A stretch of DNA of 44,559 nt from Planctomycetaceae bacterium (GTDB lineage Bacteria; Planctomycetota; Planctomycetia; Planctomycetales; Planctomycetaceae): positions 1 to 44,559 of the forward strand of contig JAKFUF010000053.1 in the NCBI GenBank assembly GCA_021732845.1, written 5' to 3'. Shown piece after piece: positions 1 through 44,559 of the stretch. How positions within the stretch are numbered: position 1 is the stretch's first letter; every line of letters starts with the position of its first letter. The notes under the pieces were generated by a model, which made no database searches, was not told the origin of the DNA, and saw only the letters and a list, made by a program, of their open reading frames with translations. Made by a program: the position numbers and the translations under genes.

Positions 1-406
1 CACGGCAACCGATCAGTAGGGTGACGATGCGGGAGGGCGACGTTCCTGCTGAGCCACCGTACACTGGCACCCCGTCGTTGAAGCGGAACGGCGTTACGAC
101 CGGACAAAGAATGAAGCACGCTTCAAGTTGCTGACCGAAGGCCGGTCGTAGGCAACGAGAAGGGGAACCACGAATTTTCACGAATACGACGAATGTCACG
201 AATGGTAACGAGCAGGATTCCATCGCTCGCGAGGGCATGCCGGTTGACGATTCGTGAACATTCGTGGTTATTTTATGACCGTACGATTCCCGCACGGTCT
301 TGCCAGGACTGTCAACTTCACCACCAACTCTATTCGTAGTCCCTGATGGCCTTCACTGCTGGATCGGGAGTCACTTGTCACAGTTATTGTTGCTGCGATC
401 CTTAGC
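1..406. other. Gene-poor left edge with repeat fragments
   Basis: No convincing gene is visible. Bases 29-60 resemble one half of the palindromic REP-like element that starts GGGAGGGCGA and is common in planctomycete genomes; this is recalled, not searched. Bases 167-185 and 250-268 form an 18/19 inverted repeat built on ATTCGTGAA and TTCGTGG, a sequence that recurs at 1669. A short open frame ends with a stop near 150 but matches nothing I recognise. Confidence 0.4.
249..285 (+). repeat. 37-bp direct repeat, left copy
   Basis: This segment reads GATTCGTGAACATTCGTGG and then runs on to TTATGACCGTACG. It matches bases 1669-1705 at 35 of 37 positions. The two copies bracket the stem-loop repeat array, so the pair may be a recombination or insertion footprint. 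Confidence 0.8.
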
Positions 407-1657
407 ATCCGGTTCCCGAGCGTGCGCGATCGGCGCTTGTTCGCGAAGGCAGAACCGGGGCCTAACGGCCTCCGGCTGATTGGGTCTTCGCCCCAGGCGA
501 GCGGAGCGACGTCAGTCCCCCCGCGGGAGGGCTGTGGGGCGGTGGTCCTTCAAACAATCAGCCGGAACGCGTTAGCGTCCGGTTCCCGAACGTGTGCGAT
601 CGCCGCTTGTTCGCGAAGGCAGAACTTTCAAAAAATCAGCCGGAACGCGTCAGTGTCCGGTTCCCGAGCGTGCGCGATCAGCGCTTGTTCGCGAAGACAG
701 AACCGGGGCCTAACGGCCTCCGGCTGATTGGGTCTTCGCCCCAGGCGTGCGGAGCGACGTCAGTCCCCCCGCGGGAGGGCTGTAGGGGGTGGTCTTTCCA
801 AAAATCAGCCGGAACGCGTTAGCGTCCGGTTCCCGAGCGTGCACGATCGCCGCTTATTCGCGAAGGCAAAACCGGGGCCTAACGGCCTCCGGCTGATTGG
901 GTCTTCGCCCCAGGCGAGCGGAGCGACGTCAGTCCCCCCGCGGGAGGGCTGTGGGGCGGTGGTCTTGCAAAAAATCAGCCGGAACGCGTTAGCGTCCGGT
1001 TCCCGAACGTGTGCGATCGGCGCTTGTTCGCGAAGGCAGAACCGGGGCCTAACGGCCTCCGGCTGATTGGGGTCTTCGCCCCAGGCGTGCGGAGCGACGT
1101 CAGTCCCCCGACCCACCGCCAACAGTTCGACGCCGCAGGAGGGCTGTGGGGGCTTTCCAAAAATCAGCCGGAACGCGTTAGCGTCCGGTTCCCGAGCGTG
1201 CGCGATCGCCGCTTGTTCGCGAAGGCAAAACCGGGGCCTAACGGCCTCCGGCTGATTGGGTCTCCGCCCCAGGCGAGCGGAGCGACGTCAGTCCCCCGAC
1301 CCACCGCCAACAGTTCGACGCCGCAGGAGGGCTGTGGGGGGGCTTTCCAAAAATCAGCCGGAACGCGTTAGCGCGCGTTAGCGTCCGGTTCCCGAGCGTG
1401 CGCGATCGCCGCTTGTTCGCGAAGGCAGAACCGGGGCCTAACGGCCTCCGGCTGATTGGGTCTTCGCTCCAGGCGAGCGGAGCGACGTCAGTCCCCCGAC
1501 CCACCGCCAACAGTTCGACGCCGCAGGAGGGCTGTGGGGGGGCTTTCCAAAAATCAGCCGGAACGCGTTAGCGCGCGTTAGCGTCCGGTTCCCGACCATG
1601 CGCGATCGCCGCTTGTTCGCGAAGGCAAAACCGGGGCCTAACGGCCTCCGGCTGATT
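407..1657. repeat. Array of about eight stem-loop repeat units (period 170-200 bp)
   Basis: Each full unit opens with AATCAGCCGGAACGCGTTAG and closes with CCTAACGGCCTCCGGCTGAT; the outer 11 bases are perfectly complementary, so each unit can fold into a hairpin about 100 nt long. Left ends lie near 556, 633, 803, 973, 1162, 1352 and 1552. Right ends lie near 481, 729, 899, 1069, 1258, 1457 and 1657. The first unit lacks its left end and the second lacks its right end. Loops carry GCGATCGC and TTCGCGAA palindromes. Units are joined by spacers containing GAGCGGAGCGACGTCAGTCC. Early spacers are short (period about 170). Later ones carry an extra stretch with CCGCCAACAGTTCGACG (period 190-200), and the last two units also have a small GCGCGTTA duplication. 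Open frames across the array differ between copies and are not coding. Function unknown. Confidence 0.9.
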
Positions 1658-1668
1658 GAAATTCGTAA

Positions 1669-1705
1669 GATTCGTGAACATTCGTGGTGAATTTATGACC
1701 GTACG
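1669..1705 (+). repeat. 37-bp direct repeat, right copy
   Basis: Second copy of the repeat at 249-285 (two mismatches). It lies between the last hairpin unit and the IS110 transposase remnant, whose homology begins where the repeat ends. Confidence 0.8.
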
Positions 1706-2031
1706 GCCAGCACCAGGGACAGTTGAAGATCAGCAAGCGGGGTCCGTCACTGGCCAGGCGGTGGCTGTACTTCGCGGCCCTGCGTCTGGTTCAGGATCAG
1801 TCCATCAAGCCTTGGTTCGAGCAGAAGAAGACCCGCGATCAGAACCGTGGCGGCCGGGCGGTCGTGGCGGTGATGCGGAAGCTGGCTCTGGCTGTGCATG
1901 CCGTGGCAGCGAGTGACGTGGAGTTTGACCCCGCCCGGGTGTCTCCCGGCAAACACATCCCTCGAGAAGTCATCGCGGCATGCTTGAAGGAGGGGGGGAA
2001 ATCGTCAGGGCTGGAAGGCAGAGTCCTTTGA
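1702..2031 (+). pseudogene. IS110-family transposase, C-terminal remnant
   Basis: The frame reads GQLKISKRGPSLARRWLYF, then a Trp-Phe-containing helix, then AVVAVMRKLALAVHA. This is the signature of the C-terminal Transposase_20 domain of IS110/IS116/IS902 enzymes: the KRG-R-L segment and a closing V-A-MRKL helix. The N-terminal DEDD catalytic domain is absent. An in-frame stop lies just upstream at 1696, and upstream DNA is the direct repeat and hairpin array. The fragment is about 110 codons against roughly 330-400 for an intact IS110 transposase, so it cannot be active. The usable TTG at 1723 is probably not a real start. Confidence 0.8.
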
Positions 2032-2361
2032 CTCTCGGACGAGGGATGCCAAACTGCCAGTGAGGACTCCGAGGACGATGTTGGCGATCTTCCTGAACGC
2101 CAGCCGGTTGATGCACCGGATTGACCGCGTGTTCGGCGGAGTTCTCTGCGGAATCCTTACCAACTTGAAGTGGCTCAGCCGTTTGGTGACGCGAAATCCG
2201 CTCGATTGACGCCAACATTCGGACGCGTGAGAATTATCCAAGAAACGGAACAGCGATGATCCTCGCGGCAGGCAGAGCTGCCAGTTGTTGTCACTCGGTG
2301 GGCGATTGTCAGGGTCCGCAATCAGGGATCGGCGGCCGCCGTGCAGCCTGCGGGGAGTCCG
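2032..2361. other. Intergenic stretch, possible decayed coding sequence
   Basis: No gene is assigned. A plus-strand frame from ATG 2078 encodes about 43 residues ending in SRLVTRNPLD before a stop near 2210, and it stays open upstream into the end of the IS110 remnant. It looks like a leftover of a longer gene, but I cannot name the family. Confidence 0.3.
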
Positions 2362-4263
2362 ATGAACCGGCTGAAGATCCAGATTTTCCATAAGTCGGCA
2401 CTCCAGTACGACGATCTTGTCGAAGGCTGTTGCGAGCTGGGGCGGCAGGCCCGGCCTGACGAGCCGGTCTACCAGACCATTCCGATCCCCCCTTCAGCAC
2501 CGCGCGCGGCGGGGTCAGCCCTCGTCGACTGCCGGCTGGCGATCGCGCGGCTCGATGAAACCGGTGTCTCGCGGCGGCACATCAGCCTCGAGGAACTTCC
2601 GGACCGCCGCGTCCGGGTGACCAACATCAGCGAGAACAATGTCATCGTGCTGGCGGACCAGTCGACCCTGCTGGCCCGCGAGTCGATCGAACTGCCCGTG
2701 CCCGTGATCCTGCTGCTGAAGGACAAGCAGATTCAGGTCGATCTGTCCGAGCCGGAGGGGTTTCAAGAACTCCGCCGACTGAACACCCAGACGATGGTGC
2801 CGGGTGAACTGAGCATCTTCAACACCCGGCCTCTGGCCGCCACGGCTCAGGCCAAGTCGTTGCTGGAGATGATGCCCGAACATGGTGTGAATTCACTGGT
2901 CGACTGGCTGCAGTCGGTCACCGCCGTGCTGCAGGCCGCCACGGGCTCACATGACTTCTTCGACCGGGCCGCGGCGGCGATCGTCCAGCTCGTGGGCTTG
3001 GAGACCGGCGTGGTCGTCCTGTACGAAAACGGCGAGTGGCGGCCCAAATCCATCAGCAGTGGCTCAGCACCCGGGCAGAAGAATCTTGCCACCTGGCAGC
3101 CCAGCCGCAAGATCCTCAGCATCGTCCGCGCGGAGAAGCGAACCGTCTGGCAGGTTCCCCGCGAAATCAGCGATTCGGCTCCCAGCCTGGTGGGAATCTC
3201 CGCGGTGGTCGCCGCCCCGATTCTCGACCGCAACGGAGCTGTCATCGGCGCGTTGTATGGCGACCGGCACGCCATGACCGGCAGCGGGGACGGCGGCATC
3301 TCCCGTGTCGAAGCGATGCTGGTGGAAACTCTGGCCTACAGTGTGGCCACCGGCCTGGCCCGCGTGGAACAGGAAGAACACCTCGCCCGGCAGCGGGTGC
3401 AGTTCGAGCAGTTTTTCACCCGCGAACTGGCCGATTATCTGGCCTCCGATCCCACGGCGCTGGAAGGCCGCGAGGCCGAGGTCTCGCTGATGTTCTGCGA
3501 CATGCGTGGCTTCAGCCGGATTTCGCACGCGATCGGACCGAACCAGACCTTCAACATGATCAGCGATGTCATGAACCTGCTCTCCGACTGTGTGCGGAAG
3601 CATCATGGCGTGCTGGTCGACTTCATCGGCGATGAAATGTTCGCCATGTGGGGCGCGCCGCTGCCGCAGCCCGAGCATGCCCGGCTGTGCTGTCGCGCGG
3701 CGATGGAGATGATCGTCCGCCTGCCGGAGGCAACGCATGCCTGGCAGAACGTGGTTCGCGAGCCGATCAAACTGGGGATCGGCATCAATTCCGGCAAGGC
3801 CTGGGTCGGCAATACCGGGTCCACCCACAAGTTCAAGTACGGGCCGCTGGGAAGTACGGTGAACGCGGCCAGCCGGGTGCAGGGAGCCACGCGGTTTTTG
3901 CGCAGCGACATCTGCATCACGGGCAACACGCTGGCCCTGCTGGCCGACCGCGAGGGCGGCAGCAGCGAATTCCCCGTGCGGCGGCTGTGCCGCGGCCGGC
4001 TGCTGAACATCCCGGATCCCTTCGACATTTATGAACTGCAGCCGGCAGCCACGGACGATTGGCGCGAAGTGACCAAGATCTACGAAGAGGCCCTGGAAAA
4101 CTTCGAGGCGGAGCGCTTCCGGCTGGCCTCGCGGCTGATCGGCAAGGTGCTCTCACAGTCGAACGACGATGGCCCATCGCTCGTGTTGCTCTCACGCGCC
4201 GTGGAGTGCTGGGAAACGCCGCCCAATCCATTCAGCCCGGTGTGGAACCTGCCCGCCAAGTGA
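2362..4263 (+). CDS. FHA-GAF-class III adenylate/guanylate cyclase
   Basis: Predicted 633-residue cytoplasmic signalling protein. An N-terminal FHA-like domain (about residues 25-120, with SRRHIS and an N-I-S-x-N-N turn) would bind phosphothreonine peptides. A GAF domain follows (about 180-335). The C-terminal class III nucleotide cyclase domain (about 365-550) has both metal-binding aspartates, D380 in MFCDMRGFS and D424 in FIGDEMFAMWG, plus the VNAASR motif supplying the Asn and Arg that stabilise the transition state. It should therefore be catalytically competent, making cAMP or cGMP; substrate choice cannot be decided. A tail of about 80 residues follows. No membrane segment is seen. ATG 2362 is preferred over the in-frame GTG at 2341 because homology-like sequence begins at MNRLKIQIF. 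The next gene is a Ser/Thr kinase on the same strand, which suits a phospho-dependent FHA input. Confidence 0.9.
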   Translation: MNRLKIQIFHKSALQYDDLVEGCCELGRQARPDEPVYQTIPIPPSAPRAAGSALVDCRLAIARLDETGVSRRHISLEELPDRRVRVTNISENNVIVLADQSTLLARESIELPVPVILLLKDKQIQVDLSEPEGFQELRRLNTQTMVPGELSIFNTRPLAATAQAKSLLEMMPEHGVNSLVDWLQSVTAVLQAATGSHDFFDRAAAAIVQLVGLETGVVVLYENGEWRPKSISSGSAPGQKNLATWQPSRKILSIVRAEKRTVWQVPREISDSAPSLVGISAVVAAPILDRNGAVIGALYGDRHAMTGSGDGGISRVEAMLVETLAYSVATGLARVEQEEHLARQRVQFEQFFTRELADYLASDPTALEGREAEVSLMFCDMRGFSRISHAIGPNQTFNMISDVMNLLSDCVRKHHGVLVDFIGDEMFAMWGAPLPQPEHARLCCRAAMEMIVRLPEATHAWQNVVREPIKLGIGINSGKAWVGNTGSTHKFKYGPLGSTVNAASRVQGATRFLRSDICITGNTLALLADREGGSSEFPVRRLCRGRLLNIPDPFDIYELQPAATDDWREVTKIYEEALENFEAERFRLASRLIGKVLSQSNDDGPSLVLLSRAVECWETPPNPFSPVWNLPAK

Positions 4264-4413
4264 GCGCCGGCGACAGGATAAAGGGCATGGGCCGATTGGC
4301 ATTGCGTGATTCCAGCGACCCGGAGTTCATCTTGGAGTAAACTTTGCGGGCGGCACGATGAGGGGCCGGGGCCGGGAGAACGGCAATTGAGGTCCGAACT
4401 GGGGGGGCACGCG

Positions 4414-7400
4414 GTGACTGACGAACAAGATCAAACCCTGAAGGTCGTCCCCGACTCGAAGCTGACCTCCGCCGAGACGCCGGCGACGCGGCCGCTCGAT
4501 GTCACCGCGGTCCTGCCTTCCTCGGCTTCCGCGCTCGGCCAGCAGCACTCTGCCTCCACGCCCACCGACCGGACGGCGGTTCAACCGCCGGCCGACTTGG
4601 ACGCCACGATTCTGGCAGTGCATGGTCAGGCAGGGTCTCCCGGTGTCACGCTCATGCCTCCGGGCGAGCGTCACCCGGCGGGGCCGACCTCGCGGTATCG
4701 GGTGCTGAGGCTGCACGCGAAGGGCGGTCTGGGACAGGTCTCGGTGGCGCTGGATCTGGAACTGGGACGTGAAGTCGCGCTCAAGGAAATTCAGGGACCC
4801 TACGCCGACGATGAAGAAGCCCGGGCGCGATTCGTCCGCGAAGCCGAGATCACCGGCCGCCTGGAACATCCGGGGATCGTGCCGGTCTATGGCCTTGGGG
4901 CGGGTGCCGGCGGCAGCCCGTACTACGCCATGCAGTTCATCCGTGGGCGAAGCCTGAAGGAGGCCCTGGACGAATTCCACGAGCAGCCGGCGACGGGTCG
5001 GACCACGGCCCCGGCCAGGCGGCATGATTCCGCCAAGGCCGTCAAATTGCGGGAGCTGCTCCGCGCATTCGTCGCAGTCTGCCTGGCGATGGAGTATGCC
5101 CACCGCCGGGGGATCATTCATCGCGACTTGAAGCCGGGCAACGTCATGCTTGGCGAATACGGGGAAACACTGGTTGTGGACTGGGGGCTGGCGAAACCGG
5201 TCACCCAGACAGAACTGTTTTCCCCCGGAAAGCTGACCGTGGCCGACGCCCCCTTGAGCAACCCGCTCACGGATTCCGGACTGAACACGCAGGATGGCTC
5301 GTCGCTGGGCACACCGCAATACATGAGCGCTGAACAGGCCGCCGGCCGGATGTCGGAGGTGGGACCGCTGAGTGACGTGTACAGCCTGGGTGCGACCCTG
5401 TACCAGGTGCTGACCGGCCGCGCGCCCTTTACCGGCAAGACGATGCTCGAACTGCTCCGACAGGTCGAGCACGGCGAGTTCCCCACGCCCCGCAGCGTCC
5501 GGCCGGACATTCACCCGGCGCTGGAGGCCATCTGCCTCAAGGCGATGGCGCTGAAGCCGGCTGACAGATACCCTTCGGCGAAGGCCCTGGCGACGGATCT
5601 GGAACACTGGATGGCGGATGAGCCGGTCTCGGCCTTTCAGGACGGCTTTGTGGAACGCAGCCTCCGCTGGTTCCGCCGGCATCGGGCCTGGGCCTGGGGC
5701 GTGATGACCACGCTCCCGGTGGTGATGCTGGTGGTCTTTGGGGCGATGATTCTTATCGAAGGCGCACGGCGGCAGGAACATGCCGCGCGGACGAAGGCGG
5801 TTGACCTGTGGACCAAGGCGGTGGCTGCCAAGGAGGCGGAGGAGAAACAACGCCAAGTGGCCGAGGAGAATCACAAACGGGCTCAACGGGAAGAGCAACG
5901 GGCGGTTGAGAATTTGCGGCACGCGACCATCGCGGAGCAGGTCGCCAGGCAGGAGAAGGAAAAGGCCACGGCCGAGCAGAAGAAGGCCATGGCCGCCGCG
6001 CTGGAGTCCCGGCGGACGCTGGCCACGCTGCTCCTTTCGAATGGGCAGAATCTGCAGAACGATGGCGACATCCCCGCCGCCGCCGTGTGGTACAGCCGGG
6101 CGCTGCCACTGATGTCCAGCGAAAGTCCCCTCGCCGAAGAGCTTCATCGCCGTCGCCTGGGGCTGCTGCTGCGGCAGTTTCCGCGCCCCGTCAACTCGTG
6201 GATTCTTCCTGCAAAATCGCGGCGGCTGCTCTTTCGACAGGTGTTGAGTTCCGATTCTCGCAAGGTGGCATTCTTCGGAGCTTCGTCGGACGTGCTGGTC
6301 GTCGACTCGTCCACGGGCCAAGAACTCTGGCCGCCCCTGCAGCACGCCGGCCTGGTCAGTTGGGTGGGCTTCTCCGACGACAATCGGCACCTGCTGACCG
6401 TCTGCCCGCCGCGTCAGGTGCGGGTCTGGGATGCCACGACGGGCCAGCCAGTAACTCCTGTCATTGAGACCGCGAAGAATCTGACGTACGCCGGGTTTGG
6501 CCCGGTGGGCAAGGCCGAGTTGAGCCACGATCGACAATCGCTGCTGGTCACCAGTGAGAACGGCCCTGAATTTGGTGTGGAATTCTTTGATGTCAGCACC
6601 GGAAAGGGTCGGTTTCCGCCACTCTCCAAGACGGAAAAAATTGTTGCCGCCCATTTTTCCGGCGACGGCCAGCGGTTCATCATCGGCACCGAGTCGGGTG
6701 TGCAGTGGCACGAAGCCGCCGAGGGGAAGCCGGTCGGCGAACCCTGGCCCGAACCGGGACTCTGGTCCGCCCGCTTCAGCCCGGATGGACGGTGGCTCAT
6801 CACCACCAGCGGCATGGGGGGGGCCAGCCTCTGGGATGCAGCCACTGGCAAAGCGGTGGCCACACTGGTGTCGCACCGGGGACCAGTCACCGACGCGGTC
6901 TTCTCCCCCGATTCCTCGCGGGTCATCACGCTGCACGGCGATCAGATGTCGATGCTGTGGGAGGTCCCCAGCGGGAAGGCCGTGGGGCTGCCGATGGAAC
7001 ATCTCCACCGTCCCATTGAAGCGGTGTTTCGGGAAGATGGCAGACAGGTGGTGACGATCACGCTGGAGGACACCCTGCGTGTCTGGGACACGCACGATGT
7101 GCGGCAGGTGATGCCCAAGATCAGGATTGGTTCGGTGTTCACCTCCGGATTTCTGGGTGATCAAGTTCTGGTCGTCGGCGAGGGCCGGGGCAGGGCTTGG
7201 GATCTGGCACGTTCGGCCGATCCGGGAACGGTTCGTGTCGGTGCGGCGGACAAGATCTCGCACCTGGCATTTTCCAAGAACGGCTTCCTCATTGCCGCCG
7301 GAGGCAACCGGGTGTGGTGCCTCCAGACCGACGGAACGGTCCTCTGGGGGCCGGTCGAACTCAATGGCTCAACCCCGGAGGCGGCACTGCAATCTCTGGC

Positions 7401-8427
7401 CGTCTCCGAGAACGGCATGTGGCTCGCCACGGCCACCGATGCCAAGACCGCTCAACTCTGGAACGTGGCGGACGGCAAGCCACTCGCGCCGCTGCCCGAC
7501 CATCAGGGTTCCACCACGGTCGTGGCTTTCGACCGGCAAAACCAGCGGCTGGCGACTGGCAGCGAAGACCAGACGGTGCAGATCTCTGATCTGGCAACCG
7601 GCAAGGTCGTCGGCAAGCCACTCCAGCATGCGAGCCGTGTTCGCGCCATCGAATTCAGTCCCGACGGAAAAATGCTGATAACAGGCTGCGATGACGGGAC
7701 CTTCCGTCTGTGGAATCCGCAGACCAGTGAGCCATTGGCAGACCCTGTCGCCCCCCGCACGCCGGGGCAGCCCCTGACGCAGGTTCGATTCCATCCCAAT
7801 GGACTGGCCCTGCTGGTGGGCGGCAATGCGGGGGACCTGTACTTGCGGGCTCCTATCCACGAGCCTGGAGGGAAAACCGCCCCCCTGCAGCGGTTTACCT
7901 ACAACGGACCAATCACCCAGGCGGAGTTTTCGCCGGATGGCCGGCTGATTCTGGCTGCGGGCTATGCCAATTTGGTCAAACTTTGGGACTGGGCGCAGGA
8001 GAAGGGTCCAGCCACGAATCTTCCCGCCGGTTTCATGTCCTTCCAAGCCCGTTTTCACCCGGGATCGCAAATGCTGGCGACCGGTGCCATCAAGGAGGTT
8101 CGGCTGTGGGAATCCATGACGGGGCGGATGCTGGGACCGATGTTGTGGCACAAAGCCCGGGCTCTCGCCTTCAGCCCCGATGGCCGGTGGCTGGCAACCG
8201 TCGATGATCAGATTCGGCTTTGGGACTTGGCACCAGAAGCGCGGACACCGGAAGATGTTGAACTGCTTGTGCAACTGCTGTCCGGGCGCAAACTTGACGA
8301 CCGTGGAAACCTGCAGTATTTGTCCTCGGACAAGCTGCAGACGATGTTCGACACGGTGTCGAAGACCTGGCCAGAAGAAACGCGTCCCGCCTCAGGGAAA
8401 GTTGTCGAACTGCCCAACGGTAAGTGA
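4414..8427 (+). CDS. Transmembrane Ser/Thr protein kinase with WD40 repeat domain
   Basis: Predicted 1337-residue membrane kinase. The kinase domain spans about residues 95-375: glycine loop KGGLGQV, ATP-anchoring K124 in VALKEI, catalytic HRDLKPGN with D238, DWG at 256 in place of DFG, and activation segment GTPQYMSAEQA. DWG is common in bacterial kinases of this architecture and does not imply loss of activity. One transmembrane helix lies near 430-450, followed by a charged coiled coil (about 455-530) and then about ten or more WD40 blades (about 600-1270) with repeated FSPDGRWL...LWD motifs. The WD40 region would be outside the cytoplasmic membrane. The start is uncertain: GTG 4414 follows a G-rich stretch, and the frame is also open from GTG 4306 and TTG 4387. 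It lies 150 bp after the FHA-cyclase gene, same strand. Confidence 0.92.
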   Translation: MTDEQDQTLKVVPDSKLTSAETPATRPLDVTAVLPSSASALGQQHSASTPTDRTAVQPPADLDATILAVHGQAGSPGVTLMPPGERHPAGPTSRYRVLRLHAKGGLGQVSVALDLELGREVALKEIQGPYADDEEARARFVREAEITGRLEHPGIVPVYGLGAGAGGSPYYAMQFIRGRSLKEALDEFHEQPATGRTTAPARRHDSAKAVKLRELLRAFVAVCLAMEYAHRRGIIHRDLKPGNVMLGEYGETLVVDWGLAKPVTQTELFSPGKLTVADAPLSNPLTDSGLNTQDGSSLGTPQYMSAEQAAGRMSEVGPLSDVYSLGATLYQVLTGRAPFTGKTMLELLRQVEHGEFPTPRSVRPDIHPALEAICLKAMALKPADRYPSAKALATDLEHWMADEPVSAFQDGFVERSLRWFRRHRAWAWGVMTTLPVVMLVVFGAMILIEGARRQEHAARTKAVDLWTKAVAAKEAEEKQRQVAEENHKRAQREEQRAVENLRHATIAEQVARQEKEKATAEQKKAMAAALESRRTLATLLLSNGQNLQNDGDIPAAAVWYSRALPLMSSESPLAEELHRRRLGLLLRQFPRPVNSWILPAKSRRLLFRQVLSSDSRKVAFFGASSDVLVVDSSTGQELWPPLQHAGLVSWVGFSDDNRHLLTVCPPRQVRVWDATTGQPVTPVIETAKNLTYAGFGPVGKAELSHDRQSLLVTSENGPEFGVEFFDVSTGKGRFPPLSKTEKIVAAHFSGDGQRFIIGTESGVQWHEAAEGKPVGEPWPEPGLWSARFSPDGRWLITTSGMGGASLWDAATGKAVATLVSHRGPVTDAVFSPDSSRVITLHGDQMSMLWEVPSGKAVGLPMEHLHRPIEAVFREDGRQVVTITLEDTLRVWDTHDVRQVMPKIRIGSVFTSGFLGDQVLVVGEGRGRAWDLARSADPGTVRVGAADKISHLAFSKNGFLIAAGGNRVWCLQTDGTVLWGPVELNGSTPEAALQSLAVSENGMWLATATDAKTAQLWNVADGKPLAPLPDHQGSTTVVAFDRQNQRLATGSEDQTVQISDLATGKVVGKPLQHASRVRAIEFSPDGKMLITGCDDGTFRLWNPQTSEPLADPVAPRTPGQPLTQVRFHPNGLALLVGGNAGDLYLRAPIHEPGGKTAPLQRFTYNGPITQAEFSPDGRLILAAGYANLVKLWDWAQEKGPATNLPAGFMSFQARFHPGSQMLATGAIKEVRLWESMTGRMLGPMLWHKARALAFSPDGRWLATVDDQIRLWDLAPEARTPEDVELLVQLLSGRKLDDRGNLQYLSSDKLQTMFDTVSKTWPEETRPASGKVVELPNGK

Positions 8428-8718
8428 AGGATGGAGCAGATCGTTGGACAGCAATCGTTCCCTAAAGAACGTCGGTCTCTGTTCGCACTGGGAGACAAGC
8501 CGCCTCTCCCGACCGTTCTCAAACCTTGACGTCCAGAGTGGTTTCTTGGGGCGAACCGCACCCTGCTGACAGAAATCCGCGTCCGGCTTGGAACGCGCAG
8601 TGGCTAAAGATATGCTGAAGGCGTCGAAGCGATTCCCTCATTTCAGGCTTCATGCCACTCCGCGTCCGGGTGGGCTGACCTTCGAATTCCACCAGTCACT
8701 GTTCTGGAGACCCTAGGC
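8428..8718. other. Intergenic region, nothing recognised
   Basis: About 290 bp between the kinase stop and the next start. No repeat, RNA gene or clear terminator was seen. A GGAGACC lies just upstream of the ATG at 8719 and can serve as its ribosome binding site. Confidence 0.5.
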
Positions 8719-9678
8719 ATGCTCAAGCTGCGGTTGCAACCATTCGTCGCTTCGGCACTCTTCATAGCTTTCCTGTGCGCGGCAGCTCCACTGTGGGCCC
8801 AGGGCAAAACAAAGAAGCCGGAATTGGACAAAGTGACGGGCAAGGTCCTCGGAGTGGAAGTGAAAGGCAAGGCCGTCAACATTTCCGTCCAGAAGGAAGA
8901 CGGAGAGAAGCTGGAAGTCCTGGTCACGCAGAAAATTGCCGTGCAGGTGAATGCCGCGGGCGACAAGGACTTCATCACCCCGAACGTCGGCGTGGCGATG
9001 GAGAATCTGGCCATCGGCGGCAATGGGGCCTTCTTTGCCCGCACATTCACCGTCTTCCTGGGAACGCGGCCCCCACAGTCGGCTGTCCAGACCACCAGTG
9101 GCTGGAACATCACCGGCATTATCGGCCAGGTGAACGACATGGGCTTCACGGTGAACGTCAACGGATCCACCCGCAATGTGGCGTTCGATGGCAATGATTT
9201 GACGGTCAAGGTCGTCTCCAGCGACGCGACGCTCATCCCCGAAGGTGCCCCCATCGAACTCGAAGGCCTCACCCGTGGCAAGAAGTTCCTGACGCAGAGG
9301 ATGAGTGTCACCCTCGAAGAACCGCTGGTGGCCGCCGAAGTGTTCGCCCCCAAGGGGAAGACAGGCGCCAAGCCAAAAACAACGGCCAAGACCACGACGA
9401 CGGGTGACAAACCTGGCGTTGGAGACAAGCCAACGGGAGACAAGCCTGCCGCCGGAGACAAGCCGGCTGGAGACAAGCCAACGGGAGACAAGCCTGCCGC
9501 CGGAGACAAGCCGGCTGGAGACAAGCCGGCTGCCGGGGACAAGCCGGCTGCCGGGGACAAGCCAGCCGGAGATGATCCGTTTGGTGTTGGCAAGGAAGGG
9601 GCGAAGAAGCCTGCCGCCAAGAAGCCAGCAGACAAGAAGGACGACAAGAAGCCCGAGGCAACCAATGAGAAGACGTGA
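8719..9678 (+). CDS. Secreted protein with GDKP repeats, unknown function
   Basis: Predicted 319-residue exported protein. A signal peptide covers about residues 1-31 (hydrophobic core LFIAFLCAAAPLWA, cleavage likely after AQG or WAQ). The mature N-terminal half (about 32-215) is beta-rich, with two segments built like small beta-barrel domains (VTGKVLGVEVKGKAVNI and ITGIIGQVNDMGFTVNV). The rest is a low-complexity tail of GDKP units spaced by T, A or AA, ending in a Lys/Ala/Pro-rich stretch. Such tails often act as flexible linkers or cell-envelope spacers. GGAGACC before ATG 8719 is a plausible ribosome binding site. I do not recognise a named family. Confidence 0.8.
   Translation: MLKLRLQPFVASALFIAFLCAAAPLWAQGKTKKPELDKVTGKVLGVEVKGKAVNISVQKEDGEKLEVLVTQKIAVQVNAAGDKDFITPNVGVAMENLAIGGNGAFFARTFTVFLGTRPPQSAVQTTSGWNITGIIGQVNDMGFTVNVNGSTRNVAFDGNDLTVKVVSSDATLIPEGAPIELEGLTRGKKFLTQRMSVTLEEPLVAAEVFAPKGKTGAKPKTTAKTTTTGDKPGVGDKPTGDKPAAGDKPAGDKPTGDKPAAGDKPAGDKPAAGDKPAAGDKPAGDDPFGVGKEGAKKPAAKKPADKKDDKKPEATNEKT
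9421..9516 (+). repeat. Perfect 48-bp tandem duplication inside the GDKP tail
   Basis: Bases 9421-9468 and 9469-9516 are identical and encode GDKPTGDKPAAGDKPA twice. Further shorter GACAAGCC units extend the array to about 9570. Perfect identity at the DNA level points to recent slippage or unequal crossover and predicts length variation between strains. Confidence 0.9.
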
Positions 9679-9865
9679 CGCAGGAGCTGGTTGACGAACA
9701 ACTCCGTGACTCGATTTTTGATCACGAGCGACGCGTCAACTTCGCGGCGCATGTCATCAACAGCAGATGCCAGAATTCCGTCAACCGGCCTGCGGTTGAC
9801 GGTCCAGCCTGTGCTTCCCTGTCATGTGTGTCCTTCAGGCATGGCAGCGCAGGGAAAGGTCGTTC

Positions 9866-10810
9866 ATGCTCGATGTGGGGATCATCGGACTTGGTCCGTT
9901 CTGGGAGACACGCTACAGGCCAGCACTGCTGGCATTGAAGCGCCGTGTGCGGGTGCGGTCGTTGCTCGTACCGGTCCAGATCCTCGCCGGCGTGGTGTCG
10001 CAGGAGTTCCATTGCGAAGTCGCCCCCAGCCTGACCGCCCTGGCAATTCATCCACAGATCCGGGCGTTGCTGGTCCTTGACCAGGGCTGGTATGGCAACG
10101 TTCCGGCAGTGATTGCCGCGCGGCACGGCAAGGCAGTCTTTTGGGGCGTGTCCGCCGTCGAGAGTACGGACTGGACGCGGTTTCCCGATGTCGGCCCCCA
10201 GACGATCATGCCCGAGCTGCCGCTGCGGTACACCCCGTCCAATCAGCGGTTGCGGGAGTTGGCCGCCACGCGCGTGGGGGCTCCGCTGCGCGTCACGATT
10301 GAAGCCACGGGTTATCTCGATGATCCGGCGGAACTGCTGGGACACGTGACGGTTGCCGGTCTGATCGACTGGTGTCACACGCTTTCCAGCACCACCTTCG
10401 AGCGTGTGACGGCACGGCGCGTGGCTGACGGACTGACAATGACCATCGAGTTCCAGCGCTCGGTCCGCGGCGGCACGCCACCCGTGGCGATCCTCAATGT
10501 TCGGCCGCCGCGAGGCGACGACTGTGAACAACGCAGCGAGCACTCCCGGTCAGGCTCAGGCATCGAATGGCGCGAAGCCGTCGTCGATTGCGCGGCTGGC
10601 CGGGTCGTGCTGGAGTCGCCGGAACGACTGCGGTGGGAGGCCTCCGGCGAAACGCGGACGGAGAATCTGGGGTCGGAGCGTCCCGACATGGAGGTCATGC
10701 TCGACCACTTCGCCCGGCGCGTGCTCGGCGGCCTCGTCCCCGTCCCGACCCTGGAAGATCTGGCCGGCGCGCTGCGGATCGGCAGGCTGGCGGCGCAAGC
10801 ACTGGGGTGA
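9866..10810 (+). CDS. Gfo/Idh/MocA-like NAD(P)-binding oxidoreductase
   Basis: Predicted 314-residue cytoplasmic protein. The N-terminus VGIIGLGPFWETRYRPAL has the GxGxxW-type nucleotide-binding loop of the Gfo/Idh/MocA family. The following strand-helix pattern (LLVLDQGWYGNVP, AARHGKAVFWG) fits a Rossmann fold. The C-terminal half (about 135-314) is the usual mixed alpha/beta substrate domain, but it is shorter and more divergent than typical members of 330-380 residues, and no EKP motif is seen. Substrate cannot be inferred. ATG 9866 is chosen over the upstream ATG 9824 because AGGGAAAGG sits at good distance and the Rossmann strand starts directly after it. It converges on the next gene, 82 bp away. 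Confidence 0.75.
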   Translation: MLDVGIIGLGPFWETRYRPALLALKRRVRVRSLLVPVQILAGVVSQEFHCEVAPSLTALAIHPQIRALLVLDQGWYGNVPAVIAARHGKAVFWGVSAVESTDWTRFPDVGPQTIMPELPLRYTPSNQRLRELAATRVGAPLRVTIEATGYLDDPAELLGHVTVAGLIDWCHTLSSTTFERVTARRVADGLTMTIEFQRSVRGGTPPVAILNVRPPRGDDCEQRSEHSRSGSGIEWREAVVDCAAGRVVLESPERLRWEASGETRTENLGSERPDMEVMLDHFARRVLGGLVPVPTLEDLAGALRIGRLAAQALG

Positions 10811-10892
10811 CTTTCGAGTGTGTCGGTGCCCTGCCCGTCGACAACAACCCGCGAAAGCGGCACCGTTTGCGGTTCGGCCGAGGCGTTGGTCC

Positions 10893-11378
10893 CTAGACCA
10901 CGAACCCGAAGTAGTACACCATCAGCCCGGTCACCGAGGTCAGTGTGATGTCCACGGTTGAAAGCCAGCCGAGGCGCTTGTGCAACGTGCTGTGGGCGCA
11001 GGGCGTGGGCGGGTTCGGGATGTGCCGCAGGGCAAGAACCAGCGTCGCGGCCCACAGGAAGATGGTGGTGACCGAAAAGAACAGATGGACGTAAAGCAGT
11101 TTGTAGAAGAATGCGAACTGCTCGCTGGTCAACGGGATCTGCCGTTGTTCGAGAATTTTCCGGATGCCGCCATGCATCCGCATGTCGACTTCAAACAGGC
11201 CCACCGTGACCAGAAGTACGAGCCCAAGAAGGACTTGAATGTTGCGATGCAGGGCATAAGCGCGCTGCACCTTCACCAGGTACAGGCTGTAGAGCAGCGT
11301 TGGCACCACTCCGACCAGCGCGCACACGACCACGTCCAGCATGAACGTCGCGCGAAAACCCAAAAACCCGGTGTACAT
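10893..11378 (-). CDS. DUF420 family membrane protein
   Basis: Predicted 161-residue integral membrane protein with about four hydrophobic helices (near residues 12-33, 44-62, 88-110 and 135-158). The pattern LHRNIQVLLGLVLLVTV, the central KLLYVHLFFSV helix and the closing GWLSTVDITLTSVTGLMVYY match DUF420, a small family often encoded near cytochrome oxidase assembly genes. No oxidase genes are nearby here. Start ATG 11378 has GGGGGA a few bases upstream. Confidence 0.75.
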   Translation of the reverse strand: MYTGFLGFRATFMLDVVVCALVGVVPTLLYSLYLVKVQRAYALHRNIQVLLGLVLLVTVGLFEVDMRMHGGIRKILEQRQIPLTSEQFAFFYKLLYVHLFFSVTTIFLWAATLVLALRHIPNPPTPCAHSTLHKRLGWLSTVDITLTSVTGLMVYYFGFVV

Positions 11379-12013
11379 GCAAATCCCCCGGCCCGTTGCC
11401 GGAACTGAGGAGTCGAGCAGCCTGAATGTCAGGGCGGTGACGACGGTACCGATTGTATCAATCGGCCAAAAGCGATGGAAAATTCAGCCGGACCGGAAAG
11501 ACTGAAAAATCGGCCAGACAGAGAAGAGACGAGGGTCATTGCCCAGGATGTGCAATGACCACCTCTGCAGCCCACCCCCAAAAATCCGTGACGGTCCTGC
11601 ACCGCGGAGATGACGCTGACAGTTCGACGCGACTCGACAGACTGTGAAATCTGAGATTCACGTTTGTCGGAAACGTCATGTTTCAGATATGTCAGATTTG
11701 AGGTGTCCGACAAAAGTTGATTTCAAATCTCAAATTTCACAGTCTGTGCGACCACATCGAACGATCGGCCACGCCTCCACAGCGAAGTACGTAACTCTCG
11801 CCCGGAAGGCCAGATGTCGCGAAAAAGTATTTTACTGTGAAATTTGAAATCTGAAATTTGAAATTGCGTTGAAACCAACAAATGGACTTTTGTCGGACAC
11901 CTCAGATTTCAGATTTAAAGCTGTGCAGTACGCTGCTTGTGGTGGTCGAAATCCGGGGAGGTGGCACCGTGCCGCGTTGAGACGCTGCAGATGGTTCGAT
12001 GCCGACAAAATCG
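11379..12013. other. Gene-free region with AT-rich inverted repeats
   Basis: About 635 bp without a supportable gene. It holds the imperfect inverted repeat annotated at 11692-11911 and another related stretch at 11641-11660 (TGTGAAATCTGAGATTC). Base composition is clearly more AT-rich than flanking genes. Confidence 0.6.
11692..11911. repeat. MITE-like imperfect inverted repeat
   Basis: An 18-bp perfect inverted repeat, TGAGGTGTCCGACAAAAG at 11699-11716 and its complement at 11887-11904, is extended inwards by a second pair: CAAATCTCAAATTTCACAG near 11724-11742 and its near-complement near 11835-11855. About 90 bp of GC-rich sequence lies between the arms. The layout fits a non-autonomous mobile element or a large RNA hairpin. 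No coding capacity. Confidence 0.8.
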
Positions 12014-13891
12014 CTACAATTTCGGCACCGGTTGGGGCTTGGGACCATTGGGCGGGTGCGGCGGGGGTGGCTGGTAAAACCATTCGTGGTAAGAGGCACC
12101 GAAGCCACGCGTCTTCTCCCATGCTGCCCGGTTCGCCCAGGGCGTGTTGGGGTGTTCCTTCATGGTCAGATCAAACTGCGCCAGGGCGGCCGCCTTGGCG
12201 GCGCGGATGTCGTCCAGCGTCACCTTGTACTTCTTCACCTGCGCGTCACTCGGCGCCATCAGTTCCGCCGCGCCGTGACCCACGCCCCAGCGGTTGTTCT
12301 TGGGATTGTGCTTCATTTTGGGCAGTTCGGCCGCGTACTTTTCCAGTCCGGCGGCATACTGAAAGAGCCGCACCTGGTACGACATGACCTGCCCCAGAAT
12401 CAGGTCGTAGTTCGCCCGCCAGCGGGCGGACTCTTCCCGCGCCCGGAGCGGCTTGACCGCCTCCAATTTGGACCGCGCCTGCTGGAGCAGTTCATATGTC
12501 GAGCTGCTGCGGTTCAAGAGCGCCGTGACTTCGTTGCCGTAGGCCCCCGGCTGCAGCACGAAGTCGTGCGGATGGACCTCCACCTTGTCGTTGCCCGGAA
12601 CGCGTGGGTCCAGCAGCAGGATTGCCTCCCAGATCGCCTTGCGGAACTTGCTGCGGTCGCGTGACTGAACGTAATCGCGCCGGGTGCCGATGTCCGGCGC
12701 GTAGGGCCGCAGATCCAGTGCGGCATATTTGCGTGTGTCGGCTTCAACGATGTTTTGTTCTTCCGAGGGCAGCATGAAAAAGATGCCGCCGGTATCGCGG
12801 GCCAGCCGCGACTGCTCGTAGGGACCAAAGCCGCTGAGGGAGGCATCCATCCGCAGATTGAACCCGTCAAACTGCAGGAGTTCGGGCAGCGGTGTCTCGG
12901 GGCCGCGGCGAACGGGAAGGCGGTGGGTCACATCCTTGTAAACGGGCTCCACCCAATTGACATAGGCAAACAGCGAGCCGAACACCGATTCGCGGCCCAT
13001 CACATACACCGAAGTTCTGGCGCGTTTGCACGCTTCGACCGCCGCGTCGACGTTCTCGCCATCATCACCCGACTCATCGCTGACCAGGACCAAGATCAGC
13101 TTGCGGCCGGCCCTGGTGTAGTAGTTGCGGTAGTCGCTGATCACGCGGGGGATCAGGCTGAAGGTGTTTTCCTTGCCGGAGGCGTCGTTGGGGATCTTGT
13201 CGATCGCCCGCATGATCTCGGGGATGCTGTTCGTCGCCTTGCCGACTGGTGTCTGGTAGTGCAGGTTCTCTCCGTAGCTCACGATGGCCGACATCAGCAC
13301 GTCGGCCTTCGAGTCATCATCGACCAGTTTGAGTTCTTCGTAGATCCGGTGAAAGCGTTTCTTGATGTCCGCCTGATCGTCCTTCATGCTTTCGGATTCG
13401 TCGAACATCCACACGACCAGCACCTTCTGGTCGCGCATCTCCCGAATGATCTCCTGTGTCAGCCGGTCGAGCGCCGCGCCATAACCGGTCACCACCGCCC
13501 CAACCTCGCCAGACACGGCCTCCATCCCCAGGTCCTGGCCGATCCGTTCCAAACCGGGGACGTCCACGCTGTTGGGGTTGAAGGCGACATCGACATCGGG
13601 CATTTCCGTGGTTTTGTCGATCTTCGTCTGCTGCACCTGGACGGAACTGCCGCCGCTGGCCGCGGCCACCATCGGCCCGCCCGCCTGAAAATTCAGCGTC
13701 TCGGCGATGTCCAGTTGCTGGTCAAGGGTGGTTTGAAATTCTTCCGGAATTCGGTCTTCATCCTTGAAGAAGGTCTCGATGGCGAGCATGACCTGCTGCT
13801 GCGCAGCGGGAAAATGCATCATCCCCACGCCGGCGAAAATCAGCGCATGAATGATTGCCGACACCACCCAGCCGGGAGCATTGCGCAGCAT
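12014..13891 (-). CDS. Membrane-anchored von Willebrand factor A domain protein
   Basis: Predicted 625-residue protein. One transmembrane segment near the N-terminus (WVVSAIIHALIFAGVGMMHF, about residues 8-27) leaves the bulk outside the cytoplasmic membrane. A vWA domain spans about 155-370, with the metal-ion site DESES in VVWMFDESESMKD and a later LILVLVSDESGDDGEN strand. The remaining C-terminal region (about 380-600) is helical and unassigned, ending in a Pro-rich tail. vWA proteins usually mediate metal-dependent protein contacts; no partner is apparent nearby. ATG 13891 is preferred to the in-frame TTG at 13903; neither has a strong ribosome binding site. Confidence 0.85.
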   Translation of the reverse strand: MLRNAPGWVVSAIIHALIFAGVGMMHFPAAQQQVMLAIETFFKDEDRIPEEFQTTLDQQLDIAETLNFQAGGPMVAAASGGSSVQVQQTKIDKTTEMPDVDVAFNPNSVDVPGLERIGQDLGMEAVSGEVGAVVTGYGAALDRLTQEIIREMRDQKVLVVWMFDESESMKDDQADIKKRFHRIYEELKLVDDDSKADVLMSAIVSYGENLHYQTPVGKATNSIPEIMRAIDKIPNDASGKENTFSLIPRVISDYRNYYTRAGRKLILVLVSDESGDDGENVDAAVEACKRARTSVYVMGRESVFGSLFAYVNWVEPVYKDVTHRLPVRRGPETPLPELLQFDGFNLRMDASLSGFGPYEQSRLARDTGGIFFMLPSEEQNIVEADTRKYAALDLRPYAPDIGTRRDYVQSRDRSKFRKAIWEAILLLDPRVPGNDKVEVHPHDFVLQPGAYGNEVTALLNRSSSTYELLQQARSKLEAVKPLRAREESARWRANYDLILGQVMSYQVRLFQYAAGLEKYAAELPKMKHNPKNNRWGVGHGAAELMAPSDAQVKKYKVTLDDIRAAKAAALAQFDLTMKEHPNTPWANRAAWEKTRGFGASYHEWFYQPPPPHPPNGPKPQPVPKL

Positions 13892-14081
13892 GGAAGTCCG
13901 CAAGAATTGTGACGCAGAGATGTGTCCAGTTCACCGGGGAGCCCCGGTGGTCAACTGCCTCCCCTATTGTTCCGCACTTGGCCGCCGTTGAAAAGACTGG
14001 CGATGGAATTCACCAGAAAATTGCCTTCTCGCGGTCGACCGCGGTGACCAAAAACCGGGCATCCGCAGGCTGCCGTCCAAC

Positions 14082-14186
14082 TCACTGGGTGGGGTTCTTG
14101 TACAGCCTGAGAAACCAAGCCAGCCCCAATCCCAACGGCAGCAGTGTCAGAAACAAGATCACCCATTGATTTTGCAGCAAACTCAT
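14082..14186 (-). CDS. 34-residue single-span membrane peptide
   Basis: Short reading frame starting MSLLQNQWVILFLTLLPLG and ending YKNPTQ. It is almost entirely one hydrophobic helix followed by Arg/Lys residues. ATG 14186 is preceded by AAGGA eight bases upstream, a good ribosome binding site. No family is recognised. It could be a subunit stabiliser or a membrane regulator, but that is a guess; the supporting evidence is ribosome binding site plus clean membrane topology. Confidence 0.5.
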   Translation of the reverse strand: MSLLQNQWVILFLTLLPLGLGLAWFLRLYKNPTQ

Positions 14187-14844
14187 TTGAACATTCCTTG
14201 AAGTGTCGTGGCTTCGTGCGATGGTGAACCAGTGAGCGAGGAACCCCGATAGCGGATGATGAAGGCCGCGCAAGCCGCCCATCCGCGCCAGGGGCTCCGA
14301 AGCGAGCAAGCTTTTAGGGTCGGAGAAAGAATAACTGTCGCATTCTTGGAACGAATTACTCTCCCGGGCGACGATGCCAAAAGATCATCCCGGAGGGATG
14401 AAAGCTCTTAGCCGGGGGTTGAGCGAAGCGACACCCCCGGTTAGGAACCAGGAAATGCTCCGATCCCGGAGGGATCGCAGCAAGCCTTGCGTGATTCCGG
14501 GACACCGCCAGTGGAGCCAGAGCGAATGGCTTCACGATAGGTGTTCCGGAATCTCGCAATTTGATACAGCGAGGAACGGTGCTGGCACCCCTGCCGGGGT
14601 GCGTTCGTCACGATCGCTTTTCCGGGGGTGTCGCTGCGTGTCTGTCGACACTTCGCTCAACCCCCGGCTAAGAGCTGTGATCCCTCCGGGATCATCCTTG
14701 ATGACGCTGCTCTTTCAATAAACTGCTGTTCTGTGCTCCTCAACACGCCGACATAAAACTCCCTGTTATTGATGACGCGATCCTTACCAGTTGAGGATCA
14801 CGCAAATCTGGGCACCCTGAAGGAAGAGCTGAATTGAGACAGAG
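14187..14844. other. Gene-free region holding a large inverted repeat
   Basis: About 660 bp without a supportable gene. Its central part is the inverted repeat at 14383-14696. Other short motifs based on CCGGAGGGAT recur around 14390 and 14463. Confidence 0.6.
14383..14696. repeat. MITE-like long inverted repeat (AGCTCTTAGCCGGGGGTTGA family)
   Basis: The left arm (14383-14440) contains AGCTCTTAGCCGGGGGTTGA followed by GCGAAGCGACACCCCCGG. The right arm (14621-14696) is its reverse complement except for a stretch of about 17 bp, including GTGTCTGTCGACA, inserted between TCGCT and TCGCTC. The arms are about 58 and 76 bp with about 180 bp between them. I recall this motif as a dispersed planctomycete repeat. 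No open frame inside is credible. Confidence 0.8.
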
Positions 14845-15960
14845 TCACACCGTAATCCAACGGTCGCGGGCGGTCACATCCCAGCGGTCGACCAGTACTC
14901 CGCCGGCAATGACGAAGACCTGCCGATGCAGGGCCGTCGACGGGCAGATGTGGATTGGCAAGGCGAACAATTCGTCGCCCGGTTCAAACTCGCCCGCCCG
15001 CGGTGTCTTCAGCACGAGGTGTTCCTCGTTCTGCAGGACCTGTTCGGCCTCGGGCAGATCCAGAAAGACGACCCGCTTGCCGGCTGGCGGGTCCGAGGCG
15101 ACCGCCTTATATCCCAGGTCCAGCGTGATCCGGTCGGCGGCGGGACGGCTGATGACCCGCGTCAGGAGGGCGGTGGCGGGTGGAAAGCACATGTCCGGAA
15201 AACGGTCCGAATAGCCGGCATCATTGAAGACGCAGGTGCCGGGGCTGACTTCGATCAACGGATCGTCCATCGCCGCATACACGGGAAAGCCACCGGTGCC
15301 GCCGCAGACAATCCGGGGGACATTCAGTCCGCGGGCCTTGAGTTCATCGCGGAGGGCCGAGACCCGCTCCCATTCCTTGTGAATCGCCGCGGACCGTTCC
15401 CCGACATCCGCCTGATGCTGATGCCCGTCGTAGACATGCAGGCCGCCCAGGTTCAGGCCCTTGGTGTCGGCGATCAACTGGTACAGTTCCACTGCTCCCG
15501 GCCCTGGAGCCACGCCGGTGCGGTGCTGCCCGACATTGAGGTCCAGCAGCACATCGACCGTGAGCCCCTCCCGCGCGAGTGTCTGGCCCAGTTCCTTAAT
15601 CGGCTTGGGATGATCCGCCTGAACGCGGAGTAGAACCGCGGGGAACTTCTGGCGAAACCGCAGCGCCCGCTCGATGTTCGGACCGACCAGGTTGTACGAC
15701 AGAAAAATGTCCGGAACGCCCGCCTCGGCCAGCATCTCGGCCTCGGCGAACGTGGCGCATTTGTGCTTCGTGATGCCCCGTTCCAGTTCGATCCGCGCGA
15801 CCTGCGGCATCTTGTGGGTCTTGCAGTGCGGCCGCAGCCGCGTGACATCCCTGGCGATGTCGATCATGTGCGCCAGGTTGGCGTCAAGCAGTTCACGATA
15901 GACGATCAGGGCCGGCGTGATGATCTGCCGTGTGTCGGCAATCCGGTACTGGGGCTGCAT
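14845..15960 (-). CDS. DSD1-family PLP enzyme (D-serine dehydratase / D-threonine aldolase-like)
   Basis: Predicted 371-residue cytoplasmic enzyme of the fold-type III, alanine-racemase-like PLP family. The PLP lysine is probably K47 in RPHCKTHKMPQVA. LHVYDGHQHQ and IVCGGTGGFPVY fit the barrel and phosphate-binding parts. The C-terminal metal site reads HIC (H337, C339). Known family: these enzymes cleave beta-hydroxy D-amino acids, either deaminating D-serine or splitting D-threonine to glycine and acetaldehyde. The His-X-Cys pair is like the zinc site of eukaryotic D-serine dehydratase, whereas as I recall characterised bacterial D-threonine aldolase uses His-X-Asp. ATG 15960 is preceded by GGAG at proper distance. 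The exact substrate is undecided. Confidence 0.85.
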   Translation of the reverse strand: MQPQYRIADTRQIITPALIVYRELLDANLAHMIDIARDVTRLRPHCKTHKMPQVARIELERGITKHKCATFAEAEMLAEAGVPDIFLSYNLVGPNIERALRFRQKFPAVLLRVQADHPKPIKELGQTLAREGLTVDVLLDLNVGQHRTGVAPGPGAVELYQLIADTKGLNLGGLHVYDGHQHQADVGERSAAIHKEWERVSALRDELKARGLNVPRIVCGGTGGFPVYAAMDDPLIEVSPGTCVFNDAGYSDRFPDMCFPPATALLTRVISRPAADRITLDLGYKAVASDPPAGKRVVFLDLPEAEQVLQNEEHLVLKTPRAGEFEPGDELFALPIHICPSTALHRQVFVIAGGVLVDRWDVTARDRWITV

Positions 15961-15995
15961 GGCAGTGCTCCGCAATGAATCAATGACCGATGTCA

Positions 15996-16075
15996 CAATG
16001 ACCAATGTGGCTGGACCATGCGAGATACTTCGGCGTTGCAAGCAACCTCATTGGTCATGGTTTCATTGGTCATTG
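15996..16075. repeat. ATTGGTCATTG inverted-repeat cluster
   Basis: CAATGACCAATG at 15996-16007 pairs perfectly with CATTGGTCATTG at 16064-16075, and further copies of ATTGGTCAT lie at about 16050. It occupies the gap between the DSD1 gene and the membrane protein gene. A run of six T follows on the plus strand, but no plus-strand gene precedes it. Confidence 0.7.
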
Positions 16076-16085
16076 GGGCATTTTT

Positions 16086-16628
16086 TCATGTATGTGGCTT
16101 CGGCTGAGTGCTCAACGCCGGCCCGCCCTTGGGTGGCGGAGTGTGTTCCGCTGGGGCGTTGGAAGCCACGATCACGATGCAGACCGCCATGCCGATGATG
16201 CCCAGGATGAGAGCCATGTTGGGCTTTTCGCCGGTGATCACGACGGAGGCGATGGCACTCACTGCCACCGCCGTGCCAAAGACAATTGGCAGGACGACCT
16301 GTGGTATTGGATCTGTTCGTGTGACATACATCGCAAGGGTGAGCGTCAGGGCGCCGAAGGCTCCCAGTGTGCCAGCGGCAAAGCCCCAGCCGATCCCGCG
16401 TGTTGAATAGGTGAAGCTCGTGACAATGGACTGACCCGCAGGCGCGGTGGAGATGATGCCGATGACACCACCGGCCACACCCCACACGAGGTAGGCCAAA
16501 CCGATCATCAGATAGGGCTTGAAGGCGTTCTTTTCGGCTTTGCGGCAGTTCGCGAGCGTCGGTCCGTAGGTTCCCCAGAAGAGTCCTGTCAGGAGTGCGA
16601 ACACAATCGCCAGCGCCTTCGGATCCAT
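16086..16628 (-). CDS. Small DMT/EamA-like multi-pass membrane protein
   Basis: Predicted 180-residue membrane protein with about five helices (near residues 4-22, 38-58, 76-100, 108-132 and 136-156) and a Pro-rich hydrophilic tail. The opening ALLTGLFWGTYGPTL resembles the first helix of drug/metabolite-transporter proteins. At half the length of a standard ten-helix DMT protein it may act as a dimer. ATG 16628 is chosen; the frame is also open from GTG 16640. Substrate unknown. Confidence 0.65.
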   Translation of the reverse strand: MDPKALAIVFALLTGLFWGTYGPTLANCRKAEKNAFKPYLMIGLAYLVWGVAGGVIGIISTAPAGQSIVTSFTYSTRGIGWGFAAGTLGAFGALTLTLAMYVTRTDPIPQVVLPIVFGTAVAVSAIASVVITGEKPNMALILGIIGMAVCIVIVASNAPAEHTPPPKGGPALSTQPKPHT

Positions 16629-16700
16629 GGTGCATCTCACGAGTTGAATGAATTGCGGGCATTCTCACCCGCGCAGTTGTACAGTTCGCGGAAGAACAAA

Positions 16701-16725
16701 GCACCCTTCGATTGACGAAGGGTGC
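16701..16725 (-). terminator. Rho-independent terminator for the beta-propeller lipoprotein gene
   Basis: GCACCCTTCG and CGAAGGGTGC form a perfect 10-bp stem with loop ATTGA (TCAAT on the minus strand). On the minus strand the stem is followed by TTTGTTCTTC. It lies 33 bp past the stop at 16758 and before the next minus-strand gene. Confidence 0.8.
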
Positions 16726-16757
16726 GATGAGTTCCGCGTCACATTGCCAGAAAAAAA

Positions 16758-18764
16758 TCAGTCACTGCTGCCGGATTCGACTTCGTCCTTTTCCGGAAGC
16801 GGAGTGCTTTGGGCACCGGTTTCGATCACGAACAGCATCTTCTTGTCCGCGATGAACAGCCGGTTGTTGGCCACGACGGGCGTGGTGTACACCGAAGTCA
16901 GCATGTGCTGATGGGGATAGCGGCTGGTCCCCTGCACCACCACGCGGTTGTCATTCTCGGTTTCTTCCGTGGGGGGCGTGGCCGAGAGGTCGAAGATCGC
17001 GATGTCACCGTCTTCGTCGCTGATGTAAACGTGGTTCTCCACGATCAACGGCGAGGCCCACGAGGCGGCGAACAGGTCGTAGATCCAGTGCAGTTTGCCG
17101 GTCTTGGCGTCCACGCAATGGAACAGGCCGCTGAAGTCCGCCACAAACAGCAGGTCGTTCTTGATCGCCACGGTGCCGCAGGTGCGGTGCATGTGGTCGG
17201 TGAATTCATCGGACTTTGGATCCTTGCCTTCGTAGTGCCAGACGACGGCGGAGTTTGGATTGGGCTGCTCGAAGTCGCCATCTTCCGGGACGCAGGCCTT
17301 CAGCCGCTTGGCCGCGATGGGAGTCTTGGGGTCTTTCTTGTTGAACACCAACGTCGGGCTGACATCGCCCATCTTGGTGGGGTCGATGCACCACAGGTGG
17401 CCGTCGCCCTCGCCGTGTTCGGGGTCTTCACCCACCGCGATATAGACATAGCCGTCGTAGATCACGGGCGTGGCGATCAGGTGATTGCGGGTGGCCCGCT
17501 GCAGGGCATAGAACGATTCCTTGGGGTTGCAGTCGAATTTCCACAGGAGCTTCGACTTGCCGTTGTCGCCCTGGGGGTCAAAGCTGTACAGCCAGCCGTC
17601 GCCTCCGGCAAAGATCACCTGTGGCTGATCGCCAAAGACTCCGTAAGCGGGTGACGACCATTGACCGTGCAGCACGTTGTTGCCGGGCGAACTGTCGGCC
17701 CACAACACTTTGCCGGTGTTCTTGTCGACCGCGCAGAAGCTGGGGGCATCGGGCGCTGGGATGTTGATGTGCGCCTCGTCGACGCCATTGGACGTGTTGA
17801 CGAACACGATGTCGCCGATCACGGTCACGCAGCAGTTGCACATGTTGTGCTGCGAAACTCCCAACTGCTGCATCATGTCCAGCCGCCAGATCACGTCGGC
17901 TTCAATCGCTTCTTCCCACTCCACGTCCCCCTTTGTCGGCTTCTCATCCACGAAGGGGCCGTCGTTTTCCTTGTCCATGAAGCCTTCGGTGTCGAGGCAG
18001 ACGACTTCGCCGCGGCTCGTCACGTACCACAACCGGTCGCCGTCGACATAGGGGGCGCAGCAGATGCCCTGCTTCGGCCAGTCGTTCACGCGGCCCTGCG
18101 GAAGCTTTTCACTCGAGTGCTGCCACAAAAACTTGGCGGTCTCCTCGTCAAAACAAGCGAGCACACCCAGATCCACCTGGGCCGGATACCGCTTGATGTA
18201 GCCGTTGCCGTTGTTGGTTCCGACAAACACCTTGCCGTTGGCGATCACGGGATTGCCATAGGTCTGCGACCCGAGGTAGGCCGAGGCCTTGATGTTTCTC
18301 CCGGTCTTGAAATCCCACTCGATGGGGATGTTCTTCCCGTCGGGTGTGTTGTTGCGGTGCGAGCCGCCACCCCACTGCGGCCAGTCAGACGGTTTGACCT
18401 TCATCGCCTTGATCTCGGCCAGGGCGAAGGCCGTGGGATCTTCCTTGTCGGCCGCTTTTGCCTTCGGCTTGGCTTTGGGGGCCGCTGGCGCGGCGGCGAC
18501 TTCCGTAGTCTCGGCCTTCGGTTCAGGAGATGGTTCGGCGGGCACGGCCGCGGCCGGTTCGACAGCCTTGGTCGGTGCCTCTGCGTTGACTTCGAGCTTC
18601 GGCTCCGAAGCGGGTGGCGGCCCCTCCTTGGGCAAGGAGTCTGGGGATGACGCCGCGCCGCCAGCGGCAACAGCACTGCTGGACGGATTCATCTTCACTG
18701 CCGGATCACATCCAGGCAGTCCAAGGGCGGCCAGCGCCGCGAGAGCAAAAAAGGGCGTCTTCAT
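16758..18764 (-). CDS. PQQ-like beta-propeller lipoprotein
   Basis: Predicted 668-residue exported lipoprotein. The signal sequence ends in the lipobox LPGC (Cys about residue 19). A low-complexity Ala/Pro/Glu/Lys linker covers about 20-120. A seven- or eight-bladed beta-propeller of the BamB/quinoprotein type follows, with blades such as VFVGTNNGNGYIKRY, LLFVADFSGLFHCVDAKTG and VYISDEDGDIAIFD. Blade tryptophan/glycine spacing fits the PQQ-binding-like repeat family, but cofactor binding is not demonstrated. A cluster NMCNCCV near 315 is unusual and may bind metal or form disulphides. ATG 18764 has GAGGTGA just upstream. The next propeller gene lies 92 bp upstream on the same strand, so the two may be co-transcribed. 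Confidence 0.85.
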   Translation of the reverse strand: MKTPFFALAALAALGLPGCDPAVKMNPSSSAVAAGGAASSPDSLPKEGPPPASEPKLEVNAEAPTKAVEPAAAVPAEPSPEPKAETTEVAAAPAAPKAKPKAKAADKEDPTAFALAEIKAMKVKPSDWPQWGGGSHRNNTPDGKNIPIEWDFKTGRNIKASAYLGSQTYGNPVIANGKVFVGTNNGNGYIKRYPAQVDLGVLACFDEETAKFLWQHSSEKLPQGRVNDWPKQGICCAPYVDGDRLWYVTSRGEVVCLDTEGFMDKENDGPFVDEKPTKGDVEWEEAIEADVIWRLDMMQQLGVSQHNMCNCCVTVIGDIVFVNTSNGVDEAHINIPAPDAPSFCAVDKNTGKVLWADSSPGNNVLHGQWSSPAYGVFGDQPQVIFAGGDGWLYSFDPQGDNGKSKLLWKFDCNPKESFYALQRATRNHLIATPVIYDGYVYIAVGEDPEHGEGDGHLWCIDPTKMGDVSPTLVFNKKDPKTPIAAKRLKACVPEDGDFEQPNPNSAVVWHYEGKDPKSDEFTDHMHRTCGTVAIKNDLLFVADFSGLFHCVDAKTGKLHWIYDLFAASWASPLIVENHVYISDEDGDIAIFDLSATPPTEETENDNRVVVQGTSRYPHQHMLTSVYTTPVVANNRLFIADKKMLFVIETGAQSTPLPEKDEVESGSSD

Positions 18765-18856
18765 GAATCACCTCGGGTGAATCGGCGCGTCTGTGGGCGC
18801 CATGAATTGTGGGATTGAGACCGCTGGCGCGTGTTGGGTCAACCTGCCGTGTCAAA

Positions 18857-21118
18857 CTAGGGTTTGGCGTTGGGCGTGACCATCACGTTGTCAATCAAGA
18901 TCTCCGCGGCGTCCGGCGAACTCTTCCCAAACATGCCAGGGCTGCCTTGAGTATTCGGGGTGGCGTCCTCGGCTTCGATCGACCAGGCTTCGGGCTCCTT
19001 CTCACCGCGCGGCCAGACTTTGCCGCGCAGGATCGCCTTGCCATCCTTGTTTTCACCCTGGAATTTGATCGTGTACCAGGTGTCGGGCTTCCACGGGAAT
19101 GGCACCGTTTTGGCGAACCGTTGTTCCAGCCGCGATGTCCAGGACCGGATTTGCAACTGCTGCTTGATCCCCATCACATCCAGCGTGTAGCGCTGGTTGA
19201 CGAGACCCATGTCGGGCAGGTTGCCGTTCGTGGCATTCTTCCCGCCCCGCATGTCGGCTTGAATGGTGTAGTCATGGAGATCGTACGGCCCAAACCACCC
19301 CTGGCTGCGCGTCCCCAGCGGGATCGTCGTGATCTTGGCCATCATGGGCTCACCTTCGGTGACGCGAAAGACATTTCGTCCCCGCATCCCCACCCATGTC
19401 GCTGGGATTTCCTTGTCGCTGAAGTCAAATTTCCAGGGCAATGGCGGGATGCTTCGCAGCCGCGCCATCCCCTTGAGAGCGCCGACCTCAGCCGTGATTG
19501 TGGTTGCCGTATGATTCGCGCCGGCCGGGGCCGTGTACAAGCCGTTGGCGTCAATTGAGCCCGGCCCCTTCAGCGTGAACTTCGCCGCCTCTGTCTTGAC
19601 CGGCTGGCCGATGGCATTGAACAGCCTGACCGTGAACTGCACGGTTTCACCCGGCTTGACCAGCGATTCATAGGGCGAGACTTGAACCTGAGCAGGCTTG
19701 GGGTCCTGCTCCACAGGCGTTTCCTCCGCTGCGGGTGGAATGGGGTCGGCCGATGGCTTCTGGTCCTTTTTGCCGAGGCAGTACATGGCGTTGCTGGTCG
19801 TCAGGTACACCTTGCCATGTGAAATGATCGGCGAGGCTTGGATCTCCTCATTGCGCAGCGACAATTTATGCACGACCCGCAAGCCGGCCGCCGAAGGCTC
19901 CAGAATCCACCAGCGGCCGTTTTTCTCGCCCACGTAGATCTTGCCATCGCCATACACGGGGCTTCCCATTGAAATTGAGCCGACGTTTGTTTCCTTGCCA
20001 ATCCGCTTTCCGGTTTTGATATCCATCGCGATGATGCGTGCGGTGTCCGTCGTGGCGTAAACCGTGTCATCAATGATCAGTGGCGCCGCGCGACCGCTCT
20101 CGACCCGGGGCGTTTTCCAGAGCAGATTCTTTGAGTTGGTGAGGTCGCCCGATCCGGTGCCATCAATGGCCAAAAACCCGCCCATGGTACTCTTGTTGCT
20201 GGCGTCTTCCTCGGAGAATCCCGTGTAGACGATGTTGCCACGGATGACCGGCGTTTGATTCAGCCCTTTGAGCGAGGCGTCGTAGCTCCACAGCGGCTTG
20301 CCGGTGCGTGGCTGGAAGGCATGCACCGCACCATCGCTGGAGCCCATGACCATCGCCCGCTGCCCGTTGAAAACGCCCAGAATCGGCGTGCTGTAGGTGG
20401 TGTCAGGCGGTCGCAGTCGGGTGGCGGTCGTCCAGACCGGCTCTCCGGTCATCTTGTTGTAGGCCATGAACCGCTGCGCGGGAACCGAATTCTCGCCCCA
20501 GCCGGTTGTCACTCCGGAAATCACCACCAGGTCTTCAAACAGCATGGGAACATTGGTTCGTCCGCCATAGGTGCTCAGCAGTCCGGCCTCTTCCGACAGG
20601 GACCGGGTCCAAATTGTCTTGCCTGTCTCACCGTCGATGCAGAAGAAGTTCGAACACAGACCCAGCGCGTAGACACGTCCCGTTTCGGGGTCTCCCACAA
20701 CACTTGACCAAGCCACGCGTTCGGCGGGAGCATCCGTGAGATACACATTGAAGGTGTTCTCCCAGAGAATTTCTCCGGTGCTGGCGTCGGCGCAGATGAC
20801 CTTTTCGCCTTCCGTCTTGGACTCGGGATTGCTGCGGGCCAGAGCATAGACTTTGCCCCGCATGACAATCGGCGTGGAGATCGTGGCGAGCTTCTCCTGC
20901 TTCCAGACCAGGTTTTCCCCCTTGGGAGACCAGGTGCTGATCAGCCCCTTCTCCCGCGAGATGCCGTTCATCTCGGGACCGCGCCAATGCGGCCAGTCGA
21001 GGGGATCGGCGGACTTCGGTTCGGCGGCCGGCAGGGAGCCCGAGCCACTAAGAATGACCGCCGTGATGGACCATAGAGCCCATCGCATCCAGATCGAGCT
21101 TTTGGGAAGTCGGTTCAT
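18857..21118 (-). CDS. Secreted PQQ-like beta-propeller protein with Ig-like and C-terminal concanavalin-like domains
   Basis: Predicted 753-residue secreted protein. A signal peptide covers about residues 1-32 (core WALWSITAVILSGSGSLPA). DWPHWRGPEMNGISREKG opens a PQQ-type beta-propeller (about 40-430), the standard start of planctomycete proteins of this type. A linker and Ig/Big-like domain follow (about 455-545, VKPGETVQFTVRLFNAIGQP). The last 200 residues form a jelly-roll-like domain (WFGPYDLHDYTIQADMRG, WYTIKFQGENKDG) of a kind linked to carbohydrate binding. A role in extracellular polysaccharide handling is inference. ATG 21118 is chosen because the signal peptide starts there, though its ribosome binding site is weak. 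Confidence 0.85.
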   Translation of the reverse strand: MNRLPKSSIWMRWALWSITAVILSGSGSLPAAEPKSADPLDWPHWRGPEMNGISREKGLISTWSPKGENLVWKQEKLATISTPIVMRGKVYALARSNPESKTEGEKVICADASTGEILWENTFNVYLTDAPAERVAWSSVVGDPETGRVYALGLCSNFFCIDGETGKTIWTRSLSEEAGLLSTYGGRTNVPMLFEDLVVISGVTTGWGENSVPAQRFMAYNKMTGEPVWTTATRLRPPDTTYSTPILGVFNGQRAMVMGSSDGAVHAFQPRTGKPLWSYDASLKGLNQTPVIRGNIVYTGFSEEDASNKSTMGGFLAIDGTGSGDLTNSKNLLWKTPRVESGRAAPLIIDDTVYATTDTARIIAMDIKTGKRIGKETNVGSISMGSPVYGDGKIYVGEKNGRWWILEPSAAGLRVVHKLSLRNEEIQASPIISHGKVYLTTSNAMYCLGKKDQKPSADPIPPAAEETPVEQDPKPAQVQVSPYESLVKPGETVQFTVRLFNAIGQPVKTEAAKFTLKGPGSIDANGLYTAPAGANHTATTITAEVGALKGMARLRSIPPLPWKFDFSDKEIPATWVGMRGRNVFRVTEGEPMMAKITTIPLGTRSQGWFGPYDLHDYTIQADMRGGKNATNGNLPDMGLVNQRYTLDVMGIKQQLQIRSWTSRLEQRFAKTVPFPWKPDTWYTIKFQGENKDGKAILRGKVWPRGEKEPEAWSIEAEDATPNTQGSPGMFGKSSPDAAEILIDNVMVTPNAKP

Positions 21119-21419
21119 GGGACTGGCTGGAACACGAGGAAGGAGACGGCATCTTCGGACCATACCGCCGGTGAATTTCACCGGCAACTTCTCGTCCGGA
21201 CGATATGTCCGGAAGGGAAGGCAGCGACACAGCTAGGGACCTCGGTCGCCACAACGGTAACCATACCGCCAAATGCCCGTTCAAACAACTGTCCGCGAGG
21301 ACTCACGCAAGTGGGGCTGAATTGCCGCATCCGAAGCACGTGGCCAGGAGACTCAACAGAGCCTCGCCAGCGGCGGGACTTGGCCCGCGTTCTTGACGGC
21401 GGGCACCGCCAGCCTTGTC

Positions 21420-22346
21420 CTATGCCGGCTGCTTTTCGGGGTGCAGATAGACAAAGCTCTTTCCCAGCCGGCCGTTGTAGTTTCCAGCCGAGATGCGGAC
21501 GAGGCCGGGGGTGTCGACGGAGGCTTGAATGGCTGCCTGTGTCGCACGAAAGATGGCGCCCAGGTCGTGGCCGTTGATGATCACTTCCATGATCGAATTG
21601 ACGCCCGCAGGAACACCGGACTGGTCGCCGAGCTTGTCGCGCAAAGTGGGGCAGAATTTCTCGAACGTGCTGGCGATCGAAAATTTGTACTTGCTGCCAG
21701 CTTTTGAGCCACTGCCCGCGAGGCCGCCGGGAAAGGGCATGATGACCCCCGGCGAAGCGGCGACCGCCGCGGCGGCGCGTTCACCGGCCAGCAATGCCGA
21801 ATCCACATCCTGCCCCATGAACCACAGGTTGCCGCCCATCAGGCCGTCTTTGTAGCCGAAGCGACGGTCCAGGCAGAATTCGCCGCCCAAAATTGGAATG
21901 ACCCACATTGGGCGGCCGTGGCGCGTGGCTCGGAACTGCCAGCCATCACCAAAATAGGCGATCTTGCGGCCCAGCTTATAGTACGGGTCGGTGTCCAGCA
22001 GGTTGAAGCAGGCGGTGGTCGGGCAGGTCAGGACGTTTTGGCTGATCCGCACCAGTAGCGACCGCTCCAGCGCCTCGACCCGGTCCTTGCGGAAACGGGG
22101 GACATGGAACTGCACGACCGCCCCGATCCGCCCGTCTGGTGTTTGGATGTCCGGGTTTTCCGAGCCGGGGCCGACAATGCGGTCGACGCCAGCTTCGCAG
22201 TCGCACAGGATGGTGCTGGAGGCGTTGCCGGTGCAGTTCGCGACGGCATGATCGAGCCACCGGCGGTCGCGGGCGGTGATCAGAATCTCTGCGTACAGGC
22301 TGCGAAACGCCTCGGCATAGGTGTCATCGACAATGGCTGGGGGCAT
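21420..22346 (-). CDS. fhcD: Formylmethanofuran:tetrahydromethanopterin formyltransferase
   Basis: Predicted 308-residue cytoplasmic enzyme, matching the usual length of about 300. It transfers the formyl group between a methanofuran-type carrier and tetrahydromethanopterin. Family stretches are clear: IVDDTYAEAFRSLYAEILIT, GRIGAVVQFHVPRFRKD, LTCPTTACFN, and near the end GVPAGVNSIMEVIINGHDLG. In methylotrophs and planctomycetes this protein is subunit D of the formyltransferase/hydrolase complex used in formaldehyde oxidation. The FhcA, FhcB and FhcC genes usually found with it are not in this window. The symbol ftr is also used. Confidence 0.95.
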   Translation of the reverse strand: MPPAIVDDTYAEAFRSLYAEILITARDRRWLDHAVANCTGNASSTILCDCEAGVDRIVGPGSENPDIQTPDGRIGAVVQFHVPRFRKDRVEALERSLLVRISQNVLTCPTTACFNLLDTDPYYKLGRKIAYFGDGWQFRATRHGRPMWVIPILGGEFCLDRRFGYKDGLMGGNLWFMGQDVDSALLAGERAAAAVAASPGVIMPFPGGLAGSGSKAGSKYKFSIASTFEKFCPTLRDKLGDQSGVPAGVNSIMEVIINGHDLGAIFRATQAAIQASVDTPGLVRISAGNYNGRLGKSFVYLHPEKQPA

Positions 22347-22459
22347 GCTCGCGGGCCGTGGGTGATGGTGGGGCCGCGAGCCCCTGCCGCATTTTTGCCA
22401 AAGCAGGTGCCCGCAGGCTGTCCAGAAAAGTCACCCAAGGTTAACGAAATCGCGCCCAG

Positions 22460-22515
22460 TTTCCATTCATGCCTTCGCATGCCGCATGCAGGTTTCCATT
22501 CATGCCTTCGCATGC
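22460..22515. repeat. Two 23-bp direct repeats, 33-bp period
   Basis: TTTCCATTCATGCCTTCGCA plus TGC occurs at 22460-22482 and again at 22493-22515. It lies in the gap between fhcD and the helical protein gene. On the minus strand the copies stay in one frame (MRRHEWK twice), but no ribosome binding site or longer gene supports translation. Confidence 0.7.
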
Positions 22516-22520
22516 GGGAT

Positions 22521-23192
22521 TCACGCCGCCGCATGTAGTTCCTGGGGCTGGCCCTCTTTCTCCTTCGCCGCCTCATGATGGCCGCCATCGCCGGCCTTGA
22601 GCGGAAACGGTCCGTAAATCTCGGGCTTGGCGGAATCGGGTGCCAGCTTCACTTCGGGTGAGGCCGTCACTTTTCCCGCTTCGAGCGGCTTGGCGTCTGT
22701 TGGCTGAGGGGCGGCATTGGTCGTGGCTTCAACCGGCACTTCTTTTGGTGCCTCCGGGGATGGCTCCTCGGTTTTCACGTCGTCTTTGACTTCTTCCGGA
22801 GCGCGGAACTGCGGCAGAATTTCCAGCAGTGCCCGCAGATCGCGCTGAGCAATGGCATTGTCATCGGTCCAGGCATCGGCGATCAAGTCGGCGATCGTCT
22901 GGCCCGTGGCTACGCTCAGAGCGCGCAGCCGCATGATGGAGATCTTGAGCAGGGCGTTGTCGGCAAACAGGTCGGCCGCCATCCGGCCCGAGCAGAACCG
23001 CAGCACATCGAGCCACGCGCAGAGCACCACCGCGTCCAGTTCCACGATGCCGGCCGGCGCATGGAACTGCGTCTTCGGCGAAACGACTTTCCAGTCGCTT
23101 TCGGCCTCCGTCCGCTTGATCTCTGGTGGCTCGGAATTCATGGCCGGGGCAGTATCGAGGCTGGGAGGTGCGAGTGGTTTGGACTTGGCCAT
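22521..23192 (-). CDS. Helical protein with acidic low-complexity tail, unknown (paralogue of the next gene upstream)
   Basis: Predicted 223-residue soluble protein. A helical core (about residues 50-130) reads VLCAWLDVLRFCSGR, then SIMRLRALSVATGQTIADLI, then ALLEILPQF. The same spacing AWxxVLxxxSGR, IxRLxxxSxxTGxTxxxLxADA recurs in the 102-residue protein encoded just upstream, so the two are related. The C-terminal 90 residues are Pro/Glu/Lys/Ala-rich. The short helices and absence of membrane segments are compatible with a phasin-like surface protein, but no assignment is secure. ATG 23192 has GGAG at good distance; the longer open frame to 23282 is probably not used. Confidence 0.65.
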   Translation of the reverse strand: MAKSKPLAPPSLDTAPAMNSEPPEIKRTEAESDWKVVSPKTQFHAPAGIVELDAVVLCAWLDVLRFCSGRMAADLFADNALLKISIMRLRALSVATGQTIADLIADAWTDDNAIAQRDLRALLEILPQFRAPEEVKDDVKTEEPSPEAPKEVPVEATTNAAPQPTDAKPLEAGKVTASPEVKLAPDSAKPEIYGPFPLKAGDGGHHEAAKEKEGQPQELHAAA

Positions 23193-23354
23193 GGTGCCGA
23201 ACTCCACGAATGAGAAAGCAGTTTTCTTCTGTCCTGTCGCTGCGCACCCACGCTCGGTGGCTGTCACAGGACCGTCCCCCAAAGAACTCAGCCAGTTGTT
23301 CCAGATGCCGGTAATCCGGGTACCAGTCCAGCCGATCTGATCGCCAACCGTGGC

Positions 23355-23663
23355 TCACGCCGCCTTGCGGCTCTGCAGTTCGGCCTGATGCCATTTCAGT
23401 TGCAGCTTGACCTGCCGCCGCGCCGTGGCGTGCTTGTTGACGACGGCGTCGGCAACCAACTCCGAAACGGTTCGACCGGTGTCGGCACTGGCTGTCCACA
23501 ACCGGTCAATCGACTTCCGCAACAGCGACTCTGCGTTTTGCATCCCTTCCGCGTACAACTCGCTGGTTTTGCGACCGGATTCTTCGCTGAGGACCTGCAT
23601 CCAGGCAATCAAATCCTGGTGTTCCAGTCCCAGGTTGTCGCTGCGCCGTGTACGCTTCGCCAT
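23355..23663 (-). CDS. Small helical protein, paralogue of the downstream gene
   Basis: Predicted 102-residue basic helical protein starting MAKRTRRSDNLGLEHQ. The body LIAWMQVLSEESGR, SIDRLWTASADTGRTVSELV and ARRQVKLQLKWHQAEL aligns by eye with the core of the protein encoded at 22521-23192. It lacks that protein's acidic tail. ATG 23663 is chosen over the upstream in-frame start at 23771 because both paralogues then begin with MAK. No strong ribosome binding site is visible. The pair lies upstream of fhcD on the same strand. Function unknown. Confidence 0.6.
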   Translation of the reverse strand: MAKRTRRSDNLGLEHQDLIAWMQVLSEESGRKTSELYAEGMQNAESLLRKSIDRLWTASADTGRTVSELVADAVVNKHATARRQVKLQLKWHQAELQSRKAA

Positions 23664-24117
23664 GGTTGGATACTCAAAGCCAGGCGGTTTCCAATCGCTG
23701 GAAACCGCCGCAAGAATTGGCGTTTTCCTCAAGTCGACGCTGGTCGTGTCCAATATTTCCGGCGCACCCATCCCTCGTTACTTTCCGGCACGTTCGGAAA
23801 AATGAGCACATCCATAAATGACAGATCGGCGATTTCAACCCGCGGACTCAAATGAAGACTTGGAAAGTCTTGCCTTCAACGTGGCCCGGACACTCGGCGC
23901 GACTATTCAGCACTTTGTCGAAACCGCGGCCGCCGCGTAATGGCTACACGTCTCATCGGTATAACCGACTGTCTTCCAAACCCATACCCTGTCGCGATAC
24001 GCGCCAAATGCAGTGGAGTTGAACAATCGTTGCGCACTGGATACGAGAGTCCTAAGTGAATGTGTTTCGATTCGGAGGACAACCACCTCCACACCTCAGC
24101 ATTCTGGCACACATCAC
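23664..24117. other. Intergenic region, nothing recognised
   Basis: About 450 bp between divergent genes. It should hold promoters in both directions, but I cannot point to convincing boxes. No repeat from the other families in this window is present. Confidence 0.4.
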
Positions 24118-24877
24118 ATGGGCATACACTTTCACTGTCAGGCGTGCGACAATTCAATTAGCGTTCGAGACGCAGCCGCGGGCCAAAGCATTTATTGTCC
24201 AGACTGTGGCCAAAAGCTGGTAATTCCGCGACCGCTCAATTCAACGGGTAATAAGTCTTCCATTGGGAGTTCCAAACTCAACAGCAACGACAAATCCTGT
24301 GCGGCTTGCGGTGAAACAGCCGCCCAGTTGGCGGAATACTGCCGTTATTGCGGACAGGATTTCACTCCAACTCGCACCCCCAAACCCACCAAACGCCCCG
24401 CACCATTGAGACCATCCACTCCATCAGGCGTCGGGGATCCAGAATTGTTCCCGGTCGCTGATCTCGGCAAGCGTCTTGGTGCGGCGGTGGTCGACAGCAT
24501 GGCCCTGTTCGTCTTTGTCGTCCCCGGCATCGTGCTGACCTTTGGGACGGTGAACAAGCCGGACGCACCCTCGCCAATTGTCGGACTTCTACTGGCGGCT
24601 TTTGGCAGCGTGGCGCTGGTAGCCCTGCATGGTTGGTTGATGCTTAAGCGTAGCCAATCGATTGGCAAGTATTTCATGAGCATTCAAATCTTTGACCCGC
24701 GCCCGTGCGGACTTCGCCCGTTGCTTCCTGCTGCGGTCGGTTGTCAGTTCGGTGATCGGCTTACTTCCGTTCATCGGTCAGTTCTATCGCCTCCTCGATA
24801 TTGTTTTCATCTTCGGTGACGAGCACCGTTGCCTGCACGACATCCTCGCCGGGACTTATGTCGTCGACATTTCGTGA
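24118..24877 (+). pseudogene. Zinc-ribbon plus RDD-family membrane protein, frameshifted
   Basis: The first frame starts MGIHFHCQACDNSISV and carries two zinc-ribbon CxxC pairs (CQAC/CPDC and CAAC/CRYC) in about 85 residues. Next come a Pro/Thr linker and an RDD membrane domain (DLGKRLGAAVVDSMALFVFV, then KRSQSIGKYFMSIQIFD). At about 24690-24705 the RDD homology moves to another frame, where RADFARCFLLRSVVSSVIGL and HRCLHDILAGTYVVDIS complete the domain and stop at 24877. The original frame runs on to 24819 with non-homologous sequence. One missing or extra base explains this. It may be a true mutation or an assembly error in the C-rich stretch GACCCGCGCCCGTG. No ribosome binding site is obvious before ATG 24118. 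Confidence 0.75.
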
Positions 24878-25234
24878 ACACAGTCCAAGCTCATCGACTC
24901 GGCCGCGTGAACGGAGGAGTGCCTTTGCACCTTCGCTACTCTGGCTGGCCGTGGGCTCTGAGGCCGCTAATCCCGAGGCGGAGTTAGCGAATGCACGCGA
25001 ATGGCCGCGTGCTGAGGGTCACAAATCACAGCCACTATGGCAATGATGACCATTGCGACGATCATCGCGCGGGCATTCGTCCCTGACTTACCAATGAATC
25101 ATTTGCCGACAATTGCAGCGTTCGCGAGGTCGGACAGAATTCCATCAATGTCCCTTTTCCGCGTACCTGGTCCCCGCCCCCAGCCACAGGACCATGTGGG
25201 GGTTCGCCGTCCGGCGGTCTGCCAACGTGATCCT
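24878..25234. other. Intergenic region, nothing recognised
   Basis: About 360 bp between the RDD gene and the end of fmt. No credible gene, RNA or repeat was seen. Confidence 0.4.
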
Positions 25235-26206
25235 TCAACCCCGGGGATCGGCTGACCGCCACAGATCGCCGACTTGAACGGGCATGCCGTTCAGAAACTC
25301 CACGGCAGTCAGCTCGCGTTTCCCGTCGGGTTGCAGCTTCGGAATCTCGACGGCGATGCTGCCCGTCTGCAAAATCAGCCCGCCGCGTGTCGCCTGGAGG
25401 ACTGTTCCCGGCGGGGTGCCGGCCGGACTCGCGAATTCCGGGCGTGGCTCAATCCGCCGAATTTGAACGCGCACCGGCGCACGGGACGCAAAATGCACGA
25501 AGGTGTAGGCCACGGGCCAGGGCTGCATCGCCCGCAGGTGGCGGTCAATCTGCTCGGCCGGCTGCGTCCAGTCAATCGCGCCCTGCGTTTTCTTCATCTT
25601 TGGCGCACGGGTCACAAGAGAGGCTTCCTGGACGATGGCAGTTTCGCAACCCTGCTCAATGTCCTCCAGGGCCTGCAGCAGTGCGGGCACTGCCAGCTCC
25701 GAAAGGCGGTCTTCCAATTCACCGGCAGTCTCCCGCGGACCGATCGGCGTGGTCACCTTTCCCAAAATCGGACCGGCATCCAGTTGCGGCAGCACTCGAA
25801 TGATGCTCACGCCGGTTTCCGTTTCGCCCTTCCAAATGGCATAGTTGATGGGTGCCGCTCCGCGATACTTGGGCAGCAGCGACGCATGGACATTGACTGT
25901 GCCACGCGGCGGGATGGAGAGCAGTTCCTGCGACAAAATCTGGCCGTAGGCCGCGACGATGTACAGGTCGGCCGGATATTTGCGAAGTTCTTCGAGGCTC
26001 TCCGGCGTGTTGACACTTTCCGGTTGAAACACCGGCGTCCCATGGTCCAGGGCCGTCTGCTTCATGCGGCTCACCGTTGCGGAGTGATGCCCACGACCAG
26101 TTCGTTCCGGCTGCGTCACCAGCGCCAGCACCTCATGACTCGTGCCGTAAAGCGAGGCAAACGAGGGGGCCGCGAAATCACCCGTCCCCAGCATGACCAA
26201 CCGCAT
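25235..26206 (-). CDS. fmt: Methionyl-tRNA formyltransferase
   Basis: Predicted 323-residue cytoplasmic enzyme (usual length about 310-320). It formylates the initiator Met-tRNA with 10-formyl-tetrahydrofolate. The N-terminal formyltransferase domain (about 1-190) has VNVHASLLPKYRGAAPINYA with the catalytic Asn and His, and LDAGPIL with the catalytic Asp. The C-terminal OB-like domain (about 205-320) starts at the characteristic IDWTQPAEQIDRHLRAMQPW. The peptide deformylase gene def, often its neighbour, is not here. It follows the export lipoprotein gene by 111 bp on the same strand. GTG/TTG alternatives are not needed: the ATG at 26206 starts the Rossmann strand directly. Confidence 0.97.
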   Translation of the reverse strand: MRLVMLGTGDFAAPSFASLYGTSHEVLALVTQPERTGRGHHSATVSRMKQTALDHGTPVFQPESVNTPESLEELRKYPADLYIVAAYGQILSQELLSIPPRGTVNVHASLLPKYRGAAPINYAIWKGETETGVSIIRVLPQLDAGPILGKVTTPIGPRETAGELEDRLSELAVPALLQALEDIEQGCETAIVQEASLVTRAPKMKKTQGAIDWTQPAEQIDRHLRAMQPWPVAYTFVHFASRAPVRVQIRRIEPRPEFASPAGTPPGTVLQATRGGLILQTGSIAVEIPKLQPDGKRELTAVEFLNGMPVQVGDLWRSADPRG

Positions 26207-26317
26207 GAAGCGCCTTTTGTCCTGTTTAACTTGAAAGCTGGCGGGACCATTTCACCACCACGTCGGTCAACCATTCAGTTCTCCGTGGTTATTTCTACAA
26301 CGGCCGGCGGGCGGAGC

Positions 26318-28129
26318 CTAGTTCGAGCCTCCGCTTCCGCCAGTGCCCGTGACCTGGGTCGCCGCCAGTCCGATCAGTCCGCCAGCGAGCAGGTTGCGTT
26401 CGACGAAGGACGCAATCGCCTCGTGGGGCTTGTACTGCAGCAGGACATAGTCACCCGGCTGTATCAGGATGTTGTATTTCTGTGGCTCACGCAGCGCCTT
26501 GTTCAGGTCGACCTTGATGCGCGTATTCGAGCCATCGGGGAAGGTGCGGAGAATGATCACATCGCTGGCACTGACGGAGATGTCGCGGTTCAGGGCCGAC
26601 AAGCCACCCACGCCGGACCCGATGGTGCCGCCACCGCCGCCGCTGCGATTGCCGCCGGTGGCGATGGCGATCGCCCCCAGCACGGTCAGGTCGTAGTCGC
26701 GAGGCAGCGAGTGCTGGCTGCCGCCAATCAAGCCACCGGTGTAGAAGACTTCGGTTTCGCGAGATTCAATGAACACCACGTCGCCGTCGTTGAGGATGAT
26801 GTCGCGTTCGGTGAACTGAGGGACTTCTCCTGGGAAGAGCCGGACGGGAATGGTGATGATGTCGCAGTCGCGCCGCCGGGCTTCCAGGAAGCTGTTGGGG
26901 TCTTCGATCGGGCCATCAGCCATTGCCGGCCAGTCGACCTGCGGTTGTGGCTGCGAATAGCCGTCTGCCGGAGGAGCGTAGCGTGGATCGTAGTACCCTT
27001 GGTTTTGTTGTGGCTCCCCAGACTGCGGCTGGGGGTTGCCACCCGGGTAGGCGTACACATCGGGGCGCTGCTCATACGGCGATTGACCGCGGAACATGGT
27101 CATGGCGGCCTGTGTCGGCGGCGGTGCCGACAGATCCCGCGCATCGGACTGATTCCCGACTCCATTTGGCCCCATCGTCCCGGGGATGTCCAACGGGGCG
27201 GAATGTCCCCACGAAGGCGATTCCTGACCGCCATTCCGCGGCGCGATCAACTCGTAGTTGATTCGCTGAGCCGGAGCATCCGTCCGCAGGCTCTGCGGCC
27301 CAGGCAACTGAACGCCGGGAAGCTGCTGTTCGGGTGCAAGCGGTGGGGGAAGCTGCAATGGTGCTCCCGCTGGAGCCGGTTCAACTGGGACTGCCGCAGG
27401 CCAGTTGAGCGGCGGCGCGTAGGGCGGCCGTGGCTTGCGACGGATGACGTAAATTGTGTTTTCGGCATCGAGTCCGGGGAGGCCGCCGGTCTCTGTCAGC
27501 GCGTGCAAAACGTCGTTTTTATATGCCGTGAGGGTCACGGTCCGGCCGGTGCCACGCTTGATCGAGCCCAACTGCAGACCCTGCCCGCCGGAGGTGGCCG
27601 CGGTGATCCCCTGCTCCTGTCGAATCACCAGGACATTGACCGTGCGTTTTTTTTGCAGGCTGACAAGAATGGCCGGGTTGTCGGAATTCAGCAACCGAGT
27701 TTCGTGCTTGACGGCTTTGTGGATCTCCTGCTCGGCCTCGGAGACAGTCATCCCGCGCACAGAGATAGGCCGGGCCAGCGGAAGGGCGATTCGCCCATCG
27801 TCGCGCACGGCAATGGGATAGCCGATGGAGGGGGGCGTCGTGTCGCCCTGCTGCGGATAAAAGACCGGGGGCACCTGGTTTGGCGAGCCAAGCACGCCCG
27901 CAATATAAACGCCGAGAACATCACCGGAGTCGAGGCGGTATTCGTCACTGGGTGTTTGTCGCAGCAGCGACAGATTAATGGTGCGTTTCCCCGAGCGTGT
28001 TTCGCCGCGCAAGTCCTGTGGCAGCAAATTCGCCGGAACGCCATCCAAAGGGTGAAAGGCGGCGCAACCCGTCAGCAGCGGGAGCCAGCAGATCAACCAA
28101 ACCGACCGGCGTCGGAGGACAGCTAACAT
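26318..28129 (-). CDS. Wza-like polysaccharide export lipoprotein
   Basis: Predicted 603-residue outer-membrane or periplasmic lipoprotein. The signal peptide ends in LLTGC (Cys 22). A polysaccharide-export domain follows (about 60-160, YRLDSGDVLGVYIAGVLG and IALPLARPISVRGMTVSEAE). SLBB-like segments appear near 165-235 and again near 440-560 (DGDVVFIESRETEVFYTGG). Between them lies a Pro/Gln-rich insertion of about 170 residues (about 240-420), absent from classical Wza. The C-terminus has a hydrophobic Gly-rich helix (LLAGGLIGLAATQVTGTGG). Wzc-type kinase, glycosyltransferase and flippase genes are absent. ATG 28129 places the signal peptide at the very start; the open frame to 28318 is likely untranslated. 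Confidence 0.85.
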   Translation of the reverse strand: MLAVLRRRSVWLICWLPLLTGCAAFHPLDGVPANLLPQDLRGETRSGKRTINLSLLRQTPSDEYRLDSGDVLGVYIAGVLGSPNQVPPVFYPQQGDTTPPSIGYPIAVRDDGRIALPLARPISVRGMTVSEAEQEIHKAVKHETRLLNSDNPAILVSLQKKRTVNVLVIRQEQGITAATSGGQGLQLGSIKRGTGRTVTLTAYKNDVLHALTETGGLPGLDAENTIYVIRRKPRPPYAPPLNWPAAVPVEPAPAGAPLQLPPPLAPEQQLPGVQLPGPQSLRTDAPAQRINYELIAPRNGGQESPSWGHSAPLDIPGTMGPNGVGNQSDARDLSAPPPTQAAMTMFRGQSPYEQRPDVYAYPGGNPQPQSGEPQQNQGYYDPRYAPPADGYSQPQPQVDWPAMADGPIEDPNSFLEARRRDCDIITIPVRLFPGEVPQFTERDIILNDGDVVFIESRETEVFYTGGLIGGSQHSLPRDYDLTVLGAIAIATGGNRSGGGGGTIGSGVGGLSALNRDISVSASDVIILRTFPDGSNTRIKVDLNKALREPQKYNILIQPGDYVLLQYKPHEAIASFVERNLLAGGLIGLAATQVTGTGGSGGSN

Positions 28130-28639
28130 GGCAATTCCGTTCTCGTGGCTAACAGCACCCGCGGCAATATGCCAGGGAACTCGTTTGCTCGTGGACTCCG
28201 GTGTTTCGCCCTCCGCTCGCCAAACGCGCGAACACGAACGAAACCGCGTGTGGCGGAGGCTGGAGGGAAACGTCTTCGAAATGGCTTCTTGGGATTGAGA
28301 GAGGGCGGCATTCTCCATGGATGGCCTTTACTGTCAAGAGGAATCAAACCCAGATCGTGGCTGTGGCAACCGCCCGGAGAACTTGAAAAAGCGCTGGCGA
28401 TGCATCGCAAAGCATTGCATTTCATTAGCTTGTGGTGAAACTGCCCGAAGAGATTCCCACGCCGCAATTTCGGAACAACCGCTAAAGGCGGCAAATCCGG
28501 TGTTTGCGTAATAATCGTTACAGTTTGACAAGGAGCCACGACGATAAATTCCGCAGGTTCGTTTTCCTGCGCCTTCAACGTCGGGAGGACGAACCGGGAA
28601 GTCTCATGCCCGAGAGTGCCCGGAATCAAGGACGCTTCC
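28130..28639. other. Divergent intergenic region
   Basis: About 510 bp between the export lipoprotein (-) and the barrel protein (+), so it should contain both promoters. TTGACA at 28525-28530 is a perfect -35 consensus, but the best downstream -10 candidates are only 12-14 bp away, so no promoter is called. Confidence 0.4.
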
Positions 28640-30067
28640 ATGCGGATTCAACGCGGGTCGAGGTTAGTCTGGGGTCTGCTTCTACTGGCGCTGACGGGTT
28701 TGACAGCCCGTGCCCAGGGACCAGGCCGCCTAGGCCGTGCCAACACCCCGAAAGCCCAGCCTGCCGCCTCCCAGCGGTACTCAGGGGATGAAGAGATCGG
28801 GAGTGCCGTCGTTCCACTGGCCGATCCCGGTGAGGCGGAACCAGTGTTTGGGGTGAGCTACGAGCAAGCCGCTGGAGGTCCCCCTCCCGGCTACCCGGAG
28901 TATAGCCCGCCAGGCGAAGGTGGTGGCGTTGTGCCTGCCCAGTATGGGGAGGCGGGCGATGGCTACCCATGGCCGGCTGTCTCGCCCTATGACAACCGCT
29001 TTGACCAGACCCGCAACGAACGCGGGCTGTGGTTCCGGCAGTTCAACAACTCGCCGAATGAGTTCTATACGGGTGTGGATTTTCTCGCCTACCAGTACAA
29101 GAAACCTGGCGGGGCGGGCAATGAACCCGACAAGCAGATCGGCTTCCCGATCCGCCTGGATGCGTTCACCCAGCTTCGAGTCTCCCGACTCGATGTGATT
29201 GCCGACAACATCGGAACATCCGGCCTCAAAGCCTTCTGGGGCTTCAAAGCACCTGATGAATCCGGTGCGGAAATCAGCGGCACCTACCTGGGTGCTCGAA
29301 CCGAGAATATTCCATTCGCGGTTCAGACCCGCCTGCCGCAGCCACGGTTCAATCCGGGAAACCCGGCGGATCTGCTCAACTTTGTTGACCGCACCGCGAT
29401 CATCAACCGCGTGGATCTCAACACGGGATTCCGCTCCGCCTCACCACTAACCTTCGACACGCACTTTAGAGGCACCTACCACGCCTTCTCGTACGGGGGC
29501 GAAGCCAACATGTTCACCACGCCGTTCATCGGGCGGGGTTCCAACATGGTCCGGGGCGTGATTGGAGCTCGGTATATCGGAGTTAACGAGCGGCTGAACG
29601 TGGATGCACTCGACACAGTCGCTGGCCAGACAATCATCAACAGCAGCGTCACAACTCAACTGTTCGGCCCCCAGGTCGGAGCCCGGTGGGACATCGGCGG
29701 CAAGGCCCTCAAACTGCGGATGCACTTCACCGGCGGTGCCTTGGGCAACTTCGACACCATCAAGATTGATGCCACGAACTACGGCGGACGGCAGGCGAAC
29801 TTGGAAGAACGGCACACGCACATCTCGCCGATGCTGGACACCGGGATCCAGGCGGACATGCCACTGTTTGGTTACTTGCCAGTGCTGAAGCGAATTCCGG
29901 TGGTGAAGGAAGGGATCTTCCGGGTCGGGTTCAACTACACCGCGGTCTTCCTCATGGACCGTCCTGCCGACTCGATCACGTACGGCGATCCGCTCCCTGT
30001 CATCGACACTGACCGCAGCGTGTGGGATCTGCGAGGCGTCAACGTCGGTATCCAGTGGGACTGGTGA
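28640..30067 (+). CDS. Outer-membrane beta-barrel protein candidate (BBP7-like)
   Basis: Predicted 475-residue exported protein. A signal peptide covers about residues 1-26 (LVWGLLLLALTGLTARA). A Pro/Gly-rich linker follows (about 27-125). Residues about 135-475 are rich in alternating hydrophobic strands (YTGVDFLAYQYK, FSYGGEANMF, MVRGVIGARYIGV, VGARWDIGGKALKLRMHF, GIFRVGFNYTAVFLM), ending in an aromatic C-terminus QWDW as in many outer-membrane barrels. It resembles planctomycete BBP7-type proteins, but the assignment rests on pattern only. ATG 28640 has AAGGA at good distance, and a strong terminator follows at 30098. Confidence 0.75.
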   Translation: MRIQRGSRLVWGLLLLALTGLTARAQGPGRLGRANTPKAQPAASQRYSGDEEIGSAVVPLADPGEAEPVFGVSYEQAAGGPPPGYPEYSPPGEGGGVVPAQYGEAGDGYPWPAVSPYDNRFDQTRNERGLWFRQFNNSPNEFYTGVDFLAYQYKKPGGAGNEPDKQIGFPIRLDAFTQLRVSRLDVIADNIGTSGLKAFWGFKAPDESGAEISGTYLGARTENIPFAVQTRLPQPRFNPGNPADLLNFVDRTAIINRVDLNTGFRSASPLTFDTHFRGTYHAFSYGGEANMFTTPFIGRGSNMVRGVIGARYIGVNERLNVDALDTVAGQTIINSSVTTQLFGPQVGARWDIGGKALKLRMHFTGGALGNFDTIKIDATNYGGRQANLEERHTHISPMLDTGIQADMPLFGYLPVLKRIPVVKEGIFRVGFNYTAVFLMDRPADSITYGDPLPVIDTDRSVWDLRGVNVGIQWDW

Positions 30068-30097
30068 CCGCCGAGCACTCAGGAACATGAGATCTTC

Positions 30098-30133
30098 ATC
30101 GCGGGCTCCGGAAGGTGCCCGCGATTGTTTTTT
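30098..30133 (+). terminator. Rho-independent terminator after the barrel gene
   Basis: ATCGCGGGC (30098-30106) pairs perfectly with GCCCGCGAT (30117-30125), a 9-bp GC-rich stem with a 10-base loop. TGTTTTTT follows. It lies about 30 bp past the stop codon. Confidence 0.9.
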
Positions 30134-30360
30134 GATGGGGCGCACCATGCAGCCTCAAAGATCAATGGTTCAGAAACCGAACCGTGACGCCGGGTGCTCT
30201 CTGCATTCGGCGTTCGCGTTTGGCCCGACTGAAATAGGCCGGCAAGTCAGCCTGGATCAGACCGTCTCAAGCCGAGACGTTCTTGCCGCCGCCCGGAGCC
30301 GCCAGTACCATCAAACGAAGTCGATATGTTTTAGAGAAGTGGGCCACCCGGAGGCTGCGG

Positions 30361-33300
30361 ATGATCTGGCGGTTGCAGTCGCGATTCAGTTACGGCGTGA
30401 TCATCACCGTATGCTTCATCCAGCAGATGGCCTCGGGCGCCGAGATTGACTATCTCAAAGACATCAAACCGATCCTCACCGGCCGCTGTGTGGCCTGTCA
30501 CGGAGCCCTCAAACAAAAAAGCAGCCTGCGCCTCGATGCGGCGGCGCTGCTGCGAAGGGGCGGAGCCGCGGGCGCGTCGATCGTGCCCGGGAAGAGTGCG
30601 GAAAGTCTGTTGCTCGACCATGTGCGCGGCGAAAACGGGGCCGCGCGGATGCCGCCAGAAGGTGAGCCACTGACGGTGGCTCAAATCGAACTGCTGCGGC
30701 GGTGGATTGATGAAGGAGCGAAAGCTCCGGACGAAGCGATCCCTGCCGACCCGACGCGGCACTGGTCTTACCTTCTGCCGCTCAAAGCGGAAGCAGGAGC
30801 CGGACACCCCGTCGATGGGTTCGTGGCGGCGGAACTCGGTCGACGCGGGATCGCCCCATTGGAAGAAGCGCCGCGCCCAATTCTGCTGCGGCGGTTGTAT
30901 CTTGATCTGATCGGCCTTCCACCAACACCCGCGCAATTACAGGCGTTTGTCGATGACACCAGCCCCAATGCCTATGAAAAAGTGGTGGATGAGCTGCTGG
31001 CCAGTCCACAGTACGGGGTTCGCTGGGGCCGGCACTGGATGGATGTCTGGCGTTACAGCGATTGGGATGGGTACGGGGCGGAAGTTCGCGAGAGCCAGCC
31101 ACACATCTGGCGGTGGCGTGACTGGATCATCGAATCACTGAACGCGGACAAGCCCTACGCGGAAATGGTGGTGGAGATGCTGGCCGGTGATGAGCTGGCT
31201 CCCGCCGATCCGCAGACGCTGCGGGCCACCGGGTTTCTGGCGCGAAACTGGTATCTCTTCAACCGCAACGTGTGGCTCGACAACACGGTCGAACACACGA
31301 GCAAGGCGTTTTTGGGCACCACGCTCAACTGCTGCCGCTGCCATGACCACATGTACGATCCGCTGCCACAGACGGATTACTACCGGGTGCGGGCGGTGTT
31401 TGAGCCCCATGGGATCCGCGTCGACCCAGTTCCCGGCCAGGCGGACATCAAGCAGGATGGACTGGTGCGGGCGTATGATTTCCAACTGGAAACTCCGACC
31501 TATCTCTTTCATCGGGGCGAAGAGAAAGAGCCCGTGAAAGAGCACCCGCTTGCCGCGCGGGCACCAGGCATCCTGAGCGCGCATGGCAGTTCAGAACTGT
31601 CCGCCCAGCCACCGGAACTTGCGGTCACACCAGTGGCGTTGCCGCCAGAGGTGTACTACCCGGGCCTGCAACCCGCCGCACGCGAGCGGGTGCTGGCCGA
31701 GGCTCAAACCGAACTGGCTGCCGCGGCGAAAGCCCACGCCACTGTCAGTGCAGCATTGGCCGCAGCCCGACAGCGAGCGGCGGAGTATGCGCTGGGACAG
31801 CTTCCTGAACCCGCGACGCCCGTCGTCGTTTTCGGCGATGATTTCCGCACTGCGCGACCGGACCTGTGGACGACCGGTGCGGGCCAGTGGGAGTATGCCA
31901 ACGGCCGGCTGCTGCAGAAGGAGAGCCGCGACAGCAATTGCGAACTGGTGGCCAATGTCGTCCCACCGGCCGATTTTCGTGTTTCGTTCCGCTTCAAGAC
32001 GACGGGTGGAAAGCAGTGGAAGTCGTTGGGCATCAGTTTCGATCAGACCAGTTCGGCGGACTACGACACGGTTTACCTGAGCGCGTACGCCGGTGGACCC
32101 AAAGTCCAGATTTCGCACCATCGCGCAGGCCAGTCCAACTATCCCGCACATGGGGCGAAGGCATTGCCGGTGGAGTTGAACCGGGAGTATGAACTTCAAC
32201 TGGCGGTGAAGGGCCAGTTGGTCAATGTGTTTGTCGATGGCCAATTGCAACTGGTTTATACGTTGCCGGAGCCACGGCGACAGGGTGGCAAACTGGCGTT
32301 CTGGGCGTTTGACGCCACGGCAGAATTCTTGAAGGTGACGGCAGAAACGCTGCCCGCGGCGACGACGCTAGCCACAGCCGTGGGACAGGCTCCTGTTGTG
32401 GGCGCTCCGCAGGGTCTGCCGGAAGTCGCTGCCGCCGTGGTCAAAGCAGAGGCGGAAGTGGCTCTGGCTGCTGCCGGCAACGACGTGGCAAAAGCCAACG
32501 TCGCCAGTGTGCAGGCACGGCTGGCGGCTGATGCCGCGCGGTTCGCCCAACCACAGCCCGCCGAGACACAGGGATTGATGCTCGCCGCAGCCAATGCGCA
32601 TCGGGAACTCCGTCGCCAGCGGTCCCTGCGAGACAATCTGCTGGCGGAACAGAAACTGGCAATGCTGAGCTTGGCTGGAGGTGATCAAGCGGCCGCCAAG
32701 AAACCGCTGGCAGAGGCCGACGCGGCCCAGAAAAAGGCCCGGATGGAACTTGAGGCGATCAAGGCCGAGTCTCCCACGGGAACTGAGTATCCGCTGTTCG
32801 GGCCGGTGTACCCTGCCACCAGCACGGGCCGCCGGTTGGCGTTCGCCCGCTGGATCACCGCGCGGGACAACCCGCTCGCCGCCCGCGTGGCCATCAATCA
32901 CATGTGGCTCCGCCATTTCGGCCAGCCACTGGTCATGTCCGTGTTCGACTTCGGGCTCAACGGCAAAGCCCCCACGCATCCAGCGCTTTTGGACTGGCTG
33001 GCCGTGGAGCTGATGGACAACGGCTGGCGGATGAAGCCCATCCACCGCCTGTTGGTGACCAGTGCCGCCTACCGCCGCAGTTCTGCCAGCGGCTCCGCGC
33101 AGGTGGCTCAGCGAGCTGCCGATCCGGAGAACGTCACTCTGTGGCGCGCGAATGTTCGCCGCATGGAGGCCGAAATCGTCCGCGACAGCACGCTGGCCGT
33201 GTGCGGGAGCCTCGATCTGACCTCCTCGGGACCAGATCTCGACCCCGAACAGGGCGTCGCCGTCACCCGTCGCAGCGTCTATTTTCGCAGTGCCAAAGAA

Positions 33301-33726
33301 AAACGGATGACGTTCCTGTCGCTGTTTGACTCGGCCAACGTCGTCGAATGCTATCGCCGAACCGAGAGCATTGTCCCCCAGCAGGCCCTGGCGCTCGCCA
33401 ACAGTCCGCTGTCGCTGACTCAGTCGCGCGTGCTGGCCAAGACGCTCGTCACGGAGACTTCAACAACGTCGACAGATGCCGAATCGCGCTTTGTGGAAAC
33501 CGCCTTCACGCAGATCCTTGGCCGGCCACCGCAGGCGGAAGAACTGACGCAATGCCGTGCGTTTCTGGCTGCACAAGCCACGCGGTTCGCCGCTCCCGCC
33601 ACCCTGACCAAGTTCACGTCAGGAGAAAAAGTCGCCGTCCAGCCCTCCACCGATCCGGTGCAGCGGGCTCGGGAGAATCTGGTTCACGTGCTGTTGAACC
33701 ACAATGAATTCGTGACGATCCGCTGA
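30361..33726 (+). CDS. Cytochrome-type PSCyt1/DUF1549/DUF1553 giant protein with inserted lectin-like domain
   Basis: Predicted 1121-residue exported protein. An N-terminal hydrophobic signal (IITVCFIQQMASGA) is followed by a PSCyt1 haem-binding domain with CVACH (C43, C46, H47). The DUF1549/PSCyt2 domain (about 145-340) has a second CxxCH-type motif, C324-C-R-C-H328, followed by DHMYDPLPQTDYYR. A coiled-coil Ala/Glu-rich segment leads to a jelly-roll domain (about 488-662, VVVFGDDFRTARPDLW to TAEFLKVTAETL) resembling laminin-G/ConA lectins, then more coiled coil. The DUF1553/PSD1 domain (about 820-1110, TGRRLAFARWITARDNPLAA, NHMWLRHFG) closes the protein. Such proteins usually sit beside a DUF1501 gene; none is adjacent. 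Role in planctomycetes is unproven. ATG 30361 has GGAGG six bases upstream, so the longer frame from 30283 is rejected. Confidence 0.92.
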   Translation: MIWRLQSRFSYGVIITVCFIQQMASGAEIDYLKDIKPILTGRCVACHGALKQKSSLRLDAAALLRRGGAAGASIVPGKSAESLLLDHVRGENGAARMPPEGEPLTVAQIELLRRWIDEGAKAPDEAIPADPTRHWSYLLPLKAEAGAGHPVDGFVAAELGRRGIAPLEEAPRPILLRRLYLDLIGLPPTPAQLQAFVDDTSPNAYEKVVDELLASPQYGVRWGRHWMDVWRYSDWDGYGAEVRESQPHIWRWRDWIIESLNADKPYAEMVVEMLAGDELAPADPQTLRATGFLARNWYLFNRNVWLDNTVEHTSKAFLGTTLNCCRCHDHMYDPLPQTDYYRVRAVFEPHGIRVDPVPGQADIKQDGLVRAYDFQLETPTYLFHRGEEKEPVKEHPLAARAPGILSAHGSSELSAQPPELAVTPVALPPEVYYPGLQPAARERVLAEAQTELAAAAKAHATVSAALAAARQRAAEYALGQLPEPATPVVVFGDDFRTARPDLWTTGAGQWEYANGRLLQKESRDSNCELVANVVPPADFRVSFRFKTTGGKQWKSLGISFDQTSSADYDTVYLSAYAGGPKVQISHHRAGQSNYPAHGAKALPVELNREYELQLAVKGQLVNVFVDGQLQLVYTLPEPRRQGGKLAFWAFDATAEFLKVTAETLPAATTLATAVGQAPVVGAPQGLPEVAAAVVKAEAEVALAAAGNDVAKANVASVQARLAADAARFAQPQPAETQGLMLAAANAHRELRRQRSLRDNLLAEQKLAMLSLAGGDQAAAKKPLAEADAAQKKARMELEAIKAESPTGTEYPLFGPVYPATSTGRRLAFARWITARDNPLAARVAINHMWLRHFGQPLVMSVFDFGLNGKAPTHPALLDWLAVELMDNGWRMKPIHRLLVTSAAYRRSSASGSAQVAQRAADPENVTLWRANVRRMEAEIVRDSTLAVCGSLDLTSSGPDLDPEQGVAVTRRSVYFRSAKEKRMTFLSLFDSANVVECYRRTESIVPQQALALANSPLSLTQSRVLAKTLVTETSTTSTDAESRFVETAFTQILGRPPQAEELTQCRAFLAAQATRFAAPATLTKFTSGEKVAVQPSTDPVQRARENLVHVLLNHNEFVTIR

Positions 33727-33745
33727 GCGTTGGAGGATCATTCTG

Positions 33746-34537
33746 TCACGGGAGCAGCTTCGTCGCGGGCCTCGGCAACGCGGGAGGTCCCGTTTGGAGA
33801 TTCTCCTTGATCGCCACGCCGCTTGTTTGCTGTGAGCGAAGTTGCCTGGCAAGTTCCAAGATGCGGGTCACAGCTTCCCCGACCGGAACGCCGCCGGCAT
33901 GAATGTTCGAGATCAGGTTCCGCTGTGCGTCCGTATGCCCGGGCCGTGGCTGCCAGGCGAAGTACGCCGACAGGCTTTCAGCCGTGGCCAACCCCGGGCG
34001 TTCGCCAATCAACAGGACGACCACTTGCGGATCCAGCAGCGGTCCGATGTCATTCAGCACACCCACGCGGCAGTAGCGGACGAAGAATGGCCGGCCGACC
34101 ATCCAACCCCGGCTGATTGCACCTTCCAACAGCAATGGCAACAGGGTCGGAACCTGAGCCACGACGGCCTGCGCGGAGAGCCCATCGCCGACAACGATTT
34201 GCAGGTCGGTTCCCGTGGGACACTGTTCGCCCACCGCCTGCCGCGACGCGCCATTCAACAACCGCCCACGATTCGGGAACCGCAGGTACTCGGCCTTCGA
34301 GAGCGCCTGCGTCTGTGTTTCGAACAGTCCACAAGAGGCAGCAAGTCCCCCCAAATCCCGCTGCAAATCAATCTCCGTCAGCACCGCATCCCGCGCCGTG
34401 GCATGATCGGCCCGCAGCGCCAGTTGCGTGGCCGTGGAATACGAACCGCCCACACGCCCGGTCAACAGCCGCGCGGGCGCCCGCTGGCGAACCGCGTGCA
34501 CCAATCGCGACAGTTCATCTCGTCCGGCAGGATCCAT
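33746..34537 (-). CDS. eutC: Ethanolamine ammonia-lyase small subunit
   Basis: Predicted 263-residue protein, near the normal EutC length of 250-300. EutC pairs with EutB to form the adenosylcobalamin-dependent lyase converting ethanolamine to acetaldehyde and ammonia. Family stretches: RLLTGRVGGSYSTATQLALRADH, LQIVVGDGLSAQAV, VVVLLIGERPGLATAESLSAY, RNLISNIHAGGVPVGEA. Only the small subunit is present; neither EutB nor microcompartment genes occur in the window. It lies downstream of gap on the same strand and converges with the DUF1549 gene 19 bp away. ATG 34537 is chosen; a frame to GTG 34579 is open but has no homology. Confidence 0.93.
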   Translation of the reverse strand: MDPAGRDELSRLVHAVRQRAPARLLTGRVGGSYSTATQLALRADHATARDAVLTEIDLQRDLGGLAASCGLFETQTQALSKAEYLRFPNRGRLLNGASRQAVGEQCPTGTDLQIVVGDGLSAQAVVAQVPTLLPLLLEGAISRGWMVGRPFFVRYCRVGVLNDIGPLLDPQVVVLLIGERPGLATAESLSAYFAWQPRPGHTDAQRNLISNIHAGGVPVGEAVTRILELARQLRSQQTSGVAIKENLQTGPPALPRPATKLLP

Positions 34538-34579
34538 TGGCTTGCCCACGCAACGAAGTCTGTACAAGGCTAAAACCAC

Positions 34580-34621
34580 AACAGGACTGGCAGAATCTCC
34601 ACAGATCCTGCCAATCCTGTT
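34580..34621 (-). terminator. Stem-loop between gap and eutC
   Basis: AACAGGACTGGCAGAATC (34580-34597) pairs with GATCCTGCCAATCCTGTT (34604-34621) with two mismatches and a 6-base loop. T-runs lie on both sides (CGTTTTT on the plus strand, GGTTTT on the minus strand). It starts about 30 bp past the gap stop and about 40 bp before the eutC start, so it may end gap transcripts or attenuate eutC. It also resembles a dispersed repeat, so the role is not certain. Confidence 0.65.
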
Positions 34622-34650
34622 CGTTTTTCATCGCGATCAATCACAAACCG

Positions 34651-35694
34651 TTACAGCTTGGCGATCCGCGCGATCAGGTCGGCGGTGCGGCAGGAGTAGC
34701 CCTGCTCGTTGTCGTACCAGCCCAACACCTTGACCATTGTGTCGTTCATGACGGTGGTCCAGCCGGCGTCGAAGATGCAACTGTGGGGGTTGCCAATGAT
34801 GTCCGTGGAGACGATCGGGTCTTCGTTGTAGTACAGGATCCCCTTCAGGCCGCCTTCGGACATTGGCGTGTTGGCGGCCTCCTTCATCGCGGCGTTGATC
34901 TCTTCCTTCGTGACCGACTTGCCCAGCGTCGCCACCAGGTCGGTGATGCTGCCGGCGGGAACGGGAACCCGCAGGCTGATGCCGGTCAGCTTGCCCTTGA
35001 GTTCGGGCAGCACTTCGCCCACGGCCTTCGCCGCACCGGTCGAGGTCGGGATGATGTTGAGAGCCGCCGCGCGGGCGCGGAGCGGGTCTTCGTGGAGCTG
35101 GTCCGACACCCGCTGGTCGTTGGTGTAGGCATGGACGGTGGTCATCAGCCCCTGGACGAGGCCGAACTTGGAGTGCAGCACCTTGGCCATCGGGGCCAGA
35201 CAGTTGGTGGTGCAACTGGCGTTCGATACCGTCTGATGCTCGGGCTTGAGCATGTTGTCGTTGACGCCGAGGACGCACGTCAGGTCGGGCGCGTCTTTGC
35301 AGGGAGCGGAGATGATGACCTTGCGGGCACCGGCGGTCAGGTGGCTGTCGAAGCCGGGCTTCCCGTCTTTTTCCTTGCCCGTGTACAGTCCGGTCGACTC
35401 GAGGGCGACTTCGACGCCTTCGGCCTTCCAGGGGAGGTTGCGGGGGTCGCGTTCCGCACAAATGCGGATCCGCTTGCCGTTCACGATCAGGGCCGGATCC
35501 TTTTCGTCGAAGTCGACCGTGCCGTTGAATGCTCCCTGAACGCTGTCGTACTTCAGCAACATCGCGAGCGCTTTGGGTTTGCCAAGGTCGTTGATGGCCC
35601 TGACGTCGAATTCTTCCGGCCGTGAAGCCAGGACGCGAAACACCATTCTGCCGATGCGACCAAACCCATTGATCCCAACTTTCACCGCACCCAC
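34651..35694 (-). CDS. gap: Glyceraldehyde-3-phosphate dehydrogenase
   Basis: Predicted 347-residue cytoplasmic glycolytic enzyme oxidising glyceraldehyde-3-phosphate to 1,3-bisphosphoglycerate with NAD. The N-terminal [12 protein letters not shown] dinucleotide loop and AINDL aspartate indicate NAD preference. The active site [12 protein letters not shown] has the catalytic Cys about residue 161. The C-terminal [16 protein letters not shown] is standard. Three GTG starts are possible (35703, 35694, 35685). AAGGAG overlaps the first and stands eight bases before the second, so GTG 35694 is chosen. The hairpin at 34580 and eutC lie downstream. Confidence 0.97.
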
Positions 35695-35869
35695 GAGTGC
35701 CACTCCTTCTTAGAGACTTGAACTAAGCGGGGAACCTCCCCGCCGGGATTATCTGCTGAACCTGCCGCGCTGGCAACCCGTCGCCCCTTGACCAGCCTGG
35801 AAAAGGGTCCGCTCCGCAGTGATGTGGACTGCTGGAAGAAAACCGTAATCCGCAGCGGGGGCTCACTCG

Positions 35870-37120
35870 TCACCAATCACCACCCGATTTCAGCATCGCC
35901 AGCGCCTGGCTTCCCGCCCGGAACAGCGCCCGGCTGATGGCGTGATTTCGCGGGGCAGGAATCTCCGCGGATTCAGGCCACGGGACGCGCTGGAGCCATT
36001 CGGCCGCCATCTCGGCCAGCGGGCGCAGCGGCAGGTCGGCGGCGATCTGGTCGCGCAGGTCGTCCGGCAGTGGCGGGCATTCGTCGAGCGTCAGCAATAG
36101 GTTGTCAATTTCCTCGGGGGTCGCGCCCCGCGTGTTCCCTTCCGCCTGCAGATTCGTCAGTTGGTACGCCAGAAACCGTGAGGAGGACTCCAACTCGGTC
36201 TCCGCAATTTCTCCGTGAGAGAATTGGGGAACATGGACCGACATCAGTTCGTCTTCGATGGCCGGCTGCGGTGCATCGTGGGACCACGGAGACGAAAGCG
36301 GTTCGTCATCCAGGGGGATGCTGGTCGGCGCGTAGGCGATCTCGGGGGCTTCCCAGCCGGTCAACGCCTTGGGCGGTGGCTCATCCGCGTCGTCCTGGTC
36401 CAATCCCCCTTTGTCCGCATCAGCCTTGCGGCGCTTTTTGACGCGGTTGGTCTCTTGAAAGAGTTCCGCCACGCGCTTCTGGCCGAACCCCAGCACCAAC
36501 CCGTCACCCACAAGCCTCACCCGAGGGACCGTCCCCACGGTCGCATGTGGCTCACACCGCCGAAGCGTGCAGCGGACAGCCACGCGCCGCCGCGCGGCAT
36601 ACCCAAGCACAAACCCCAGCACGAGCGGCACGGGCATCAGCCAGACGCTGAAAAAAAAGGTGACCAAGCTGAAAATGGCCCCTCCCACTGGCATCCCCAG
36701 GGGCATGGAGAGATCGTCGGCATGGCGTGTTTCAGTGACCGGTTCGGTGTCGGCCGGGTTGCCACAAACGACACAGCAGTCGGGCAGGGTGACCGTCCAG
36801 CCGGTCTCATCGAAGTGCGCTGTCTTGTAATCCTTGTCGGCCGCCAGTTCGACTTCGCGCGGATCGCTTTCGCCCGTGGCAAACCGCTTCCACAAGTTCT
36901 GCCGGTTGCCCCAATAAAACCGCGCGACACTCGCCAACAGCCGCCCTGTCGCCGCAAACCCCGACCAAACCCAGCGGACGGCGGGATGGTGAAGCCCCGA
37001 CGGAGAAGGTGGCAATGGCGGTGGAAGGGGCGGAGGGGCAGCCGCGCGAAGACTCTCCTGCGGCGGGCCGGCAGACGGATCCAATGTCACAACGCGTTCC
37101 TGAGGTGCGGTGAGAAACAA
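35870..37120 (-). CDS. Unknown membrane protein with CxxC knuckle
   Basis: Predicted 416-residue protein, family not recognised. A Pro-rich N-terminus (APPPLPPPLPPSPSG) precedes a cysteine knuckle, LPDCCVVCGNPADTEPV, at about 112-128, which could bind zinc. A hydrophobic stretch of about 40 residues (GAIFSLVTFFFSVW and VPLVLGFVLGYAARR, about 148-180) gives one or two membrane spans. The remaining 230 residues are acidic and soluble, with a helical segment near the C-terminus (PRNHAISRALFRAGSQALAML). No ATG is available in the N-terminal part; TTG 37120 is the longest choice and its ribosome binding site is poor. TATAAT lies about 15 bp upstream of that codon on the minus strand, without a matching -35. 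Confidence 0.6.
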   Translation of the reverse strand: MFLTAPQERVVTLDPSAGPPQESLRAAAPPPLPPPLPPSPSGLHHPAVRWVWSGFAATGRLLASVARFYWGNRQNLWKRFATGESDPREVELAADKDYKTAHFDETGWTVTLPDCCVVCGNPADTEPVTETRHADDLSMPLGMPVGGAIFSLVTFFFSVWLMPVPLVLGFVLGYAARRRVAVRCTLRRCEPHATVGTVPRVRLVGDGLVLGFGQKRVAELFQETNRVKKRRKADADKGGLDQDDADEPPPKALTGWEAPEIAYAPTSIPLDDEPLSSPWSHDAPQPAIEDELMSVHVPQFSHGEIAETELESSSRFLAYQLTNLQAEGNTRGATPEEIDNLLLTLDECPPLPDDLRDQIAADLPLRPLAEMAAEWLQRVPWPESAEIPAPRNHAISRALFRAGSQALAMLKSGGDW

Positions 37121-37670
37121 CCGTGCCTGGGATTATACCCACTTTCCACCCGCGCGGCGCAGTTCACCGGTTGCTGAGTTGCTGAGGCCTGGAGACTTCC
37201 GGGTTGGTTCTCGGAATTCCGGGCTGACGGGGACTCCTGGTGCGCACCAGAGGCTCAGTTCTTTCGCCCTGCGCGTCAAAGAACTCTGTTCCATGTCCGA
37301 CCGCGAGAGCCTGACGTGACGGTGCTTCAGGACCACCATGCCGACCTCAGCCAACTCTCAACCGCACTGGCAAAGCCGGCAAAGCCATTGGCACCCAAAT
37401 TCGGCTTCGATTTCCAAGCTGTGAGTGCCACAGTGCCACACCCGCTGCGGGCATCGCCCGTAACCCATCACCGTTGGGGGAGCATCCTCAGCCCCAAGGG
37501 GCGAAATTCGACAGCCCAGGGCGAAGTTGGCAACAGCAGGTGTGGCACACAACCTACTGGGAGAGCCGCCACAAGGGCCAGCCGCTGTTGGACGAGGTCG
37601 CGATCGTTGCCTGCATGGCAGCACAAGTCCAGAGGACTGCGACGCGGCGGTTGTCGAAATCCTGGCAAGC
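37121..37670. other. Gene-free region with repeat element
   Basis: About 550 bp without a supportable gene. It contains the inverted repeat at 37433-37548. The remaining sequence (including 37240-37330) shows nothing recognised. Confidence 0.5.
37433..37548. repeat. GTGCCACACC inverted-repeat element
   Basis: GTGCCACACC (37433-37442) pairs with GGTGTGGCAC (37539-37548). The loop carries CAGCCCCAAGGGGC followed by GACAGCCCAGGGCGAAG. Both motifs resemble dispersed repeats I associate with planctomycete genomes. No gene inside. Confidence 0.6.
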
Positions 37671-39092
37671 CTACCCGAGTTCCGGCAGCGGCCGGTGGTC
37701 GCCAACCAGATACTGCGGCCGGCCCGCCAGGTCGTTGAACTGTGTCGCAGCCACGTCGATGCCGAGGCGGTGGTAGAGGGTGGCGAACACGTCGCGAAAG
37801 TGAATCGGCCGGGTGAGGGGCGTTTCTCCCCAGCGCGTGCTTGACCCCAGCACCTGTCCGCAGCGCAGGCCGCCCCCGGCAAGGAGCGCGCCGGCGACGC
37901 TGGGCCAGTGATCGCGCCCGGCGTTCTGGTTGATTTTCGGGGTGCGGCCGAATTCGCCCCAGGCCACGACGGCGATGTCGTCGAGCTGGCCTCGCTCCTG
38001 CAGATCCTCGATCAGCGCGGAGAGCCCCAGGTCGAACAGCGGCAGCGTCTGCCGAGCCTCGTTGAAGTTGTCCTTGTGCCAGTCCCAATTGAAGTCCCCC
38101 TGCAGCATCCTTCCAAACGGCCAGCGGGTGAACGCCAGAGTGACGCAGCGGGTGCCGGCCTCGATCACCCGCCGCGCCAGCAGAAACTGGTCGAGCAGGG
38201 TTCTGCCTTCGCGTTCTCCGGGATAACCAACATCCAGGCCATAGCGCCGCCGTGTCCGGCTGTCTTCCCGGCTCAGGTCGAGCGCCTCTGCCAAGCGTGG
38301 CGATGTGAGCACCTCAAACGCCTGCCGGTGAAACTCGTCGATCCCGTCGGTCATTTCCCCGCGATCCGCCTGCCGGCGGAACTGGTCAAAACCTGTCAGC
38401 AGTGCCCGGCGGTTCGCCAGGCGGTCCAGGCTCACGCCATTCAACATGATGTTGCGGCGGTCGACCGCCATCACCTCGAACCCCGCATGCGCGGCGCCCA
38501 GGTAGCCTGGCTGCGTCGGCGGCGTCCGAAGGATGAACCGCGCATCGGGGTCGAGCGGTGTCAGGTCCACCGCCGGCGGGACACCCGTCACCCGTGGACC
38601 AAACTGCCGGGAGAGCACCGACCCCATCGAGGGCCAGTCTCCTGGCGGGTAACCCGCCACAATCGGCGAGGAGGTCATGGGCGGATGCGACTCCCATCCG
38701 GTCGAACACCAGTGCGTGTTGTGGTCGTCCCGCGCCCCAACCAGCGATCGGATGATCGTCAGTTTGTCGGCGATCCCTGCCAGCCGTGGCAGCAGTTCGC
38801 AAACATCGATTCCCGGCACGTTGGTGGCAATCGGTCGGAATTCTCCGCGGATCTCGGCCGGCGCATCGGGCTTCAGATCGTACATGTCCAGGTGCGACGG
38901 GCCGCCCGGCAGAAGCACCATGATGATGCCCTTGGCCGCCCCGCTTGAACTTTTTGATGGGCCGCACTGAGCCTCCGCCTGCAGAATTTGCGGAAGTGCC
39001 AGTCCTCCCAGCGCCAGCCCGCCAATTCTCAGGCAGGCGCGGCGGGAAAGTCGATCACCGCCGGGCCGCTTCGACCTGGTGAAGTTCTGCAT
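37671..39092 (-). CDS. DUF1501 family protein, Tat-exported (copy 1)
   Basis: Predicted 473-residue exported protein. A Tat signal opens it (LSRRACLRIGGLALGGLA). The body has DUF1501 hallmarks: IIMVLLPGGPSHLDMYDLKP, AEIRGEFRPIATNVPGI, LPRLAGIADKLTIIRSL, VVAWGEFGRTPKINQ with GRDHWPS, and RPIHFRDVFATLYHRLGID. DUF1501 belongs to the alkaline-phosphatase/sulfatase-like superfamily; enzymatic activity in planctomycetes has not been shown for most members. ATG 39092 directly starts the signal. It lies about 150 bp after chrB on the same strand. Confidence 0.9.
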   Translation of the reverse strand: MQNFTRSKRPGGDRLSRRACLRIGGLALGGLALPQILQAEAQCGPSKSSSGAAKGIIMVLLPGGPSHLDMYDLKPDAPAEIRGEFRPIATNVPGIDVCELLPRLAGIADKLTIIRSLVGARDDHNTHWCSTGWESHPPMTSSPIVAGYPPGDWPSMGSVLSRQFGPRVTGVPPAVDLTPLDPDARFILRTPPTQPGYLGAAHAGFEVMAVDRRNIMLNGVSLDRLANRRALLTGFDQFRRQADRGEMTDGIDEFHRQAFEVLTSPRLAEALDLSREDSRTRRRYGLDVGYPGEREGRTLLDQFLLARRVIEAGTRCVTLAFTRWPFGRMLQGDFNWDWHKDNFNEARQTLPLFDLGLSALIEDLQERGQLDDIAVVAWGEFGRTPKINQNAGRDHWPSVAGALLAGGGLRCGQVLGSSTRWGETPLTRPIHFRDVFATLYHRLGIDVAATQFNDLAGRPQYLVGDHRPLPELG

Positions 39093-39238
39093 GGTCAGCC
39101 CTGTTCGCGGCCCGCGCCCAAATCAACAATCGTTGATATAACAGTTCGAAAGCAAACCCACAATTCAATCGATTTCCCGCGGGATCAGCCACGCGCAGCC
39201 GATCCGGTCAATTCCGAAATCTTCCCAAGCCACCCATT

Positions 39239-39670
39239 TCAGGATGCTGCTCCCCCGGCCGCCAGCAACTTCTCGCGTGTCTGCCGACCGAGAGCTGAGG
39301 CGAAATGGTCTCGGGCATGTGCCTCTTCGAATCGTTTGGAGAGTGCAGCCAAATCACGCCCCTTCTTTTTGAGGGCCGCCATGATTTCGCGGTACTCGGT
39401 TTCGACTGGTTCAGTGAACTGCCGACGGAGCGATGCGGCATCCGTGGCATGGAGTTGTTCGGCCTCCCACAACATCGCCTCACCTTTGAGTTCCGTGATT
39501 TCCGCCGCGAGCCACTCGAACTGCTCCTGCGTCCGGGGTGCTTGCGGCAGCACCCACACCGCGTCCTGCAACGCAATCGCTCCCAGTTGCTTGAGTTTGC
39601 GCCACACGAAGACCCGACCAGCCGTCGGCTCGCGGGGAATTCGGTAGACGAGCAGCAACCACGGTTTCAC
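39239..39670 (-). CDS. chrB: ChrB N-terminal domain protein, chromate resistance
   Basis: Predicted 143-residue cytoplasmic protein. WLLLVYRIPREPTAGRVFVW and ALQDAVWVLPQAPRTQEQFEWLAAEI are the diagnostic N-terminal ChrB block. ChrB senses chromate and controls chrA in Gram-negative resistance operons. Full ChrB proteins have about 310 residues with a second C-terminal domain; this one ends after the first, followed by Lys/Ala-rich helix. It starts 16 bp after the chrA stop and is surely co-transcribed with it. The stand-alone domain may still act as a regulator. Confidence 0.88.
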   Translation of the reverse strand: MKPWLLLVYRIPREPTAGRVFVWRKLKQLGAIALQDAVWVLPQAPRTQEQFEWLAAEITELKGEAMLWEAEQLHATDAASLRRQFTEPVETEYREIMAALKKKGRDLAALSKRFEEAHARDHFASALGRQTREKLLAAGGAAS

Positions 39671-39686
39671 CGTCTGGTCTCCCCAT

Positions 39687-40928
39687 TCATGCGCGAACGA
39701 GCGGATAAATCAGCAGTCCGATGATGGCCGCACCCAGCACGATGACTGGCTCTGGCAACTTTTTGAATTTCAGCAACAACCCAATCGTGACGATCAGCAG
39801 TACGATCTTGGGGATTTCCGGCGTCCACCCGTTCTCGAAGATGGTCCGACGTCCAAGCACAATGCAGGCTCCGGCGATGGCTCCCACCGCCGCGGCAGTG
39901 ACGCCATCGACAAACGCGACAATCCCCGGTCGTTTGCCATGCTTCTTGAAGTACGGTGCGGGAATGATTGTGAACAGGTAGCAGGGGAGAAACGTGGCCA
40001 GGGCGGCGACCGAGGCTCCGGCACAGCCGGTCCAGAAGTCGGTCCCGCGTCCGGTCACGATGTAGCCGATGAAGCCGACCGTGATGACGACCGGCCCCGG
40101 CGTAATCATCGCCACGGCGACCGCGTCGAGGAACTCGTGGTCGTTGAGCCACCCGTACTCCTTCACGACCCCTCCGTAAAGAAACGGGACGATGGCCAGT
40201 CCGCTGCCAAACACGAAGGCCCCGGCCTTCGTGAAGAAGAGGGCGATTTGCGTCAGCAACTCGTTCAGCGTGGCCTTGGCCGCGGGAACGGCGGCGAGCA
40301 AGCACGGAGGAGCCACGCTGGCCGCGATGGGTGGATTCTTTTTCCACGGCGGCGTGCGGACAGCCCAAACGACCACCCCCGCTCCCAGAAACAACAGAAT
40401 GCTTTCCGACTCGGTGATGATGGTCGTGGCGGCGCTCGCCAGGTAGATCATCCACAACAACCCGTTTGTTCCGATGGTCTTTTGTGTCAGCTTGCACGCG
40501 CTGATTGTGATGATGCCGATCACGCTGGCACCGACGCCGTAAAACACAGCCTGCATCCAACTGATGCCGCCAAATTCAACGTAGGCCCACCCCAGCGCCA
40601 GCACCATCAGGAACGAAGGAATGACAAAGGCAATTCCGACGAGCGTGGCCCCGAGCACGCTGTAGTGGACGTATCCGAGATAGATCGCCAGTTGGGCGGC
40701 GAGTGGGCCAGGCATGAGCTGGGCGAGCGTCAGCCCTTCCTTGTACTCGGCCTCGGAAATCCACTGCCGGCGCTCGACAAGATCCCGGTGCATGTAGCCG
40801 ACAAGTGCAACTGGACCACCGAAACCGATCGTGCCAAGCTGCAACGCATATCGAACGAGTTGCCCGAGCGAATATGCGGGGGGGCTGGTCGCTGCCGCTT
40901 CAGACGTCGATGTGCCTAATTGCCAGAT
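39687..40928 (-). CDS. chrA: ChrA chromate efflux transporter
   Basis: Predicted 413-residue inner-membrane protein expelling chromate. It has two homologous CHR halves: GTIGFGGPVALVGYMHRDLV with LTLAQLMPGPLAAQLAIYLG, and GAFVFGSGLAIVPFLYGGVV with VAMITPGPVVITVGFIG. About ten to twelve helices are predicted. The start is a problem. Homology extends upstream of the first ATG/GTG/TTG-type codon (TTG 40844) through PPAYSLGQLVRYALQLG, up to an in-frame stop at 40932. No canonical start codon lies in that extension. GGAGGG at 40935-40940 stands 6 bases from ATC 40928, the position used here. A canonical-codon model would be 39687-40844 and would clip the first helix. Confidence 0.85.
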   Translation of the reverse strand: MWQLGTSTSEAAATSPPAYSLGQLVRYALQLGTIGFGGPVALVGYMHRDLVERRQWISEAEYKEGLTLAQLMPGPLAAQLAIYLGYVHYSVLGATLVGIAFVIPSFLMVLALGWAYVEFGGISWMQAVFYGVGASVIGIITISACKLTQKTIGTNGLLWMIYLASAATTIITESESILLFLGAGVVVWAVRTPPWKKNPPIAASVAPPCLLAAVPAAKATLNELLTQIALFFTKAGAFVFGSGLAIVPFLYGGVVKEYGWLNDHEFLDAVAVAMITPGPVVITVGFIGYIVTGRGTDFWTGCAGASVAALATFLPCYLFTIIPAPYFKKHGKRPGIVAFVDGVTAAAVGAIAGACIVLGRRTIFENGWTPEIPKIVLLIVTIGLLLKFKKLPEPVIVLGAAIIGLLIYPLVRA

Positions 40929-40947
40929 GATTCACCCTCCAACGAAC

Positions 40948-40963
40948 TGTAACCACGGTTACA
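40948..40963. promoter_or_regulatory. Palindromic operator candidate upstream of chrA
   Basis: TGTAACC and GGTTACA flank a 2-base centre, a near-perfect dyad 8 bp upstream of the GGAGGG ribosome binding site of chrA. On the minus strand, TTCAAA and TATCCT lie just upstream of it in promoter-like order with a 15-bp spacer. Position fits repression at the start of the transcript, and ChrB is a natural candidate ligand; that link is inference. Confidence 0.55.
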
Positions 40964-41326
40964 CCTCATCAGGATAGCGAATTTCGTGTCCTTTGAACAC
41001 TCTGCGGCACTGGCTGTCAGCGACCAATCGGTTGGTCACGGTTTGGGTGTGGCAGCCCGAACCCCACGTGGTGCCTTCGCGGTCGAACGTCACGCGCCGG
41101 CTCGTCGAGCCAGTGGGGAGGCCGAGCCCCCGATCCTGGTGGGGCGCGATTGTCCGGAGGCCGCTTCAAAGTGGCAAATGACACTCCGTTTCGAGGATCA
41201 ACCCTGCCTCCCAGAACGGACCTGGCCGCCTTGCCGGTTTCGATAGCGGCGGCGTCAGTGGCTGCTCGCGGACAGCGAAATCGCCGGTCCGAGTGTCACG
41301 CGGGGGGGGCAACTACACAGATGTGG
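40964..41326. other. Intergenic region, nothing recognised
   Basis: About 360 bp between the chrA promoter region and the end of the second DUF1501 gene. The chrA promoter should lie at its left end. No other feature was seen. Confidence 0.4.
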
Positions 41327-42706
41327 TCAGATCAGCTCGCGAATTGGCTGGCCCTCGTCAAGCAGATGCTGAGGCCGCCCCTGCGGATCCGTGAGCGCCG
41401 TCCGATGAGGATCAATTCCCAGGTGGTGATAGACCGTCGCGAAGACATCCTTGTAGTGAACCGGACGGGAAGCCGCCTCACTGGCAGTGCGATCGGTCTC
41501 ACCGACGACCGTGCCGCCGCGCAGGCCGCCACCCACGAGGATGGCCGGGCCGACTTGCGGCCAGTGGTGACGGCCGCCGGTCTTGGGATCAATCCGCGGC
41601 GTGCGACCAAACTCGCCCCACACGACGATCAGCACGTCATCCAGTTGTCCGCGTTGCTCGAGGTCCGTGACCAGGCTGCTCAGCCCGTGATCGACAATGG
41701 GCAGCAGGTGCCGCAGGCGTGGGAAGTTGTCCGAGTGCGTGTCGAAGTCGCTGATCGAGAGACTGACGCAGCGAACTCCAGCGTCGATCAGCCGCCGGGC
41801 CAGCAGGAATTTGCGGGTGGACCCGGGTCCTTCGGATGTGTGGTTCGCCGCACCCGCCGTGGCCTGCAGTGCATAGCCGTCAAGAACCCGCGGTTCTTCG
41901 CGGTTGAAGTCGAGGGCACCAGCCAGACTCCCCGAAGTGAGAATGCCGACCGCCTGCTGGGTGAAGCGGTCCATGGCGTCCATCGTGCCGCTGGCATCCA
42001 CCTCGCGGCGAAACGAGTCAAACCGCGCCAGCAGGGCGGTGCGCTCGGTCAGCCGGTCGATGTTGATCGCGCCGTCGAGCTTCAGGCTGATTGAGTGATT
42101 CGTGCCGAGCCGGGCCAGTTCCTTTTGCATGCCCGGTTCAAGTTCACGGGCAAATAGATGCGAAATATCGGGCCGGAAGGGCTGATATGAGGGTCCCAGA
42201 AATCCCGGCCGGGCACTGTTTCGCACAAGCGGCCGGCCCTGCATCAGATCGACGAAAGGAGGGGCCGCATCGGCTGTCGAACCGCGCAGCCTGGCCACGA
42301 CCGATCCCAACGCCGGTCGCCCGCCCAGCGACTGCAACGCCTTCTGCTCAAATCCCGACTGGCACTGAAAGGCGTCGTGAGCCCCCGCTGAACCGACCAG
42401 CGACCGAATGAACGCCACGCGATCCGCGATCCGCGCCAGCCTGGGCAGCAGTTCGCAGATGGCGACACCGGGAACCCTGGTGGCAATGGGGGCGAATTCA
42501 CCCCGGATCTCAATCGGGGCCTGTGGCTTGAGATCAATCGTGTCAAGCTGCGGCGGCCCGCCGTCGAGATGCACGAAGATCACGCTCTTTGACGACGACC
42601 GGTTGCCAGCAGCCTCGTCGGCACGCAGCAATCCGGCGAGCGAGGTGACGGTGGCGCCGAACAGGCTGGCCTGCAGAAGGTCACGCCGTTTCAGGGTGCC
42701 ATCCAT
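41327..42706 (-). CDS. DUF1501 family protein, Tat-like signal (copy 2)
   Basis: Predicted 459-residue exported protein. The N-terminus LKRRDLLQASLFGATVTSLA carries a Tat-like RR motif. DUF1501 motifs: VIFVHLDGGPPQLDTIDLKP, EIRGEFAPIATRVPGVAICE, LLPRLARIADRVAFIRSLVG, VVWGEFGRTPRIDPKTGGRHHWP, VHYKDVFATVYHHLGIDP. It is closer in order and spacing to the copy at 37671 than to the one at 42825. The third copy lies upstream, same strand, about 120 bp away. Confidence 0.9.
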   Translation of the reverse strand: MDGTLKRRDLLQASLFGATVTSLAGLLRADEAAGNRSSSKSVIFVHLDGGPPQLDTIDLKPQAPIEIRGEFAPIATRVPGVAICELLPRLARIADRVAFIRSLVGSAGAHDAFQCQSGFEQKALQSLGGRPALGSVVARLRGSTADAAPPFVDLMQGRPLVRNSARPGFLGPSYQPFRPDISHLFARELEPGMQKELARLGTNHSISLKLDGAINIDRLTERTALLARFDSFRREVDASGTMDAMDRFTQQAVGILTSGSLAGALDFNREEPRVLDGYALQATAGAANHTSEGPGSTRKFLLARRLIDAGVRCVSLSISDFDTHSDNFPRLRHLLPIVDHGLSSLVTDLEQRGQLDDVLIVVWGEFGRTPRIDPKTGGRHHWPQVGPAILVGGGLRGGTVVGETDRTASEAASRPVHYKDVFATVYHHLGIDPHRTALTDPQGRPQHLLDEGQPIRELI

Positions 42707-42824
42707 TGTTGTCGTCCCATTCTGAACGAGGGGTCAGTCTTTGAATCGCAGCAGGAAATGCGTGGCTGGCATCCCCAAGGCGGCAGCCCGGCAACTGAGA
42801 GAGCCGGGCTGCAACTTCGTGACG

Positions 42825-44282
42825 TCAAGAAAACAATTCCATGATGGGACGGCCTCCCTCGGTGAAATCGATCGGGCGTCCGTCGGGCATCTTCAGTCTC
42901 TGTTCCGTGTCGATGCCCAGCTTTCGGTACAGCGTTTCCGCGTAGTCGCAGGGTGTGTAGCGACGCTCGATCACATCGGCCGCCTCGCGGTCGGTTTGTC
43001 CAATGATCCGACCGCCGGGAACCCCTGCACCGGCAAAGGCCATCGACATGGCCCGTGCCCAATGGTCTCGGCCCTGCCACTTGTTGAGCCGCGGGGTCCG
43101 GCCCATCTCGGTGATCAGGCAGACCAGCGTTTCGTCCAGCAGGCCGCGCTGCTGCAGGTCTTCCAAGAGCGCGCTGAACGACCGGTCCAAACTGGGCATC
43201 ATGACCGGATGCGGCAGGCCGTACCGCTCGCCGTTGTTCATGGCCTGCGGCCCGCCACAGGGACCATTGCGATAGATCCCCTCGTGATGATCCCAGTTCA
43301 AGAACGCCCCCTGGGGTTCTCCGTTGTTCAACCGCCCAACAAGTTCCGACGGTTGAATCACGGTCACCGTGACAAATCGCACGCCGGCTTCAATCAGTTT
43401 CCGGCCGAGCAAATACGACATGCCGCGATGGTCTCGCCCGTACCGGTCGCGGGTGGCGGACGATTCACCTTCGAAAGACAGCACGGATTGGACGCGGGGG
43501 CTCGTGAGCAGGTCGAAGGCGTGGGCGTAGTTCTTGGAGAATGCCTCGGCGATCTGCTCGGCGGAGACGGGAGAATCATCCAGCTCGTGCAGGAGGTCGC
43601 GCCGCGACGCCATGCGGCGCCGGTCCAGGCCGGGTTGTGGATTGAGCGACTTCACGTGCCAGTCCGGGGCCGCGACGTTCTCGCCCAGGCTCTTCGTCCC
43701 CAGCTTCCAGGCAGCTCTGCTGCGATGCAAAAAACCGGTGTTGTTGACGAAGTTCGGCAGATTGGCTCCGGGACAAAATACGTATCCGGGCAGCTCGGGA
43801 CAGTCGGTCCCCAACAGCTCGGTCACCACCGCGCCGATGTCCGGAAACCGGTGCGAATTCAGGCTGGTGCCCTGAAATGCCGGTGAGTCGTGGCGATAGC
43901 CCTTGAGGAATTCCAGGCAGCCTTCAATGTGCCCGGCGGCCGGTGTCGATGTCATCGAACGGACGACTGACAGCTTGTCCGCATGCCGGGCGATCTGCGG
44001 CATCAGCGAGGTGAACTGGATTCCGGGAACACTGGTCGAAATCGGAGGAAACGGACTGCGATGGTCGACAGGGGCCTCCGGCTTTGGATCCCACGTGTCC
44101 ATCTGGCTGACGCCACCTTCTTCATAGAGCACGAGCACATTCCGGGCCTGCGCACCCCGCCGCTGCACCGCTGCAACCGCCTCCAGTGAAAGCAAGTCAG
44201 CCAGCCCGTAACCAAGCACGCCGACGGAGATTCCCGACAGAAACCGGCGACGCGACAGGTTGAATTGGCTGTTCGATGGCAA
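42825..44282 (-). CDS. DUF1501 family protein, Tat-exported (copy 3)
   Basis: Predicted 485-residue exported protein with Tat motif LSRRRFLSGISVGVLGYGLA. DUF1501 landmarks are present in a more divergent form: LYEEGGVSQMDTWDPKPEAP, FPPISTSVPGIQFTSLMPQI, ITEMGRTPRLNKWQGRDHWA, GRIIGQTDREAADV. The closing RRYTPCDYAETLYRKLGID is typical. The frame is open to GTG 44360, but TTG 44282 is preferred because GGAGAGGAGG ends six bases before it and the Tat signal starts immediately after. Confidence 0.9.
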   Translation of the reverse strand: MPSNSQFNLSRRRFLSGISVGVLGYGLADLLSLEAVAAVQRRGAQARNVLVLYEEGGVSQMDTWDPKPEAPVDHRSPFPPISTSVPGIQFTSLMPQIARHADKLSVVRSMTSTPAAGHIEGCLEFLKGYRHDSPAFQGTSLNSHRFPDIGAVVTELLGTDCPELPGYVFCPGANLPNFVNNTGFLHRSRAAWKLGTKSLGENVAAPDWHVKSLNPQPGLDRRRMASRRDLLHELDDSPVSAEQIAEAFSKNYAHAFDLLTSPRVQSVLSFEGESSATRDRYGRDHRGMSYLLGRKLIEAGVRFVTVTVIQPSELVGRLNNGEPQGAFLNWDHHEGIYRNGPCGGPQAMNNGERYGLPHPVMMPSLDRSFSALLEDLQQRGLLDETLVCLITEMGRTPRLNKWQGRDHWARAMSMAFAGAGVPGGRIIGQTDREAADVIERRYTPCDYAETLYRKLGIDTEQRLKMPDGRPIDFTEGGRPIMELFS

Positions 44283-44458
44283 CGAATGCCTCCTCTCCGC
44301 GACTCCCGGCCATCTTCTGGGCACCAGTCCGAAACGACCTGGCCACTCATCCACGCTCACTGATGTGTTATTTGCCGATCATAGTCGCTTCCAAGACCAA
44401 TGGCAATTCCTATGCGTAGGTCGTTAGGTCGTGGGTGTGGCCAAACATTCTGGCAGCC

Positions 44459-44559
44459 CTAACCTGCAAGCTCGGTGCGGAGTTGCCAGTATTGTTGCCA
44501 CTGTCCGCTGTCTTGAAGGGTTGTGAGGGCGGCGATGGCGCGGGCGTTGCCGATGTTCC
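44459..44559 (-). CDS. Partial gene, C-terminal end only
   Basis: The last bases of the window, read on the minus strand, keep one frame open to a TAG at 44459-44461: NIGNARAIAALTTLQDSG then QWQQYWQLRTELAG. The 5' part lies beyond the window edge. The ending vaguely recalls the C-terminus of ISKra4-like transposases, but 33 codons are not enough to assign it. Confidence 0.4.
   Translation of the reverse strand, partial: NIGNARAIAALTTLQDSGQWQQYWQLRTELAG

Follow-up and report, generated by a model that had tools for sequence, protein, structure and literature searches.

A tandem array occupies positions 402–1657 of the window, by which we mean the whole 44,559-nt stretch of planctomycete DNA analysed here. 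Direct dissection of the sequence resolved eight head-to-tail copies of one 96–106-nt unit. Six are complete, at either 96 or 106 nt, and two are partial, which bears out the count given in an earlier note on this DNA. All are on the + strand. Unit 1 is a right-hand remainder (402–481, with a TTA duplication at 402–404), unit 2 is a left part (555–625) missing its right REP and most of its spacer, and units 3 to 8 are complete REPINs at 634–729, 803–898, 973–1068, 1162–1257, 1352–1457 and 1552–1657. In unit 6 the left REP motif lies at 1165–1188 (+) and the right one at 1231–1254 (−); unit 7 carries a 10-nt duplication in its left REP, and unit 8 carries the same duplication. The spacers fall into the short (73, 73 and 74 nt) and long (93, 94 and 94 nt) classes described earlier, plus a single remnant of 8 nt that follows partial unit 2. 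Tandem Repeats Finder covered most of the array with two overlapping descriptions (scores 993 and 1185).

To the right, a 49-nt internal fragment of a MITE that we call E abuts the last unit as a direct repeat (1657–1705, +). It is followed by a C-terminal fragment of an IS110-family transposase (1723–2031, +; NF033542, E = 7.3e-8, profile positions 274–341 of 343), which scores 31.9 bits against a curated cut-off of 140 and has no Pfam match. Farther along the window lie a gene whose product has an adenylate/guanylate cyclase domain (2341–4263), a gene encoding a protein kinase of 1373 aa that contains WD40 repeats (4306–8427) and short tandem repeats of the motif GGAGACAAGCC (9400–9572).

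A REPIN consists of two REPs in inverted orientation that form the dispersed unit. What the earlier note had described as a hairpin of about 100 nt is, in each array unit, a pair of small REP hairpins inverted relative to each other. Both have the form AATCAGCCGG-n-stem-GTTA-stem-CCGGTT, with a TCAG tag at the 5′ end, a lower stem of CCGG, a bulge of one base on the 5′ side, an upper stem of 4 variable base pairs and a loop of the GTTA type. The standard + strand REP reads AATCAGCCGG-A-ACGC-GTTA-GCGT-CCGGTT and the standard − strand REP AATCAGCCGG-A-GGCC-GTTA-GGCC-CCGGTT, with small variants among units. The two REPs of a unit thus share tag, lower stem and loop and differ in an upper stem that is self-complementary in each, the layout that REPs have when they make up a REPIN or BIME. 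The complementary ends noted before (AATCAGCCGGA / TCCGGCTGATT) are present in 6 of 6 complete units; the near-identity of the loops held for TTCGCGAA, found in 8 of 8 units, but less strictly for GCGATCGC, which is exact in 4 of 8 and has variants of 1–2 bases in the others. The array is far beyond chance, and the three units folded do much better than shuffled sequences: units 4 and 6 (both strands each) and unit 7 (one strand) gave z = −3.1 to −3.9. One spacer, folded on both strands, did no better than shuffled (z = 0.06).

Apart from the 8-nt remnant, all spacers (6 of 7) carry a second REP family, REP-B, whose standard form is the hairpin GGCGAGCGG-n-GACGTCAGTC-n-CCCG. Its pattern matches, all on the + strand, lie at 496–522, 744–770 and 913–939 in spacers 1, 3 and 4 (the short class) and at 1084–1110, 1272–1298 and 1472–1498 in spacers 5, 6 and 7 (the long class). 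REP-B has nine matches in this genome (G000), six of them in this array. In genome G005 it flanks a different Y1 gene (L064), with two copies to either side. The earlier proposal of stepwise amplification gains from three features: spacers are near-identical within each class, as if co-amplified with their units; the short spacers (1, 3 and 4) and the long ones (5, 6 and 7) are each grouped together; and the 10-nt duplication is common to the neighbouring units 7 and 8. All three fit a local, stepwise duplication. A second array, on contig C212, has three units and a different spacer.

MITE E and the left end of the array

Immediately left of the array, MITE E occupies 97–401 (+; 305 nt, consensus 323). 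Beyond it, at 81–96 (+), lies a probable left remnant of the unit 1 left REP, ending in a target-site copy TTA (94–96). The MITE is present in this genome as 45 stretches (E ≤ 1.1e-31, window copy included). Because its flanks in the window, when joined, form a REP with 3 mismatches and TTA stands on both sides, we read unit 1 as a REPIN split by MITE E. On this best reading unit 1 is 'partial' through a 305-bp MITE in its REP loop, and the array probably starts near position 81 instead of 402.

The same arrangement was sought at 35 MITE end pairs in loci L207–L245, of which 2 are one-ended or at a locus edge and two, from L207, have their right end in common. An exact 3-bp duplication flanked 21 of the 35 (14 TTA, 5 TAA and 2 TTG). 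Joined flanks read as a REP with at most 3 mismatches in 7 of the 35, 2 of them exactly and with L238 and L227 weak; random stretches drawn from these loci did so in 168 of 5000 cases. At the two exact sites the duplication is the loop TTA. A looser MITE end-finder (77 rows) was dropped for its many false pairs.

On contigs C8 (L226, L009) and C3 (L011), the MITE right end is joined to a unit without a left REP and then to spacer sequence, with a long-type spacer and second REP in the C8 copy and a shorter spacer in the C3 copy. We considered C8 as an unamplified founder of the array and rejected it, since it carries a MITE-split end like the window's left end. Units 2 to 8 keep their left REP, so the C8 and C3 copies would be copies of the MITE-split end and not ancestors of the array, and they do not date the amplification; by the same token, intact units must have existed beside the split end. 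Judging from these junctions, further copies of the MITE-split end probably arose elsewhere.

Dispersal, orientation and pairing of the REP family

The copies had been described as head to tail rather than dispersed, and the second part of that description fails. A search of this genome with a 200-nt query gave at least 52 matches of the unit, at least 42 of them outside the window; 40 of 254 candidates were scored, so both counts are lower bounds. When at most one mismatch was allowed, a half-unit pattern matched 230 times in this genome (112 + 118, window included), compared with 8 times (2 + 6) for the reversed control. The exact half-unit pattern was present in 5 of 59 genomes, with 141 copies in this one, 49 in G030, 8 in G006 and 1 each in G005 and G010. 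Scanning named genomes with the REP pattern returned at least 94 stretches, 80 of which were taken as loci, and the taxon spread is accordingly a lower bound: the listed loci come from planctomycetes, the exceptions being a single bin of Chlorobiaceae and a bin titled 'bacterium' that contributes three loci. Stieleria tagensis and Neorhodopirellula pilleata are the isolates among them, the remaining planctomycetes being MAGs. One copy, on contig C14 of this genome (L010, reverse strand of 1–420), is a unit 99% identical to array unit 6; the similarity runs into the spacer and ends where REP-B has its foot, at GGCGAG.

Neighbouring REPs faced each other in 16 of 18 pairs in loci L009–L043 of this genome, 11 of them at exactly 38 nt, and in 13 of 20 pairs in the named-genome loci; this points to the dimer as the unit. 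REPs also lay away from long ORFs. Scored on ORFs of at least 250 aa, not on annotated genes, 17 of 51 REPs in loci of this genome fell within one, against 77% of random points, and 19 of 89 did so in the named-genome loci, against 75%. An exception to this bias lies on contig C56 of this genome, where a 755-aa ORF (L049:1275–3542, +) holds a REPIN array in open frame: six in-frame 58-aa repeats with a 174-nt period, made from the same inverted REP pair.

When the stems were left free in the pattern, fully complementary 4-bp stems were found in 56 of 60 half-units from the fetched loci of this genome (shuffled mean 26.0, maximum 37) and in 70 of 85 half-units from named genomes (shuffled mean 40.5, maximum 51), in both cases among related sequences, so that the counts are not independent events. 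Such covariation of the stems supports a hairpin. Dispersed copies with no conserved pairing had been taken beforehand as the mark of ordinary repeat debris; the copies are indeed dispersed, but pairing is kept through compensatory changes.

Transposase genes and the REP

A candidate enzyme emerged in relatives. Locus L135 (uncultured Planctomycetaceae bacterium RYN_439) holds a 169-aa ORF with this REP on both sides; the gene came from loci fetched by the REP pattern and was thus discovered through its REP. Among 397 genomes of the class, 162 contain relatives of the L135 protein (E up to 1e-5), and 30 such loci were examined. Together with L135, L202 (contig C215 of this genome) and L064 (G005), they make up 33 loci compared. 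Where identity was 50% or higher, a strictly defined REP lay within 1 kb at 20 of 23 loci; at lower identity this held for 1 of 10 (L194). The contrast is significant at this split by Fisher's test (p = 5e-5, L135 included), and omitting L135 left 19 of 22 loci in the upper group. The strict detector found no REP within 1 kb at 3 of the 23 close homologues (L175, L187 and L193), and shuffled loci gave a mean of 0.00–0.02 REP matches. Two loci carry tandem copies next to the transposase gene: ten REPs at 110-nt spacing directly adjoin it at L172:388–1401, and five at about 93 nt stand beside it in L182.

In a tree of these proteins, all 21 REP-bearing rows fell within one 25-row branch (support 98/99), with the C215 gene of this genome outside. 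The REP label required 5 changes on the tree, against a shuffled mean of 10.1 (0 of 500 as low), and since at least 4 of the 5 are forced, the association is not one clean gain. Alignment A1 comprises 23 of the 33 sequences; L173 (stop), L177, L180, L181, L186 and L202 were omitted for stops or unsure ends, and L175, L191, L194 and L064 were further left out. Across these 23 sequences the HUH/Y1 signature residues N87, H88, H90, W128, Y149 and Q154 are invariant, and the W is followed by T, S or A. Profile scores were weak, at 19.8 bits for Pfam Y1_Tnp (cut-off 23) and 18.5 bits for NCBIfam IS200 (cut-off 55), the latter giving no match for L174. The L135-type query P0001, searched alone against PDB chains, found no transposase; a profile search found 2f4f ('Transposase, putative', E = 0.0041). 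Given P0001 by itself, AlphaFold produced a poor model (pLDDT 46).

The account of TnpA class 3 genes in Quentin 2018 (PMC6006769), in the sections concerned with that class, places them principally in Planctomycetes, Acidobacteria and Proteobacteria and describes flanking high-copy secondary structures. The class 3 motifs given there, NHxH (NHVH), W[TA] and Y-x4-Q, are matched in outline by our sequences, which depart from the fuller Y-motif at some positions. The foot given for class 3 is CnGA; here the 5′ foot is TCAG, and CTGA, its reverse complement on the opposite strand, agrees with CnGA but stands on the 3′ side. The likely mobiliser of this REP in relatives is a Y1/HUH protein similar to class 3 TnpA.

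REP copy number was on the whole higher in genomes with the gene, as counted with a pattern that allows variants and misses CTA loops. Twenty genomes with the gene (loci L172–L191) had a median of 13.5 REPs (range 0–183); twenty without it, the first listed of 235 and all of one family, had a median of 0.5 and a maximum of 6 (p = 7e-5). Nine of the 20 gene-bearing genomes had 0–3 REPs, a level that the reversed control also reaches (range 0–4).

The genome of the window differs from these relatives. The earlier note had offered transposition substrates near a REP-associated tyrosine transposase as one possibility, and this is supported for relatives, where the Y1/HUH clade is flanked by REPs of the same kind at 20 of 23 close homologues, but not for this genome. 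Its assembly (95.68% complete, 262 contigs) holds no close homologue of the REP-flanked transposase, and its REPs therefore look orphaned. A REPtron joins a REP to a tyrosine transposase gene of its own; no transposase gene flanked by this REP was found in this genome. A search for the REP beside PF01797 (Y1_Tnp) genes, 5 in this genome and 19 in G030, G006 and G005, yielded one degenerate piece only, with 3 substitutions (L048:769–792), about 600 nt from the ORF on contig C215. REPs are present without a close transposase homologue in this genome (173), G030 (87) and G006 (15); among these three, P0001 has a match only in this genome, namely C215 (43% identity, different flanking repeat). These cases run counter to a simple picture, and in these genomes mobilisation by such an enzyme is at most presumed.

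The C215 gene itself (L048:1402–1908, −) is a class 3-like Y1 gene with a different, GGACGGCTTGCGCCGTGCCGC-type repeat family on both sides, apparently a separate REP/transposase pair. On contig C57, another Y1_Tnp match adjoins a tandem array with a period of about 135 nt (L046:499–1475), made of 7 copies of CGGAGTGACTCGCCTACTTGGC with one more copy farther off.

Origin of the array

The array is a REPIN/BIME cluster, a known kind of element. Its family shows close, inverted REPs, high dispersed copy number, extragenic bias and conserved stem pairing. The likeness to REPINs and BIMEs (Bertels and Rainey 2011, PMC3116915; Nunvar 2010, PMC2817692) covers the inverted REP pair, the high copy number, the position away from long ORFs and the occurrence of clusters; the differences are a TCAG instead of a GTAG tag, a planctomycete host and a genome with no close transposase homologue. 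Within its treatment of REP super-families, Di Nocera 2013 (PMC3733652) reports both GTAG and CGTC in Planctomycetes, as well as REP clusters that repeat dimers with flanking DNA. The stem foot here carries neither of those tags: TCAG fits neither super-family, although it ends in AG as the GTAG tag does, and we found no REP family of this sequence in those parts of that paper. For the TnpA_REP enzymes of E. coli, Stenotrophomonas and Marinomonas, the relevant sections of PMC8266576 describe strand-specific single-strand cleavage at bulged or perfect hairpins. Those substrates resemble ours in joining a 5′ tag to a hairpin, and the ones tested include a TTTA loop with a GTTA variant; transposase groups and tag are different. 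In the portions of the literature open to us, a TCAG-tagged REP family with a paired transposase clade was not found, which is no proof of its being unpublished.

Some REPs are reported to serve in transcription termination, mRNA protection or gyrase binding, and the REPs here might now be kept for such a host function, the array being a functional cluster. The persistence of 15 to 173 copies in the three genomes that have no close transposase homologue speaks for this, as does the scarcity of REPs in long ORFs, which in loci of this genome hold 17 of 51 REPs but 77% of random points. Gene avoidance is equally expected of mobile DNA, however, and the distribution is patchy, with the exact pattern in 5 of 59 genomes, and we regard host function as an unlikely explanation. 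To an equally small degree we credit mobilisation in trans by another Y1 of this genome, such as C215, instead of a lost cognate enzyme. C215 is the sole P0001 match here, at 43% identity, and the degenerate REP-like piece lies about 600 nt from its ORF; against it, C215 is flanked by another repeat family, branches outside the REP-bearing clade and has no REP within 1 kb by the strict detector (row L202).

Repeated RNAs had also been suggested, and a structured RNA (small RNA, riboswitch-like or CRISPR-like) would account for the strong single-stranded folding of the three tested units, with z from −3.1 to −3.9. Folding is about equally good on both strands, though, and an Rfam search over window positions 1–5000 gave no match at E up to 1, so nothing favours a repeated RNA. 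A CRISPR array, which needs unrelated spacers, was rejected as a candidate: within each class the spacers here hardly differ from one another, and this counts equally against a CRISPR-like RNA. Altogether we consider an RNA reading very improbable.

We favour, with a probability of about 86%, the reading that the array is a locally amplified TCAG REPIN, a piece of non-autonomous mobile DNA that a Y1/HUH transposase likely disperses in gene-bearing planctomycetes. A small Y1/HUH transposase would probably recognise the tagged hairpin as single-stranded DNA and then disperse the REPIN. By analogy with PMC8266576, so far as its cleavage results go, the AG of the tag may select a CT as the cleavage site. 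Mobilisation of this kind may also have occurred in the past of the present lineage. The REPIN would have been multiplied head to tail together with its downstream flank, which holds the second-family REP. This may have happened through slippage, through unequal crossing-over or through template switching stimulated by the hairpins. Unit 1 is split by a MITE that settled in the loop of its REP.

More speculatively, and we think it unlikely, TCAG elements together with the planctomycete Y1/HUH clade could form a third REP/transposase lineage beside GTAG and CGTC, in which the enzyme itself makes the tandem arrays by copying a REPIN with its flank, the GTTA loops serve as landing sites for TWA-duplicating MITEs and some arrays turn into in-frame protein repeats.

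Little literature on REP systems in Planctomycetes came to light in the sources available, in so far as these cover the group. Here, a previously unexplained repeat is tied to a specific transposase clade in Planctomycetes, giving an enzyme and substrate pair that can be tested. Genomes with and without the enzyme allow the question of how REPs persist as orphans to be asked, and the family offers cases of REPs becoming MITE targets or protein repeats.
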